A stretch of DNA of 64,000 nt from Cyanobacterium sp. HL-69 (lineage in GTDB: Bacteria; Cyanobacteriota; Cyanobacteriia; Cyanobacteriales; Cyanobacteriaceae), in NCBI GenBank assembly GCA_002813895.1, contig CP024912.1:868001-932000 (forward strand), read 5' to 3'. Both the position numbers and the translations under genes were made by a program. Below are positions 1-64,000 of the stretch, piece after piece. Numbering within the stretch: the stretch's first letter is position 1; each line of letters opens with the position of its first letter. Under the pieces are notes generated by a model. It had not been told where the DNA came from. It was given only the letters and a program-made list of their open reading frames with translations, and made no database searches.

Positions 1-127
1 CCATAGGATTGAGGTTTTGATTTTTGCTCAAAATTCTTTCTAAGGCAATATCAGTATAAGCCTTGTTTCCATAAACATCCTGTAGGGCAAAAAAGGCTAG
101 TTGACGGGGAGAAATTTTTGGATTCAT
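1..127 (-). CDS. rsmB: RsmB/Sun 16S rRNA cytosine methyltransferase, N-terminal fragment
   Basis: Only the first 42 codons lie in the window; the gene runs off the left edge. The reverse strand reads MNPKISPRQLAFFALQDVYG and continues with KAYTDIALERIL, which matches the NusB-like RNA-binding N-terminus of cyanobacterial RsmB (Sun), with its typical RQLAF and AYTDIAL stretches. The family methylates C967 of 16S rRNA using SAM; the catalytic Rossmann domain would lie outside. The start is the ATG complementary to 125-127. I see no strong ribosome binding site. The assignment rests on a short segment. Confidence 0.72.
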   Translation of the reverse strand, partial: MNPKISPRQLAFFALQDVYGNKAYTDIALERILSKNQNLNPM

Positions 128-189
128 TTAAAACTGGGGAATAGGGAATGATGATAGTAAGTAAGTAGGCATAATTAAATCGATTTAGG

Positions 190-209
190 CAAGGGGTTTC
201 AACCCCTTG
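190..209. repeat. CAAGGGG-type palindrome, copy 1
   Basis: Inverted repeat with 9-bp perfect arms (CAAGGGGTT / AACCCCTTG) and a 2-base centre. It belongs to the same family as the copies at 39156-39177 and 39241-39260. It has no T run directly after it, so it looks like a dispersed palindromic element rather than a simple terminator. Confidence 0.75.
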
Positions 210-249
210 TTCATAAGAGTCTTAAGAAAATAAGAGCTATAATTAATTT

Positions 250-280
250 CGCCAACCTACTTATTTCTTGGCGTTTTTTT
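250..280 (+). terminator. Rho-independent terminator-like hairpin with no gene upstream
   Basis: Arms CGCCAA (250-255) and TTGGCG (268-273) are followed by seven T residues (274-280). On the plus strand no coding gene precedes it, because rsmB points left. It could end a small RNA, or stop transcription from outside entering the downstream gene. Confidence 0.6.
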
Positions 281-367
281 ACTCTTTTAGAGGATATTAT
301 CATCTCACAAATTTATTACTTTTCCATTAAATTCTCAAGAATGCAAACTTTTGCTACAAATAATCTT

Positions 368-398
368 TTGACCACAAAAAACAGTGCTACCGTATAAG
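368..398 (+). promoter_or_regulatory. Possible sigma-70 type promoter for the gene at 431
   Basis: TTGACC (368-373) and TATAAG (393-398) are separated by 19 bases, one or two more than optimal. The predicted start near 405 would give a leader of about 25 nt. This is pattern matching only. Confidence 0.35.
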
Positions 399-430
399 TA
401 TAGATACAATCAGTTAATGGAGTTTAATCC

Positions 431-721
431 ATGTATAAACCCAGCACCACCCAAGATTTCTGCGCTCAAGACTTAGAATTAGAAATCTTGGGTAGATTTC
501 GCTCCATTGTTGCCATACTACCCTCAGATTGCAAAATATTTCGTGAACCTTGGGACTCATCAACGATACTATGTTTTGATTTTAGCCTTTGTCCTTATCA
601 ACTAGAAATTGTTAAAGAAAAAGCAGATATTTTAATCAATGCGGCTCAACGATTGTATTTAGGAAAATCCATTGTATTCCGTTACAATAACCAACCAAAA
701 GCATTTCGTCAAGTTTCTTAA
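431..721 (+). CDS. Small conserved-type protein of unknown function
   Basis: This is a 96-residue soluble protein with no signal peptide or membrane segment. It has a central hydrophobic stretch (RSIVAILPSDCKIF) and a C-terminal helix-like part (YQLEIVKEKADILINAAQRL). I do not recognise a family. The ATG follows a plausible promoter, and the next gene begins 6 bases after its stop codon, so the two are probably cotranscribed. Composition and lack of internal stops support a real gene. Confidence 0.65.
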   Translation: MYKPSTTQDFCAQDLELEILGRFRSIVAILPSDCKIFREPWDSSTILCFDFSLCPYQLEIVKEKADILINAAQRLYLGKSIVFRYNNQPKAFRQVS

Positions 722-727
722 TAATTG

Positions 728-2311
728 ATGTACCAAGTTAGTAAAGAAGTTGCTACCACGAAAACCCGTGATGGGATAACATTGGTGGCGGATATTTATC
801 GCCCTAAAACCGAGGAAAAGTTACCTATTCTGTTGATGCGTCAACCCTATGGACGGGAAATTGCTTCTACGGTGGTATATGCCCATTCCAAATGGTATGC
901 CTCCCAAGGATATATTGTGGTTATCCAAGATGTGAGAGGGAGGGGTGATTCGGGAGGAGAGTTTCATTTATTTGAGTCAGAAATTGATGATGGGGAAGAT
1001 ACTCTTAACTGGCTTAGTACCCTCGAAGGTAGCACAGGGAAAGTGGGAATGTATGGTTTTTCCTATCAGGGTATGACTCAGATATATGGTGCTATTAGTA
1101 AACATCCTGCCTTGAAAACCATTTGCCCTGCCATGATTGCTTCGGATTTATATGGTGATTGGGCCTATGAAAATGGGGCTTTTTGTTATGAGTTAAATTT
1201 GGCTTGGGCGATACAGTTGGGGGCGCAAACGGCAAGATTGAAAGAGGATTTTTCTGCTTATAATTTACTTTTTTCGGCTTCTCGTAATTTACCTGTATGG
1301 GGCATTCCCTCTGGTGTGGAGGAGGCTTTGAGAAAGTATGCTCCTTTTTATTATCTTTGGTTAAATACTCCCCCTGATGATGATTATTGGCGAAAATTAT
1401 CTCCTCAAAGTTATCTTGATAGGATTGATTTACCGATGCTTCATATTGGGGGTTGGTTTGATGGTTATTTGCGGGGTACTTGGAATTTTTATCGGCAAAT
1501 GAGGGCTAAAAGTGCTTTTCAACAGTCTTTAATTATTGGGCCTTGGTGTCATATTCCTTGGGGTAATACTAAGGGCGATCGCACTTACTCTGTTACGGCA
1601 AATAATAATATTAATGAGGCTCAAATAAGTTGGTTTGATTATTATTTAAAAGGTGTTAAAAATAATAAAATTCCTAAAAAAAATATAAATTTATTTCTCA
1701 TGGGACAAAATAAGTGGATAAAAAAGAAAACTTTAGACAAAGAAAAATACACTAAATTCTATCTAAACAGTACAGGATTAGCTAATGTTAGAGACGATAA
1801 TGGTAAGTTATTAAGCAAAAATAAAAAAATATCAGAGGATATATTAGTAACTGACTTTTGGCGACCTACCCCTAGTTTAGGGGGACATAATAGCGTTAAT
1901 GCTGGAAGTTTTGAAAGAGGAGAGTTAGAGCAGCGCACTGATATTATTACTTATACTTCAGATTTTTTGACGGAAAAGCTAACTATAATTGGGGATATTT
2001 CTTTACAGTTAAAGGTGGCTTGTAATCATTCTACTTTTGATATAAGTGCGGTACTTTCTCAGGTTTATCCTGATGGGAGGGTATATAATTTTAGTCAAGG
2101 TCATATCACGGTACAAGAGCATCAAGGGAATAAGCCCATTATATTTAATCTCCAACCCAGTGCGATCGCCCTTAAGAAAAATACAGCCCTCCGTCTTAGT
2201 ATCAGTGGTAGTGCTTTTCCTGCCTATGCCCTGAATAAAGGAGATAGTCAAGAAGCCCAAACCATTACCTTAAGAGTTTTTTGTACCGAAGAATCATTTT
2301 TGAGATTGTAA
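728..2311 (+). CDS. CocE/NonD family (peptidase S15-like) alpha/beta hydrolase
   Basis: This 527-residue protein has the S15/CocE layout: an alpha/beta hydrolase domain (about 1-330) followed by a beta-rich X-Pro dipeptidyl-peptidase C-terminal domain (about 340-527). The nucleophile elbow GFSYQG places Ser112. HIGGWFDG supplies the likely acid and IIGPWCH the likely His, so the triad looks intact. Members hydrolyse acyl esters, amides or peptides; the substrate cannot be told. I chose the ATG at 728 over an in-frame TTG at 725. There is no signal peptide, so it is probably cytoplasmic. Its 3' end overlaps the convergent capA-like gene by 18 bp. Confidence 0.85.
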   Translation: MYQVSKEVATTKTRDGITLVADIYRPKTEEKLPILLMRQPYGREIASTVVYAHSKWYASQGYIVVIQDVRGRGDSGGEFHLFESEIDDGEDTLNWLSTLEGSTGKVGMYGFSYQGMTQIYGAISKHPALKTICPAMIASDLYGDWAYENGAFCYELNLAWAIQLGAQTARLKEDFSAYNLLFSASRNLPVWGIPSGVEEALRKYAPFYYLWLNTPPDDDYWRKLSPQSYLDRIDLPMLHIGGWFDGYLRGTWNFYRQMRAKSAFQQSLIIGPWCHIPWGNTKGDRTYSVTANNNINEAQISWFDYYLKGVKNNKIPKKNINLFLMGQNKWIKKKTLDKEKYTKFYLNSTGLANVRDDNGKLLSKNKKISEDILVTDFWRPTPSLGGHNSVNAGSFERGELEQRTDIITYTSDFLTEKLTIIGDISLQLKVACNHSTFDISAVLSQVYPDGRVYNFSQGHITVQEHQGNKPIIFNLQPSAIALKKNTALRLSISGSAFPAYALNKGDSQEAQTITLRVFCTEESFLRL

Positions 2312-3589
2312 AATATTAGTATAAGCACCACGGGCATTAGAATTTACACCACTACGCCAGTTATCATCGTTGATAGGTTGCCATGAAACATTACCAATTA
2401 CCTTTGTGGGGTCAAAATTGTTATTAAAAGAAGCATAAACCCTGTCTGTGGAAATGGGAATCACCTGAATTTGTCGTAATTCCAAGGTTTCCTTGTCAAA
2501 CAAAACTCGACCAATAATGTTCTCAGGAATAGGTAAAAGAACAGGATGAATAAAATTTCCCAAGCTCTCAAAAATAACCCCTCTCTTGCCCCTAGGAGAC
2601 TCTACAATCCTTATGGGTGCAAGGCGATGGGGCCCGTGACCAAAAACTATATCCCCCTCAAAATTTTGCACAAAATTAACGCCTATATCCACTAATTGTT
2701 TTTGAGTTTTCGCTGTCCAACTATGAATAGAAAGGATGCGAATATCGGCTTGGGAGTCACGGAGCGATCGCAATATAGTTAGTTCATCCTTTAAACAAGC
2801 GGTGTAGGTACAATCCCCGTAAGCAAGATAGAGACTAGCAAAAGCAACCTTGACGGGTGTATCTTTTATCATCATGGTTTTAACTACCGCTTCTTTTTGT
2901 TCCCCTACCCCATGCCATAACCAACTAGCATTTAATTCCGAAGTTAACCTTTCCATGTGCCTAGCGGTGGCAAATACTCCGTCAACCCCTTCCTCAGCGC
3001 GATCGCAATCACGGGTATGATTATTCGCCAAACCAATTAAATTAAAACCCCTTTCATAGATGCCCTTCATGTTGTCAGGATGGGATGCAAACGCAAAAGA
3101 GCGAGGCCCCAAAGGCGCCCAAAACTGTTGACATGATAAGCCCAAGGTGCTTTCCCAATTCATAAAAGATAAATCTGCCCGATAGGATTTTCCCGTATCA
3201 TCAAAAGCATCTAATAACTTCCCAAAGTTTGCTTGTACCCCAGGAAAGACGGCATCGGTTAACGTCATGGGTTGCCGATGGGTGTGAGCCATTCCTGCAT
3301 CTCCTACCCCCCGAATATCGATAAAATCCTCTGCCTGTTCATAGTCAAGGGCGATCGCCCCTAGGGTGTCATAAAAATTAGTTTGATTAGGCTTATTTTT
3401 AATATTAATGGCAACTACAGGGGTTGTAGGCTCAGGGAGAGGAAACCATTTTTGCTCTACCATATCCCCTTCACCCTCATCTTTTTGGGTTACAGTATCA
3501 GAAACAACCTCCACCACAAGCTCATCGGAATGATGACAACCCACTAGATGGAAAACAAACAAAAATCCCAGCAAACATTTATTTATCAT
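2294..3589 (-). CDS. CapA family metallophosphatase-like lipoprotein
   Basis: This 431-residue protein has an N-terminal lipoprotein signal ending near HLVGC (lipobox Cys about residue 18), so it is probably membrane-anchored outside the cytoplasm. It carries the PGA_cap/CapA signatures: MNWESTLG, LANNHTRD, IHSW, a late FGHGPHR motif and SLGNFI, which line the dinuclear metal site in this calcineurin-like fold. CapA homologues take part in poly-gamma-glutamate capsule production or act as phosphatases; cyanobacterial roles are undefined. There are no capB or capC genes nearby, so a capsule role is not supported. It is transcribed convergently with the CocE-type gene. Confidence 0.85.
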   Translation of the reverse strand: MINKCLLGFLFVFHLVGCHHSDELVVEVVSDTVTQKDEGEGDMVEQKWFPLPEPTTPVVAINIKNKPNQTNFYDTLGAIALDYEQAEDFIDIRGVGDAGMAHTHRQPMTLTDAVFPGVQANFGKLLDAFDDTGKSYRADLSFMNWESTLGLSCQQFWAPLGPRSFAFASHPDNMKGIYERGFNLIGLANNHTRDCDRAEEGVDGVFATARHMERLTSELNASWLWHGVGEQKEAVVKTMMIKDTPVKVAFASLYLAYGDCTYTACLKDELTILRSLRDSQADIRILSIHSWTAKTQKQLVDIGVNFVQNFEGDIVFGHGPHRLAPIRIVESPRGKRGVIFESLGNFIHPVLLPIPENIIGRVLFDKETLELRQIQVIPISTDRVYASFNNNFDPTKVIGNVSWQPINDDNWRSGVNSNARGAYTNILQSQK

Positions 3590-3804
3590 AAATCAAGATA
3601 ATTCTTTTAAAAATGTCCTCAGATGTAAACAAAAATTAAAAAAGTTTTTTTTGAAAGGAAAATGTTCATCAGATAACCATTACAGCCCAAAAATTTAGAA
3701 ATAACCGAGACATTTATGAGGCTGATTTTTTTTCCTCCACCATGAATAATAAGCAATAATCTTAAAAAAATATTACGAAATGTCAAGAAATGCTACTAAA
3801 ATAG

Positions 3805-5256
<1,452 letters not shown>

Positions 5257-5425
5257 TCAAAATTATTTATTTCCCAAGGGGTGTAACTTTTGTGGATTTT
5301 TCATAACTTTGTTAGACTCCTAAAGAAATAAATAGTTAAAATTTGTCAGAAAGTGAGACAATACTAGAGAATTGTCATTATTTTCATTTTTAAACTTAAT
5401 CTAGTAATTATTTCAGCAGGGATGA

Positions 5426-6355
5426 ATGCTGCAACTGCCTAAAAAACTAAAACCAAAACACCCCCTAGCTTCCGTCGAGGAGTCCTATGAATATTGTCGT
5501 CAGGTAACGGCGAAGTATTCCAAGACCTTTTATCTTGGTACTTTGTTGATGCCCAAACAAAAAAGAAAGGCAATCTGGGCTATTTATGTCTGGTGTCGTC
5601 GCACCGATGAATTAGTAGATGGACCTCAAGCTAAATTTACCACCCCTGAAACCCTTGATTCGTGGGAGACTCAACTAGAGTCGGTATTTGATGGACAACC
5701 CATTGATGATCCTGATGTGGCTCTGGTGGATACTCTTACCCGTTTTCCTATGGATATTCAACCCTTTCGGGATATGATAGCTGGTCAGAGAATGGACTTG
5801 TACCGCAACCGCTATGATACTTTTGAGGAATTAGATTTATATTGTTACCGTGTGGCGGGTACGGTAGGCTTGATGTCTTCGGCGGTGTTGGGGGTTGATG
5901 ATCGCAATGTCAGCGTCCCTTGGAATCGTCAATCTATCATTGTACCCGAACAAGAGGCGATCGCCCTTGGTATTGCCAATCAACTAACTAATATTCTCAG
6001 GGATGTGGGAGAAGATATTGATCGTGATCGTATTTACCTACCCCTCGAAGATTTAGCAATGTTTGACTATACCGAAGAAGATTTATTTAACAAAGTAATC
6101 GATGACCGTTGGCGTAGCTTGATGAAGTTTGAAATCCAACGGGCCAGAAAATACTATGTGGATGCGGAAAGGGGTATTAGAGCCTTAAGCCCTGATGGTC
6201 GTTGGCCTGTGTGGTCGGCATTAATGTTGTACCAAGGTATTCTCGATGTGATCGAAAAAAATGGCTATGATGTTTTTAACCGTCGTGCCTTTGTACCTAC
6301 CGCCAACAAAATGCTTTATTTACCTGTGGCACTATTGAGGGCTCAAGTTTTGTAA
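5426..6355 (+). CDS. crtB: Phytoene synthase
   Basis: This 309-residue protein condenses two geranylgeranyl diphosphates to phytoene, the first committed carotenoid step. It shows the trans-isoprenyl synthase signatures: SKTFYLGTLLMP near the N-terminus, the first Asp-rich motif in RRTDELVDG, and the second in NQLTNILRDVGEDIDRDR. Length is normal for CrtB. It lies directly downstream of crtP; the 169-bp spacer could hold its own promoter or be part of one transcript. Its 3' end faces the large histidine kinase gene, with only 8 bp between the stops. Confidence 0.97.
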   Translation: MLQLPKKLKPKHPLASVEESYEYCRQVTAKYSKTFYLGTLLMPKQKRKAIWAIYVWCRRTDELVDGPQAKFTTPETLDSWETQLESVFDGQPIDDPDVALVDTLTRFPMDIQPFRDMIAGQRMDLYRNRYDTFEELDLYCYRVAGTVGLMSSAVLGVDDRNVSVPWNRQSIIVPEQEAIALGIANQLTNILRDVGEDIDRDRIYLPLEDLAMFDYTEEDLFNKVIDDRWRSLMKFEIQRARKYYVDAERGIRALSPDGRWPVWSALMLYQGILDVIEKNGYDVFNRRAFVPTANKMLYLPVALLRAQVL

Positions 6356-6363
6356 CCTAGAAA

Positions 6364-9300
6364 TTAGATCTTAGATAAAACTTGTTTTAGATTTTCTAGG
6401 TCAATGGGTTTAGAGATATAACCATTCATTCCTGCATTCAAGCATAAAGTGCGATCGTCTCCCATAGCCCCCGCCGTCATGGCAATAATATGGGGTTGTT
6501 TGTTGGGAGGATGATTTTTCCTAATCCAGCGGGTCGCTTCTAAACCATCCATCTCTGGCATTTGCACATCCATTAAAATAACGTCATAGTCTTGACGTTG
6601 TATTGCTTCGATAACTTCTAATCCATTGGATGTCACATCTGCTGAGTAGCCTATTTTCTTGAGGTTTAGTACGGCTACTTTTTGATTGATGGTATTATCT
6701 TCTGCTAGGAGTATTTTAAGGGTTTTATTATGGGAAGATGGTTCCGATTCATTGGTACAGGTTTCTTTATTTATGGGGGCTATGTGCCTAAGCGCAGGGA
6801 CTTTAATGGTAAAGTAAAAAGTCGCTCCCATGCCTATTTCACTTTGTACCCAAATTTTTCCTCCCATATTTTCCGTTAATAATTTACTGATAGCTAATCC
6901 TAGCCCTGTACCGCCATATTTACGATTGGTGGCCGAGTCAACTTGACTAAAAGACTTGAATAATCTATCTTGTCTTTCTTTAGGAATACCAATGCCGGTG
7001 TCTTTAACCGCAAATTGAATTTGATATTCATTATCTTTGGTATTATCAATTTTAAAACCGTTGATGGTTAAACTTACTTTTCCTTTTTCTGTAAATTTAA
7101 GGGCATTTCCCAAAAGATTAACCAAAATCTGACGGATACGGGTTACATCTCCCATAAATATTTGAGGAAGTTTTGAGGAGTAGTCATAATTGAGGTCTAG
7201 GTTTTTCTTTTTTGCTTGAAATTGTAATAAATCCAAGACGCTTTCAATACATTGTTGAAGATTAAAGGCTTGGATTTCTAAATCTAGGTTTCCTGACTCA
7301 ATTTTGGAAAAGTCGAGAATATCATTGATAATGGTTAATAGACTATCGCTACTACTGCGAATTATCTCGACAAAATTTCTTTGTTCTGGGGTTAATTCTG
7401 TATCTAATAATAAGCCTGTCATACCAATTACCCCATTCATGGGAGTACGAATTTCGTGGCTCATCATGGCGAAAAATGCACTCTTAGATTTGGTGGCACT
7501 TTCGGCGGTTTCTTTTGCTTGGACTAACTCTTGCTGGATTTTGATGCGATCGCATATGTCACAAATAAAGCCATGCCAAACAATACTACCATCGGGCTGT
7601 TTGGTGGGGGTTGCCTGTGCCGAAATCCAAATAATACTACCATCTTGGCGACAAATTCGATATTCACAATACCAAGGAGTTAGTTTTGTGGCGGATTCTT
7701 GAGTGGATTGATTAACCAATTCCAAATCTTCGGGATGAATTAAGTTAATTATGGGACTGGCATCTTCGATGACATCCTCTGGCTTCAATCCGTATATTTC
7801 TTGAATGGCATTACTGGCATAGGGAAGGCAAGAAGTACCATCGGGGCGAAGGCGATATTGATAAATTAACCCCGGAATGTGCAAGGCAATTTGATCTAAT
7901 CTTTGCTTAAATTCTATTAGTGCTAGTTCCGTTTGACGGCGATCGCTTATATCCGTTATCATAGCCAAAGCTCCGAGATATTCTCCCCTTTCGTTAAGAT
8001 TGGGAGTAGTAGAAACGATCGCCCATAAATCAGAGCCATCTTTGCGACTAAATCGGAAATCATGTTGTTCTTTAATACCCTGAGCTCTTTGTTTTAAATA
8101 CTTTTGAGCTAATTGTTGGGCTTCTTGATCCATAAAATAAAATAAAGGCTTACCCAACATTTCCTCTGGACTATAACCCAATATCTGTGCCATTTGAGCA
8201 TTCACAAAGTTGGTTTTACCCTCCTTATCAATCATCCAAATCCCCTCGGTGGTGGTTTCTACGATACGGCGATATTTTTCTTCACTATTTTTGCGCTGGG
8301 TAATGTCAATAATGGTACCAAAATAACCAGTTATGTTTCCTTCTTCATTTTTTATACTGACTCCATGACCAGAAACCCAGTAAATTTCTTGAGTTTTTTG
8401 ATTCACAAAACGATAGTCAGAGGTGAAAAGAACATCATTAATAATTGACTGATGCCACTCTTCAAAAACTCGCTCTTTATCCTCTGGATGTAATGCCTTT
8501 GCCCAACCTGTACCCATAGCGTCTTCATATTCCATGTTCGTCATTTTGAGCCATTGAGGATTAACATAGTGACAAAATCCTTGCTCATCGGTTTGAAAAA
8601 TTCCTACAGGAGCATTATTCACTAAAATTCTAAACTTTTCCTCACTTTCTTTGAGAGCCGTTTCGATAATTTTTCGGTAATCAATATCGCTATGGGTACC
8701 GATAAATCTTACTGGTTTGCCCTCTGAATCTTTTTCTATGACTTGCCCTCGGTCTAAAATCCATTTGTACTGACCATTTTTACAGAGCATTCGATGCTCA
8801 TTTTGATAAATGTAAGTTTCACCGCGCAAATACCTTTCAATATCCTCATAACAAGAGTCTATGTCGTCAGGGTGTACCCTGTCGCTCCACTCCTCGAGGC
8901 GATCGCTTATTTCCTCATCTTCAAAACCCAACATTCGTTTCCACTGCTTAGAAAAATGAACTTCATTGGTTTGAGGATTCCAATCCCAAGTACCATCCCC
9001 AGAGCCTTCTACAGCTAATTGCCAACGGGCTTCACTTTCCCTCAAAGCCTGTTCTGTTTTTTTGCGCTCAGTAATATCGAGAATCGTTGCCAAAAAAACT
9101 TCCTGATTTTCTTCTTTGATTAACTGTAAATGAACTTCTACGGGATACAAAGTGCGATCGGCTCTTTGATGAATGGTTTGATATATTAATGAATCTTTTT
9201 CCCCGGTGCGTAGAGGTTCTATTTTTGTTTGAAATTGCCCCCAATCAAGCTCTGGTTTAATATCCACCATAACCATTCTCTCTAGGGTTTCCATATCGTA

Positions 9301-9918
9301 CCCTAAGTTATCGATAGCTTTTCGATTGGCATATAAAATGCGTAAGGTATCGGCAGAAAAAACTATAACTTCATTCAGGCTTGATTCTAAAAAGTAAGCT
9401 AAACGATTACTTTGAGCTTGAATATTACTATTTTTCGTCACATCTATGATCAAGTCTTGCTCATCAGAAGCAACCAACGGAGGATTAAAAGATCGAGTTT
9501 TTCTGGTATCAATGCTTTCTAACAAACTATTGGGAGTAATAATACCAATTCCCTTACCGTTGTCATCCACAATGGGTAAAATCTTGATTTTCTCTTGGGA
9601 AAACAAAGTAATTAAATCATCAATATCCTCTAATTCATTACTTCGACGAGAGACAAATTTTTTGGTCATTACTTGGGAAACTGAAACGGATTCCAAAGGT
9701 AATTTTTGAGCCAACCATGAAATTATATTTTCTGGATAAATTAATCCTACTAGATAATTATTCTCTTCTACAAACGCACAGCTTGATTGTGGAGTTGCTT
9801 TTTTACTCTCATCATCCACACTGTTTTTCCGGTTTATCTTTTCGATAACTTTAATAAGTTTTACATCAGATGCAACAATGACAACATTTTTTTGAATGTA
9901 GGACGGCGGTAAATTCAT
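6364..9918 (-). CDS. Hybrid sensor histidine kinase: CBS pair, five PAS domains, HisKA, HATPase, receiver
   Basis: This is a 1184-residue soluble sensor with no membrane segments. Order: a CBS-domain pair (about 8-135), five PAS/PAC modules (about 165-290, 297-420, 425-545, 547-665, 672-798; each ends in a DITERK-, DIDYRK- or DICDR-like PAC tail), HisKA with the phospho-acceptor His821 in MMSHEIRTPMN, an ATPase domain with DTGIGIP and GGTGLGLAI, and a C-terminal receiver with Asp1117 in ILMDVQMPEMDG. All catalytic residues look intact. The CBS pair suggests adenine-nucleotide sensing (known of the family). No partner response regulator lies next to it, so the output pathway is unknown. Confidence 0.93.
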   Translation of the reverse strand: MNLPPSYIQKNVVIVASDVKLIKVIEKINRKNSVDDESKKATPQSSCAFVEENNYLVGLIYPENIISWLAQKLPLESVSVSQVMTKKFVSRRSNELEDIDDLITLFSQEKIKILPIVDDNGKGIGIITPNSLLESIDTRKTRSFNPPLVASDEQDLIIDVTKNSNIQAQSNRLAYFLESSLNEVIVFSADTLRILYANRKAIDNLGYDMETLERMVMVDIKPELDWGQFQTKIEPLRTGEKDSLIYQTIHQRADRTLYPVEVHLQLIKEENQEVFLATILDITERKKTEQALRESEARWQLAVEGSGDGTWDWNPQTNEVHFSKQWKRMLGFEDEEISDRLEEWSDRVHPDDIDSCYEDIERYLRGETYIYQNEHRMLCKNGQYKWILDRGQVIEKDSEGKPVRFIGTHSDIDYRKIIETALKESEEKFRILVNNAPVGIFQTDEQGFCHYVNPQWLKMTNMEYEDAMGTGWAKALHPEDKERVFEEWHQSIINDVLFTSDYRFVNQKTQEIYWVSGHGVSIKNEEGNITGYFGTIIDITQRKNSEEKYRRIVETTTEGIWMIDKEGKTNFVNAQMAQILGYSPEEMLGKPLFYFMDQEAQQLAQKYLKQRAQGIKEQHDFRFSRKDGSDLWAIVSTTPNLNERGEYLGALAMITDISDRRQTELALIEFKQRLDQIALHIPGLIYQYRLRPDGTSCLPYASNAIQEIYGLKPEDVIEDASPIINLIHPEDLELVNQSTQESATKLTPWYCEYRICRQDGSIIWISAQATPTKQPDGSIVWHGFICDICDRIKIQQELVQAKETAESATKSKSAFFAMMSHEIRTPMNGVIGMTGLLLDTELTPEQRNFVEIIRSSSDSLLTIINDILDFSKIESGNLDLEIQAFNLQQCIESVLDLLQFQAKKKNLDLNYDYSSKLPQIFMGDVTRIRQILVNLLGNALKFTEKGKVSLTINGFKIDNTKDNEYQIQFAVKDTGIGIPKERQDRLFKSFSQVDSATNRKYGGTGLGLAISKLLTENMGGKIWVQSEIGMGATFYFTIKVPALRHIAPINKETCTNESEPSSHNKTLKILLAEDNTINQKVAVLNLKKIGYSADVTSNGLEVIEAIQRQDYDVILMDVQMPEMDGLEATRWIRKNHPPNKQPHIIAMTAGAMGDDRTLCLNAGMNGYISKPIDLENLKQVLSKI

Positions 9919-9986
9919 TGTTTGTTAATGGCATGGGCATATCTTGTAATGGTATCTTATGAAAGAGTATGTAGAGAAAATAGATC

Positions 9987-10006
9987 AAAAAAGCCCCCGC
10001 AGGGGC
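9987..10006 (-). terminator. Strong terminator of the hpf/lrtA gene
   Basis: Read on the minus strand, GCCCC-TGC-GGGGC forms a GC-rich hairpin (with one extra G) followed by six T residues. It lies 15 bp beyond the hpf stop codon and before the end of the region upstream of the histidine kinase gene, so it isolates the two minus-strand genes. Confidence 0.85.
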
Positions 10007-10020
10007 ATAAATTAACTCAA

Positions 10021-10599
10021 TTATTTGTTGGCACGGGGTTGAATGACTCCAAAACCACCATGATTTCTGATATAGATTACGTTAATCTCATTGCTTTCTT
10101 TGTTACGGAACATATAAAAGTCGTGGTCAACTAATTGTAGTTGCTCTTTGGCTTCATCAATGCTCATAGATTCCATGGCAAAGTATTTCATTCTGACTAC
10201 CTCTTCTGGTAGTTCCGCGTGGCGATCGCCTATTAAACTACCCTCTACAGGTTTTTCTTCAATGGCCTCCACGGTTTTTTCCACGGGGTGAATTTTCTTG
10301 TCGAGATTTCTTTCTTTATATTTGCGCAATTGACGAGTAATTTTGTCGGAAACTAAATCAATACTGGCATACAAACTTTCACTATCTTCTTGCGCTCTAA
10401 TGATTGTACCGTTAGCATAAACAGTGACTTCAGCTTTGTGTTTATTACTAATACGAGCGTTACGGGCTACAGATAAGTGAACGTCAACTTTACTAGCTAA
10501 ATTTTGGAAATGTTTAACTGCTTTTTCTAATTTTTCCTCCACATAATCATGGATAGAATCAGTAACTTCGATATTGTTTCCTTGAATTAATAGTTTCAT
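10021..10599 (-). CDS. hpf: Long-form ribosome hibernation promoting factor (LrtA/HPF)
   Basis: This 192-residue protein has an N-terminal RaiA/YfiA-type domain (1-100) and a C-terminal dimerisation domain (about 130-190, starting [17 protein letters not shown], ending [10 protein letters not shown]). This long form matches cyanobacterial LrtA, the light-repressed-transcript product, which binds 30S subunits and promotes 100S ribosome dimers in stress or darkness. GGAG lies 8 bases before the ATG. An AT-rich upstream region of several hundred bases fits the long untranslated leader known for lrtA in cyanobacteria. Confidence 0.95.
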
Positions 10600-11130
10600 A
10601 ATTTATACTCCATTTTACGCGCAATATTAATATCTCAACTTAAGTATTTTGTTGGATATTTTTTCATTTTTTCTTTTAACAAAAACTAAAAGAAGTTAGC
10701 TAGTTTTGTCTTTATCGTATCTAATCTACATGGCTTTTAGCTATATAAGACTTTTTTTCTTGGCTATTTTTTTTCTTGATCATGTATGTTTTAAGGCTTA
10801 GATATAACTATTAAACAATTGCTTATTAGTTAATAATTCCTCCTTTTTTCTCTATACTAATACCATAACACTTTTATGATCTAAAAAGCACCTATTTTTA
10901 ACTTATTTTTAGGTTTACTCTTTTTGTGTAAAGTTTGATTACAAAAGCTCTCTGTTGTAACAAATTGTCTCTATTCTCCAGAAAATAGGAGAAATAATTA
11001 ACGGTTTAAAAGCTCTGGAATAAACCACGGAGAATGAGTGATGGATCAGGTAATAAGTGATGAAAGTTTGAAAAAAAGAGTTTTCCCTGATATTTTTAAG
11101 GAATATTATTAATATTTATTTACATTAACG
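10600..11130. other. AT-rich divergent region, probable lrtA/hpf leader
   Basis: This 531-bp region between divergent hpf and the amidase gene contains no credible ORF. The minus-strand side is rich in A-runs, with AAGAAAAAAA and AAGAAAAAAAG stretches around 10745-10775, and would form most of an hpf leader. I could not place a convincing -35/-10 pair for either gene. Confidence 0.5.
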
Positions 11131-12924
11131 ATGCCCAAAAAAACTAGATTTTGTGGACTCATTCTAATTAGTACCATACTAACCATTACTCCTAACTACT
11201 TTTATCATATAGTAAAACCCGTTCAGGCTCAAAACCAACCCCTAAAAATTGTTTATCCTCCCAATAACCATCAAACCCTTGCCCCGTCAATTTTTTTAAT
11301 CGGTTCAGCCCCCCAAAATGCCACCGTATCAGTGAATGGACAGAGTATCGATACATCAGCCCAAGGATTTTTTGCCCCTAGTTTCCCGCTACAGATGGGA
11401 GAAAATACCTTTGTAATTCGTTCTCAAAATCAAGAAATCAGGAAAGTAATTACGAGAAATTCTAGCGAACCTAGTCAGCAGGATTTGAACAGTTTAGCCC
11501 CTAATTTACTCTATCCCGCCGTTGACATAGCCCGATTACCTGATGAATTGGTGTGCTTCGAGGCGATCGCCCCTAAAAATGCCCAAGTATCCGTCAGATT
11601 AGATCAAAATACCATTAATTTGCAACCTAGCGAAACCGTAGTAAATCTCCCACCTAATTCCGCCATTTTAATAGCTAATAATACCCCAGAAATAATAGGC
11701 GATCGCCCATGGACTGCCATGAAAGGATGTCAACAACTCGACAACCGTAGTAGGGTAGAAAATCCCGTCTTTGTCATGGAATATCAAGGGCAGACTATCA
11801 CCCAAAACCAAGTCGGAAAAATCGAAACCCTTTCTCCCCAAAACCTGAGAGTAATCGAAGTTACCGCCGAAAATGGGGTTTCTCGCACAGGCCCTAGTAC
11901 TAATCATTCTCGCCTTACCCCCCTACCCCAAGGCACCCAAGCTCAAGTCACAGGCACAGAAGGAGAATGGCTCAGACTTGATTATGGCGCATGGATAAGG
12001 GAAAATGAAACCCGTACCCTACGCACCCAAGCCCCCCCAATCAGTAACATTCGCAGTGTCAACTCCCGCACTACCCCCCAAGGTACAGAAATTATCTTCC
12101 CGTTACAAAATCCTGTACCCATCACCATCACCCAAGCCGATGACACCTTTACTCTCTCTCTCCATAACACCATCGCCCAAACCGATACCATCCGTTTTGA
12201 TGATAATCCCCTCATTCGTCGCCTCGACTGGCACCAAGTAAACCCCACCCAAATTGACTATATTTTTAGGCTTAAAACTTCTCAGCAGTGGGGCTACGAT
12301 GTCCGTTATCAGGGCAATAATTTAATTTTGACTCTAAACCACCCTCCCACTATTTCATCGGCAGAAAACCTACGGGGAGCAACCATATTATTAGATCCAG
12401 GCCATGGGGGTGATGAGTTGGGGGCAGTAGGGCTTAATGGTTATCCAGAAAAGGAAATTAACCTTGTTATGTCCAAATTAATCGCTCAACGGTTGAGGGC
12501 AAAGGGGGCGGAGGTGGTTTTTACTAGGGAGGATGATAGTTTTGTGTCTCTGGGCGATCGCATGGCAATGATTGATAGGGTTAAGCCCACCCTTGCTTTA
12601 TCCATCCATTACAACGCCCTACCCGATGCAGGAGATGCCATTAATACCAAAGGTATAGGAATGTTTTGGTATCATCCCCAAGCCCATGATTTAGCCATCT
12701 TTTTGCAGGATTACTTGACCACTAATTTAAACCGTCCTTCCTACGGAGTTTTTTGGAACAATCTTGCCCTCACTCGTCCTCACACCGCCCCTAGTCTTTT
12801 ATTAGAGTTAGGATTTATGATTAATCCTGAAGAATTTGAATGGATTATTAATCCCCAAGCCCAAGAGGAATTGGCTGATGGAGTTGCCGATGGAGTTGCA
12901 CAATGGTTATCGAAAACTAGGTAA
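11131..12924 (+). CDS. N-acetylmuramoyl-L-alanine amidase (Amidase_3) with SH3-like region
   Basis: This 597-residue exported cell-wall hydrolase begins with a signal peptide (hydrophobic stretch ICGLILISTILT-like, cleavage near VQAQ). Residues about 35-110 look like a beta-sandwich (amyloid-precursor/AMIN-like), about 240-300 resembles a bacterial SH3 domain (RTGPSTNHSRLTPLPQGTQA), and the catalytic amidase_3 domain occupies about 415-595. Zn-binding signatures are present: ILLDPGHGGDELGAVG with His, the KEINL Glu, and LALSIHYNA with His. It cleaves the amide bond between MurNAc and the stem peptide. A terminator follows. Confidence 0.92.
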   Translation: MPKKTRFCGLILISTILTITPNYFYHIVKPVQAQNQPLKIVYPPNNHQTLAPSIFLIGSAPQNATVSVNGQSIDTSAQGFFAPSFPLQMGENTFVIRSQNQEIRKVITRNSSEPSQQDLNSLAPNLLYPAVDIARLPDELVCFEAIAPKNAQVSVRLDQNTINLQPSETVVNLPPNSAILIANNTPEIIGDRPWTAMKGCQQLDNRSRVENPVFVMEYQGQTITQNQVGKIETLSPQNLRVIEVTAENGVSRTGPSTNHSRLTPLPQGTQAQVTGTEGEWLRLDYGAWIRENETRTLRTQAPPISNIRSVNSRTTPQGTEIIFPLQNPVPITITQADDTFTLSLHNTIAQTDTIRFDDNPLIRRLDWHQVNPTQIDYIFRLKTSQQWGYDVRYQGNNLILTLNHPPTISSAENLRGATILLDPGHGGDELGAVGLNGYPEKEINLVMSKLIAQRLRAKGAEVVFTREDDSFVSLGDRMAMIDRVKPTLALSIHYNALPDAGDAINTKGIGMFWYHPQAHDLAIFLQDYLTTNLNRPSYGVFWNNLALTRPHTAPSLLLELGFMINPEEFEWIINPQAQEELADGVADGVAQWLSKTR

Positions 12925-12960
12925 GTAGAAATTATTTCCCCATACACTATTCCCCATGCC

Positions 12961-12983
12961 CCACCCCCACGGGTGGACTTTTT
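12961..12983 (+). terminator. Terminator after the amidase gene
   Basis: CCACCC (12961-12966) and GGGTGG (12971-12976) form a hairpin with a CCAC loop, followed by ACTTTTT. It is 36 bp after the amidase stop codon. Confidence 0.7.
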
Positions 12984-13030
12984 GATCACAGCCTAAGATA
13001 GTATGGAGTAATAAAACTTAAACTTTATTT

Positions 13031-14461
13031 ATGTTTATTAATATTTATCAACCAGACAAGGTGAAAAAGTTTGTTGAGGATAAGATTTTATTCGGCAATG
13101 AGCTTACCCCTGAATTGGCAGCTATTTTAACTGTATATTTTGTTCAAGGTATTTTAGGTTTGGCAAGGTTGGCGGTTAGTTTTTTCCTGAAGGATGAATT
13201 AATGTTATCCCCTGCCCAAGTATCGGCTTTGATGGGGGTGGCTGCTATTCCCTGGGTGACTAAGCCTGTCATCGGCTTTTTTAGTGATAGTAAGCCTTTA
13301 TTTTCCTATCACCGTCGTAGTTATCTGATTTTATCAGGTTTTCTAGGGGCGATCGCCTGGTTGAGTTTGGCTACCATTGTAAGCAGTGCCTGGGGCGCTA
13401 CCATTGCCATTTTAATGACCTCCCTATCCGTTGCTATGAGTGATGTAATCGTGGATTCTGTGGTGGTAGAAAGGGCGAGGAATGAATCTCTGGAAACCGC
13501 TGGTTCACTACAATCGGTAACATGGGGTTGTTCGGCATTGGGGGGTATTATCACCGCTTATTTTAGTGGTTTATTATTAGAATATTTCAGCGCCTCTCAG
13601 GTGTTTATGGTTACGGCTTGTTTTCCTCTGGTGGTGGTAGGGGTAGCATGGTTTATCATTGAAAAACCTGTCACTGAAAAGGAAGAAACTCCCACCGCTT
13701 GGGGGCAAACCAAGCAACTATGGCAGACTTTAAAGCAAAAAACTATTTTAGCCCCTGTAATTTTTATCGCTCTTTGGCAAAGCACCCCTAGTGCTGACTC
13801 TGCTTTTTTCTTTTTTACTACTAATGAGTTAGGATTTCAGGCGGAGTTTTTGGGTAGGGTGCGCCTTGTCACCAGTGTTGCTTCTTTGATAGGGGTACTT
13901 TGTTATCAGAAATGGCTCAAACAAATTTCTTTTCGGGTAATGTTGGGTTGGAGTGTGGTGTTGTCTTCTTTGTTGGGGATGACGAGTTTAATTTTGGTTA
14001 CTCATTTTAACCGCACTTTGGGTATTGATGATCATTGGTTTAGTTTGGGTGATAGTTTGGTGTTGACGGTTATGGGACAAATTGCTTTTATGCCTGTGTT
14101 GGTTTTATCTGCCCGTCTTTGCCCTGAAGGTATCGAGGCGAGTTTCTTTGCCCTGTTAATGTCTATTTGGAATTTGGGTGGGTTGATTTCCCATGAGTTG
14201 GGGGCATTGTTAACAAACTGGCTAGGGGTGACGGAAACTGATTTTTCTAATCTGGCTTTGTTGCTTTTGATTACTAATTTATCTAGTCTATTACCTCTAT
14301 TTTTGATCAATTTTTTACCTGATTATGATCCTCAAGATGTACCTTCTGTTAATCTACCTATATCCGAGGTTTATGAACATCATAGCCCTGGGGCGATCGC
14401 CTCTAATGATATAATGCCCGAAGTGGTTTTATCTTCTGGTAATCGTCGCAAGAATAAATAG
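13031..14461 (+). CDS. Folate/biopterin transporter family (FBT/BT1, MFS-like) protein
   Basis: This 476-residue integral membrane protein has about 12 hydrophobic segments. It matches the folate-biopterin transporter family known from cyanobacteria, plastids and Leishmania: ELTPELAAILTVYFVQGILG at the start, WVTKPVIGFFSDS and a conserved SDVIVDSVVVERAR motif. Cyanobacterial and plastid members are reported to carry folates. The charged C-terminal tail (about 445-476) is probably cytoplasmic. It stands alone between two terminator-like hairpins. Substrate specificity cannot be decided from sequence alone. Confidence 0.9.
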   Translation: MFINIYQPDKVKKFVEDKILFGNELTPELAAILTVYFVQGILGLARLAVSFFLKDELMLSPAQVSALMGVAAIPWVTKPVIGFFSDSKPLFSYHRRSYLILSGFLGAIAWLSLATIVSSAWGATIAILMTSLSVAMSDVIVDSVVVERARNESLETAGSLQSVTWGCSALGGIITAYFSGLLLEYFSASQVFMVTACFPLVVVGVAWFIIEKPVTEKEETPTAWGQTKQLWQTLKQKTILAPVIFIALWQSTPSADSAFFFFTTNELGFQAEFLGRVRLVTSVASLIGVLCYQKWLKQISFRVMLGWSVVLSSLLGMTSLILVTHFNRTLGIDDHWFSLGDSLVLTVMGQIAFMPVLVLSARLCPEGIEASFFALLMSIWNLGGLISHELGALLTNWLGVTETDFSNLALLLLITNLSSLLPLFLINFLPDYDPQDVPSVNLPISEVYEHHSPGAIASNDIMPEVVLSSGNRRKNK

Positions 14462-14514
14462 GGCATGCTGGAAGTTATTGAGTTAGGTAGGTAATAGTTT
14501 ACTTTTTTTACCAT

Positions 14515-14531
14515 GGTGGGCAATGCCCACC
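14515..14531. repeat. GGTGGGC hairpin element, copy 1
   Basis: GGTGGGC-AAT-GCCCACC is a perfect 7-bp inverted repeat just after the transporter gene. Closely similar elements lie at 29679-29695 and, with a longer loop, 55356-55386. The upstream in-frame ATG at 14523 of the next small ORF lies inside this element. Confidence 0.7.
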
Positions 14532-14546
14532 CTACCTAAGAAAATA

Positions 14547-14765
14547 ATGAAATTCTATATTACTATTGCAATTGTTTCTGGTGTGATCACTTTTTCGTCA
14601 ATCCTTTGGTATCAAACTTATAATAAATCTGATTCTGTTGATTTTGATCCCGCAATGTTGCACGAAATGGAAAATTACTTCAAACAAAAATTATGCACTC
14701 AAATCATGATTGATCAAAGTAATGGTCATAATATAGAACTTCCAGAAGATTGTCCTGCTCACTAG
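14547..14765 (+). CDS. Small single-pass membrane protein, unknown
   Basis: This 72-residue protein begins with a transmembrane or signal-anchor segment (residues about 2-20, FYITIAIVSGVITFSSIL) followed by a short polar domain with two Cys (CTQIMIDQ and EDCPAH). I take the ATG at 14547 rather than the in-frame ATG at 14523, because the latter falls inside a dispersed hairpin repeat and would put extra polar residues before the hydrophobic segment. No family recognised. Two cysteines outside the membrane could form a disulfide. Confidence 0.55.
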   Translation: MKFYITIAIVSGVITFSSILWYQTYNKSDSVDFDPAMLHEMENYFKQKLCTQIMIDQSNGHNIELPEDCPAH

Positions 14766-14835
14766 CACGGAAATAATGACTGCACTTTATACTAATTGCT
14801 CTTAAGCATTTTGCCTCTTGATTACTAACTTAGAA

Positions 14836-15669
14836 CTACAAAAAGTTAACTAAAATGGGACTTATTTTTTTAGAAAAATGCTCTTGGGGATAGTGTTTTG
14901 CTTCTGATATTTTCTTTAATGTAATATTAGGATTTGCTTTGGCAATAGCTTCTACTGGATCGATACTAAGCCAAGGATCATCTATTCCCCAAAGAATTAG
15001 ACAAGGTTTTTCCCATGTTTTTAACCCTGCTTCAATTTCTTTCATACTATCAAGAAACTGCATTCTTCTAACCATTGTTACCATGGTTCTACCTGCCAAA
15101 GAAGAAGTTATAATGGGTTTACGGTAGTAGGCTAAATTTTCATCAGAAATGACATATCCTGCACCTTTTTCGAGAGTTCGATCTACAAATAAAGGATCTT
15201 GGGTTATCATATCACCAAGGAAAGGAACGCCACATTGTTTGATTAACCAAGGTACTTTTGCACTGGTAGAAATAGGACTATTTAAAATAATTAATTTATC
15301 AATTTTGTCTGGATTTTGGAGGGCATATTGAATGCCAATGGTAGCTAAAAATCCTTGGATTACTAAGCTAACTTTTTCTACTTTAAAGGCATCAATAAAA
15401 TCTGTTAATGCTTTGATATAGGCTTCGGGAGTGTAGGCAAAATCTCTTTTGTCTGGTTTATCAGAGTTCGCCCATCCTAACCAATCAGGGGCGATCGCAC
15501 TGTAGCCAGATTCCGCTACAAAGGGCATAATTTCTGTCCAACAAAAACTCTGGGATGGTAAACCATGAAGAAAAAAAATAGGGCTTTTATCTGTTTCTTG
15601 AACAGGAAAACAAGAGCGAAAAAACCATTCTACATTACCGACTTTTCTTTTATTTTCTACTATTTTCAT
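14836..15669 (-). CDS. Alpha/beta hydrolase-fold protein with an atypical nucleophile elbow
   Basis: This 277-residue protein resembles haloalkane dehalogenase/epoxide hydrolase-type alpha/beta hydrolases: oxyanion motif FFLHGLPSQSFCW (about 32-44), DWLGWANSDKP, a late acid in LWGIDDPW (about 226-233) and His259 in AKHYPQE. The elbow that normally reads G-x-(S/D)-x-G reads VIQGFLAT (103-110), so the nucleophile position appears to hold Gly106. I recall similar VQGY/VQGF elbows in cyanobacterial and chloroplast homologues, so this may be a conserved variant rather than decay. Probably cytosolic; substrate unknown. It is transcribed alone. Confidence 0.85.
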   Translation of the reverse strand: MKIVENKRKVGNVEWFFRSCFPVQETDKSPIFFLHGLPSQSFCWTEIMPFVAESGYSAIAPDWLGWANSDKPDKRDFAYTPEAYIKALTDFIDAFKVEKVSLVIQGFLATIGIQYALQNPDKIDKLIILNSPISTSAKVPWLIKQCGVPFLGDMITQDPLFVDRTLEKGAGYVISDENLAYYRKPIITSSLAGRTMVTMVRRMQFLDSMKEIEAGLKTWEKPCLILWGIDDPWLSIDPVEAIAKANPNITLKKISEAKHYPQEHFSKKISPILVNFL

Positions 15670-15944
15670 TATAGTTTTATATATATTTTTATCTATTTTT
15701 CTAACTTTTCAGTTTATCATCAATGTTCCCTGATAAGGTAATGAGCAGTTTAGAATAGTTAGATATTTGCCCTCTAAATTTTATAAACTCTCTGCCTTCG
15801 CTGTCTTTGTGTTTAAGGGGAAAAAGAGAAGTTTTAAATTTTCAACCATTGCTCTAATATTTGAAAGTGATATTATTTTATTAAAAAATGAGATATTATA
15901 GTTAGGTTTATTATGATTTTTAATAAGTAAATAAATTATCACAA

Positions 15945-16595
15945 GTGTTTATATCTAAAATAGATTACGAACAATTAGACGCTATTATTTTCGATTTGGG
16001 GGGAGTTATTATCGAGGTTGATATGGGTTATCCCTATGATTATTTTGCTCAACATACTTCAGAGGATAAAGATATTTTAATTGAAGATTTAAGGGCGATC
16101 GCCCTTGGCTACGAAATAGGAAAAATAGGAGATGAAGAATTTATTAATCAAGTAAAAGAAACTACCAAATTAAATAAAACTGACGAAGACATAAAAATAA
16201 TTTGGAATGGGATGTTAGGGCAAGTACCATCAAAATTAGGGAAATTATTACATAAAATCAAACAAGAGAAAAAAACCTTTATTTTAAGCAATACAAACCC
16301 TATCCATATAGAAGAAGTAGAAAAAAGATTTAAACAATCCATTCCAGAATATCCCCTAGAAACATTATTCGATAAAATTTACTACTCCTATGAAATAGGA
16401 TTACATAAACCAGACCAAAAAATATTTGAATATATAATCAAAGCCCATAACCTAATACCCCATCGCACCCTATTCATAGATGATAATATCCATAATGTGA
16501 ATAGTGCCAAAAAGTTAGGCTTACAAACAATACACATGAATCCCCCCATGAATTTACCCCATGTCTTTTCTTCTCTCTACCAAGAAAATAAATAA
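15945..16595 (+). CDS. HAD family hydrolase (HAD-IA, YihX-like)
   Basis: This 216-residue haloacid-dehalogenase-type phosphatase shows motif I FDLGGV (nucleophile Asp17), motif II ILSNTNP, motif III Lys in GLHKPDQ and motif IV LFIDDNIHNV. The helical cap between motifs I and II fits subfamily IA. The family dephosphorylates small phosphometabolites such as sugar phosphates. The only upstream start in frame is GTG at 15945, without a clear ribosome binding site; the first in-frame ATG would cut motif I. It is followed by a GGTTTT...AAAACC hairpin at 16627-16645. Confidence 0.87.
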   Translation: MFISKIDYEQLDAIIFDLGGVIIEVDMGYPYDYFAQHTSEDKDILIEDLRAIALGYEIGKIGDEEFINQVKETTKLNKTDEDIKIIWNGMLGQVPSKLGKLLHKIKQEKKTFILSNTNPIHIEEVEKRFKQSIPEYPLETLFDKIYYSYEIGLHKPDQKIFEYIIKAHNLIPHRTLFIDDNIHNVNSAKKLGLQTIHMNPPMNLPHVFSSLYQENK

Positions 16596-16686
16596 CCTTA
16601 TCGACAACCAAGCAAAAAATAACCCATAGGGTTTTGCGAGAGAAAACCGTTTAAATATAAAATAAAACTTTCACCACCCACAAAAA

Positions 16687-18051
16687 ATGAATCCTAGCGT
16701 GTCAAATCCCCTCAGCCAATGGCGAAAAACAAGCCTCATCGGTAAAAGCGTAGGTTTACTTAGTAATTGGCATCACACCAGTTATTTATTGCAATATTCA
16801 GATGCGATCGCCTCTATGCTGGTATGTATATTATTAATATTAGCCCCCTTTTCCAGCACTACCTTCATTGGGGTAATGTTACTCGCCATTAGCAGCTTTT
16901 GGCTACTGCTTACCATCGCCGAAACCAACCCCAATCAAATTACCAGCATTCACCTATGGATATTTTTTTACTGGTTAGCCTCTATTATTTCCACCGCCTT
17001 TTCCCCCCTCAAAACAGCCTCCTTTTCAGGATTAGTAAAATTTAGTCTTTATCTCGTATTTTTTGCCCTATGTGCAAGGATATTTAAACATAAAAAACTT
17101 TTAGAATGGATAGCCACCACTTATCTCCTCATTTCCCTTATTGTCAGTGGTTACGGTATTAGACAAAAAATAATTGGTGTAACCCCCCTTGCTACATGGA
17201 CGGATACAATATTGCAAACCGCTGATTTGACAAGGGTTTATAGCTATCTAGGCAACCCCAACCTTTTAGGAGGTTATTTACTTCCTGCCATTGCCCTTGG
17301 TTTAGGGGCATTAATTTTATGGAAAACCATACCCCAAAAAGCCCTTGCCCTAGTCATCGTTGTTACCAATATCACTTGTATTTACTTTACAGGAAGTAGA
17401 GGAGCATGGTTAGCATTAATTGCCCTATTATTTACCTTTTTACTAGGGTTAAATTATTGGTGGGCGGAGTATCTTTCTCCTTTTTGGCGTAAATGGTTAG
17501 TGCCGATAATTTTGGGTATATTTTCTCTTTTGATTATTACTGCCATTATTTTAGTTGAACCTTTGAGGTTAAGAATTTTGAGTATGTTTTCGTGGCGGGG
17601 AGACAGTAGTAACAACTTCCGTATTAATGTTTGGTATGCAGTATTTCAAATGATGCAAGATTACCCCATCACGGGCATAGGTTTGGGTAATCAAGTTTTT
17701 AACCAGATTTATCCTTTGTATATGAAAACTAATTTTACCGCCCTAAGTTCCTATTCTATCTTTTTAGAAATTCCCCTCGAAACAGGAATTATCGGCATTA
17801 CTTTTTTTATGGGTATCCTTGTATCTGTGTTAAAAAGGGCAATGGCAGAAATCAAAATGTTTAAGGAAGCAAATAAAACCATAGGTATTTGGATAATTGC
17901 CAGTCTTGCCGCTTTGGTAGGTTTAGCCACCCAAGGGGTATTTGATACCGTTTGGTTTCGCCCTCAAATCAATACTCTATGGTGGTTATTAATTGGAATT
18001 ATTGCCGCTTATCCTCTCAATGCAATGGAGAACAGAAAAATTGACAATTAA
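16687..18051 (+). CDS. ictB: IctB-type membrane protein (O-antigen ligase-like fold)
   Basis: This 454-residue protein with about 10-12 membrane segments matches cyanobacterial IctB and the Wzy/O-antigen-ligase superfamily (YSYLGNPNLLGGYLLP, FTGSRGAWLAL, PITGIGLGNQVFNQIYP, ETGIIG). IctB was first named for a role in inorganic carbon accumulation; direct bicarbonate transport has been doubted, and the fold suggests a glycan ligase. The final residues (KIDN and the stop) are encoded by a dispersed ACAATT-type repeat, so the original C-terminus may have been altered. Confidence 0.9.
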   Translation: MNPSVSNPLSQWRKTSLIGKSVGLLSNWHHTSYLLQYSDAIASMLVCILLILAPFSSTTFIGVMLLAISSFWLLLTIAETNPNQITSIHLWIFFYWLASIISTAFSPLKTASFSGLVKFSLYLVFFALCARIFKHKKLLEWIATTYLLISLIVSGYGIRQKIIGVTPLATWTDTILQTADLTRVYSYLGNPNLLGGYLLPAIALGLGALILWKTIPQKALALVIVVTNITCIYFTGSRGAWLALIALLFTFLLGLNYWWAEYLSPFWRKWLVPIILGIFSLLIITAIILVEPLRLRILSMFSWRGDSSNNFRINVWYAVFQMMQDYPITGIGLGNQVFNQIYPLYMKTNFTALSSYSIFLEIPLETGIIGITFFMGILVSVLKRAMAEIKMFKEANKTIGIWIIASLAALVGLATQGVFDTVWFRPQINTLWWLLIGIIAAYPLNAMENRKIDN

Positions 18052-18070
18052 CCATAGACCATGGACAATT
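18037..18070. repeat. GACAATT-type dispersed intergenic repeat
   Basis: AAAATTGACAATTAACCATA and the following GACCATGGACAATTAG repeat the words GACAATT and ATGGACAATT, which also occur at 40911-40965 and 58321-58358. The repeat begins inside the last codons of ictB and supplies its stop codon. Confidence 0.55.
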
Positions 18071-18240
18071 AGGGTTATTCTGGCATTGCTAAATTTGGAA
18101 TAGTATTTTGAAGTCAAAACAACAATATTTTTTCTTTATCCATGAACGATGTTTAATGGAATGTAGAAGTTTTTCAATAACTATCATTAGGCAAAAGCAC
18201 TAATACATAAAACTTTTAAAGTAAACTATTCTCCACCTTC

Positions 18241-18921
18241 ATGACTTTACCGTTTCATCAAAACCTATCTATCTCATTAGTAGGTTTGTATTTAGGCATC
18301 CTTATTCTTGTCTCCGAAATTCTACGGCGTTATTATCAGGCAAACTCAGAAATAACTAGAAAAATTGTTCACATCGGGGCAGGTCAAGTTATTCTGTTAG
18401 CATGGTGGTTAAATATTCCTAGTGATCTAATTTTACTGGCATCTATCGGGGCGAGTATTGTGGCAATTCTTTCTTATTTTTTACCAATTTTACCTAGTGT
18501 TAATGGTGTGGGTAGAAAGAGTTTAGGAACTTTATTTTATGCTTTAAGTATTGGCATTTTAACCTTTTTATTTTGGGATAAATCTTTACCGCAATTTACA
18601 GCTATCGGTATTTTAATTATGACATGGGGAGATGCTTCGGCGGCTCTTATCGGACAAAAATGGGGCAAAAATAAGTATCAGTTTCTTGGGAGTACAAAAA
18701 GCTGGGAAGGTTCATTTACTATGTTTGTAGTAAGTGCGATCGTTATTTTGACCATTTTATTTTTTGTTTATCCTTGGCAGTATTATTTTGTAATAGTTGC
18801 TTTATTAACTGCTTTAATAGCTACCATTTTAGAAAGTTTTTCCATCGTTGGTATCGATAATTTAACCGTACCAGTTTTGAGTACAATTTTTTGCTACTAT
18901 TCATTATATTTTTTTATTTAA
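18241..18921 (+). CDS. Phytol kinase-like (VTE5 / polyprenol kinase family) membrane protein
   Basis: This 226-residue integral membrane protein has about six or seven hydrophobic segments. Signatures EITRKIVHIGAGQ, a GRKSLGTLFYALSIG loop, MTWGDASAALIGQKWGK and STKSWEGSFTMF are shared with plant VTE5 and Synechocystis Slr1652 and with CTP-dependent dolichol kinases. The likely reaction is CTP-dependent phosphorylation of phytol released from chlorophyll, feeding tocopherol and chlorophyll reuse. It ends 16 bp before the next gene and probably shares its transcript. Confidence 0.88.
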   Translation: MTLPFHQNLSISLVGLYLGILILVSEILRRYYQANSEITRKIVHIGAGQVILLAWWLNIPSDLILLASIGASIVAILSYFLPILPSVNGVGRKSLGTLFYALSIGILTFLFWDKSLPQFTAIGILIMTWGDASAALIGQKWGKNKYQFLGSTKSWEGSFTMFVVSAIVILTILFFVYPWQYYFVIVALLTALIATILESFSIVGIDNLTVPVLSTIFCYYSLYFFI

Positions 18922-18937
18922 AAAGAGGATTAATTTT

Positions 18938-19807
18938 ATGTTTCATATATCCATAAAACAAGATGATTATTTAACTTATATTTTAGAAGATAGAGAAAAT
19001 AATTCTCGCTTGGAGGTTGTACCAGAAAAAGGAGGTATCATTACGGCATGGAAATTGAATGGGCAGGATATATTTTATTTAGACAAGGAAAGGTTTAAAA
19101 ATCCTCAGTTAAGTGTCAGGGGAGGTAATCCTATTTTGTTTCCTATCTGTGGAAATTTGCCCGATGATATATTTGCCTATGGGGGAAAGGAATATCAATT
19201 AAAGCAACATGGCTTTGCGAGGGATTTACCTTGGGAGGTTGTTTCTCAATCCACCGATGAAGCGGCAGAAATAGTTTTAAGGTTGACTAGCAATGAGGAA
19301 ACTTTATCAGTTTATCCTTTCGAGTTTGAGTTGACTTTTACTTATCAGTTAGTGGCTAATCGATTGATAATTAAACAGCAATACCATAACAAGTCAAACC
19401 AAGTAATGCCTTTTTCGGCGGGATTTCATCCTTATTTTTGGTGCCAAGATAAGAATAGTTTAGATTTAGATATTCCTGCTTCTGAATATACTAATAAAGC
19501 AGGAGATAAAACTTTTCCTTTTTCTGGAGAACTAGACTACAATCAAGACGAGATTGACATTGCCTTTAAAAAGATTACTGCGGATACTGCTTCTTTTGTT
19601 AATCACACAAGAAATATCAAGGTATCATTAGAGTATTCTGAGCTTTTTTCTACCTTAGTTTTTTGGACTCTCAAAGGTAAAAATTATATTTGTCTTGAAC
19701 CTTGGAGCGCCCCCAGGAATGGTTTAAACACAGGAGAAAGGATAACTAACCTTGAACCTAATACAAAGTGTGAGGGGTATTTTGAAATTAAAGTTAGTAA
19801 CGTTTAA
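18938..19807 (+). CDS. Aldose 1-epimerase / galactose mutarotase-like protein
   Basis: This 289-residue soluble protein of the mutarotase beta-sandwich superfamily shows GGNPILFPICGNLPDD, KQHGFARDLPWEV (catalytic His region), FSAGFHPYFWC (second His) and a late Glu in ICLEPW. It resembles the YeaD/hexose-6-phosphate mutarotase-like branch found in cyanobacteria. It would interconvert alpha and beta anomers of a sugar or sugar phosphate. GAGG precedes the ATG, and the gene lies 16 bp after the phytol kinase-like gene. Confidence 0.87.
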   Translation: MFHISIKQDDYLTYILEDRENNSRLEVVPEKGGIITAWKLNGQDIFYLDKERFKNPQLSVRGGNPILFPICGNLPDDIFAYGGKEYQLKQHGFARDLPWEVVSQSTDEAAEIVLRLTSNEETLSVYPFEFELTFTYQLVANRLIIKQQYHNKSNQVMPFSAGFHPYFWCQDKNSLDLDIPASEYTNKAGDKTFPFSGELDYNQDEIDIAFKKITADTASFVNHTRNIKVSLEYSELFSTLVFWTLKGKNYICLEPWSAPRNGLNTGERITNLEPNTKCEGYFEIKVSNV

Positions 19808-19826
19808 CTTTACTTTTCAGAATTTA

Positions 19827-19898
19827 TGGGTCGCCTGAGATTCGAACTCAGGACCAATCGGTTAAAAGCCGAGTGCTCTACCGCTGAGCTAGCGACCC
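19827..19898 (-). tRNA. tRNA-Lys (anticodon TTT)
   Basis: On the minus strand a 72-nt cloverleaf starts GGGTCGC at 19898 and ends GCGACCC plus discriminator A at 19827. The D-loop region (AGCTCAGCGGTAGAGC), the anticodon stem-loop CGGCTTTTAACCG with TTT, and the T-arm GGTTCGA-like element (TGAGTTCGAATCTCA) are complete. No CCA is encoded, as is common in cyanobacteria. Confidence 0.97.
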
Positions 19899-20118
19899 TC
19901 ATCGCTTCAACTTAATTTAGCGACATTAACTATACTAACGAAGTTTTTTTAAACATGCAAGTTTTTCGGAGATCTTTTTTAAAGATTGATATGCTTTGGA
20001 ACTTTGTTGTTTAGTCTTGTTTTAATCATACTACACACAAACCACTTTTAGGGAAAGAGTTAGTAGAAAGTTATCAAAAATTTAAACTAGTGTTAAGGTA
20101 GAATGTTGCCAAAGTTTA

Positions 20119-21249
20119 GTGCGGTTGATGATAGTGGAACATAAAAAGCCTGACCATTTATTTCTATTTTTAGAAGTGTTTATCCAAGAGGGGGGTATCC
20201 AATCCTATGTCAAGGATGTGTTGAGGGCATATCAAAAGTTAGATTATCAAGGCCAAGTGTTGGTTTTACGGGATAAGTATCCTGTGGATGATGATTTAAT
20301 GAGCGGTAATTTGAGGTTTAAGGGTTTTGCTGATGCTTCCCCCATGATGGGTAGAATTCGGTTTATGGTTAATTTATTGTGGGGTTTGATAATCCATCGC
20401 CCCCAAAGGGTTTTTTGTGGACATATTAAGCTGGGTGGGGTGACGAGGTTATTTTGTGGTTTGTTGAATATTCCCTACACTGTTTTAACTTACGGTAAGG
20501 AGGTATGGGATACTTTACCCCCAAAACCAAGGCAGGTTTTAAATGATGCTAACCAAGTTATAACTATTAGTCGCTACAGTTGCGATCGCATTTACGAATC
20601 TAATAACATAGATAAGGATAAAATAGATATTCTGCCCTGTGTAGTGGATGCCCAGAGATTCACCATTGCCCCAAAACCCCCTGAATTGCTGGAAAAATAT
20701 AACTTGCAAAATAGTAAGGTATTATTAACCGTAACTAGACTATGGTCAGGGGATATTTATAAAGGAGTAGATGTTACTATCCGGGCATTACCGAAGATCT
20801 TAAAAATTTATCCTGATGTAAAATATTTGGTAGTGGGTAGAGGAGATGACCAACCAAGACTGAAAAAGTTAAGCCGAGATTTGGGCATCGAAGAAAAAGT
20901 AATCTTTGCTGGTTTTGTACCTACCCCCGAATTAGTAAGCCATTACCAAGTCTGTGACGCTTATATTATGCCCTCCCAAGAAGGTTTTGGCATTGTTTAC
21001 CTTGAAGCCATGGCTTGTGGTAAGCCCGTATTGAGTGGGGATAATGACGGTTCGGCAGATCCCTTACAGGATGGGCATTTGGGCTGGAGAGTACCCCATC
21101 GAGATGTGGATGCGGTGGCAAATGGTTGTATAGAAATTTTACAAGGAAATGACCGCCGTTGCGATGGAAAATGGTTACGGCAGGAGACTATAAAAAAATT
21201 TAGTTTACAAGTTTTGGATAAAAGATTAAAGGAATTAATTGAGGGGTAA
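20119..21249 (+). CDS. Family 4 glycosyltransferase (GT-B fold)
   Basis: This 376-residue protein has the two-domain GT-B organisation. The N-terminal acceptor side carries EVFIQEGGIQSYVKDVLRAY. The C-terminal donor-binding side carries LLTVTRLWSGDIYKGVD, KYLVVGRGDD and EGFGIVYLEAMACGKPVLSG, the EX7E signature of retaining GT4 enzymes. It probably transfers a sugar nucleotide-derived sugar to a polysaccharide or lipid; substrate unknown. The start is GTG (20119), TTG (20125) or ATG (20128); family alignment favours one of the first two. No sugar-synthesis genes flank it. Confidence 0.88.
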   Translation: MRLMIVEHKKPDHLFLFLEVFIQEGGIQSYVKDVLRAYQKLDYQGQVLVLRDKYPVDDDLMSGNLRFKGFADASPMMGRIRFMVNLLWGLIIHRPQRVFCGHIKLGGVTRLFCGLLNIPYTVLTYGKEVWDTLPPKPRQVLNDANQVITISRYSCDRIYESNNIDKDKIDILPCVVDAQRFTIAPKPPELLEKYNLQNSKVLLTVTRLWSGDIYKGVDVTIRALPKILKIYPDVKYLVVGRGDDQPRLKKLSRDLGIEEKVIFAGFVPTPELVSHYQVCDAYIMPSQEGFGIVYLEAMACGKPVLSGDNDGSADPLQDGHLGWRVPHRDVDAVANGCIEILQGNDRRCDGKWLRQETIKKFSLQVLDKRLKELIEG

Positions 21250-21283
21250 ACAAAACAGAGAAATTACGACTTATTGTCTAAAC

Positions 21284-22087
21284 CTAACCTCTCACTTTCG
21301 CCACCATAGCCCTCACCAATCCATCAAGGGTGTATTCTTGGGCTTCCATATCTACTCTACCAAATATTTCTTGACAAGTAACAGAGGTTTGAGGACCGAT
21401 AGAGGCGATCGCAATGTGATTAAATAAAGAAAGGGTATCGTGGGGATGTTGTGCCTTTACCATGGTATAAAAATTACCCACAGTTTTAGAACTAGCAAAA
21501 GTAATCATATCAATAATGCTATTTTGTAGAGCATCTAGTATGGTTTCATCCATTTCCTTGGGGCAACCCGACTGATAAGCCGACACCTCTGTTATGTGCG
21601 CCCCCTTTTGGGTTAAATGTTGCACCAGAATTTCCCTCCCCCCAGTTTCTACCCGAGGGAAGAGAATTTGTTTTCCCCTCAATGACTCCGGAAAATTCTC
21701 CGCCATGGAGTCGGCGATAAAATCAGGGGGAATAAAGTCTGCTTGTAGATTATACTCCTGTAAAACTTGGGCAGTTTTTTTTCCCACCACCGCAATTTTG
21801 ATTCCTTTTAAGTTTGTTTGGTTTTTTCCAGCCTTTTCTAATCTCTGCCAAAAATAGTTTACCCCATTGGCACTGGTTAAAATTATCCATTCAAAATTAT
21901 TAATATGTGCGATCGCACTATCCAACCCATCCCAACTAGAAGGGGGGGTAATCTCCAGCGCTGGCAACTCAAACACTGTTGCCCCTTTTTTCTCCAGCAT
22001 TTTCCGAAACTGACTAGAAGAAGAGATAGCACGGGTAACTAAAATAGTTTGTCCAGCTAAAGGATAATTGTCTGTATATGTAGGCAT
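21284..22087 (-). CDS. hemD: Uroporphyrinogen-III synthase
   Basis: This 267-residue protein has the two-lobe HemD pattern: QTILVTRAISSSSQFRKMLE at the start, FEWIILTSANGVNYFWQRL, KIAVVGKKTAQVL, ILFPRVETGGREILVQHL, and a late ITFASSKTVGNFY and IASIGPQTSVTCQE. It cyclises hydroxymethylbilane with inversion of ring D, giving uroporphyrinogen III for haem, chlorophyll and bilins. Length is normal. The gene is convergent with the glycosyltransferase (34 bp between stops) and is not linked to other hem genes here. Confidence 0.93.
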   Translation of the reverse strand: MPTYTDNYPLAGQTILVTRAISSSSQFRKMLEKKGATVFELPALEITPPSSWDGLDSAIAHINNFEWIILTSANGVNYFWQRLEKAGKNQTNLKGIKIAVVGKKTAQVLQEYNLQADFIPPDFIADSMAENFPESLRGKQILFPRVETGGREILVQHLTQKGAHITEVSAYQSGCPKEMDETILDALQNSIIDMITFASSKTVGNFYTMVKAQHPHDTLSLFNHIAIASIGPQTSVTCQEIFGRVDMEAQEYTLDGLVRAMVAKVRG

Positions 22088-22144
22088 GCTGAGGACAGTT
22101 GTTATAAAACCATTTATCGATTTTCAACCGTCCTTGGCAAACTG

Positions 22145-22411
22145 TCAACTATTTATGTCCGTTGTGGACTTATCATTAAGTTTTTTAAACCTTTGAGCAA
22201 TTAACAATAAAATATAGACCAGTAATACATAAATGAGGGCGAGAAAAGGAATGAGCATGGAAAAACCTCCGAAAATAAGGGTAACAACAAACCAAAAATC
22301 GAACACTTTTAACCAACGAGGATCAAAATGTTCAGGAATAAAATAGCATTGGCTATAGAGTATATCTAAGCAAACAGCTTCAAATTTGCACCGCAAAGCA
22401 TTGCAATCCAT
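22145..22411 (-). CDS. Small membrane protein, unknown
   Basis: This 88-residue protein has two adjacent hydrophobic segments (about 38-57 and 58-75; FDFWFVVTLIFGGFSMLIPF then LALIYVLLVYILLLIAQRF). The N-terminal third contains four Cys (NALRCKFEAVCLDILYSQCY plus one before) that may be cytosolic or metal-binding. I chose the ATG at 22411 rather than the GTG one codon earlier. It lies 57 bp upstream of hemD on the same strand and may be cotranscribed. No family recognised. Confidence 0.55.
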   Translation of the reverse strand: MDCNALRCKFEAVCLDILYSQCYFIPEHFDPRWLKVFDFWFVVTLIFGGFSMLIPFLALIYVLLVYILLLIAQRFKKLNDKSTTDINS

Positions 22412-23025
22412 CACTGTAGTTGCACCGATATATATTATGAATAAAAATTACGTCCGCTTTTGTCGTAAATTCAGCTTGAATCTTTAACAGGCATATTAAC
22501 TTTGTCTCACTACCCCATTAGTAACCAAAAATAACCGTTACTATTTTCAAAAACTCCTCAATAATTATTTATCTACGGGGCTATTAAAAATTCATAGGTA
22601 GCACAAAAGAGATGGGAGATGAAAAAGAAACCAGACTTAACCCCAAACAAGGTCAAACCATCTATCCTCACACTCACATATTACTGATAAAACCCTGTTC
22701 ACTAAAAGTCGAGGCTTTCAACTCTAATCAAGCTACGCCTAAAGCCACAAATATTCACGACATATTTTAGCGTGAGAGTTTTTTTAAACTTAAGAGAAAG
22801 TTATTTATTCCCTGAGTATATGATAGCATAGATTTTCAAAAATTAGAATTTTTTTTATTTTTTTTCTCAAGCCATAACCCTTGTCAAATATAGAATTGGA
22901 TGCTTTTGTTTTGTTTCAAAGTATGAGAAGATGAAGAGTTGCCGTGTCAGTAAGCAAACCATAGCTTAAAATAGTAATAAGATATGTGAACTTTCGTAAA
23001 CTATTTTTGCTAATACAACTCATCA
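22412..23025. other. Divergent intergenic region, mostly AT-rich
   Basis: This 614-bp region lies between the small membrane protein gene and sdsA. It contains one short ORF at 22612-22770 described separately and long A/T runs at 22840-22870. A CTCACACTCAC word (22675-22685) and a GCGTGAGAG word followed by seven T (22770-22785) could form an imperfect terminator-like pairing. No confident RNA gene is visible. Confidence 0.4.
22612..22770 (+). CDS. Possible 52-residue small protein
   Basis: An ATG-started frame of 53 codons (MGDEKETRLNPKQGQTIYPH at the start, ending NIHDIF) is open in an otherwise stop-rich AT-rich spacer. It has no membrane segment and no recognised family, and only a weak GAG upstream as ribosome binding site. 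It could be a genuine small protein or chance. Confidence 0.25.
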   Translation: MGDEKETRLNPKQGQTIYPHTHILLIKPCSLKVEAFNSNQATPKATNIHDIF

Positions 23026-23997
23026 ATGACAACTGTAACCTCTCTATTCCAGCCCGTTGACCAAGATTTGCACCTCCTAATCGACAATTTAACCAAGTTA
23101 GTAGGCGCCCAACATCCCATTCTAGGAGCGGCAGCAGAGCATTTATTCAGTGCAGGGGGAAAAAGAATTCGCCCAGCGATTGTATTACTCGTGTCTCGTG
23201 CCACCATGGAAAAAGAAGACATAACCTCTCGCCATCGGCGCTTAGCAGAAATCACGGAGATGATTCATACTGCTAGTTTGGTTCATGATGATGTAGTTGA
23301 TGATGCAGAATTAAGAAGACAAGTTCCCACGGTGAATAGTTTATTTGGCAATCGCATTGCTGTTTTAGCAGGGGATTTTCTCTTTGCCCAGTCATCATGG
23401 TATTTGGCAAACCTAGATAATTTACAGGTAGTCAAGTTATTATCTGAGGTAATTAGGGATTTTGCCGAAGGAGAAATTCAGCAGGGTTTGAGTTGCTTTG
23501 ACACGGATGTATCTTTAGAAAAGTATTTACAAAAGAGTTATTTTAAAACCGCTTCTTTGATGGCCAATAGTGCCAAAGCCGCGGCCGTATTGAGTGATAC
23601 CAGCAAGGAAACGGCACAAAAAATTTACAACTATGGCAAAAATCTGGGATTAGCTTTCCAAATTGTGGATGATATTTTAGATTTTACCTCCCCCACGGAG
23701 GTTTTGGGGAAACCGGGGGGCTCAGATTTAGCTAGTGGAAATTTAACTGCCCCTGTCATATTTGCTATGGAGGAAAATCCTTCCCTTACCATGCTCATCG
23801 AGAGAGAATTTAGTGAGGAGGGAGATTTGGAACAAGCCCTAGAATTAGTTTATGATAGTAATGGTATCGAGAAATCTAGGGCAATGGCTGAACATCACAG
23901 TAAGTTAGCTTTACAGGAGTTAGATTGTTTATCCCCTTCCCCTTCTACTCAGGCTTTGATGGAGTTGACTGATTATCTTTTAAGCAGAATTAAATAA
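23026..23997 (+). CDS. sds: Solanesyl (all-trans polyprenyl) diphosphate synthase
   Basis: This 323-residue trans-polyprenyl diphosphate synthase shows GGKRIRPAIVLL, the first Asp-rich motif HDDVVDDAELRR, GDFLFAQSSWYLAN, the KTASL motif and the second Asp-rich motif QIVDDILDFT. The sequence matches cyanobacterial Sds, which makes the C45 side chain of plastoquinone-9. Small residues before the first motif fit a long-chain product. It stands alone, with a dispersed repeat directly after the stop codon. Confidence 0.93.
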   Translation: MTTVTSLFQPVDQDLHLLIDNLTKLVGAQHPILGAAAEHLFSAGGKRIRPAIVLLVSRATMEKEDITSRHRRLAEITEMIHTASLVHDDVVDDAELRRQVPTVNSLFGNRIAVLAGDFLFAQSSWYLANLDNLQVVKLLSEVIRDFAEGEIQQGLSCFDTDVSLEKYLQKSYFKTASLMANSAKAAAVLSDTSKETAQKIYNYGKNLGLAFQIVDDILDFTSPTEVLGKPGGSDLASGNLTAPVIFAMEENPSLTMLIEREFSEEGDLEQALELVYDSNGIEKSRAMAEHHSKLALQELDCLSPSPSTQALMELTDYLLSRIK

Positions 23998-24022
23998 TTG
24001 ATAGTTGAGAATGGATAATTAA
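23997..24022. repeat. ATTGATARTTGAGAATGG repeat, copy A
   Basis: The 26 bases starting ATTGATAGTTGAGAATGG differ at only one position from 44039-44064. Both copies lie directly at a gene end or start (after sds here, before mutS2 there). Confidence 0.7.
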
Positions 24023-24167
24023 AGTTGTTTTTAATTTATCTTTTTATTCTTAATTATTTATGGGAGTAAACAGGAAACAGCATCCCTTAATTATGATATG
24101 AAACATCATTGAATTACCATAAACTTTCAATCTTTTTAATAGCATGGCAAGTCCCTATTTCCTTAAA

Positions 24168-25829
24168 TTATTTTAAAAATCTTTCTTGTAGAGTTAAAGT
24201 AATAATTGAACGGATAAAAAAGAGGGAGAATAATCCCGTTAAACCAAATAAAATTACTGCCCATTGACTATAAATAGTTGAAACCAGTAAAATGGCATTT
24301 AGTAAAGAAAAACCCATTAAAGAGCCATAAAGAATGGTTTTTAGCGCTAAATAAATATTTTTAAACATCCTTTCATTTTCTAAAGATCGCACCCTAAGCT
24401 GTAATTCTCCGCCGTCTAATTTGGCTTGAAATTCTTGCATAAAGCTTTCAAGGGAGGAGGGTTTATTGATTTTTTCCTTGATAAATATTTTTGTCTGATT
24501 AAAAACAGTTACTAATAGATTTCCTTGATTTCCTGAGCGAATAATATTTTTGACAAATGGTTGACTAGCCGCCATTAAGTTGTATTCTGGATCTAAATTT
24601 CGAGCTATGCCATCGAGGGTAGTTAAGGCTTTGACGATAAATGTCATTTGGGGTGGTAAACGGAAGGGTTGTTGCTCAAACATGACATAAATTTCGGTGC
24701 TTATTTCCTGAAAGGCGTTGACATCTACGGGTTTATCTCTAAATTTTTCAAGGAGAAAACTAATCAATCTTTTCACTGCACTCATGTCTGCCATACGCTC
24801 GATTAAACCCATGTAAATGAGCATATCTAACACTTTATCTGTATCTTTACGTAGGATAGCAAAAAAAGTTTGAACCATTTGTTCTTGGGCTAGTCCTTTC
24901 ACTTCTGCCATGGTGCCAAAATCGTAAAAAATAATTGCACCATCATCCCTTACTGCCATATTACCAGGATGGGGGTCTGTTTGGAAAAATCCATCTTCTA
25001 ATAGTTGTTTTAAGTAACTACAAATACCAGTTTCGATGAGAGGTTTGAGGGGAATGGCTTTTTTTTGGAGGGCTTCTTTGTCGTTGATTTTGATACCTGG
25101 AAGATATTCTAGGGTTAGAATGGTGGCGGTGGTATATTGCCAATATACTTTGGGGGCGACTACTTTAGGATAGTTATGAAAGTTATTACGAAAACGTTCT
25201 GCATTTTTTCCTTCGTTTATATAGTCTATTTCTGAGAATAATAGTTCGAAAAATTCTTGATAAACTAATTTCAATTCATACTTTTTAAAACCAGGCAAAA
25301 TGCGATTACCTAGGTTAATAATTTGTTTTAATACTTGAAAATCGAGGTTAAATAATTTATCTAATCCTTTTCTTTGTACTTTAATTACTACTTCTTCCCC
25401 TGTTCTTAATTTTGCCCAATGTACCTGCCCTAGACTAGCTGCGGCGATGGGGATGGGTTCAAATTCTTGATAGATACTATATATAGATGTGTTTAATTCT
25501 GCTTCGATAAGGGCGATCGCCTCTTCAGATGCAAAAGCAGGAACTCGATCTTGTAACTTACTAAGTTCGGTAATATATTCTATAGGAATTAAGTCAGGAC
25601 GAGTAGATAATGCCTGACCAATTTTAATAAAAGTAGGGCCTAATTCTATTAACTTATTAACCAACCATTTAGCTCTTTTATGTCGTTGAAAAGAACTATT
25701 TTTTCTGAAACAAAAATCTTGTAAAAGATAAAATATAAATCGGAAGGCGATATTAAAAATCTGCCATTGACGTTTGAGGGGGGAATAACTGCTACGCTCC
25801 CATGATATATTCGGCTCAGTAAACTTCAT
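24168..25829 (-). CDS. AarF/ABC1/UbiB family atypical kinase
   Basis: This 553-residue protein carries the ABC1 signatures: the KxGQ region FIKIGQALSTRPDLIP (about 71-86), the Ala-rich loop AAASLGQVH replacing the usual P-loop, VVIKVQRKG with the catalytic-type Lys, TDPHPGNM, and YDFGTM as the metal-binding DFG. Two C-terminal hydrophobic segments (about 490-545) anchor it in a membrane. Family members support quinone/prenyl-lipid metabolism, and plastid ABC1Ks act in plastoglobules and tocopherol synthesis. Its ATG lies inside the end of the upstream kinase-like gene (14-bp overlap), so translation is probably coupled. All signature residues look intact. Confidence 0.93.
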   Translation of the reverse strand: MKFTEPNISWERSSYSPLKRQWQIFNIAFRFIFYLLQDFCFRKNSSFQRHKRAKWLVNKLIELGPTFIKIGQALSTRPDLIPIEYITELSKLQDRVPAFASEEAIALIEAELNTSIYSIYQEFEPIPIAAASLGQVHWAKLRTGEEVVIKVQRKGLDKLFNLDFQVLKQIINLGNRILPGFKKYELKLVYQEFFELLFSEIDYINEGKNAERFRNNFHNYPKVVAPKVYWQYTTATILTLEYLPGIKINDKEALQKKAIPLKPLIETGICSYLKQLLEDGFFQTDPHPGNMAVRDDGAIIFYDFGTMAEVKGLAQEQMVQTFFAILRKDTDKVLDMLIYMGLIERMADMSAVKRLISFLLEKFRDKPVDVNAFQEISTEIYVMFEQQPFRLPPQMTFIVKALTTLDGIARNLDPEYNLMAASQPFVKNIIRSGNQGNLLVTVFNQTKIFIKEKINKPSSLESFMQEFQAKLDGGELQLRVRSLENERMFKNIYLALKTILYGSLMGFSLLNAILLVSTIYSQWAVILFGLTGLFSLFFIRSIITLTLQERFLK

Positions 25830-27147
25830 GCACTTCTTGCGGTAAAGTTATGGTAAAAGTGTTGATATAGTCCTTAGAATTAGGAGATAAAATACTAGAA
25901 ACTTCAATAGTACCATTTAAATTCTCTACCAAGGACTTAACTAAAGCAAGTCCTAATCCAGTACCCCCATTAGTGACATTTTCAACGTTATTACCCTGAT
26001 AAAAAGGTTGAAAAATATTTTCTTGTTCCTCTGCCGCAATTTCTGCTCCAATATTAGATATTTCAATGATAAAATTATTCAGATGCTTTTCAATGATTAA
26101 ATATATCACTGTTTGAGCGGTAGAAAACTTGATGGCATTAAAAATTAACTCCTTAATAATTAAATCAAAACTGTTCAAATCTGTTAATAAAAAATCTAAC
26201 TGAGCATTAACATTTAAACTAAGTTGAGATTCCGTTAATTTCTCTATAAACTTCTGACGAATATCTTGTAAAAAAGATGAAATATGTACTTTTTGAGGGC
26301 TAATTTCCATCTCTTTTACTCTTAACTTTTGAATAGTCAAAAGATTATCAACCAAGTTAATTTCCTTGTCGCATTCCTGTTCTAAAATATCTATGTAAAG
26401 TTCTAAAGATTCATTGACATTACGTAACTTAAGCATTTTTATTCCTGTTTTTAAGTTAGATAAAGGAGTTTTTAAAGCATCACTCATACTAGCAATAAAC
26501 TCATCCTTTACCTTATTAGATTCTCTTAATTCCTCTAAATGAAATCTTAGTTTATTAGATAATTTTGCCTGTACATCGAGGCTAAATCTTAGTTGACTGG
26601 TGCGCTCGTTTACCAGAGATTGAACTTTCTTAACAGTTTGTTGATTAATAATATCAGAAGTTACTTTTTTGCCAATCCACTTAAAAGCCTCTATTTCAGC
26701 ATTAGTCCATATTTTTTGGCTGTAGCTTTGTAAAATTAAACTACCCAAAATATTAGGTTGATATTTAGTTTTTTGTCTTTCTAAATAAAGAGGAATAAAT
26801 AATAATGAATTGATTAAATGAAGGTCAAAAACTTCTGTCCAGTCTCCCCCTTCGGCGTATTTATTAATGTCTTTTAAAGTATCTAGTATTAATACATCTG
26901 GGGCAGTTTTCCATCCATGGGATATAAGAGAAGACTTAGATAATTCATAATATTTTATTTCTTTATCCGCATCATAATTTTGAGACTCACAACAATCAAA
27001 AACCTTTTCTAGGGTAGCCGAAGGTATAGGTTTATTTTTCTGATAGGATTGAGTAATATGATCGTATTTAAACCGTATAATGGAAAGTCTATTTAGTTTA
27101 AGGACTTTTACGGTGTTAATCAAATCAAGATCAAAAATAGCGTCCAT
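25816..27147 (-). CDS. Degenerate histidine kinase-like protein (GAF-like, HisKA-like, HATPase)
   Basis: This 443-residue soluble protein has a probable GAF domain (about 20-170), a coiled-coil linker (about 170-215), a HisKA-like dimerisation helix pair (215-285) and a HATPase_c domain (310-440). At the phospho-acceptor position the usual S-H-E-L reads MSDALKTP, so Asp223 replaces His. The G1 box (normally DxGxGI) reads SNIGAEI (364-370), losing its Asp and second Gly. The N-box Asn337 and the G2 box GGTGLGL (394-400) remain, so ATP might still bind. It probably acts as a sensor or scaffold rather than an autokinase. Its 3' end overlaps the AarF-like gene. Confidence 0.85.
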   Translation of the reverse strand: MDAIFDLDLINTVKVLKLNRLSIIRFKYDHITQSYQKNKPIPSATLEKVFDCCESQNYDADKEIKYYELSKSSLISHGWKTAPDVLILDTLKDINKYAEGGDWTEVFDLHLINSLLFIPLYLERQKTKYQPNILGSLILQSYSQKIWTNAEIEAFKWIGKKVTSDIINQQTVKKVQSLVNERTSQLRFSLDVQAKLSNKLRFHLEELRESNKVKDEFIASMSDALKTPLSNLKTGIKMLKLRNVNESLELYIDILEQECDKEINLVDNLLTIQKLRVKEMEISPQKVHISSFLQDIRQKFIEKLTESQLSLNVNAQLDFLLTDLNSFDLIIKELIFNAIKFSTAQTVIYLIIEKHLNNFIIEISNIGAEIAAEEQENIFQPFYQGNNVENVTNGGTGLGLALVKSLVENLNGTIEVSSILSPNSKDYINTFTITLPQEVHEVY

Positions 27148-27239
27148 TTAAATAATATTATTAGCCCTTAATCAATATCCTCTATCATACTTACTTATTC
27201 CAGAAAATTTAACAACTAGCTAGTTATTATCAATTATTT

Positions 27240-27944
27240 TTATTTCACTGGTTTATGGGAAGTGGTATTGGAATCTAATTTGGGTTTAGTATGAGACAAT
27301 TCTCGATGGTTATGATTTTTATTTCGAGGTAAGGGTTTTGTACGAGGACAAGCATAAGGGATTACTTTTTGTATTTTAAGGGAATCTCCTTCTCGACGAC
27401 AAAGTATTTTGTAAACATAGCCACTCCACAACTTTTTATTTTTTAACCAATCATAGGTATTATTAAAAGTGTATTTAAATTTTTTAATAAAACCCGTTTC
27501 TCTGGCTTGTTGTCGTACTTCTTTTAAGCCCATAGAGCGCTGTACAGTGAGATTTTTTTGTACTGTCCACACTCCTATAAATTCCCATGTTTCCCAGCCT
27601 CTTTCATTGGTAGGCATATTCATATCCCAAGCAATAATTTGTAATCCCACCAATTTGTTATTTTTCATTTTGGGATAGCCTCGAAACCAATGGGCCCCTA
27701 AAACTCCTTCTCTATTGTGGGCTAACCATTTTAGCCTTGCATCTTTAAAGGTGGCTTCCAAGACGCAACCATCGGGCAATATTAGGTTATGACAACTATT
27801 TTCTTCAGTGGGGGGTACTAATATACCATGAACCTCGGCGATCGCCTGATGACAACCATTACCTGCTAAAATTTTATAGCGATTCTTGTGGGACTGGGAG
27901 GAAGATATTATTTTTTTGTCGGAATGCTGATAGTGGGAAGCCAC
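27240..27944 (-). CDS. Conserved-type cyanobacterial protein, unknown
   Basis: This 234-residue basic soluble protein has a compact N-terminal part rich in Trp and aromatic residues (RLKWLAHNREGVLGAHWFRG, RGWETWEFIGVWTVQ, NTYDWLKNKKLWSGYVYK) followed by a Lys/Asn/His-rich low-complexity tail (about 200-234). The core suggests a beta-rich fold, possibly nucleic-acid or ligand binding; no family is recognised. The start is GTG at 27944, as no early in-frame ATG exists. It is upstream of the pseudo-kinase gene on the same strand, 92 bp away. Confidence 0.7.
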   Translation of the reverse strand: MASHYQHSDKKIISSSQSHKNRYKILAGNGCHQAIAEVHGILVPPTEENSCHNLILPDGCVLEATFKDARLKWLAHNREGVLGAHWFRGYPKMKNNKLVGLQIIAWDMNMPTNERGWETWEFIGVWTVQKNLTVQRSMGLKEVRQQARETGFIKKFKYTFNNTYDWLKNKKLWSGYVYKILCRREGDSLKIQKVIPYACPRTKPLPRNKNHNHRELSHTKPKLDSNTTSHKPVK

Positions 27945-28130
27945 GGTAACTTTTTCCTTGACTATGGTTTTTTTGCTTTGGACATTCTCCCATCGCTAAA
28001 TCAAAGATTATATTGACGAGGGATGCCGTACATTTTACTTTCTACGCAAGGAGAAGGTTTTTTGTGCCATTAACTCCCAGTGAAAAATAATCTTGTCAAA
28101 AAGTTATCACATTTTGGGCTGAGATGTTAA

Positions 28131-28319
28131 TTAAGTTTTTGGTTGACTTTTGAGTATGGGTAAATGTTGCCCTCGGAAAATTTCTTCACTAGCTTTTCCT
28201 AGGCTATCCATCATACCTCCCATTTCACGACTAATGCTTAATCCCAAAAGAATTGGAGGGGTTAGAATACTAATACCTAACTCTAGGACAAAGGGATTAT
28301 GATTATTTTGATTATCCAT
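28131..28319 (-). CDS. Small hydrophobic protein, unknown
   Basis: Starting from the ATG at 28319, this is a 62-residue protein (MDNQNNHNPF...) with one hydrophobic segment (VLELGISILTPPILLGLSI) and a polar C-terminus. A longer in-frame version begins at 28394, but its extra 25 residues look like non-coding translation (KESIFYSKIILK). No family recognised and no clear ribosome binding site. Confidence 0.45.
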   Translation of the reverse strand: MDNQNNHNPFVLELGISILTPPILLGLSISREMGGMMDSLGKASEEIFRGQHLPILKSQPKT

Positions 28320-28601
28320 ATTAATATTTTTGTGCTCACAGGGCTTTAAAATGATTTTACTATAAAAAATACTTTCTTTATTGGTTTTTATCAATTAAAT
28401 TAAAAGAATTAATTCATTTTGTTCTTTCATTTAGTAAATAGTATTTTAATAAGAATAACTTAATTCATCGAAACAACTATATTGCTAATTATAAAAAATA
28501 ACAACTTTTGGTAAAAAAATATAAAAAATAAAAGCAAAATAATTTTTATATTACTAAGTATGGTAACCAATTACTAAATTTACATTGTACTAATTAATTT
28601 T

Positions 28602-29672
28602 ATGAACTTTGGACAATCGATAGGATTTTTAGTATTTTTAATTTCACTTTATGTACTGTGGAAAATTAAACAATTAATTTTATTAATTTTCATGGCAACA
28701 ATATTTGCCGTGGCATTGAATCGTTTAGTCAGGATATTTTTAAATTTCAATGTTAGTCGTAAATACGCCACCCTAGTTATCGGACTTATCAGTTTACTTG
28801 TTTTTAATATATTAGTAGTGGTTATTTTACCGCCCTTTATTGAACAGTTTCAACTATTGATTAATACTTTACCCAAAGTTTGGGAAGAGATAAACCCTAG
28901 TTTAGAAGAGTTTTACTCAAACTATTTAGAGGGTAATTTTGCCGTACCTAGTTTTAATGATGTTATCGGTAATTATTCCAGTCTTAGCAGTAATTTAGTT
29001 AATAACTTTTTAGTCGTATTTTCTAATGTTGTCGCCGTAACATTACAAATTGTCTTTGTTTTATTTCTGACTGTTGTTTTTTTACTAAATCCTTCCCGTT
29101 ATCGTCGTTATTGCCTCAAACTCTTTCCCTCTTTTTATCGCCGTCGTGCCTCAGAAATATTTGATAAAAGTGAAATTGCCATTGTTAGTTGGTTGAGTGG
29201 AATTTTAGTTAATTGTCTATTTATTGGCACTTTAAGTGGTGCTGGTTTGTTAATATTTCAAGTAAGATTAGTTTTAGTTCATGCCCTTTTGGCTGGACTT
29301 TTGAATTTTATTCCCAATATTGGTCCTACCATTAGCGTTGTTTTTCCTATTATGATCGCACTACTCGATTCCCCGTGGAAAATTGTAGCAATTTTAATTT
29401 GGTATTTTATCATTCAAACCATCGAAAGCTATTGGCTAACTCCAAAGGTAATGGCAGATAAGGTTTCTTTACTTCCTGCCATAACTCTTTTTGCTCAAAT
29501 ATTTTTTGCCCAGTCTTTCGGAATAATTGGTTTATTACTAGCGCTTCCTTTGACAGTAGTGGTTAAAACTTGGGCTGAGGAGTTGTTGTTTAAAGATATT
29601 TTGGATAAATGGCAAGGAGAAAATTTACCTGTTGAAGTTAACCCTGAAGAGAATGGGGAAAAAATAGCCTAA
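28602..29672 (+). CDS. AI-2E family transporter (PerM/TqsA-like permease)
   Basis: This 356-residue integral membrane protein has seven or eight hydrophobic segments. It matches the UPF0118/AI-2E transporter family: an N-terminal hydrophobic hairpin, a soluble insert (about 80-150), and the conserved C-terminal block NFIPNIGPTISVVFPI, IQTIESYWLTPKVMA and GIIGLLLALPLTVV. Family members export small molecules or act as sodium/proton antiporters; the cyanobacterial substrate is unknown. The acidic tail ends just before a hairpin that serves the opposing secG gene. Confidence 0.9.
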   Translation: MNFGQSIGFLVFLISLYVLWKIKQLILLIFMATIFAVALNRLVRIFLNFNVSRKYATLVIGLISLLVFNILVVVILPPFIEQFQLLINTLPKVWEEINPSLEEFYSNYLEGNFAVPSFNDVIGNYSSLSSNLVNNFLVVFSNVVAVTLQIVFVLFLTVVFLLNPSRYRRYCLKLFPSFYRRRASEIFDKSEIAIVSWLSGILVNCLFIGTLSGAGLLIFQVRLVLVHALLAGLLNFIPNIGPTISVVFPIMIALLDSPWKIVAILIWYFIIQTIESYWLTPKVMADKVSLLPAITLFAQIFFAQSFGIIGLLLALPLTVVVKTWAEELLFKDILDKWQGENLPVEVNPEENGEKIA

Positions 29673-29695
29673 AAAAGTGGTGGGCAATACCCACC
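29671..29695 (-). terminator. secG terminator made from a GGTGGG hairpin
   Basis: On the minus strand GGTGGG-TATTG-CCCACC is followed by ACTTTTTT, a good rho-independent terminator 38 bp after the secG stop codon. The stem is a variant of the element at 14515-14531. Confidence 0.7.
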
Positions 29696-29732
29696 TAACT
29701 TAGTCACTATCTATCCTCAATCAGTGATCGTA

Positions 29733-29966
29733 TTAGCTAACCACCCAACCCGCACTTAAAACCACTGTGAGGGCAACGAAGGTAATACTCAAGGCCCATG
29801 TGATACGGTTAAGAGTAGCCTCTGCGGTTTTCACACTGGTAAACAATTGTGCTTGTCCGCCAATGCCTCCTAGGCCATCTCCTTTGGGAGAATGGAGTAA
29901 GACTACCACGATTAATAATAGGGCTGATACTGCCCATACGATTTGTACAATTTGATAAGCTGTCAT
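29733..29966 (-). CDS. secG: Protein translocase subunit SecG
   Basis: This 77-residue protein has the SecG pattern: two transmembrane helices (about 5-23 and 53-74) joined by a loop with LLHSPKGDGLGGIGGQAQLF. It stabilises the SecYEG channel in the cytoplasmic or thylakoid membrane. Length is normal. It lies 97 bp downstream of gpmI on the same strand, a linkage I recall from other cyanobacteria. Confidence 0.93.
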   Translation of the reverse strand: MTAYQIVQIVWAVSALLLIVVVLLHSPKGDGLGGIGGQAQLFTSVKTAEATLNRITWALSITFVALTVVLSAGWVVS

Positions 29967-30063
29967 GTAGTTAATATATGAATAATTTTACTATGGATGC
30001 CTTCCCTATTATGGCTGATTATGGAATAGAAGAAAAGCATCGATAGGGAGAAGGTGCGATAAT

Positions 30064-31662
30064 CTACACCGAAATACTAACAGGGGTGCGACTTTGCTTA
30101 ACATCATACCCTGCTTTAACGATCATCGATCGCCCCGTCATCTCCGCAGGTTGAGGTAGTTGTAAAATTTCGAGGATAGTAGGGGCAATATCCGCCAGTT
30201 TACCATCATCCCGAAGATTTACATCACCACCATGACCGGGGATTTTGCGTTTTTCCCCTTCGATGAGAATAAAAGGTACTTTATTGGTGGTGTGAGCAGT
30301 CCAAGGATTATTTTCCTCATCACTCATATATTCCGCATTACCATGGTCTGCGGTAATTATCACTGTACCACTAACTTGGTTAATGGCTTCTAATAGTTTT
30401 CCTAAACATCTATCCACCGCCTCAATGGCTTCCACTGCCTTATCTAACATTCCCGTATGTCCTACCATATCAGGGTTAGCATAGTTTAACACCACAAAGG
30501 CATATTCCCCCTTGGTGATGGCTTGACAGGCTACTTGAGTTAACTTTTCGGCGGACATAGCGGGGGCTTTATCATAAGTGGATACCATGGGGCTTTGCAC
30601 TAATTCTCTGTCTTCCCCCTCAAAGGGTTGCTCTAATCCACCGTTGAAAAAGTAAGTGACATGGGGATATTTTTCGGTTTCAGAAGTACGAAATTGTTTT
30701 AATCCTGCGTTGGCAATGACTTCCCCTAGAAGGTTGGTAAGTTGTTCTGGTTCAAAGGCAACTTTTACAGGTAAATTGGGATCGTATTGAGTGAAAGTAG
30801 CAAAGCTCAGAGGTTTTATTAATTCTCTTTCAAAACCATCAAACTTTTCCATAGTAAGGGCGTAGCATAGTTGACGAGCCCTATCAGGACGGAAGTTATA
30901 AAATATTACTCCATCTTGTGCTTCGATGGCACCGGGGGCGAGACGAGTAGGTTCGATAAATTCGTCGTTTATGTGGTTGTTATAGGATTCTTGGATAAGA
31001 GTTTCGGCACTTTCTTGGATGATGTTATCATCTTGGGTATATAAATCATAAGCTTTTTTGGTTCTGTCCCAACGACGATCTCTATCCATGGCAAAATAAC
31101 GTCCACAAACAGTTACAATTTTACCCACACCAATTTTGTCGATATGTTCTTGAATCGCCTTAACATAGTTGATAGCGTCACTAGGGTTGGTATCTCGTCC
31201 ATCGGTAATAACATGGACACAAACGTCACTAATTCCCTGTAACTTGGCTAAGTCTAGTAAACCGATTAAATGGTCTAAATGGGAGTGTACTCCCCCATCA
31301 GAGCATAAGCCGATTAAGTGTAATTTGCTTTCAGATTTGATGACATCCTGACATACGGATTCAAGGGCAGGGTTATTAAATATTGAGCCATCTTCTACGG
31401 CATCGGAAATTCTTACTAATTCTTGGGGTACAACCCTACCAGCCCCGATGTTTAAATGTCCTACTTCTGAATTTCCCATCTGTCCATGGGGGAGTCCCAC
31501 CGCCTTTCCTGAAGCACTGATAAGGGTATGGGGATAGACTTGGGTTAATGTATCCATTATAGGAGTATTGGCAAGGGCGATCGCATTTGCCCGATCATCC
31601 TCACGAAAACCCCATCCATCTAATATTACTAGCACCACTGGAGAAATTGCCGCCTGACTCAT
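30064..31662 (-). CDS. gpmI: 2,3-bisphosphoglycerate-independent phosphoglycerate mutase
   Basis: This 532-residue Mn-dependent enzyme interconverts 3- and 2-phosphoglycerate. The catalytic Ser lies in GQMGNSEVGHLNIGAGR (about residue 68), with an N-terminal VVLVILDGWGFRE metal site and the late ITADHGNAE and NPWTAHTTNKVPFIL metal ligands. CVHVITDGRDTNP and GRYFAMDRDRRWDR match the phosphotransferase domain. All catalytic elements look intact and length is normal. A 540-bp AT-rich spacer separates it from rnhB upstream, so it has its own promoter. Confidence 0.97.
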   Translation of the reverse strand: MSQAAISPVVLVILDGWGFREDDRANAIALANTPIMDTLTQVYPHTLISASGKAVGLPHGQMGNSEVGHLNIGAGRVVPQELVRISDAVEDGSIFNNPALESVCQDVIKSESKLHLIGLCSDGGVHSHLDHLIGLLDLAKLQGISDVCVHVITDGRDTNPSDAINYVKAIQEHIDKIGVGKIVTVCGRYFAMDRDRRWDRTKKAYDLYTQDDNIIQESAETLIQESYNNHINDEFIEPTRLAPGAIEAQDGVIFYNFRPDRARQLCYALTMEKFDGFERELIKPLSFATFTQYDPNLPVKVAFEPEQLTNLLGEVIANAGLKQFRTSETEKYPHVTYFFNGGLEQPFEGEDRELVQSPMVSTYDKAPAMSAEKLTQVACQAITKGEYAFVVLNYANPDMVGHTGMLDKAVEAIEAVDRCLGKLLEAINQVSGTVIITADHGNAEYMSDEENNPWTAHTTNKVPFILIEGEKRKIPGHGGDVNLRDDGKLADIAPTILEILQLPQPAEMTGRSMIVKAGYDVKQSRTPVSISV

Positions 31663-32203
31663 AATACTTATTCCTAGTCTTCTAAAATTGTCTAATTAGC
31701 TGCAATTCGATAATAACATTGAAAGAGTGAACAGGGAACAATTAACCGTAAAGAGTTATCCGTAAATCTTAACAAGCCTTATGCTATCTTACTTTGGAGG
31801 TTGGGAAAATTATTTATTCTCACTAAAAAAAACACAAAATATACTTGATTTTCAAGAAATTATTATCTCTGTTAATCCATAGGTCTATGACCCTAGTTCT
31901 AAAATTTATTGATCAGATAATGATTCTTCATTCAAAGTCTTGTCAATTATATCCATTGTATAACATTTGATATACAGGATTAATGTTTATATAAACAGGT
32001 TTAGATTACTTTATAAGTTTTAAAAACAAATAATAACCATTATATATAGACTGTTTAAGGCAATTCTAAATAAAAGATTAAATTATTTTTATATTTGATT
32101 TACCTTAGATTTTTTGATAAATATTGACTATATAATTGATAAAAAGTTTTAATAATTTTCATGGGAAGAAAAAGGAATTAACCTTATGATGATGATTTCG
32201 TGG
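31663..32203. other. AT-rich spacer between rnhB and gpmI
   Basis: No ORF worth annotating. A weak terminator-like AAGG...CCTTTTT sequence lies at 32170-32184 on the minus strand after rnhB. TTGACA on the minus strand at about 31942-31947 may be part of the gpmI promoter, but its -10 partner is poor. Confidence 0.4.
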
Positions 32204-32827
32204 TCAAAATAGGTTAAGTTGTCGGGAAACAGGGGCAAAGGAGCGACGATGATAGGGGGTGATGCCATATTGCCCGATCGCCCGAATATGTTTTTTGGTA
32301 CCATATCCTTTATTATGCTCAAGGTCATAATGGGGGTATTGTTGGCTATATTCCACCATTTTTTCGTCTCGCCATACCTTGGCTAAAATACTGGCAGCGG
32401 CAATTAGGGGCGATCGCCCATCACCCTGTATCATAGTAATCTGGGGATATGGTAGCCGAGAAATAGCCTGATTACCATCCACCAAACAAAGCTCAGGGGT
32501 ATATTTTAACTGAGTCAGTGCGTCATACATTGCCGACAAAGAAGCCTGAAGGATGTTAATTTTGTCGATGGTTGCCACATCTACCACCCCCACAGCATAA
32601 TCCGTCACCAAGGATTGAATTTGAGGTACTAGGGCTTCTCGTTTCTTCGGGCTTAACTTTTTACTGTCTTTTACTCCTAAATCAGCCAAAAGGGCGATCG
32701 CACTTACAGGCATCACCACGGCCACCGCTACCACCTCCCCAAATAGACAACCTCGCCCCACCTCATCAACCCCCGCTACCAAAGCAGTGGGGGAGAGAGA
32801 ATCAAGGACAAAGCCGTCATCCATCAT
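32204..32827 (-). CDS. rnhB: Ribonuclease HII
   Basis: This 207-residue enzyme removes ribonucleotides from DNA and RNA from RNA-DNA hybrids. It carries the RNase HII signature VAGVDEVGRGCLFG (Asp20-Glu21 region), the KDSKKLSPKKRE motif, LVDGNQ with the third acid, and DGRSPLIAAASILAKVWRD. A C-terminal HRRSFAPV block is typical. Its ATG begins 2 bp after the rne stop codon, giving a tightly coupled rne-rnhB operon, as known in Synechocystis. Confidence 0.97.
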   Translation of the reverse strand: MMDDGFVLDSLSPTALVAGVDEVGRGCLFGEVVAVAVVMPVSAIALLADLGVKDSKKLSPKKREALVPQIQSLVTDYAVGVVDVATIDKINILQASLSAMYDALTQLKYTPELCLVDGNQAISRLPYPQITMIQGDGRSPLIAAASILAKVWRDEKMVEYSQQYPHYDLEHNKGYGTKKHIRAIGQYGITPYHRRSFAPVSRQLNLF

Positions 32828-32829
32828 AA

Positions 32830-34887
32830 TTACTCTTCAGAATTGTTCGTTTTAGAACGACGACGACGGGTACGCACCACAGGGCGATCGCCATTTAAAG
32901 CCTCCTTAACCACCGCTTCTGCGATGGTTTCAGGCTCAGATACCTTTGTCATTACTTCTTCCTCAGACTCCACAGGTAAACTATTATCATCATCATCCTC
33001 AACCACTTCAACATCACCCTCATAACTCTCCTCAAGTCTCAAAGGCAAAGACATCTCAACCTTAACATCCTTCTCCTGCTCAGTATGAGAATCATCGCCC
33101 ACATCTACCGAAGAAGAACTAAAAATAACCTCTGAATCCTTTTCCACCGTTTTATCCGATAAATTATCATCCTCTTGAGGCAAAGAATCATCAGGAGACT
33201 TCACATAAACCAACACCGACTTAGGATCCTTAATTTCCCGATCCAAATGTAACAAAGGAGAAACCCCCATCATCGCATAAATATCCTGTTGTGCCTCCGA
33301 CATGGTTACCACCACTTTCTCCAACGTAGTCTCATCTCGACGGGCGCTTCTGGATAAATAAGTGCGCTCCTTACGCTCAGGTTTCGGAGAATCCCCCTCA
33401 TTACCATTCTTATTACTTGTACCATTATTATTAGTCGTATCATCCTTATCTAGACCATCACGACGACGGCGACGGCGACTACTTTCCGTTTCCCTAGCAC
33501 CATTTACCGAAGCACTATCCTTCTCATCTGGGGAAATAGCCCCATCATTACTGACATTGATAATAGGTTTACTATCATCAATAGTTGGCTTCTCAACCCC
33601 TTTAGTAATCACCACAGGCTGACTAAAATTCGTCACTATTTCAATGTCTTGATGGCCTGGTAGATGAGCCATAACACCCAAACCCCCACACTGAGAACAA
33701 GTCTGGGCAAACAACTCATAAATATTTTTACCCTGACGCTTCCTGGTCAACTCCACTAACCCCAACTCCGTCAACTGAGCAATTTGTGGTGCTGCCTTAT
33801 CCGACTTCAAAGCCTTCTCAAAATCTTGAATTAAGTCCAACTTATCCTGACGGGAATCCATATCGATAAAATCGACAATAATTACCCCACCAATATTACG
33901 CAACTTCAACTGGCGAGCAATTTCCACCGCCGCTTCCCTATTTGTCCAAGAAACCGTCTGGCGAGAAGTAGCCGAGTTAGTAAACGAACCAGAGTTGACA
34001 TCAATCACTGTCAATGCTTCCGTTGGCTCAATAATAATATAACCTCCGGAAGGTAAATCAACCCTAGGTTTCAGAGCTTCTTTGATGGCTGCATTTACTC
34101 GGAAATAATCCAAAATGGAAGTATAACCTTGATGACATTCAATCACCACTCCGCTAGGATGACGACTTGCACTCCAATCATTAAGCTGTTTTTTTACCCG
34201 CTTAACACTATTGTCCGAGTCAACCACAATGCGATTAACCTCGTCTGTGTACATATCCCGTAATACCCTTTGAATAAAATCATCGTCACGATTTAACAAC
34301 GCTGGGGCTTTTACGGTATTTGCTTCCTGTTTAATTTTTTCCCACTGCTTCTGTAAAAACTCTAAATCCTCGATAATAGTCTCTTCCGCTTTCCCCTCCG
34401 CTTCCGTACGCACCAACAAACCCATTCCCGCAGGTTTAGAAAGAATAGACAATGCCCTGAGACGATTTCTTTCATTTTCATTCTTGATGCGACGGGATAA
34501 ACTGACCCCCTTACCATTGGGCATCAATACGAGATAACGCCCTGGTAAACTAATATTACCCGTTAAACGAGGGCCTTTATTACCCGTAGGCTCTTTCATT
34601 ACCTGAACTAAAACCTTTTGATGGGGGCTTAATAATTCCGTAATAGCCGCTGCATTTCTCCGTAACCGAAGGGGACCTAAATCGGTTACATGGATAAAAC
34701 CATTTTTTTCCGCATCACCAATATTGACAAAAGCCGCATCAATACCAGAAATTACATTTTCTACCGTTCCTAAATAAATATCTCCTACCTGTTGATTTCC
34801 TGTAGCGACTACCAACTCTTGAATTTGATCTTCTGCAAAAACCGCCGCAATATGATTTTTTTCAGCAATTATTATTTGTTTTGACAT
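32830..34887 (-). CDS. rne: Ribonuclease E/G
   Basis: This 685-residue endoribonuclease has an S1 domain (about 35-120), the 5'-sensor region, and a DNase-I-like catalytic domain with VIDVNSGSFTNS (first Asp) and IVDFIDMDSRQDK (second Asp). A zinc-link CSQCGG follows at about residue 408. The C-terminal third is acidic and low-complexity. It ends with an Arg cluster, RTRRRRS, matching the short basic tail that binds PNPase in cyanobacterial RNase E. The ATG has GAGGAA upstream. A strong promoter 270 bp upstream predicts a long leader. Confidence 0.97.
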   Translation of the reverse strand: MSKQIIIAEKNHIAAVFAEDQIQELVVATGNQQVGDIYLGTVENVISGIDAAFVNIGDAEKNGFIHVTDLGPLRLRRNAAAITELLSPHQKVLVQVMKEPTGNKGPRLTGNISLPGRYLVLMPNGKGVSLSRRIKNENERNRLRALSILSKPAGMGLLVRTEAEGKAEETIIEDLEFLQKQWEKIKQEANTVKAPALLNRDDDFIQRVLRDMYTDEVNRIVVDSDNSVKRVKKQLNDWSASRHPSGVVIECHQGYTSILDYFRVNAAIKEALKPRVDLPSGGYIIIEPTEALTVIDVNSGSFTNSATSRQTVSWTNREAAVEIARQLKLRNIGGVIIVDFIDMDSRQDKLDLIQDFEKALKSDKAAPQIAQLTELGLVELTRKRQGKNIYELFAQTCSQCGGLGVMAHLPGHQDIEIVTNFSQPVVITKGVEKPTIDDSKPIINVSNDGAISPDEKDSASVNGARETESSRRRRRRDGLDKDDTTNNNGTSNKNGNEGDSPKPERKERTYLSRSARRDETTLEKVVVTMSEAQQDIYAMMGVSPLLHLDREIKDPKSVLVYVKSPDDSLPQEDDNLSDKTVEKDSEVIFSSSSVDVGDDSHTEQEKDVKVEMSLPLRLEESYEGDVEVVEDDDDNSLPVESEEEVMTKVSEPETIAEAVVKEALNGDRPVVRTRRRRSKTNNSEE

Positions 34888-35157
34888 TCAATATTCCTCG
34901 AAATTTTTAAATCTTTATCAATATGAAAAATTACTTTTAAACAGACTAAAAATGTGGATATAGTTCCCCTAAATAATTTATCCAAATTTTAACTTAATTT
35001 TCTCCCTTTGTAGAGAGGTAGCACCATCAATCCATCATAGCTAGGGGAATTAAAACCTCATAATCGAAACAGGATTACCACCACAGTTTCCTTACAAATA
35101 CTATTATTGGTAGTTTTAAAAAACAAAATGAGTTATCAAAGTACAAAAGAAGTTTTG

Positions 35158-35187
35158 ACTATATTAAAATTAATACTTTTTTGTCAA
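35158..35187 (-). promoter_or_regulatory. Sigma-70 type promoter of rne
   Basis: On the minus strand TTGACA (35187-35182) and TATAGT (35163-35158) are separated by 18 bases. The predicted start near 35150 gives a leader of about 260 nt before the rne ATG. Long autoregulatory leaders are known for rne in other bacteria, and for cyanobacteria an untranslated-region control has been described. Confidence 0.65.
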
Positions 35188-35480
35188 CTATAATATATAG
35201 TAATAAAATTTAAGTGGGTGGTATTTATAAATTAATATTTCAAGATCACTTCCTTTTTTTCATATAAATCTTATGCCATTAATGATGGTTATATATCTTC
35301 TACCTAAATCACTAAAACAATAGTCATTTCCTAAAAAATATTCCATCTTCACCATCCCTAGACTGCTATACAAATTTACACAAGTTAAACAAAATTGATT
35401 GGCTTAACTTAACCGCAATCTCATCAAAACCGAATTTTTTTGTTCTAGTCTGGAGGTTATTTAAGGTAAATCCAATTATC

Positions 35481-35690
35481 TTAGGAATTATTTATTACTC
35501 CAACACCTAAAACCTTTTTTTTATAGAATACTGAAATCGACTTTCTATCAGATAAAACATATAAATCTTCTGAATGATATTCAATGGTTTTAATATTTAC
35601 TGGAGCTAAGGCTGTAGTATTCAGATGGTAAAAATTTTTGTTGGGTAGAAGAAGAGAGGGAAGAAAAAGACCCCTAGTATCAGGTTTCAT
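35481..35690 (-). CDS. Possible 69-residue small protein
   Basis: This frame starts with an ATG that has AGGAAAAGAG just upstream, a good ribosome binding site. The product has no membrane segment; the C-terminal half (EDLYVLSDRKSISVFYKKKV) looks like two beta strands. No family recognised. It lies in the rne upstream region on the same strand, about 300 bp before the rne promoter. Confidence 0.35.
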   Translation of the reverse strand: MKPDTRGLFLPSLLLPNKNFYHLNTTALAPVNIKTIEYHSEDLYVLSDRKSISVFYKKKVLGVGVINNS

Positions 35691-36002
35691 CTCTTTTCCT
35701 ATGGAACAATGAAAAACAGTTTATTTTCATAGGACAAACTTTGTGGGAACTATTGATAGTTTTTCTAAAGTTTGTTGTTGACTTTATATTATCTTAACCG
35801 ATCTTACCATTTTTCGGTAATTTAGCCATCACACCTTAAGAAAATAAGTTTATCCTACATTATTTCTCTTCCCTTTTAGGGGTTCCTTGGGTTGTAATAT
35901 GGAATATAATTTAGTAGTGCTCACCACTGAGATATAAAGATATTATCATGATTGTCAATAATTAGAAATCATATCTAAAATTGACAACGCTTTTCTTTAC
36001 TA

Positions 36003-36869
36003 TCATTGGTTTTTCATTAAATAACTAAGGTAAGTATTTTGTAATAACATTGCCACCGTCATGGGGCCTACTCCCCCTGGTACTGGGGTAATATAAGAAG
36101 CAATATTTTTAATGGCTTCGTAGTCAACATCTCCTACCAATTTTCCTTTTCCTTCTGCTGTTTCGATGCGATTGATACCCACGTCAATGACTACGGCATC
36201 TGGTTTCACCATATCAGCGGTAATCATTTCTGGTTTGCCCACCGCTGCTACGAGTATATCAGCATCTTTGGTGACTTCGGCTAGGTTAGGGGTGCGAGAA
36301 TGAGCGATGGTGATGGTGGCATTTTCTTCTAATAACATGAGGGCGAGGGGTTTACCGACAAGGATACTTCTACCCACGACAACGGCTTTTTTTCCTGCTA
36401 TGTCGATGTTATATTCTTTGAGGATTTCCATTACTCCTGCGGGGGTGCAACTGCGCAATCCTTTTTCTTGTCTGACTAATTTACCCAGGTTGTATGGGTG
36501 AAGTCCATCGGCATCTTTTTCGGGAAGAATTTTGAGGAGTAAACCGACGGAGTCTAGGTGCGGAGGTAGGGGGAGTTGTACTAAAATTCCATCTACGCGC
36601 TCATCTTGGTTTAACTGTGCGATCGCACTTTCTAACTCTTCTTGGGTAGCATTGGCTGGGAAATGACGACTAAAAGATTCCATGCCGACTTTTTGACAGG
36701 ATTTTTCCTTGTTGCGTACATAAACGGCACTAGCGGGGTTATCTCCCACCATCAACACTGCTAATCCGGGCGCTCTTTTTCCTTGGGCTACTTGTTCACT
36801 AATTTGGGTTTGTAGCTTGGTTTGTATTTTCTGGGCTAAACTTTTACCGTCTAAGATTTTAGCAACCAT
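36003..36869 (-). CDS. folD: Methylenetetrahydrofolate dehydrogenase / methenyl-THF cyclohydrolase
   Basis: This 288-residue bifunctional enzyme of one-carbon metabolism oxidises 5,10-methylene-THF with NADP and hydrolyses 5,10-methenyl-THF. Signatures: [17 protein letters not shown] with the catalytic Lys, [36 protein letters not shown]-type [28 protein letters not shown] (cofactor loop) and [18 protein letters not shown]. Length is normal. It is transcribed alone; I see no terminator or riboswitch around it. Confidence 0.97.
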
Positions 36870-36972
36870 GTTAGTAATAATTATCTGAGTTATTATGATA
36901 CTTGAACTTTAACTTTTGATGATTATATAAGCATACTTTCCTTTATGGTCATTTTATTGTAATTATTTACTT

Positions 36973-37446
36973 ATGAATCGATTTTTTTACTCTTGGCGTT
37001 CTGTTTTAATCGTTACTTCCCTCCTCACTTCTAGCTGTGCCTACCTTATTAATGGAGGTTTTGCGGGAGAAAATCAAGTGAATATAGAAACCATATCAAC
37101 ATTAGAGCAGGATAATGATGTTGAGGTTAAGGTAAAGGGTACTGTTAAAAATGTTATTCCCTTAGTCAATGGATATGCTTATGAAATAGAAGATAATACA
37201 GGCTCTATCTGGGTAATGACAACGGGAGAAAAACCAGAAATAGGTCAAAAGATTACCTCCCAAGCCATGGTTAAACGAGAGGAAATTATCATCGGGGAAG
37301 AGGATATGAGTAGTTTTTATCTCAAAGAAATAGTTGAAGAGGAAACCAATCTTTCTGAAAATGACATGGAAGAGGAAATTAACGCTGATGATACGATGGA
37401 ATCTGAGAAAGATAATCAAACCCCAGAAACGGATAGCGAGGGATGA
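36973..37446 (+). CDS. Predicted lipoprotein with OB-fold-like domain
   Basis: This 157-residue protein starts with a signal peptide ending in a lipobox-like LLTSSC (Cys22). Residues about 40-120 look like a small beta-barrel OB-fold (VEVKVKGTVKNVIPLVNGYA, YEIEDNTGSIWVMT, KPEIGQKITSQAMV), as in bacterial YgiW/YdeI or NirD-like proteins. The tail (125-157) is highly acidic and low-complexity. It is probably an envelope protein of unknown ligand. Divergent from folD with 103 bp between. Confidence 0.7.
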   Translation: MNRFFYSWRSVLIVTSLLTSSCAYLINGGFAGENQVNIETISTLEQDNDVEVKVKGTVKNVIPLVNGYAYEIEDNTGSIWVMTTGEKPEIGQKITSQAMVKREEIIIGEEDMSSFYLKEIVEEETNLSENDMEEEINADDTMESEKDNQTPETDSEG

Positions 37447-37609
37447 GGGATAAAAAATGTTTTTGATGGATTGGAAACATTAATTTATTGGACGTGACTG
37501 ATTTTAAATATGATTTATCGTTTTGGTAGAGAATCGGGAATGGTAATAATATTTTCATGTCCTAATTTTGAGCATCATCTCTACCCCTCATCACCCGAAC
37601 CCCTAATAC

Positions 37610-39199
37610 CTAACTAACTGTTTCTAACTTACCGATGGTTTTATGTTCGTCGGTAAAGGTTTTTTGGGCTAACCTTTGTATATCCTCGGCACTAACAGCA
37701 TTAATAGCTTCTAGGCGAGTAAAGACATTACGCCAATCCCCTGTTTTTGCTTGATATTGCGCCAAAAGATTTGCCATGCCCGAATTAGAATTTACCGAGC
37801 GTAATAAACTGGCGGTGGCTTGGGTTTTTACCCTTTCTAACTCATCCGTTGATACTAACTCCGTTTTTAGCTTTTCTATCTCCTTATCTAATTCTATGGC
37901 TAATTCATCGAGCGATCGCCCCGGGGCAGAAACTCCATAAAACAACATCAAATTTTCATACTTATTACCAGGAAAACCACTAAATCCAGATACACTGAGG
38001 GCAACCTTTTCCTCCTCTACCAAAGACTTGTATAAACGAGAAGTGCGGCCATCACTTAAAATCGAGCCCATAATCTCATAAACCACATAATCAGGATTGT
38101 TTAAACTAGGAATGTGATAACCCTCGAAATATAAAGGCTGAGAAGGATATTCCACCACCAGATTTCTGGTTTCTCGTTGCTCAGGTTCGTTTATAGTAAG
38201 GGAAGAAGGTTTAACACTATCGGGAAAACGTCCAAAATATTCCTGCGCCATACTTCTAGCTTCATCAGGGTTAACATCACCTACCATGGCAATGGTAATA
38301 TTACTGCCCCCGTAATGAGTATCAAAAAAGTCTTGTACATTCGCCGTAGTCAAATTACGAATATCTTCCTCAAAACCAATAACAGGACGACGATAGGGAT
38401 GGGAAACAAAGGCAGTTAACAAAAATTCTTCCACCATTTTACCGATGGCAGAGTTATCCGTGCGTAGTCTTCTTTCCTCTAAAATTACGTCTTTTTCCTC
38501 ATAATATTCCCTAAATACAGGATCTAAAAATCGATTGGATTCCAGATACATCCACAACTCTAGTTTATTGGAAGGAAAATTATAAAAATAAGCCGTATAG
38601 TCGGCGGAAGTAGCAGCATTTAAGCCAACGCCCCCCTCAATTTCTACAATTTGCCCAAATTCATTTTGATTTACATACTCACTAGCTTTTTGATTTACTT
38701 CTCTAAATTGAGTTTCTAATTGAGCTAATTTTTCTTGATCATTTTCTGCCCTTGCCTGTTGAATTTGGTCAAAAAGACTGTCTAATTTTTCTAAAAGAGG
38801 CTTTTCTTTTTCATAGTTAATAGTGCCTATTTCTGATGTTCCTTTAAAGGCTAAATGTTCTAAATAATGGGCTACTCCTGTTTGCCCTTCTGGTTCATCC
38901 ACTGCCCCTACATCTACATAAGTAACAAAGGAAACAATGGGAGCTTGATGGTTTTCAAGGATAATAAATTTTAAACCATTGTTAAGGGTAAATTCAGTGA
39001 CATTATTTTTTACCTGTTCTAAATAAGGAGTAATTGACCGATTTTCGATACCTTGTGCAAAGGCAGAGTTAAGATTAACATTCCAAATTAATAAAGTTAT
39101 TAATAATAGATTAAATATTTTTTTTAGGGCTGAGGTATATGATTGGAAGTATGGGACAAGAGGCTTAATTCCCTTGTTGTTATAGATTATATTTTTCAT
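37610..39199 (-). CDS. M16 family zinc metallopeptidase (pitrilysin-like)
   Basis: This 529-residue protein has an N-terminal export signal (hydrophobic FNLLLITLLIWNVN, then Ala-x-Ala near NSAFAQG). The inverted zinc motif HYLEH (about residue 106-110) and the downstream Glu in EEKDVILEERR are present, so it should be catalytically active on oligopeptides outside the cytoplasm. The C-terminal half is the second M16 fold. Codons for NNKGIKPLV near the start are derived from a palindromic repeat, lengthening the region before the hydrophobic core. No second M16 gene lies beside it. Confidence 0.9.
   Translation of the reverse strand: MKNIIYNNKGIKPLVPYFQSYTSALKKIFNLLLITLLIWNVNLNSAFAQGIENRSITPYLEQVKNNVTEFTLNNGLKFIILENHQAPIVSFVTYVDVGAVDEPEGQTGVAHYLEHLAFKGTSEIGTINYEKEKPLLEKLDSLFDQIQQARAENDQEKLAQLETQFREVNQKASEYVNQNEFGQIVEIEGGVGLNAATSADYTAYFYNFPSNKLELWMYLESNRFLDPVFREYYEEKDVILEERRLRTDNSAIGKMVEEFLLTAFVSHPYRRPVIGFEEDIRNLTTANVQDFFDTHYGGSNITIAMVGDVNPDEARSMAQEYFGRFPDSVKPSSLTINEPEQRETRNLVVEYPSQPLYFEGYHIPSLNNPDYVVYEIMGSILSDGRTSRLYKSLVEEEKVALSVSGFSGFPGNKYENLMLFYGVSAPGRSLDELAIELDKEIEKLKTELVSTDELERVKTQATASLLRSVNSNSGMANLLAQYQAKTGDWRNVFTRLEAINAVSAEDIQRLAQKTFTDEHKTIGKLETVS
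39156..39177. repeat. CAAGGGG-type palindrome, copy 2, inside a coding sequence
   Basis: ACAAGAGGCTTAATTCCCTTGT is an imperfect version of the palindromes at 39241-39260 and 190-209. It lies in frame within the first 20 codons of the M16 peptidase gene. Confidence 0.6.
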
Positions 39200-39240
39200 G
39201 ATTTATTTACTATTTAGATAGATTATTTTAACTATGGGGG

Positions 39241-39260
39241 CAAGGGGCTTAAGCCCCTTG
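39241..39260. repeat. CAAGGGGCTTAAGCCCCTTG perfect palindrome
   Basis: A perfect 20-bp palindrome between murJ and the M16 gene, 10 bp after the murJ stop codon. Related copies are at 39156-39177 and 190-209. It could double as a transcription end signal, but has no T run. Confidence 0.8.
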
Positions 39261-39269
39261 TTATAAATT

Positions 39270-40868
39270 CTATTTACTACGTTTTATTTTTTCTAAGACT
39301 TTATTTAATAAAAGTTCTAACTCTGGTAATTTTAACAGTTTGCCAATCAGTAGGAAAAGTGCGATCGCCCCTACACTAGCCACAGAGAGATTGATAAATT
39401 GTAAAATAAAACTTTCGTCACCCCAAAAAGAAGTTAAACCCTGATGGATACCCCAACAAGCAAAGCCAGAAATAACACTAGCAACTACCAAGATGACAAA
39501 CACCCCAGCCCATTCGAGTAAAGGCAAACCATTGAGACGACGATGTAAAAGAGCAAGGAAAATGAGTAAGGAAATCACATTAACCCCAATGGTGGCAAAT
39601 ACCAAACCCTGCACCTCAAAACTCCTCACCAAGACGTAATCGAGAAAAGCATTGAGAAAAATATTAAAAATACTAATCTGAAAAGGAGTGTTTCCATCCC
39701 CCAAGGCATAAAACACCCGCACTAAAACATCCCTCGCCAAATAGAAAAACATCCCCAAACCGTAGGCAAGTAATACAGGGGCAACAATGGAGGAAGCGTC
39801 AGCACGGAATACTCCCCTTTCGTAGATAATTCTGACAATGGGCTGTGATAATGCCACAAAAATGGCACTAAAAGGGAACATGGTTAAACCTGTTAATACA
39901 AGACTTTGACGAATTTTTAGTTTTAATTCTCCCCAATTTTCAGGCTCTGTGAGACGGGAGAACACAGGTAAAAAAGGTACGAGAATCACGTTAGAAATGA
40001 TGCCCACAGGGGTTAAAACCACAAAATTGGCGTAACGCATCGCAGCCGCCGCATTGGGCAAATAGGACGCAAAAAACAGGTCTGTATAGACATTGATATG
40101 TAACATTCCCGATGAGAGGGTAGCAGGTACCATTACCTTCATCACATCCTTTACCCCTTCCCTACCAAACTCGAACCGTAAACGAAAACGACTCAAGCCC
40201 GATTTCGACAGGGCTATTTGTTGGGCTAACCATTGCCATATACCCCCTAACAGGGTTGTTGATGCTAAGACGATGCCCCCTAGTCTCAAATATTCAGGGT
40301 CGTTTATTTCTCCCCCCAAAAACCAGAGTAAACCCCCCACCCCGATGATGGTGGTTAAGCTAGAGAAAAGGGGACTTAAACTCGGTAACCAGTACTGATC
40401 TGAGGCGTTGAGGCTACCAAAGCCGATGCCCACCAAACCAGCAAAAATGGCCAGGGGTGCCATGATTTGAAATTGGGTAATGGCGATCGCCCTTACTTCT
40501 GAATCTAAACCAGGGGCGATTAAATCAATAAAACGACTGGCATAAACAATCAAAATAATAGTGACAATAAATAAAATACCCGTCACCAAAGTAGTAACTG
40601 TTTCAATGAGGGGCGCTGCTTCTTTTTGATCTCGTTTTGCCAAGACGCTTACCAAAGCGCTGTGGAATGGCCCATTTATCCCCCCCAAAAGGATTAATAA
40701 AAACCCGGGTATCACATAGGAATAAGCGTAAGCATTCGCCACAGTTCCCACCCCAAAAGCCGCTGCCACTACCTGCTCCCTTACCAGCCCCACCACTTTA
40801 CTGATAAAAGTTGCAACGCCGACAATTCCTGCAATATTGCCAATGGATCTTGTTTTACCTTTGTTCAC
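39270..40868 (-). CDS. murJ: Lipid II flippase MurJ (MviN family)
   Basis: This 532-residue polytopic membrane protein has about 14 hydrophobic segments. MviN/MurJ signatures: SIGNIAGIVGVATFISKVVGLVREQVVA at the N-terminus, AYAYSYVIPGFL, GGINGPFHSALVSV, ARDVLVRVFYALGDGNTPF and PFSAIFVALSQPIVRIIYERG. It moves lipid-linked peptidoglycan precursor across the cytoplasmic membrane. The start is GTG at 40868. It stands 70 bp upstream of the M16 peptidase on the same strand; possible cotranscription. Confidence 0.94.
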   Translation of the reverse strand: MNKGKTRSIGNIAGIVGVATFISKVVGLVREQVVAAAFGVGTVANAYAYSYVIPGFLLILLGGINGPFHSALVSVLAKRDQKEAAPLIETVTTLVTGILFIVTIILIVYASRFIDLIAPGLDSEVRAIAITQFQIMAPLAIFAGLVGIGFGSLNASDQYWLPSLSPLFSSLTTIIGVGGLLWFLGGEINDPEYLRLGGIVLASTTLLGGIWQWLAQQIALSKSGLSRFRLRFEFGREGVKDVMKVMVPATLSSGMLHINVYTDLFFASYLPNAAAAMRYANFVVLTPVGIISNVILVPFLPVFSRLTEPENWGELKLKIRQSLVLTGLTMFPFSAIFVALSQPIVRIIYERGVFRADASSIVAPVLLAYGLGMFFYLARDVLVRVFYALGDGNTPFQISIFNIFLNAFLDYVLVRSFEVQGLVFATIGVNVISLLIFLALLHRRLNGLPLLEWAGVFVILVVASVISGFACWGIHQGLTSFWGDESFILQFINLSVASVGAIALFLLIGKLLKLPELELLLNKVLEKIKRSK

Positions 40869-40910
40869 GCCTAGAAAAGAATATTATGACTTGACCTATT
40901 ATCGATGGAC

Positions 40911-40965
40911 TGTGAACAATTGACAATGTAAAATTAATAATTAACCCCTAACCATGAACAATTTT
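40911..40965. repeat. GACAATT-type dispersed repeat
   Basis: Contains GTGAACAATTGACAATG and, 15 bases on, TTAACCCCTAACCATGAACA. The words ACAATTGACAATG and ATGAACAATT recur at 58321-58358 and, in part, at 18037-18070. Located between murJ and the decapeptide-repeat gene. Confidence 0.55.
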
Positions 40966-40968
40966 TAT

Positions 40969-41346
40969 TTAATGATGATCATGATGGTCATGATTCATAG
41001 GAGCAGATTCTTGTTGTTCAACGTTTAATCTAATCAAACTCATATCCTGTCTTCCATAGCTCATAACGCCCATGGTAACTTGTCCGAGGGCAAAAATTCC
41101 CATAGAAACCAAACCAATGGAAAATACTCCCATGGGTACTAAGCCAATGGAAATTACGCCATGGGGAATAGCACCGATGGAAATTAAACCATGGGGGGAA
41201 ATACCGATGCAAAGTACACCGTCATGGGGGGCAATACCAATTTGAATTAGTTTTTTATTTTTTAGAGTTAGTCTCATGGAGGGCAAAATATATAATATCA
41301 GGATGACCAAAATATATATACCAAGGGTTTTTATGTCAAAAGACAC
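40969..41346 (-). CDS. Membrane-anchored decapeptide-repeat protein with His-rich tail
   Basis: This 125-residue protein has one N-terminal hydrophobic helix (about 8-24), then six tandem ten-residue repeats (about 36-96) of consensus [IL]G-x-x-[PST]-[HM]-G-[VIL]-x-[SAC], such as IGISPHGLIS, IGAIPHGVIS and IGLVPMGVFS; the first has one extra residue. A polar linker follows, ending in NHDHHDHH. The strict period suggests a beta-solenoid rod, and the tail could bind Ni, Zn, Cu or Co. The repeat shows as a 30-bp period in the DNA. GTG start at 41346. Family unknown to me; no metal-transport genes nearby. Confidence 0.7.
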   Translation of the reverse strand: MSFDIKTLGIYILVILILYILPSMRLTLKNKKLIQIGIAPHDGVLCIGISPHGLISIGAIPHGVISIGLVPMGVFSIGLVSMGIFALGQVTMGVMSYGRQDMSLIRLNVEQQESAPMNHDHHDHH

Positions 41347-41541
41347 TCTGTCAAATTTATCTGTCCATAATGAACAAGTGGGGTAATTTAGGGCAGGGAA
41401 TAGGGAATGGTGATACTATCTTGAATACTAAGCTAGTTTAATCATTGAGCTATATTTCACATCATAATTAAGTAGTGGCATTTTTTTTATATGTATAAAT
41501 GAGGAAACCTATAAACAAAAAATCTTTGCAAGAGAAAAAAA

Positions 41542-44019
41542 CTACTTCAAATAAGCGATAGTAACCCCTGTACCCCCTTCATTACGGGGGGCTGTCTCAT
41601 ACTTACTCACTTGGGGATGCCGTTGCAAAAAGTCGTGAACCCCACTGCGTAAACTCCCTGTACCTTTACCATGGACTATCCATAACAGTCCTAATTCTGT
41701 GGCAGAGGCGATCGCCTTTTCCAGCACAGGTTCAGCTAAGTGGACTCTTTGCCCCCGAATATCCACAGTATTTTTTTCTACCCTTATCCTTGCGGTGGTT
41801 TTAGTCGCTTTATTATTATTTTGCGCCTTGGGGGCTTTTTGTTTCACCTCAGTTTTAGGGGATTTTTCCTTCTCAAACCTCTTACCATCCAAAGATTCAA
41901 TATCTGTGAACGGTAGCACCATTTTCATAAAGCCAAAACGAGCTGTTAACTGTTCCCCTGTTTCATCCACATCAAGCACTTCGGCGGTTTGCCCAATGCT
42001 CAAGATTCTGACCCTTTCCCCTACCTTGGGCTTATAACTAGATTTTTTCTGAGATTTATGAATGGGGGTTAAAAAGCGATCGCCAATTTTCTCCAGATTT
42101 TCCCTTGCCTGTTGCGCCCCTTGGGCGGTGGGATTACCTTTTTTCTGTAACTCCTTAATCACTTGAGCAATCTGGCTTTTGGCATCCAGGAGCATTTTTT
42201 GCACCGCTTGTTCCTGTTGAGATTTTAAATCCCTTTCTCTATCCTGTAAAGAGGTGGCTTTAGCTTCGACTTCTTGATAAAAACGCTCGGTTTTAATTAA
42301 TAAATCCTCCGCCTGTTTATGTTTCTCCTCTTGCTCCCTTCTTTGGTTTTCCAACTCCCCAATTAACTGGTTGACATCTTGGGAACAACCCCCTGCCAAC
42401 TCTTGGGAATCCTCGATGACTTCTGAGGGTAAACCTAACCTTTGGGCAATAATTATGGCATTGGAGCGCCCTGGGATGCCCCACAATACTCGATAGGTGG
42501 GTTGAAGGCTCACATCATCAAATTCTACGGAGGCGTTTTCAAAGCGACTATCGTTATATTTTAGGGTTTTCAATTCCCCATAATGGGTAGTGGCAATGGT
42601 TAATAGATTATGCTCGGCAAGGTGTTTTAAGATGGCAATGGCGATCGCCGTTCCCTCGGTGGGATCTGTCCCCGCCCCCACTTCATCCAGTAAAACAAGG
42701 GATTTTGAGAGCTTATTAACTGTTTCTTTTTCCTCGGGGGAGAGGGATTCATCTTCAGGGTTTTCGGGCTGGTTAGAGGCTCTGAGGGCATCTACAATGC
42801 GAATAATACGGCGGATATGCCCAGAGAAGGTGGATAAGTTTTGTTCTAGGGATTGCTCATCTCCAATATCGGCCAAAACCTGCTCAAACCAAGGTATCTG
42901 CACAGGATCTTTGGCCGGGATAAAAATACCCACTTTTGCCATGAGGGCGGTAATGCCAATGGTTTTTAGGGTGACGGTTTTTCCCCCAGTGTTGGGGCCT
43001 GTGATGGCTACTACCCTTGTATCTGGTTTAATCAAAACATCGATGGGTACTACAGCTCCCCCTTCTTCTTTTTTTTCTTGCCACACCAAGAGGGGATGGC
43101 GTAGTTGACGCAGGACAATATTTTCTTGGGAGGAAAAATCAACAAATTCGGGAGGATTTCCTTCTAACCAAAGGCTATATCTGGCTTTAGCGGTGGCTAA
43201 ATCAAGGGCAGTGGCGATCGCCAATAACTCTTCTAATTCTTCCCATACTTCGGCTACTTTTTCGGTTAAGGTTCGTAATATTTTTTCTTCTTCCCTTTTT
43301 TCCTGTCCTCTACTGGTTTGCAGACGGTTGCCCAAGTCCACAATAGCTCTAGGCTCTAGGTATAGGGTTGATCCTGTGGTGGAGGTATCGTGTACAATGC
43401 CCGTTATTTGCCCACTATGGGAAGCCTTGAGGGGTAGTACGAAGCGATCGCCCCTTTGAGTGACTACAGGCTCTTGGAGGGCGTTACCGTTGCGCTGGAT
43501 AATACTTTGTAAGGTTTGTTGTATTTTACTTCTTAAACCTTTAATTTTTTGCCTAATTTCTCCTAATTGGGGAGATGCTCTTTCTGTGATTTCCCCACGA
43601 TCATCTATGCAATAGTGAATTTCTTTCTCTAATTCAGGGAAAGTTCTTAATGTCTCGACTAATTCTTTGAGGGTAGGAGCATCTTCTAACTCTTCAATTA
43701 CCCTTCTTAATTTCCTAATTCCAGCCAGGGTTGTCGCAAGATTTAGTAATTCATCCCCCTTGAGCATCCCCCCTAGTTTTGCTCTCTCTAAGGCATCGCC
43801 GATGTCGTGGATACCTGAAAATGACCAGTTAGGGTTCAAACTGGTTTCGATGCGATATACTTCTTTGGTTTGCTCTAATAACTTTTTGGTTTCCGACAAA
43901 GTTTTGGGTACAGTCAAGTGGCTAGATGCGATCGCACCTAACTTTGTAGCGGCAAATTTAGAAAGATGATGACATAATCTTTGCCATTCTAAAAGTCGGA
44001 AAGTTTCTTGTTCAATCAA
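41542..44019 (-). CDS. mutS2: MutS2 endonuclease / ribosome-rescue ATPase
   Basis: This 825-residue protein has MutS core helices (about 10-300), the ABC-type ATPase with Walker A TGPNTGGKTVTLK and Walker B VLLDEVGAGTDPTEG, a long coiled coil (about 540-640), a KOW-like segment and a C-terminal Smr domain (about 750-825; VDIRGQRV, HGKGTGSLR). MutS2 limits recombination and, in Bacillus, splits collided ribosomes. It lacks the mismatch-binding domain of MutS. The start is TTG at 44019, giving the MIEQETFRLLEW family N-terminus; no nearby ATG fits. Confidence 0.95.
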   Translation of the reverse strand: MIEQETFRLLEWQRLCHHLSKFAATKLGAIASSHLTVPKTLSETKKLLEQTKEVYRIETSLNPNWSFSGIHDIGDALERAKLGGMLKGDELLNLATTLAGIRKLRRVIEELEDAPTLKELVETLRTFPELEKEIHYCIDDRGEITERASPQLGEIRQKIKGLRSKIQQTLQSIIQRNGNALQEPVVTQRGDRFVLPLKASHSGQITGIVHDTSTTGSTLYLEPRAIVDLGNRLQTSRGQEKREEEKILRTLTEKVAEVWEELEELLAIATALDLATAKARYSLWLEGNPPEFVDFSSQENIVLRQLRHPLLVWQEKKEEGGAVVPIDVLIKPDTRVVAITGPNTGGKTVTLKTIGITALMAKVGIFIPAKDPVQIPWFEQVLADIGDEQSLEQNLSTFSGHIRRIIRIVDALRASNQPENPEDESLSPEEKETVNKLSKSLVLLDEVGAGTDPTEGTAIAIAILKHLAEHNLLTIATTHYGELKTLKYNDSRFENASVEFDDVSLQPTYRVLWGIPGRSNAIIIAQRLGLPSEVIEDSQELAGGCSQDVNQLIGELENQRREQEEKHKQAEDLLIKTERFYQEVEAKATSLQDRERDLKSQQEQAVQKMLLDAKSQIAQVIKELQKKGNPTAQGAQQARENLEKIGDRFLTPIHKSQKKSSYKPKVGERVRILSIGQTAEVLDVDETGEQLTARFGFMKMVLPFTDIESLDGKRFEKEKSPKTEVKQKAPKAQNNNKATKTTARIRVEKNTVDIRGQRVHLAEPVLEKAIASATELGLLWIVHGKGTGSLRSGVHDFLQRHPQVSKYETAPRNEGGTGVTIAYLK

Positions 44020-44038
44020 AGCAAATATAGATAAGGTA

Positions 44039-44064
44039 ATTGATAATTGAGAATGGATAATTAA
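44039..44064. repeat. ATTGATARTTGAGAATGG repeat, copy B
   Basis: Begins ATTGATAATTGAGAATGG and matches 23997-24022 at 25 of 26 positions. It lies 20 bp upstream of the mutS2 start. Confidence 0.7.
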
Positions 44065-44205
44065 TAATGATAGTTAGCTGTTAACTGGATTTATCCCAGA
44101 CACAAACATATTTACCATGGGCAATTCATACTCTTAATTATTGCACAAGAGAATGACCTCTAAATCTATTCCCTCAAGAAAAAATTAACCAAAATCAACT
44201 ATAAA

Positions 44206-44562
44206 TTAACCCACTAGCAAACTATGATCATAACGAGGTGCTTTACTCTCCGAGGATTTTACTTGATACTTAACAAGATTCGCCAACTCCTCTAACTGAC
44301 TGATAGCCTCTGCACCTTCTAGCTTCATCAATTCTCGATCATCTTGCATTTCAGTCCATGTAATACCATAATCAGAAACTAGAAAGCGGATTAGATGATT
44401 GTCACCCAAACTCACCATAAAAGAAGCGCTCGTCAACTGAGTACCACAGGTATAGCAGGATGCAATATAACCTCTTTTCTCTAAAACAATGGCTAAGGCT
44501 TGGAGATTCATCACCAAATCCTTCACAAATTCTCTATACTCTTGTGCAAGTCTTATAAACAT
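44206..44562 (-). CDS. DUF1815 family protein
   Basis: This 118-residue soluble protein matches the cyanobacteria-specific DUF1815 family: FIRLAQEYREFVKDLVMNLQ, a CYTCGTQ cysteine pair, SFMVSLGDNHLIRFLVSDYG and ITWTEMQDDRELMKLEGAEA. The CxxC pair could bind metal or be redox active. The ATG has the strong ribosome binding site AGGAGG. Function unknown. Confidence 0.88.
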   Translation of the reverse strand: MFIRLAQEYREFVKDLVMNLQALAIVLEKRGYIASCYTCGTQLTSASFMVSLGDNHLIRFLVSDYGITWTEMQDDRELMKLEGAEAISQLEELANLVKYQVKSSESKAPRYDHSLLVG

Positions 44563-44742
44563 TTAGTACCTCCTATGGGTAAACTTACTTTACATTCTTA
44601 ACAATAATTTAAGATTTGCCAAATTTATTATATGTTATCTTGATTCAAAAATGCAAAGATTAATATTTTGGGTAACAATTTAAGCATACCCTAATTAATT
44701 AAAATATGACGCATTTAGTTATTTTTCGTTCCTAATATTGCC

Positions 44743-45483
44743 ATGAAACAACCACACCAATGGCGTTTTATCCCCTTGCTTAACCTTTCAGGAAAGGAAC
44801 AAATGGCGATCGATAAATGGCTATTAATCCAACACCAAAAATATAATCATCCCCCCACCCTGCGTTTTTATACTTGGAATCGGCCCACAATTTCCCTCGG
44901 ATTTAGTCAGAAAAAAAAATATCCCCCCCACTGGAATAACCTGCAATGGCACGGAAAATCCATAGATATAGTCCAACGCCCCAGCGGAGGTAGAGGAGTA
45001 TTACACCAGGGAGATTTAACCTACGCAGTAATTTCTTCTCAGTTTGAGGGTAACTTAGATGAAGTTTATCGTCAGATTTCTCAGTTTCTCATCATGGGTT
45101 GGCAAAGATTAGGGGTTAACCTTTCCTTTGGTAAACCTCACCGACAATATTTCAAATCATCCAACTGCTTCGCCCTTTCTACCAACGCCGACTTAACAGA
45201 TAGTCAGGGAAATAAGTTTATTGGCAGCGCCCAGCTAAAAAAGGGTAAATTTAGTCTTCAACATGGTTCAATGCTCTTAAATCCTACCCCAGAGCTATTT
45301 AAGAAAGTTTTTAATACCTTACCGCCCCAAGCTGTGTTAGAGAATTTTCCTAATATCGACACCATTATTGAAACTCTCCTTAATGCTGCCCAAGAATATT
45401 TTAACGCCGAATTTATCCATCAACCTCTTTCCTCTAAAGAGTGGAAATTAATTGAAATTGAAACCAAAGATATTCTCCATTAG
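44743..45483 (+). CDS. Lipoyl-pathway acyltransferase, LipM-like (BPL/LplA/LipB fold)
   Basis: This 246-residue protein has the biotin/lipoate A/B ligase fold: TLRFYTWNRPTISLGFSQ, a lipoyl/substrate loop RPSGGRGVLHQGDLTYAV and the catalytic Lys158 in KFIGSAQLKKG. A conserved Cys142 in SNCFALSTNADL aligns with the acyl-thioester Cys of LipM octanoyltransferase, and the C-terminal accessory domain of LplA ligases is absent. I therefore infer transfer of octanoyl groups from ACP to lipoyl proteins rather than ATP-dependent ligation. It stands alone. Confidence 0.78.
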   Translation: MKQPHQWRFIPLLNLSGKEQMAIDKWLLIQHQKYNHPPTLRFYTWNRPTISLGFSQKKKYPPHWNNLQWHGKSIDIVQRPSGGRGVLHQGDLTYAVISSQFEGNLDEVYRQISQFLIMGWQRLGVNLSFGKPHRQYFKSSNCFALSTNADLTDSQGNKFIGSAQLKKGKFSLQHGSMLLNPTPELFKKVFNTLPPQAVLENFPNIDTIIETLLNAAQEYFNAEFIHQPLSSKEWKLIEIETKDILH

Positions 45484-45546
45484 AGTTGTTATTTTTCCCT
45501 ACCTCAAATATTCCCAACCTTAACAAATAAACTTTTTCATCAAAGC

Positions 45547-45981
45547 CTAATTATTGATTCTTAATTCTCTCATCATATCCTGTTGAATAACCTCTTGCCC
45601 TCTCGTCATGGCGTTGTGTAAATCAGAATTATTAATCATTAACTTTTGCCACTTGTGCGCGTATCTGAGAGTATAACCAAAGCCTAAACTACCGAAAGTA
45701 AAGATGGTACAAGTAATAACGATTAAATATTTAAAAACTCCATTGTCACTTTTCTCTTTTGAGTTAGGGGAAACCTTTTTTAAATTCTGAGATTTTTTTA
45801 CCTGATGATTAGATTGCTGTTTCCTCATCTGCTGAGTTTGTGTCTCTTTACTCATACTCTTAACTGCGTACCTTTTTGTTTGAGGGGATGAACTTGTACG
45901 AGCCGATTTAGTGCGAGATACCTCAAGATTGTGAGAGCGAAGTTTGGATCTATTATTTCCTCTGATAGTATGTCTTGTCAT
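45547..45981 (-). CDS. Basic single-pass membrane protein, unknown
   Basis: This 144-residue protein has a long, Lys/Arg/Ser-rich disordered N-terminus (1-80), one transmembrane segment (about 86-106, YLIVITCTIFTFGSLGFGYT) and a short C-terminal helix (107-144). The topology suggests a cytoplasmic basic tail that could contact nucleic acid or anionic lipids. No family recognised. It has an ATG start; I see no strong ribosome binding site. Confidence 0.6.
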   Translation of the reverse strand: MTRHTIRGNNRSKLRSHNLEVSRTKSARTSSSPQTKRYAVKSMSKETQTQQMRKQQSNHQVKKSQNLKKVSPNSKEKSDNGVFKYLIVITCTIFTFGSLGFGYTLRYAHKWQKLMINNSDLHNAMTRGQEVIQQDMMRELRINN

Positions 45982-46240
45982 GGTAAAAGTTGAATTAAAT
46001 TGGGTAGTGATTACGTCAGTAAAAAAATATTTAAACCCTTATAAATATTTTTGAGAGAATTTGCGTTAACTGGAAAAAGACAGTTATTCTCCCCTTTTTT
46101 GCAAATCTCATCGGGATTGAGATAAAATCATTGCTAAATAATTAAACCAATTATAGTTCTCTTTTTCCTGAATTAAATAATTATTATCAGTTAATTTTTG
46201 TAATGATACATCCTCTCTTTTTTCTATTTAAGGTACGCTG

Positions 46241-46261
46241 AAAAAAAAGGGGCTTGCCCCC
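46241..46261 (-). terminator. Terminator after the DUF4214 gene
   Basis: On the minus strand GGGGC-AA-GCCCC is followed by eight T residues, 10 bp after the stop codon. Classic intrinsic terminator. Confidence 0.85.
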
Positions 46262-46271
46262 TCTCTAACTC

Positions 46272-47954
46272 CTACACTAATATTGGTAAGCTATTAACCC
46301 CTGCAGACACTTGATTCGTGGTTGCTACCGAGGTATCAATGTTTGCTAAGAAATTACGTCCTATGGTTTCAGCATTTGAACCAATGTAGCGATTCTCTAA
46401 ACCGCCAAAAAGAGCATCTGTAAATAAGTCTGCACTGGTAATTTTATTTCTGACTCTTATCGTATCGGTATCTCTTGCTCCTAATACAATTTCTAATGCG
46501 ATCGCAGGTAAACTCACTTCTTCTTGATCAATCGCATTACGCCAGAAAGATAATCCTGCAGTATCGACATCACGATTAAAAGCATTACGATAAACCAAAT
46601 TGATTCGACTATCTATAGTCAATGCGCCAAAAAGACGATTACTCTCGCTAGAGTTACCAAAATCATCGATAAACTCTTGGTATAATGCCCTCTGAGTTTC
46701 TGACAAAGAATTTAGCGTCACTCCGCCCCGTGGAGAATAAAATATGTTGTTGTCTCTTAAAACCTGATTCCAGAAGTTACGTCCTGCAGGATCTGCGGGT
46801 CTTCCATAATAACCAACATAAGCTAACTGGACTGTTCCAGATTCTAATGCCAATGGATTATTAGTTGAGGTAAAAGTGGTATTGGTTGAAGATCCACCCC
46901 CTCCGCCACCACCGTTTGTGGGAGGAGTTTCACCTCCATTATCATCATTAATAACGAAAATTCTTTCTTGTAAAGCTAAGCTAGTTTGTGGATTTGTAGT
47001 ATTATTATTTTTGATTTCTATTTTATAGCCCAGTCTTGTATCCGGTGCGACAGACTTTACACTATTATTTGTTTCTTCAAATCCTGCGACTTTAATTCTA
47101 AAAGTATCCCCGGGGTCGTAAAAACCACTATCAACTGTTACTGTTTTGATTAGTGGATCAGCGCTTCCTTTACCAGCCTTGCCAGATTGTTCTCTTCTAA
47201 CTTCCCCTGTTCTTTCATTTATTACACTAATATATCCTCTCGTGTTGTCAGAATTCAAAGCAGTAACTCCATTATCACTACTTCCAGTAACCGTGATAGT
47301 CAAAGTATCTTCACCATTAGCCGTTAACAAACTGAATTCGTCTGCATACCCTACCTTTGCTCCTTCAAGTTCATTGAGAAAACCTCTGATTTCAGTAGTT
47401 GCAACAAAAAGATTATCTGAATTCTCTAAAATTCCCGTTTGACTGATACTTTGTTGACCTGTCCCGATAATTTCATTAAAAATACTATTTTTTGCATCAA
47501 ATATAAACTCTGGTTGAACTAAATCACCGTTAAGATCGATGGGATTAATTCTCACGGTGGAAACATAAGGGATTTTACTATCCGGATTAGGAAATAAAAC
47601 GTTAAGGGCATTCTCACTTCTGCCTACCACCAATAATCGGTAAGTTTTTCCTGTTTCCAATAATTTATTTTCTATTGATACAGTGTTATCTGAAAGTTGG
47701 AAATCTATTACTGAATTATCATTAGGATCTACCAAAATAAGTTTTTTATCTACATTGCCAGTAACTTCAAAAGTTACCTCAGTGAAAGCATTTTGATTAT
47801 TCAAAATAATTGGATTCATTCTAAACTCGAATTCATCAACTGGCTTCCCATCGGGTCTTGTTTGAATATTAGACAGATTAAAAGTACGTAGAAAGTCTTT
47901 GATTTCAAATGTTCCTGGTCTTCCTATGCTTGCAGCGTTGACTAAAGTACTCAT
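46272..47954 (-). CDS. DUF4214 domain protein, probable secreted/surface protein
   Basis: This 560-residue protein has a beta-rich N-terminal part (about 1-340) with acidic DPNDN- and DLNGD-like turns, a Gly-rich linker (about 340-356, with a run of seven Gly), and a DUF4214 domain (about 375-490; AYVGYYGRPADPAGRNFW, then a second YRNAFNRDVDTAGLSFW). DUF4214 occurs in cyanobacterial surface and type-I-secreted proteins. There is no N-terminal signal peptide, which fits type I secretion through a C-terminal signal. The second FWR half suggests tandem DUF4214 units. No secretion genes nearby. Confidence 0.82.
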   Translation of the reverse strand: MSTLVNAASIGRPGTFEIKDFLRTFNLSNIQTRPDGKPVDEFEFRMNPIILNNQNAFTEVTFEVTGNVDKKLILVDPNDNSVIDFQLSDNTVSIENKLLETGKTYRLLVVGRSENALNVLFPNPDSKIPYVSTVRINPIDLNGDLVQPEFIFDAKNSIFNEIIGTGQQSISQTGILENSDNLFVATTEIRGFLNELEGAKVGYADEFSLLTANGEDTLTITVTGSSDNGVTALNSDNTRGYISVINERTGEVRREQSGKAGKGSADPLIKTVTVDSGFYDPGDTFRIKVAGFEETNNSVKSVAPDTRLGYKIEIKNNNTTNPQTSLALQERIFVINDDNGGETPPTNGGGGGGGSSTNTTFTSTNNPLALESGTVQLAYVGYYGRPADPAGRNFWNQVLRDNNIFYSPRGGVTLNSLSETQRALYQEFIDDFGNSSESNRLFGALTIDSRINLVYRNAFNRDVDTAGLSFWRNAIDQEEVSLPAIALEIVLGARDTDTIRVRNKITSADLFTDALFGGLENRYIGSNAETIGRNFLANIDTSVATTNQVSAGVNSLPILV

Positions 47955-48496
47955 CTTTTGTTCTTATTTTTCGGTGATTTTGGAATTACAATTTGGTTTC
48001 TATTACTATGTTTAAACTCTACACTAAATTGACGTTAATACTAACTATTTTTAAATCCAATACGCTTACTCATTTTTGTTTCATTGATTTTAAATCCAAA
48101 TTCATCTAAAAGCATTGATTTAATCATTTTGCCCTAAAACAGCAAAAGTGCTATCATTAAAGAGAAATAATTTTCTTTCAAAAAAAATGCCCCTAAGTCT
48201 TTTCATTTCTCTTGGGAAATAAGTTTCTTACTCTATATCTTATCAAGTTGTTAAATATGTAACCTTATAAGTTACTTTTATTTAATAAAAATAATATACT
48301 CTACAGGCAAAAAAACATTTTAAGAATGTTTTTCTTTAATCTATTCTTTAATCGACTTTAACTATAAATAAACTTTTAGATATTGTTAGCATTCTCAGAA
48401 ATTCAGTCCTTCGAAATTGCATACATCAAATATTGACAACAAGTCCAGAAAAAAGCTATGATGATAAATTGTGAGTTTTGGACAAATAAAAAATCG
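47955..48496. other. Divergent region between the DUF4214 gene and rplS
   Basis: This 542-bp spacer is AT-rich. It contains the rplS promoter (48433-48462) and a 9-bp hairpin AAAAACATT/AATGTTTTT (48311-48333), which could terminate transcription on either strand. A second ORF start at 48458 is treated as non-coding. No other gene seen. Confidence 0.5.
48433..48462 (+). promoter_or_regulatory. Promoter of rplS, which decides its start codon
   Basis: TTGACA (48433-48438), 18-bp spacer, TATGAT (48457-48462). The predicted start near 48469 lies downstream of the in-frame ATG at 48458, so translation must begin at a later codon, in agreement with the ATG at 48497. Confidence 0.7.
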
Positions 48497-48910
48497 ATGT
48501 CTATAAATGCAAAAGCCATAATCCAGTCCATCGAGGCGGATTATATGAAAGAGAAAGGCTCATTACCATCCCTTAACGTCGGCGACACCATTAAAGTAGG
48601 TGTTCGTATTCAAGAAGGTGGTAAAGAAAGAGTACAGCCCTTTGAGGGAACCATAATCGCCATGCGTAATGGTGGAATTAACGAAACCATTACCGTCAGA
48701 AAAATCTTCCAAGGAGTAGGAGTAGAAAGGGTATTCCTTTTACACTCTCCCAAAATTGCGGACATCCAAGTAATCCGTAGAGGTAAGGTTAGAAGAGCTA
48801 AACTATACTATCTCAGAGATAGAGTTGGTAAGGCCACCAGAATCAAACAACGTTTCGATCGCCCTATAGAAAAGGCCGCTAAAACTAAAACCAAAACTAA
48901 AGCTAAATAG
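48497..48910 (+). CDS. rplS: 50S ribosomal protein L19
   Basis: This 137-residue protein matches L19 throughout: [69 protein letters not shown] and [20 protein letters not shown]. It lies at the 30S-50S interface. I place the start at 48497, because an upstream in-frame ATG (48458) overlaps the promoter -10 box. The Lys/Thr-rich C-terminal tail is longer than in E. coli. Confidence 0.97.
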
Positions 48911-48988
48911 TTTCACCTTGTCATCTTAAACACCAGAGTTAACCAAAAACACCAACAGTGACTGAAAGCACTTCAGGAGCTTTGATAC

Positions 48989-49018
48989 TTGACAAATAAA
49001 ACTAAAGTTAGTTATAGT
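48989..49018 (+). promoter_or_regulatory. Promoter of tRNA-Trp and probably secE-nusG
   Basis: TTGACA (48989-48994), 18-bp spacer, TATAGT (49013-49018). The start would be near 49025, a few bases before the tRNA 5' end at 49029. No terminator is visible between the tRNA and secE. Confidence 0.75.
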
Positions 49019-49028
49019 ATCTAAATAT

Positions 49029-49101
49029 ACGTCCTTAGTTCAGTTGGTAGAACGTCGGTCTCCAAAACCGAATGTCAGGGGTTCAAGTCCTCTAGGACGT
49101 G
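49029..49101 (+). tRNA. tRNA-Trp (anticodon CCA)
   Basis: A 73-nt cloverleaf: acceptor arms ACGTCCT and AGGACGT, D arm TAGTTCAGTTGGTAGAAC, anticodon stem-loop CGGTCTCCAAAACCG with CCA, T arm AGGGGTTCAAGTCCTCT, discriminator G at 49101. No encoded CCA end. Position upstream of secE-nusG is a conserved bacterial arrangement. Confidence 0.97.
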
Positions 49102-49209
49102 TTGGTAAGAAAGGTTAATAATGTTGTGCTTAAGTGACCTTATAATAAAGATTCAAGGGTGAGATAAAATCGCTCAAGTAATCATCGTAGGTAAATATAA
49201 GGAGTCATC

Positions 49210-49440
49210 ATGACCAACAAAGAAACTATTAAGCAAAAAGGCAAAGAGGCTGAAGGGTCTAAAAGCGACAGAGCAACCTTCATAGAAGAAACTAAACAAG
49301 AATTAACCAAAGTTGTTTGGCCCTCCCGTCAACAACTCGTTAGTGAATCTGTGGCCGTAATCTTAATGGTGACAGTGGTAGCTACCGTAATTTATTTAGT
49401 TGATAATATATTTAGCTGGTCAGCTGGGAAGGTGTTTTAA
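49210..49440 (+). CDS. secE: Protein translocase subunit SecE
   Basis: This 76-residue SecE has the typical single C-terminal transmembrane helix (about 48-68) preceded by the amphipathic EETKQELTKVVWPSRQQLVSES segment, whose TKVVWP motif is diagnostic. It clamps SecY. GGAG lies a few bases before the ATG. Its stop codon overlaps the nusG start by one base (TAATG), so translation is coupled. Confidence 0.96.
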   Translation: MTNKETIKQKGKEAEGSKSDRATFIEETKQELTKVVWPSRQQLVSESVAVILMVTVVATVIYLVDNIFSWSAGKVF

Positions 49441-50054
49441 TGGGTTTATACTCGGAAAACGATACCGAGCAGAAAAAAACTGTGGCAGTGGGTAAACCCC
49501 GCTGGTACGTAGTACAAGTTTCCGCAGGTTGTGAAAAAAAAGTTAAAACCGACATTGAACAAAGAATCCACGGCTTCGATCTAGCTGATAGAGTTCTTGA
49601 GGTGAGAATTCCCCAAAGCCCTAGTGTTAAAGTCCGTAAGGATGGCAGCCGCTACCAAAGTGAAGAAAAAGTATTACCCGGCTATGTCCTCGTAAATATG
49701 GTCTTAGATGATCATGCTTGGCAGATGGTCAAAAATACTCCCAACGTCATCAACTTTGTAGGTGCAGAACAAAGACGGGCTGTCGGCAGAGGTAGAGGTC
49801 ATGTAAAGCCCTTACCCCTATCACCCTCCGAGGTAAATCGCATCTTTAAACAAATGGATGACGCTGAACCCGTGGTCAAAATTGATATGGAAATTGGGGA
49901 TCAAATTTTGGTACTCAGTGGACCATTCAAAGACTTTGCTGGGGAAGTTATCGAAGTGAGCGGTGATAAGAACAAACTTAAAGCCCTACTGTCAATCTTC
50001 GGTAGAGATACCCCCGTAGAACTCGAATTTAATCAAGTAGAAAAACAAGGATAA
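49440..50054 (+). CDS. nusG: Transcription termination/antitermination protein NusG
   Basis: This 204-residue protein has an NGN domain (about 20-120; WYVVQVSAGCEKKVKTDIEQ, EKVLPGYVLVNM, TPNVINFVG) and a C-terminal KOW domain (about 145-200; GDQILVLSGPFKDFAGEVIE). It binds the RNA polymerase clamp and modulates pausing, and couples transcription to translation. Its ATG shares one base with the secE stop. L11 follows 18 bp downstream. Confidence 0.97.
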   Translation: MGLYSENDTEQKKTVAVGKPRWYVVQVSAGCEKKVKTDIEQRIHGFDLADRVLEVRIPQSPSVKVRKDGSRYQSEEKVLPGYVLVNMVLDDHAWQMVKNTPNVINFVGAEQRRAVGRGRGHVKPLPLSPSEVNRIFKQMDDAEPVVKIDMEIGDQILVLSGPFKDFAGEVIEVSGDKNKLKALLSIFGRDTPVELEFNQVEKQG

Positions 50055-50072
50055 AAATAAAAGGAATAAACG

Positions 50073-50498
50073 ATGGCAAAAAAAGTCGTTGCACTAATCA
50101 AACTCGCTTTACCCGCAGGTAAGGCAAACCCCGCTCCCCCCGTAGGTCCTGCCCTCGGTCAGCATGGGGTAAATATCATGGCATTTTGTAAAGAATATAA
50201 TGCCCAAACCTCTAACCAAGCAGGGATGATTATTCCTGTGGAGATTTCTGTTTATGAAGATCGTAGTTTTACTTTCATTCTCAAAACACCTCCTGCCTCT
50301 GTTTTAATCAAAAAAGCAGTGGGTATTGATAAAGGTTCTAAAGAGCCTAACCGTGAAAAAGTAGCTCAAATTACTGAAGATCAATTGAGAGAAATTGCTC
50401 AAACCAAAATGCCTGACTTGAATGCCAATGACATTGAAGCAGCCATGAAGATTATTGCAGGAACAGCCCGTAATATGGGTGTTACCGTAGCTGAGTAA
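50073..50498 (+). CDS. rplK: 50S ribosomal protein L11
   Basis: This 141-residue L11 shows the N-terminal [20 protein letters not shown] and [16 protein letters not shown] blocks and the C-terminal RNA-binding domain ([35 protein letters not shown]). It binds 23S rRNA at the GTPase-associated centre. AAAAGGAAT precedes the ATG. Confidence 0.98.
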
Positions 50499-50655
50499 TT
50501 ATTGTTTTTACCCAGTAAATTATTTAAGCAAATTATCCCAACCTATAAACTAACTATTTTGAAGACCTTTGTTAACTATTGAGTCCTCAAAACTAAGAAA
50601 AATTATTAAGGGGAGAAGTGCTAACTTCGTTAATTGACCCAAAGGAGACACATAA

Positions 50656-51369
50656 ATGAGTAAAAAATTAAGTCGTAGATACAAAGAGGCATTGGCAAAG
50701 GTTGAGCCTAGAGCTTATGAACCTTTAGAAGCCCTAAATTTATTAAAAGAAACCGCCACCGCCAAATTTGATGAGAGTGCGGAAGTTCACATTCGTTTAG
50801 GTATTGACCCTAAATATACTGATCAACAACTAAGAACCACCGTAAGCCTTCCCAAAGGTACAGGTTTAACCGTTAAGGTTGCCGTTATTACCAGAGGGGA
50901 AAAGGTAAAAGAAGCCAGTGAAGCAGGGGCTGACATTTACGGTGAAGAAGATTTGATCGAAGAAATCCAAAAAGGAATGATGGATTTTGATGTATTAATC
51001 GCTACCCCTGACATGATGCCTAAAATTGCTAAATTAGGTCGTGTCCTAGGTCCTAAGGGTTTGATGCCCTCCCCTAAAGGTGGTACTGTTACTACGGATT
51101 TACCTTCGGCTATTAATGAATTTAAAGCTGGTAAATTAGAATTCAGAGCCGATCGCACAGGGATTGTTCACATTCTATTCGGTAAGTCTTCCTTTAGTGC
51201 AGAAGATTTACTCGCTAACCTCAAAGCATTACAGGAAACCGTTGATCGTAACCGTCCTTCTGGTGCCAAAGGTCGTTACTGGCGTAGTGTGTTTGTATCT
51301 TCTTCCATGGGTCCTTCCATTGAAGTTGATATTAACTCCCTCAGAGATCTTAAACTCAGCGAAGTTTAA
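50656..51369 (+). CDS. rplA: 50S ribosomal protein L1
   Basis: This 237-residue L1 carries [66 protein letters not shown] and [16 protein letters not shown] blocks; it binds 23S rRNA at the L1 stalk. AAAGGAGA precedes the ATG. A 157-bp spacer separates it from rplK, with a GAAGT...ACTTC hairpin at 50615-50628 that could be a control element. A terminator follows directly, so L10 and L12 are not cotranscribed here. Confidence 0.98.
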
Positions 51370-51390
51370 TTGATTTTTTAAAATCTGGTT

Positions 51391-51425
51391 CACCCCTTGC
51401 CCATGCGCGTAGGGGTGTTTTTTTT
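51391..51425 (+). terminator. Intrinsic terminator after rplA
   Basis: CACCCCT (51391-51397) pairs with AGGGGTG (51411-51417), followed by eight T. It lies 21 bp after the rplA stop and ends the secE-nusG-rplK-rplA unit. In other cyanobacteria rplJ-rplL usually follow at this point. Confidence 0.85.
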
Positions 51426-51523
51426 ATAAACTTTTGATAAAAATTATTTCGTATTAGAAAAAGAGATATATGATATAGGTGTAGAAAAGTTTTTATTATA
51501 CTTACTCAACGAAATGAACTACT

Positions 51524-52384
51524 ATGAAAATTAAATCAAAGGCTCAATTTTTTGGGTTAGGGTTTCTCACAACCGTTAGTTCGGTTGCTCTTATGGGCGC
51601 CCCTGCTTTTTCAGCGACATTGACATCATTTGTTGGTGATGAAGATGCTTTTTTAGATGAGATTTGTGAAATAAGTTTTGGCAATTCAATTCCTGCCGAT
51701 TGTGCAAGACAACTTAAAATAGGAGAAATTCAAGGACTTTCCAGAGGACCGAGTAAGAACGTAAATGGACTACAAAGTGTATCTTTTGGGAAAGATGGGT
51801 CTAATAGTTTAATTAGTTTAGTTCCAAATACAACATTTCAAAGTGCTATCCTTGTTTGGGAAAATGGAAAAACAGCTGACTGGGAACTAGACTGGAATCC
51901 AATGACTAATATGGCAAGTTTCAATATGAGCTATGCTTCTGGCTCATCAATTAATCTTTCTTACGACTATGGAACTAATCCTTTTGATACATTCAACTCC
52001 CTTGCTCTAATTACTTTTGTAAAAGATACAGCCTTAAACCCAGAGTCAACGTTGACTTTATCAGAAGCAACCTTCAGCGATAATCCTACTACGCCACAAA
52101 CATCCTTTACAGAGAGTACGGTAACATCAACCTCAGGATTTAATAAATTATTTTTCATTCTTGATGATAAATCTATTGAGAATGGCTCAGATATAATTAA
52201 TCTAAAAGGTACATATACTATGTCTTGGGATGGAACAGGAAATACTCCTGGTAATCAAGCCGCAGGATTCCAGATTCAAATGTACGACCCACAAAGCACT
52301 CCTGAGCCTACTGCAATATTAGGTTTACTTGGTGTTGGAGCATTAGGACTTGTTAGTAAAAAACGCAAAGTAGAAGTAAACTAA
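51524..52384 (+). CDS. PEP-CTERM sorting-domain secreted protein
   Basis: This 286-residue protein begins with a cleavable signal peptide (FFGLGFLTTVSSVALMGAPA, then FSA) and ends in a PEP-CTERM signal: TPEPTAILG, a hydrophobic segment LLGVGALGLV and a basic tail KKRK. Such proteins are processed by exosortase and reach the outer surface. The central region (about 30-255) is beta-rich and Ser/Thr-rich with no recognised fold. No exosortase gene is in this window. It follows the rplA terminator and has its own transcript. Confidence 0.88.
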   Translation: MKIKSKAQFFGLGFLTTVSSVALMGAPAFSATLTSFVGDEDAFLDEICEISFGNSIPADCARQLKIGEIQGLSRGPSKNVNGLQSVSFGKDGSNSLISLVPNTTFQSAILVWENGKTADWELDWNPMTNMASFNMSYASGSSINLSYDYGTNPFDTFNSLALITFVKDTALNPESTLTLSEATFSDNPTTPQTSFTESTVTSTSGFNKLFFILDDKSIENGSDIINLKGTYTMSWDGTGNTPGNQAAGFQIQMYDPQSTPEPTAILGLLGVGALGLVSKKRKVEVN

Positions 52385-52503
52385 TTATCATTTTGTTTAC
52401 CTTTAATTATTACCCTTCTTGTGGTGTAAGAGGGGTTTTATTTTGGGTAAAATTTGGGGAGAGATCTCCCCTACTGTATTCAATAAGGGAGAATAATTAG
52501 TTA

Positions 52504-54750
52504 TTACTCCTCAAAGTCCGCATCTACAGCATCACTACCACCGCGGACGGTGACGAGGTCAATTTGTTGGCGATAGTAGTCAACGCTCTTGATTTCCACT
52601 TCTACTCGATCGCCCAGACGGTAAGCAGTGCGGTTTTTTCTGCCCACGAGACAGGTGTGACGGGCGCGATATTCGTACCAATCATCCTTGAGGGAGCTAA
52701 CATGGACTAATCCTTCTACGAGGGAATCTTCGATTTGTACAAAGAAGCCATAGGATTGTACGCCCGTAATTAAGCCACTGAATACTTTACCTGTGCAGTC
52801 CTTCATTTTTTCGGCTTTCTTTAGCCCTGCCAAGTCTTTTTCGGCATCATGGGCGATTTTTTCACGCTCGTTAAGGTGGGTAACAAGGGAGTGTAAATCT
52901 GCTTCGAGGTTACTTTGGATGGCTGGGGGTAAGACATTCCAGTTAATATCTCCATGGCAGGAGTTACTATTGAGATCTACTCCTTTTTTGGCGTTGCTGT
53001 GTCTTCTGTCGCGCCCATTTTCAAATAATGCTTTTAATACTCGTTGAATGTGTAAGTCGATATAGCGTTGTCCGGGGGATACACAGTGGGTGTAGATGGG
53101 GTAGGCTAAGCCGAAATGGGGGGCTGGGTGTTGGATATATTTATCGGCTTTGAGGGAGCAAAGGAGGAGGTAGTTGAGGACTTTTTCGTAGTCGGATTTA
53201 CTAAACTCTTGGGTAAGGTGGTAGTAGTCGAGGGGAAATAAGTCTTCTTCGGATTCTAGTTTGAAGTCTAGTTTGAGGTTGGCCACTAATTTTAGTAAGT
53301 CTTCCAATTCATCCCAATCGGGCTTGGCTTGGGTGCAGTAGATGGCCGGTAAGCCTAATTCGTGGAGATGTTCGGCAACTAATTTTCCTACTAACACCAT
53401 TAACTCTGTCATTAATGATAATACAGGTAGTTGGGAATAAGATGCGATCGCACCGATTCTACCCTCATCTTTAAAATAGGAGGTAATATCATCTAGGGCA
53501 ATATCAAAACCACCCCTTTGTAAACGTTGCGCCTTCACTAGGGGGCTAAGGGTGAAAAACATCTCATTGAGAAGGGGAAAAACATCCTTCAATTCTGCCT
53601 TGGCACTACCCAAACCGATGATACTCTGTACCTCTTTATAGGTCAAGCTATGGTCAACCCGAATCACACTAGGATGAATATTGTACTCTACCACCTGACC
53701 TTTATCGTCAAAGGTGATAAATATAGACACCGTTAAACGATCTTCATTAGGTACTAAAGAACAACATTTTTCCACCTTGGGGGGCAACATCGGAATAATT
53801 TTATCTCCTAAATGTACGGTGGTGGCTCTTTTACGGGCTTCCCTATCAATGTGGGTATCTGGCTGTACGAAGTGAGTCACATCCGCCATATGCACCCCTA
53901 AACACCAGTTTCCATCTTCATTCTGTTCTAGGGTGAAGGCATTTTCCACCAACAAATCCAACTCCCCGACGTTATCTTGCTCTAGGGTGATGGTTAATTT
54001 ATCCCGTAAATCCATGCGTTTTGCCAATTCTTCTTCGCCAAAATCTGGGGAAATTTCATCGGCTTTTCTAAAAATTTTCTCGGAAAATTCGTGGGGTAAA
54101 TCATGTTTAGAGGAAACAATATCGGTGTCCGCTGCTTCTTCTGCATCACTACCCAATACCCGCATTACTTTACCCATGGGGGGGTTTTGTCCGATGGGGT
54201 ACCTTAAAACATTCACATGGACAAGGTGATTGATGGCTTCAGAGATGGATTCGGGTTCATCTTTTAGTTTTACCTCGAATAAGAGGCGATCGTCTAACGG
54301 CACGGCATGATATTCTGAGTTATCTTCCACAACCCTTGCTAATACTGAAGGATTGGCTCTTTCAGTGATTAATTTTACTTCCCCTTCAGGGGATCTTCTT
54401 CTGGTACCTTCTTTGATAATCTTGACTAAGACGCGATCGCTATTCCACGCATTACTGAGGTGACTTTCTCTAATATAAATATCATCGGCATCCTCTTCAT
54501 CTTGGATAGCAAAGCAAAAACCTTTACTCGAACAACGTAGCTTCGCTTCTACCACATCCGCTTCCGACACTCGGCGATACTTGCCAAACTCCTTGGTTAC
54601 TACGCCAACTTTTTCTAGGACATCGAGGGCAATTTGTAGTTTTTCTAGTTCTTCAGGCTCTTCACAACCTAGTTTTTTTTCTAATACTTTCCCTGCCACC
54701 AGCTTATCTTGACTTAGGTGAGAAAGAATTGTAGCGATTGAAAATTCCAT
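52504..54750 (-). CDS. RNase II/R (RNB) family protein with degenerate active site
   Basis: This 748-residue protein has the RNase II/R order: cold-shock-like domains (about 70-200), RNB domain (about 245-570), C-terminal S1 (about 650-735). The conserved frame is clear (GVHMADVTHFVQP, CCSLVPNEDRLTVS, HFGLAYPIY). However, the TID-x-DFDDA metal motif reads TIT (253-255) with an altered ELDLLVENA (263-271), and the catalytic Arg of SPIRRY is Gln561 in SPGQRY. It is probably not an active exonuclease; it may bind RNA or a partner. It could be the Zam-type paralogue, an uncertain guess. ATG start, no ribosome binding site. Confidence 0.82.
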   Translation of the reverse strand: MEFSIATILSHLSQDKLVAGKVLEKKLGCEEPEELEKLQIALDVLEKVGVVTKEFGKYRRVSEADVVEAKLRCSSKGFCFAIQDEEDADDIYIRESHLSNAWNSDRVLVKIIKEGTRRRSPEGEVKLITERANPSVLARVVEDNSEYHAVPLDDRLLFEVKLKDEPESISEAINHLVHVNVLRYPIGQNPPMGKVMRVLGSDAEEAADTDIVSSKHDLPHEFSEKIFRKADEISPDFGEEELAKRMDLRDKLTITLEQDNVGELDLLVENAFTLEQNEDGNWCLGVHMADVTHFVQPDTHIDREARKRATTVHLGDKIIPMLPPKVEKCCSLVPNEDRLTVSIFITFDDKGQVVEYNIHPSVIRVDHSLTYKEVQSIIGLGSAKAELKDVFPLLNEMFFTLSPLVKAQRLQRGGFDIALDDITSYFKDEGRIGAIASYSQLPVLSLMTELMVLVGKLVAEHLHELGLPAIYCTQAKPDWDELEDLLKLVANLKLDFKLESEEDLFPLDYYHLTQEFSKSDYEKVLNYLLLCSLKADKYIQHPAPHFGLAYPIYTHCVSPGQRYIDLHIQRVLKALFENGRDRRHSNAKKGVDLNSNSCHGDINWNVLPPAIQSNLEADLHSLVTHLNEREKIAHDAEKDLAGLKKAEKMKDCTGKVFSGLITGVQSYGFFVQIEDSLVEGLVHVSSLKDDWYEYRARHTCLVGRKNRTAYRLGDRVEVEIKSVDYYRQQIDLVTVRGGSDAVDADFEE

Positions 54751-55435
54751 TTATTATAATCCTGTCAATGTCTAAATAGTGTTCTTTTACAGTCAATTTA
54801 ACTAGGTTAATAGTGTCTTTTGAAAACTATTTTTAACTCATAAGAATAGATAAAACAATTAAAAACAGTTTGACACATCCTAGAGGAATAAAAATTAGCT
54901 TAACCCTTGGAAATTAAAGGTTTTATTTAATCAAAGTAGTATATTTACTAAGATCTAAAAATCAAAGTTATATCTTTGGTGTAGCATATTCATTCAGAAA
55001 AATTTATCTTTGTTGATAATTTTATAGTTAAAAAAGTTTGAGCCATGAGGAATATTTCTTAACTAAAATACTGTTAATCAATTTAGATATAAAACATAGA
55101 AGTCGTTGGGCTTTTTTCTGAAATAAAACTCCTTCGATAAACTAACTTTGATTGACGAGACATTCACATTACATTAACCATAGTGCGAAAAGACTAAGTT
55201 ATTTTTTTAAACAACGGTTTTATTAATGATTATGGTTGATGCTAATGATGTCTACAATGCTATTTTTATTCTTAAATTAATACTATAGCCTATTTTTGAC
55301 CCTTAAGAAATGGTAGGTTGAAGGATTTTGTGGAATTATGAATTATTTGTTTTATGGTGGGCAAGATTTTTTATTTTGCCCCCCACATTTTCCCCCACGG
55401 GAGAACTTTACCTGTTAATTATTAACCTTGGAAAC
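54751..55435. other. AT-rich spacer between pilT and the RNB-family gene
   Basis: This 685-bp region holds no ORF that I would annotate. A GTGGGCAA...TTGCCCCCCAC hairpin (55356-55386) lies after pilT. Both flanking genes point left, so this region contains the 3' end of the pilT transcript and the promoter of the RNB gene. Confidence 0.45.
55356..55386. repeat. GGTGGGC hairpin element, copy 3 (long loop)
   Basis: GGTGGGCAA pairs imperfectly with TTGCCCCCCAC across an 11-base AT loop. The GGTGGGCA word is shared with 14515-14531 and 29679-29695. It lies 50 bp after the pilT stop and may act as its terminator or mRNA end stabiliser. Confidence 0.5.
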
Positions 55436-56548
55436 CTAGCGTTTTCTGGCGGTTTTCATGGCACCAGTGACATTAGAACCTGCTAACAAACGTTGTAATT
55501 CGTCGGGTCGGCTACTTTTCGCCAGGCCTTCTTCCATGCTGATTACCCCAGTTTTAACGAGGTTGGCAAGGGCTTGTTCCATGGTTTGCATACCTAGTTT
55601 TACCCCTGTTTGAATGGAGGAATAAATTTGAGGTGCTTTTGCTTCTCTGATTAAATTGGCGATCGCAGGGGTGACAATCATAATCTCCTGAGCCATAGCC
55701 CGTCCAAATTCCCCCGGTTTAGGATTATGTTTTTTGGCTAAACACTGGGCAAATACTGCTAACAAAGAGTTGGACAACATGGCACGAATTTGAGCTTGTT
55801 CGGCCGCAGGGAATACATCAATAATACGGTCAATGGTACCAGCCGCAGAACTGGTGTGCAATGTACCAAAGACGAGGTGTCCTGTTTCCGCTGCACTGAT
55901 GGCAAGGGAGATGGTTTCTAAATCTCGCATCTCACCCACAAGGATAATATCAGGATCTTCCCGTAGGGCGGCTTTTAGGGCGTTGGCAAAACTCTTGGTA
56001 TCTTCCCCTTTTTGTCTCTGGTGAAAAAGACTGTTAACGTTAGGGAAAACGTACTCGATGGGGTCTTCTACGGTTAAAATGTGTTCAGCCCTAGTACGAT
56101 TAATCAAGTCTAGCATGGCCGCTAGGGTGGTGGTTTTTCCTGAACCTGTTTGCCCTGTTACTAATATTAAACCCCTGGGGCGATCGGTCATTTCCTTGAC
56201 AATATCAGGAAGTCCTAATTGATCAAAGTTAGGAATTTTAGAAGATAATGCCCTTAAACAAGCAGCATAACATCCTCTTTCCTTATATACATTTACCCGA
56301 AAACGAGCTAACCCTTTTACCCCATAAGAACAATCCAATTCCCAGTTTTGTTCAAGGGTTTTACGCTGGGTATTGTTTAACATGGTAAAAATGAGCTTTT
56401 GACATTCTTGGGGGCTAAGAGGCTCATCTCCGATGGGGGTTAGTTTACCACTGATACGAAAGTAAACGGGAGCACCTGCTTGGATGTGCATATCTGAGCC
56501 ACCCATTTCCACCAACTGCTCCATCAAGTCTTCTATCATCATTTCCAT
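55436..56548 (-). CDS. pilT: Type IV pilus retraction ATPase PilT
   Basis: This 370-residue secretion-type ATPase powers pilus retraction and twitching motility. PilT signatures: MGGSDMHIQAG, LDCSYGVKGLARFRVN, Walker A GQTGSGKTTTLAAML, the Asp box ILTVEDPIEYVF, the Walker B region DPDIILVGEMRDLET, a His box (GHLVFGTLHTSSA) and a C-terminal AIANLIREAK block. I chose the ATG at 56548, preceded by GGAGAAAGAG, over the upstream TTG at 56563. Cyanobacterial pilT usually sits with pilB-pilC; here it stands alone. Confidence 0.95.
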   Translation of the reverse strand: MEMMIEDLMEQLVEMGGSDMHIQAGAPVYFRISGKLTPIGDEPLSPQECQKLIFTMLNNTQRKTLEQNWELDCSYGVKGLARFRVNVYKERGCYAACLRALSSKIPNFDQLGLPDIVKEMTDRPRGLILVTGQTGSGKTTTLAAMLDLINRTRAEHILTVEDPIEYVFPNVNSLFHQRQKGEDTKSFANALKAALREDPDIILVGEMRDLETISLAISAAETGHLVFGTLHTSSAAGTIDRIIDVFPAAEQAQIRAMLSNSLLAVFAQCLAKKHNPKPGEFGRAMAQEIMIVTPAIANLIREAKAPQIYSSIQTGVKLGMQTMEQALANLVKTGVISMEEGLAKSSRPDELQRLLAGSNVTGAMKTARKR

Positions 56549-56648
56549 AGACTCTTTCTCCAACCTAGTAATCCGTTTTCTCTAATATAGCTATGGTTCC
56601 CTTAGTTTTGACTATGTGGATCATAAACATTAATATTTTTTGCCCATG

Positions 56649-56930
56649 TTACAAATCATAAAGGGAGATAATATTTATATTTTTACTACGATGAATGGAC
56701 TTATTTGGTTTTTCGTTGGTAATAAATTCATCAACCTGAAGGAGTTTCGCCGAGGCAATGTGAAGAGAATCCATAGCCCCTGTGCCATATACACTGGCTT
56801 CTTTTAAGCCTTTTTTGATATTTGTTTCTAAGTCCATAGCCCAATAAAATACTGCTTCAAAATAAGTATTATAAAAATTTATTTCTGTCTGCTATTGATT
56901 AATTGTTTCTTTTATTTTTACTTCTTCCAT
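56649..56930 (-). pseudogene. Toxin-antitoxin remnant: antitoxin start fused to PIN-domain toxin C-terminus
   Basis: A small ORF starts at the ATG at 56930 behind GAGGTAAATAAAA and reads MEEVKIKETINQ, then a TAG stop (56892-56894). The same frame continues as QTEINFYNTYFEAVFYWAMD and then GAMDSLHIASAKLLQVDEFI to TAA at 56649. The second part matches the C-terminal half of a PIN-domain ribonuclease (conserved acid in the MDSLHIA block). The first 12 residues resemble the start of a cognate antitoxin. Both genes are thus truncated by an internal deletion. An ORF of 62 codons from ATG 56837 remains but lacks half the active site. Confidence 0.6.
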
Positions 56931-57072
56931 TTTTATTTACCTCAAAAATATTCCATTATTGATATATTGTCTATGGTAACGTTTGCGAATAGGAGGAAAA
57001 AACTAATAATTTTTTAAAAACTGTCATTAAGGGGCAAATGATAAGATTTTTAATCATTCCCTATTTTTCATC

Positions 57073-57903
57073 TCAACTTTGACATTTTGGACAAAAATGG
57101 GTCGATCGCCCTCCTAACTTCATTTTATCTATAGATGTATTACAAATTCTACAGGGTTCTCCTTTTCTGCCATACACCCAAGCCTTGCCCCCATAATTAC
57201 CATTAACCCCTGTGATGTGGAGAAAATCACTAAAACTTGTTCCCCCTACCTTGATAGAATCGTCTAATACCTCGATGATGGCGGTTCTTAATTTTTCAAT
57301 TTGTGGTAATGTCAGGTTACAACTGATAGTATTAGGCATTATGCCACTTTTAAATAAAGCCTCATCAGCATATATGTTACCAACTCCAGCCACCACACCT
57401 TGATCTAAAAGTAGGGTTTTGATATTGCGACGGCTTTTTGATAGTTTTTCTTGAAAATATGCCACCGTAAATTGAGGAGAAAAGGGTTCAACCCCTAGCT
57501 TTTGTAAGCCCGTAATTGCTGTTTCTGGGGGTTTATTCTCTGCTAACCACCAAAGCTTACCAAAGGTGCGAGTATCCACAAAACGTAACTCTTTGCCTTC
57601 ATCAAAAAATAATCTTACCCTTGTATGTTTTTGTAAGTTACTATCCTGATTTACCCATAATAACTGCCCTGTCATCCGTAGATGTACTCCTAACCATCCC
57701 TCCGACAGTTGCGCTAATAAATATTTACCTCGACGATGCCATTGAATAATCTTTTTTTTGGCAATACCCTGTTCAAAAGAAGCGACAGAATCAGGATAAG
57801 CCAAGGTGCGGGGTAATAGTACTTTAGCAGATTCAATAGTAAGTGCCGAAGTCGTTTTATTTAGACCCCGACACACTGTTTCTACTTCGGGTAATTCTGG
57901 CAT
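57073..57903 (-). CDS. mutM: Formamidopyrimidine-DNA glycosylase (Fpg/MutM)
   Basis: This 276-residue base-excision repair enzyme removes 8-oxoguanine and FaPy lesions and nicks the DNA. It begins PELPEVETV with the catalytic Pro2 and Glu3. It has HLRMTGQLL with the Lys/Arg region, VAGVGNIYADEALF (helix-two-turn-helix), VGGTSFSDF and the C-terminal zinc finger CRICNTSIDK...CPKC. All key residues look intact. It stands alone between the TA remnant and psaE. Confidence 0.95.
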   Translation of the reverse strand: MPELPEVETVCRGLNKTTSALTIESAKVLLPRTLAYPDSVASFEQGIAKKKIIQWHRRGKYLLAQLSEGWLGVHLRMTGQLLWVNQDSNLQKHTRVRLFFDEGKELRFVDTRTFGKLWWLAENKPPETAITGLQKLGVEPFSPQFTVAYFQEKLSKSRRNIKTLLLDQGVVAGVGNIYADEALFKSGIMPNTISCNLTLPQIEKLRTAIIEVLDDSIKVGGTSFSDFLHITGVNGNYGGKAWVYGRKGEPCRICNTSIDKMKLGGRSTHFCPKCQS

Positions 57904-57986
57904 GGTTTAGTTTAATAATTGATAAACAAGATAATAGCTCATTGATTATCCTTGATCAATTGTACTTTGCCGATATTCCTCAGTGT

Positions 57987-58220
57987 TTATTTTTTCTTGG
58001 CAGGGGCAGGGGTGACAACTTCTAATTCGCTTTCGGCGAAGTTATTGGTGTTGATACCACCAGGGCTACCACTAAAACCGCTATAGTTAACTTTGTCAAA
58101 ACGGACAATTACGGGATAAATAATGCCGCTTTTATCTACCGTTGCCACAGTGCCTACGTCTCTATACCAGTAGGATTCTTTGCGTAAGATTCTTACTTTT
58201 GCTCCACGTTCAATTGCCAT
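57987..58220 (-). CDS. psaE: Photosystem I reaction centre subunit IV (PsaE)
   Basis: This 77-residue stromal-side PSI subunit is an SH3-like barrel matching Psa[41 protein letters not shown] and [23 protein letters not shown], with a basic Lys tail. It helps dock ferredoxin and supports cyclic electron flow. Being monocistronic is usual in cyanobacteria. It is divergent from upp; a dispersed repeat lies between. Confidence 0.97.
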
Positions 58221-58320
58221 AATTAAATTATTTTTTCAAAAATATTATCTTTAAATAACAGATTACTACTTGTTAGCCCTAATGGCACCATTTTTCGTTT
58301 TAAGTTTTATTAAGACGGAC

Positions 58321-58358
58321 AAACAATTGACAATGAACGATGGACGATGGACAATTAA
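58321..58358. repeat. GACAATT/ATGGACGATGG dispersed repeat
   Basis: CAAACAATTGACAATGAACG followed by ATGGACGATGGACAATTA contains two short direct words (ATGGACG, GACAATT). The same words occur at 40911-40965 and 18037-18070. It contains an in-frame ATG (58340) upstream of upp that I reject as the start. Confidence 0.6.
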
Positions 58359-58393
58359 ATTTTGGTCAGTTTACAAAAGAAGGAAGTAATTTT

Positions 58394-59047
58394 ATGGCGA
58401 TGCAAATGAAAATATATGTACCTCCCCATCCTTTGGTTAAGCATTGGTTGGGAGTGGCACGGGATAAAAATACTCCTTCTACTTTGTTTAAAAGTGCCAT
58501 GGTTGAGTTGGGGCGTTGGCTTACCTATGAGGCGATTCGGGATTGGTTGCCTACTATCGATACTCAGGTGGAAACCCCTGTGGGTGTGGCTGATGCTACT
58601 TTTATTAATCCCCAAAGTGCGATCGCCACTATCCCCATTCTTCGGGCTGGTTTAACCCTTGCCGAAGGCGCTCAAACTATTCTTCCCCTCGCTTCTACGT
58701 ACCATTTGGGCTTAGTGAGAGATGAAAATACCCTCAAGCCTTCTTGTTATCTCAACAAATTACCCGAAAAGTTTGCCCCTGATACCCGTATCCTCATTTT
58801 AGATCCGATGTTGGCCACTGGTGGCTCCATGATGTATGCCCTCGAAGAAGTGGTTAAGCGGGGCGGAAACATTGATTTAACCCGCATTATCTGTGTGGTG
58901 GGGGCGCCCCCTGCCCTAAAGGAGTTAGGCACTGCATACCCTACTCTAACTATCTACAGCGCCATGATTGATGAGGAGGTTAATGACTCTGGTTTTATTG
59001 TACCTGGTTTGGGGGATGCGGGCGATCGCGCTTTTAATAATGCTTAA
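58394..59047 (+). CDS. upp: Uracil phosphoribosyltransferase
   Basis: This 217-residue enzyme converts uracil and PRPP to UMP. Signatures: VPPHPLVKHWLGVARDKNTP, IPILRAGLTLAEG, the PRPP loop LILDPMLATGGSM, and the uracil-binding C-terminus GFIVPGLGDAGDRAFN. I take the ATG at 58394, because AAGGAAG lies 8 bases before it and the earlier in-frame ATG at 58340 is inside a dispersed repeat. Pyrimidine salvage; transcribed alone. Confidence 0.95.
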   Translation: MAMQMKIYVPPHPLVKHWLGVARDKNTPSTLFKSAMVELGRWLTYEAIRDWLPTIDTQVETPVGVADATFINPQSAIATIPILRAGLTLAEGAQTILPLASTYHLGLVRDENTLKPSCYLNKLPEKFAPDTRILILDPMLATGGSMMYALEEVVKRGGNIDLTRIICVVGAPPALKELGTAYPTLTIYSAMIDEEVNDSGFIVPGLGDAGDRAFNNA

Positions 59048-59139
59048 TTTTTGTTAATGATGATAGTCAGCAGAGCTTGAAATATCGGATAATAGAATAA
59101 GAAAATGAGTAAGTATTACTATTAGCAGTTAATTTTATT

Positions 59140-59427
59140 ATGGGTGAAAAAGATAATTTTGGAAGTGGTTTTCTTTTGGGTACAATTATTGGTGGTGTTG
59201 TAGGTGGTGTCATAGGTGCGATCGCATCTAAAAAAGTAAATGACATGGGAAAACATAATAATGATTCCACATTAAATTCTGAGGATAAAGGATTTTTAAA
59301 TAATAGAGAAAATGTAGAAACTGCACGACTAAGTTTAGAGGAAAAAATTAATCAATTAAACCATGCTATTGATGATGTGCGGGTTACCCTTATTAAAAAT
59401 TCAGAATTAGAAACTGAAAATAATTAG
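59140..59427 (+). CDS. Small glycine-zipper membrane/coiled-coil protein
   Basis: This 95-residue protein has an N-terminal glycine-zipper helix (about 8-29, GFLLGTIIGGVVGGVIGAIA) followed by a polar linker and a C-terminal predicted coiled coil (about 60-90, LSLEEKINQLNHAIDDVRV). The layout resembles YtxH-type or stress-related small membrane proteins. Function unknown. ATG start, no strong ribosome binding site. It lies 92 bp after upp on the same strand. Confidence 0.65.
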   Translation: MGEKDNFGSGFLLGTIIGGVVGGVIGAIASKKVNDMGKHNNDSTLNSEDKGFLNNRENVETARLSLEEKINQLNHAIDDVRVTLIKNSELETENN

Positions 59428-59798
59428 TTTATCTTTTTCTCAACATCTATAAAATTTTTCTTAAAATAATATTTTTAAGTAGCAAAACAGCAATTATTAA
59501 TCATTTCTCAACTAGACATTCTTTATTCACTGTATTATCCAAAATATTTAGTTTTTGAAATATTTACAAAGTTATCAAAAAAAAACATAAATATTGTCTT
59601 TCATATAGGCATAATATTTATCTTAAGTTACTGAATATTATTTTGTAATAAGCTATTTAACATTATCTGTTAATAGATTATTTAGGAATCTCATCAACCT
59701 AAAAATATTATAAAAAATTTAACTATGCTAATGATAATGGTTTTATTTTAGTTGCTAAAAAGTCTATTAATCATTAGATAAATAACCATTGTAAAAAT
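59428..59798. other. AT-rich spacer upstream of the PAS-GGDEF-EAL gene
   Basis: This 371-bp region contains no ORF or recognisable RNA. It is dominated by A/T runs and probably holds the promoter of the following gene. Confidence 0.4.
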
Positions 59799-62156
59799 AT
59801 GTCCCCTTCTGTGTCCTTAAATTATGAGGAAATAAAGAAATATCTGGCTATTATTGAATATAATAGCGATGCAATCATATTATTTGAGCCTATTGCTCAG
59901 AAAATAAATGTTAACTCCATAGGGAAAAAGTTATTCTTTTCAAATTATCAAGAAGACGATTGTTTTGAAGATAGCTATAATTTTAAATCATTAAAAATTG
60001 AATGGTTAAAGGAATCCTTAAATCAATTTATTGAGCAAGATAAAAAAGAATTTCAGTATAAAAAACAAGCCCATACTAATGTTGGGTTAATTTGGCTAAA
60101 TATTAAATTAATAAAAATTGCTAATTTTCCTAAATCATCGTTCTTTATTTTAGTTATCTGTAGAGATATAACTAAGTTAATTTACACTGAAAAAAAGCTA
60201 AAGGCGATCGCCTATCATCATACTAACGGATTAATGGTGACAGATCAAGAAGGAAAAGTATTATTTATCAATGACATTTGCAAAGAAATGTTTGAAGGAA
60301 AAGCCAATAAAATATTTGGCGAATTATTCGGCATTCCCCTTACCTCCCAAAAATCCACAGAAATTATCATTCCCCGTAAACAAGGGCAAATGTTGATGGT
60401 AAATATGGACGTAAAACCTATTCAGTGGGAAGACAAAAAAGCCTATTTAATCACCTTTGTGGATGTTACCCACACAAAAAAAATAGAAGAACAATTAACC
60501 TTTTTACATCAAGCATCAGAACAAAGTCCAGCATCCATCATTATTACCGATAACACAGGCGAAATTCAATATGTCAACTCAAAATTTGAAAGAGTAACAG
60601 GCTATTCCCGAGAAGAAGTCATCGGCAAAAATCCTCGTATCCTTAAATCAGGGGAAACCAGTAAACAGGAATATCAAAAAATATGGCAAACCATCTCCAG
60701 CGGTAAAGAATGGCATGGAGAATTTCATAATCGAAAAAAAAATGGCGAACTTTTTTGGGAAATAGCTTCTATTTCACCCATCAAAGATGAATACGGTATC
60801 ATCACACACTATGTAGCCGTCAAAGAAGACATCACCGAAAAAAAACACCAAGAAGAATTACTATCCCATCAAGCCAACTATGACTATCTCACCGAATTAC
60901 CCAATCGTCTTTTGGGTATGGAAAGACTAAAGCAAGAAATAAGTAAAGCCTACCGTGATAAATTATCCGTTGCCCTTATCTTCCTAGATTTAGATAACTT
61001 TAAAAATATAAATGACACCCTAGGGCATCAATATGGAGATGAATTATTAGTAGTAGTAGCCCAAAGGCTTCGTGGCTGTCTGAGGGAAAGTGATACCGTT
61101 GCCAGACTTGGGGGGGATGAGTTTTTGATTATAGTTTCTTCCCTTTCTTCTCCTGCCCAAGGGGAAATTATCGCCTCGAAACTACTCTATGCCATGAGAA
61201 AACCTTTTACCATCGCAGGTGAAAAAAGATTTGTTTCCGCCAGTATTGGTGTTACTTTCTATCCTCAAGATGGTGATACTATCCAAAATTTAATCAAAAA
61301 TGCTGACTTAGCCATGTATGCTGCCAAGAAAAAAGGTAGAAATAACTTTAAGTTTTTTGATGCCCACATGAATAATGTAGCCCAAAAGAAAATGCTACAG
61401 GAAACCTATTTACGTAAAGCACTAAAAAATAATGAGCTATCTTTAGTTTATCAACCTATTTTTGAGATAAAAACAAATAGAATTATTGGGGTTGAGTCTT
61501 TAACTCGTTGGCACAATAATATTTTAGGGGATGTTTCTCCTGTAGAATTTATCCATATTGCCGAGGAAACTGGGTTAATTATTGATTTAGGAAAATGGTT
61601 ATTGGAAACAGTATGTAAACAGTTATCTATATGGCAAAAACAAGGCATTTATATCTATGCGTCTATTAATTTATCTCCTCGACAATTTAGGGATACTCAC
61701 CTTTTAGAAGTCATTTTAGAAACCACTACAAAATATCAAATACAACCAAAATATCTAAAACTAGAAATAACAGAGCAAGTATTATTAGAGGATATTCCCA
61801 CCATAAAAGAGTTATTGTTTCACTTCAATTCCCTTGGTTTTGAGCTTTATTTAGATGATTTTGGTACAGGTTATTCATCCCTTAGCTATTTACGGAAATA
61901 TCCCTTTCAATTAATAAAAATTGACCGTAGTTTTGTTTCAGATATAGAAAAAAGTGAAAAAAATAAAGCCCTGATTAAAACTATAATTTCTATGGCTTAT
62001 AATCTCAATCTTTCGGTAATCGCTGAGGGGATTGAAACTTTCAATCAACTTAGGTTTTTAGAGTCAGAAAATTGTATCGCTGGGCAAGGTTATTTATTCA
62101 GTCGCCCCCTAGAAGCAGAAAAACTATTAGATTTTATTTCTGGCGTTGAAAGGTGA
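59799..62156 (+). CDS. PAS-PAS-PAS-GGDEF-EAL cyclic-di-GMP turnover protein
   Basis: This 785-residue soluble protein has three PAS-like modules (about 10-130, 133-235, 237-355; the last is a canonical PAS/PAC), then GGDEF (about 360-520) with an intact GGDEF at 438-442 and an inhibitory I-site RESD at 429-432, five residues before it. The EAL domain (about 530-785) keeps its catalytic Glu566 (as ESL), NLSPRQF, LEITEQ, the DDFGTGYSSL loop (686-695) and Lys in LIKIDRSF, so both domains may be active. It would make or break down c-di-GMP, which governs motility and aggregation in cyanobacteria. Cytoplasmic; signal unknown. Confidence 0.95.
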   Translation: MSPSVSLNYEEIKKYLAIIEYNSDAIILFEPIAQKINVNSIGKKLFFSNYQEDDCFEDSYNFKSLKIEWLKESLNQFIEQDKKEFQYKKQAHTNVGLIWLNIKLIKIANFPKSSFFILVICRDITKLIYTEKKLKAIAYHHTNGLMVTDQEGKVLFINDICKEMFEGKANKIFGELFGIPLTSQKSTEIIIPRKQGQMLMVNMDVKPIQWEDKKAYLITFVDVTHTKKIEEQLTFLHQASEQSPASIIITDNTGEIQYVNSKFERVTGYSREEVIGKNPRILKSGETSKQEYQKIWQTISSGKEWHGEFHNRKKNGELFWEIASISPIKDEYGIITHYVAVKEDITEKKHQEELLSHQANYDYLTELPNRLLGMERLKQEISKAYRDKLSVALIFLDLDNFKNINDTLGHQYGDELLVVVAQRLRGCLRESDTVARLGGDEFLIIVSSLSSPAQGEIIASKLLYAMRKPFTIAGEKRFVSASIGVTFYPQDGDTIQNLIKNADLAMYAAKKKGRNNFKFFDAHMNNVAQKKMLQETYLRKALKNNELSLVYQPIFEIKTNRIIGVESLTRWHNNILGDVSPVEFIHIAEETGLIIDLGKWLLETVCKQLSIWQKQGIYIYASINLSPRQFRDTHLLEVILETTTKYQIQPKYLKLEITEQVLLEDIPTIKELLFHFNSLGFELYLDDFGTGYSSLSYLRKYPFQLIKIDRSFVSDIEKSEKNKALIKTIISMAYNLNLSVIAEGIETFNQLRFLESENCIAGQGYLFSRPLEAEKLLDFISGVER

Positions 62157-62215
62157 GAAAGGGGATAATACAATGGAAAGTGTTATTTTGTGATTAATTC
62201 TTATATTGTTAAACA

Positions 62216-63685
62216 ATGGATTTTAAAGTTAATTCTAGTTCGTTTTTAGATTGGAGTGGGGATATTCTCGCCCTCGGGTTTTTTGAGGAGAAAACTGAGT
62301 TAACGGGAGATTTAGCTAGTTTAAATGACAAGTTAGATGGAGTTATTACTGAGTTAATCGAGGAAAATGATTTTAAAGGTAAGGATAACTCCAATGTAAC
62401 CGCAAGGGTTGGTGCTAAAAGCCCTATTCGTAAAGTGATGTTGGTGGGTTTAGGCAAACAGGAAGATTGTACTTCTAATGGTATCAGATTAGCAGCAGGG
62501 GCGATCGCCCGTAGCGCCGCAAAAGAAAACGGTAAAACCCTAGGCATTGCTTTAGGCATCGAAGATTATGAAGGGGATACCGTTGCCCAAATGACAACCG
62601 AAGGGGTAATTCTTGCTTTACACAAAGATAACCGTTTCAAGTCTGATGCTAAGGATGAATTAAAACTAACTAATATTGATTTACTGGGTTTACAGGCTTC
62701 TGATAACGCCATCACCAAAGCCAAACAGATTACCGATGGCGTAATTTTAGCTAGGGAATTGGTAAACTCTCCCCCCAACGACATCAACCCCATTACCTTA
62801 ACCAAAGTAGCCCAAGATTTAGCCAAGGATTACAACCTAGAATTAAAAATTTTAGAAAAAGAAGAATGCGAAAGTCTAGGCATGGGAGCATTTTTAGGAG
62901 TTGCCCAAGCCTCCGATATTCCTCCCAAATTTGTCCATCTCACCTACAAACCTCAAGGCACAGCAAAACGTAAGCTAGCTATCATCGGTAAGGGTTTAAC
63001 CTTCGATTCTGGTGGTTTAAACCTCAAGGTATCGGGTAGTGGCATCGAAACCATGAAAATGGATATGGGAGGCGCAGCGGCTACTTTTGGGGCAGCCAAG
63101 GCAATTGCCCAATTAAAGCCCGATGTGGAAGTGCATTTTATCAGTGCCATCACCGAAAACATGATTAGTGGCAAGGCAATGCACCCTGGAGACATCCTCA
63201 CCGCTTCCAATGGCAAAACCATCGAGGTTAACAATACTGACGCAGAAGGGCGTTTAACCCTCGCTGATGCCCTTGTGTATGCCGATAAGTTGGGGGTAGA
63301 TGCCATGGTGGATTTAGCTACCCTCACGGGTGCTTGTATTGTGGCTTTGGGTAATGATATTGCAGGATTATGGACTAGGGATGATAAACTAGCCCAAGAT
63401 TTACGGGTGGCTTCTGAGGGCGCTGGGGAAAAATTCTGGCAGATGCCCATGGAAACCGATTATTTTGATATTATGAAAAGTGCGATCGCAGATATGAAAA
63501 ACACGGGAAGCCGTGCTGGAGGCTCTATTACAGCCGCCCTTTTCCTTGAGCAGTTTGTGGAAAATACCCCCTGGGTGCATCTGGATGTAGCCGGGCCAGT
63601 TTGGGCAGAAAAACCTAATTCTATCAACAATGAAGGGGGTACAGGTTTTGCGGTGCGCACCCTTGTTAATTGGGTATTGGGTTAA
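62216..63685 (+). CDS. pepA: Leucyl aminopeptidase (M17)
   Basis: This 489-residue M17 enzyme removes N-terminal residues from peptides as a hexamer with two metal ions. The C-terminal catalytic domain (about 170-489) carries the signatures [26 protein letters not shown] and, most telling, [17 protein letters not shown], plus KMDMGGAAA with catalytic Lys/Asp. The N-terminal domain (1-160) is the macro-like regulatory part. Length is normal. It has no clear ribosome binding site before the ATG. Confidence 0.96.
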
Positions 63686-63748
63686 TGGTTTGTGGCACAA
63701 TGCAAAGATAAGTAACTGTTTTGTTACAAGTTTTTAAAGCTATAGTAG

Positions 63749-63768
63749 GGGCGTACCATGCTACGCCC
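63749..63768. repeat. GGGCGTA/TACGCCC inverted repeat
   Basis: GGGCGTA (63749-63755) and TACGCCC (63762-63768) form a 7-bp hairpin between pepA and the DUF2839 gene. No T run follows. It resembles palindromic elements common in cyanobacterial spacers; it may stabilise or end the pepA transcript. Confidence 0.6.
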
Positions 63769-63822
63769 ATAAGGGTGTTAGGTTTAATATAGTAAAGTTT
63801 TATTTTTTAGGAGAGTTTTATT

Positions 63823-64000
63823 ATGGGAGAGGCTAAACGCAGACAAAAATCTTTAGGGGAAGAGTATGGCAAGGAAGAAAGGGTAGTTTCTTGGTTTCCT
63901 CTTACCAAAACTCAAGCCTCTGATGCTTACAAGTTAACGACGAGAGGGGCATGGGTAGGCATTATCTCCCTCGGCATTACTTGGGTTATTATTCGTTTTG
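63823..64000 (+). CDS. DUF2839 family protein, N-terminal part
   Basis: The first 59 codons are in the window; the gene is cut by the right edge. The sequence MGEAKRRQKSLGEEYGKEE followed by WFPLTKTQASDAYKLTTRGA, WVGIISLGITWVIIRF matches cyanobacterial DUF2839 proteins, small single-pass membrane proteins of unknown function. TAGGAGAG lies 8 bases before the ATG, a strong ribosome binding site. Confidence 0.85.
   Translation, partial: MGEAKRRQKSLGEEYGKEERVVSWFPLTKTQASDAYKLTTRGAWVGIISLGITWVIIRF

Follow-up and report, generated by a model that had tools for sequence, protein, structure and literature searches.

In this study, we found that the minus-strand open reading frame 40969-41346 of Cyanobacterium sp. 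HL-69, which holds a decapeptide repeat, contains a gene of the copper-responsive PetRP regulon. Its membership of this regulon is strongly supported by sequence comparison across cyanobacteria. The reading that we favour, and consider somewhat probable as a whole, is that the gene is the PetRP-regulon orthologue of slr0601 and that its product is a solenoid, which binds Cu(I) and buffers or relays scarce copper. "The window" below means the whole stretch of 64,000 nucleotides that was analysed. The plastocyanin/cytochrome c6 switch is a classic case in which an electron carrier with copper is exchanged for one with iron, and the repeat protein is probably a copper-handling part of this swap, because its control site is the same as that of the cytochrome c6 gene, which is used when copper is scarce.

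The small Synechocystis PetRP regulon includes two proteins without an assigned function, and the present work addresses one of them. Earlier work had established the family and, for one species, its regulation. To our knowledge, the presence of the operator across the family, the joint occurrence with petR, the petR-petP and petJ neighbourhoods, the corrected start, and the proposal of a Met/His ladder are new, and part of this may already be contained in the original PetRP paper. Among cyanobacteria, the family is now linked with a precise operator, with regulator and protease neighbourhoods, and with a Met/His repeat architecture; therefore, its role is directly testable.

Operator and promoter

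A 22-bp motif, TTTGACAGAGTGTCTTTTGACA, lies at 41334..41355 on the minus strand and is common to petJ. Whole-genome matches and the upstream regions of relatives mark it as a candidate PetR operator, and we infer that PetR binds it. Within the operator, GTCTTTTGAC is nearly invariant. The 3' end of the operator forms a -35 hexamer, TTGACA (41334..41339, minus strand), which is followed at a distance of 17 nt by a -10 hexamer, TATATT (41311..41316, minus strand). These hexamers match the consensus at 11 of 12 positions, and sigma-70 promoters typically have a spacing of 17 nt. In relatives, too, a hexamer that resembles the -10 is present, at 16-19 nt from the -35 hexamer.

Two sites in the 3.3 Mb window genome, and no others, match the motif core, one at the repeat gene and the other 57 nt before petJ, a gene encoding a 111-aa cytochrome c6 with a CAACH motif and a signal peptide. 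At one mismatch a further match was seen at C1:177496, with no obvious copper-related gene nearby. When one locus per genome was taken, the gene downstream of the motif in 30 motif-bearing loci was most often petJ and in several the repeat gene. The motif (at most 2 mismatches, within 300 nt) was found upstream of 56 of the 83 relatives that lack the strict DUF3721 signature, mostly 70-83 nt before the ATG; some of these loci duplicate one genome, and 49 distinct upstream segments remain, the window included. Only 1 of 8,300 shuffled upstream regions and none of 535 control ORFs from these loci had such a match. As the operator has the petJ form, expression of the repeat gene should follow that of cytochrome c6.

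No petJ-type operator was found upstream of petE, the plastocyanin gene, where the best match had 6 mismatches. Instead, the inverted repeat TTGAC-N5-GTCAA occupies the -35 position of the petE promoter (L227; G000, C1 near 1294400), and through it PetR might regulate petE in the opposite sense. Elsewhere in cyanobacteria, the operator precedes other genes (L079, L085, L088, L091, L092, L093, and L097), among them those for exported proteins of ~161 aa, a membrane protein with GHCAGMCGP, and another that is PepSY-like. This hints that the copper regulon may extend further.

Co-occurrence with petR and petP

The genes of both PetR and PetP, the pair after which the regulon is named, are present in the window genome. 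Its single gene of the BlaI/CopY type (PF03965, 1e-30) precedes a gene for a membrane metalloprotease with HENAH, which scored above the cut-off for M48 and weakly, below the cut-off, for M56. A gene for a cupredoxin-like lipoprotein is located directly downstream of petR-petP (L032:33-479, minus strand; G000, C1 near 1136000).

The operator of the repeat gene was found only in genomes that carry a BlaI/PetR-type gene. Among the repeat-gene genomes whose locus was read, 22 had both the operator (at most 3 mismatches) and petR, none had the operator without petR, 12 had neither, and 2 (family f43) had a divergent BlaI without the operator. Fisher's test gave a p of 7e-8 at the genome level, where lineages are not independent, and 0.08 at the family level, where the counts were 6, 0, 2, and 1. 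That the repeat gene neighbours petR-petP in three loci and petJ in three others also speaks for its place in the regulon. The picocyanobacterial genomes have no petR, and their copies of the repeat gene have no operator. Many petR-bearing cyanobacteria are without the repeat gene; therefore, the switch does not depend on it.

Relation to Synechocystis slr0601

PMC7896320 and PMC12382314 describe how PetR (BlaI type) and PetP (BlaR type) of Synechocystis regulate petE and petJ according to copper, and give slr0601 and slr0602 as two further members of the regulon. In a proteome study, Slr0601 dropped together with PetJ, the cytochrome c6 (PMC12382314).

Two loci of the genus Synechocystis, L124 and L129, have the genes for an NADP-thioredoxin reductase, the repeat protein, and a 138-aa exported protein, and dnaE, in this order. 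The dnaE of L124 has a split-intein N-part, and the contig of L129 is that of Synechocystis salina LEGE 00031. We take dnaE-N to be slr0603. The gene slr0600 has been reported to encode thioredoxin reductase (PMC4182526, PMC3816324). From this gene order the repeat gene is slr0601 by position, which agreed with the report on the regulon. This identifies the window gene as an orthologue of slr0601, assigned by gene order and not by the PCC 6803 sequence. Like the window gene, the Synechocystis repeat gene encodes a small protein and has a petJ-type operator upstream. The loci differ, however, in that the repeat gene of the window genome stands alone, flanked by murJ-like and mutS2-like genes and with no slr0602 neighbour, and a fixed slr0602-like neighbour was not seen outside Synechocystis.

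Repeat architecture and fold

An earlier note, made from the letters of the window, had described tandem decapeptides with a 30-bp period in the DNA and an HDHHDHH terminus, and all three hold. The repeat occupies residues 13-75 (41053..41241, minus strand), with Gly spaced by 5 residues and His/Met by 10. Counted from the corrected start, 12 of the 13 Gly fall in one phase modulo 5; none of 100,000 composition shuffles reached 12, the maximum being 10. Since the residue that precedes Gly is aliphatic and His/Met by turns, two pentads together make up one repeat (IGxx[PST]-[HM]Gxx[SAC]); the first unit has one residue extra (D19). TRF detected the period of 30 in the DNA, and the repeat is kept across 63 aligned sequences.

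In the alignment of 63 rows, several aliphatic repeat positions interchange I, L, V, F, and A. By comparison, every residue at columns 29 and 39 is either Met or His. No residue other than Met occurs at columns 59 and 69, nor at column 49, where 62 rows have Met and one has a gap. A swap between Met and His changes every base of the codon, and the ladder columns showed no residue intermediate between the two. Repeated convergence between Met and His was considered and is not supported; when the swaps were counted on the tree, just one and two changes sufficed, and so the swap is weak as repeated evidence and suggestive only.

The C-terminus is a His-rich tail, MNHDHHDHH (40972..40998, minus strand), and tails enriched in His/Met are found in the 57 operator-bearing relatives. 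His makes up 15.9% of their last 30 residues vs 2.3% in controls, and 55 of the 57 have at least 3 His/Met there.

The repeat region matched Pfam GLTT (PF01744) with 63.2 bits against a curated cut-off of 21 (1.5e-17). This match, together with the gene order that leads to the Slr0601 family, supersedes the view of the earlier note that no known family could be assigned. The window protein shares the pentapeptide xGxxx repeat with GLTT, but this Pfam name stands for a short sequence repeat, and the match alone implies neither common ancestry nor shared function. DUF3721 (PF12518) had no match in the window protein, the NCBIfam and PHROGs searches gave nothing useful, and a literature search on the GLTT repeat and DUF3721 found no papers. 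A sequence search of the PDB gave chance matches only, the best one being aligned through an expression His tag.

From 25 rows, AlphaFold2 gave a poor model (pLDDT 45). With 63 rows, the best model had a mean pLDDT of 72.5 and the other four 40-48, and the models disagree with each other. The best model has strands of ~7 residues every ten residues, as would be expected for the short beta-solenoid that had been suggested for this protein, at moderate confidence and in the best of five models only. When the model was compared with solved structures by Foldseek and VIA-align 2, the only matches were weak ones of high rmsd, to left-handed beta-helix enzymes (Z at most 3.6).

Proposed role in copper handling

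Metal binding by the repeat protein had been suggested before for Ni, Zn, or Cu; it is plausible, and from regulation and gene neighbours it may be narrowed to copper. Like petJ, the repeat gene should be expressed under copper scarcity, with PetR stable, and switched off once copper has activated PetP and PetR is degraded. The product would be small, would lack an export signal, and may fold as a beta-solenoid. Its Met/His at every ten residues and its flexible His/Met tail may bind Cu(I), as the conservation of these residues and the regulation of the gene lead us to infer. The protein would buffer or relay scarce copper during the replacement of plastocyanin, and it might set the copper threshold that PetP senses. 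More specifically, the Met/His ladder of the solenoid may form a line of Cu(I) sites in a PetRP-controlled copper buffer or threshold setter. We offer this only tentatively, as less likely than not; the Met of the ladder could be packing residues of the core instead. We know of no description, as such, of a copper-binding beta-solenoid with a Met/His ladder. CopM of Synechocystis is likewise small, linked to copper, and rich in Met/His, but it is an exported helical bundle that is induced by excess copper through CopRS (PMC12292863), whereas the window protein is built of repeats and its gene has an operator of the PetR type.

An operator common to petJ would also fit a protein under PetRP control that serves cytochrome c6 or photosynthetic complexes as an adaptor or assembly factor. 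Its solenoid would then offer a surface for binding other proteins, the conserved Met would be there for packing, and the His/Met tail would be incidental or regulatory. The repeat gene adjoins petJ in three loci (L112, L142, and L143), and Slr0602, the regulon neighbour, was reported to interact with photosynthetic proteins (PMC7896320). However, the frequency of the His/Met tail among the operator-bearing relatives fits metal better, as does the Cys/His/Met-rich DUF3721 at the same end of the picocyanobacterial proteins, and we regard an adaptor as rather unlikely.

In three other loci (L113, L122, and L123), the repeat gene is directly upstream of petR-petP, and the repeat is hydrophobic, with a 19-residue mean of 2.09 at residue 46. 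Both features would suit a membrane-associated modulator of PetP, whose hydrophobic repeat lies on the membrane or the protease and tunes the degradation of PetR with or without metal. Yet Gly at every five residues and the predicted short strands would suit a solenoid over a membrane helix, and a modulator of this kind appears improbable to us.

Start of the coding sequence

The likely start of the coding sequence is the ATG at 41277, which is M24 of the longer frame, as judged from alignments and from stop codons in relatives. The corrected coding sequence of this Slr0601-family repeat protein extends over 41277 to 40969 on the minus strand (40969..41277; 102 aa and a stop). In the relatives from G013 and G007, in-frame stops occur immediately 5' of the Met that matches M24, and from this Met onward they are 84% identical to the window protein. 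Both the 25-row and the 63-row alignments begin at the Met of 41277. No clear Shine-Dalgarno sequence precedes M24; starts without it are common in cyanobacteria.

The frame had been read from a GTG at 41346, with an N-terminal membrane helix. This GTG falls within the operator, and codons 1-23 of that frame (41278..41346, minus strand) take in most of the operator together with the -35 and -10 hexamers. Because of this overlap and the stops in relatives, the supposed helix is most likely untranslated promoter and leader DNA, and the window protein would have no translated N-terminal transmembrane helix to serve as a single-pass anchor. A rod on such an anchor, binding Ni, Zn, or Cu outside the cell, has the open frame and its hydrophobic stretch from the GTG in its favour, but it is rejected on the operator overlap and the stops, as well as on the lack of a comparable helix in the other relatives, and we consider it very improbable.

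Picocyanobacterial and other relatives

The picocyanobacterial GLTT-DUF3721 proteins have the same repeat and Met ladder as the window protein. In most of them, the repeat is followed by DUF3721 (PF12518; two proteins tested) with conserved Cys/His/Met, vs the plain His/Met tail of the window protein. At L140 and L145, the GLTT-DUF3721 gene starts 3-12 bp after the gene of a small DUF3721-like protein that is exported and has an end rich in His, and a Fur-family gene is near the loci L135, L140, and L145.

In the endosymbiont of the diatom Epithemia turgida (L144, L160, and L103), the repeat gene is frameshifted near its start, and L103 has an orphan operator with no petJ nearby. The relatives of the repeat gene in other Epithemia/Rhopalodia endosymbionts are intact. 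Crocosphaera MAGs (L184, L197, and L208) encode a second repeat protein of 81 aa, without an upstream operator match, which looks like a paralogue.
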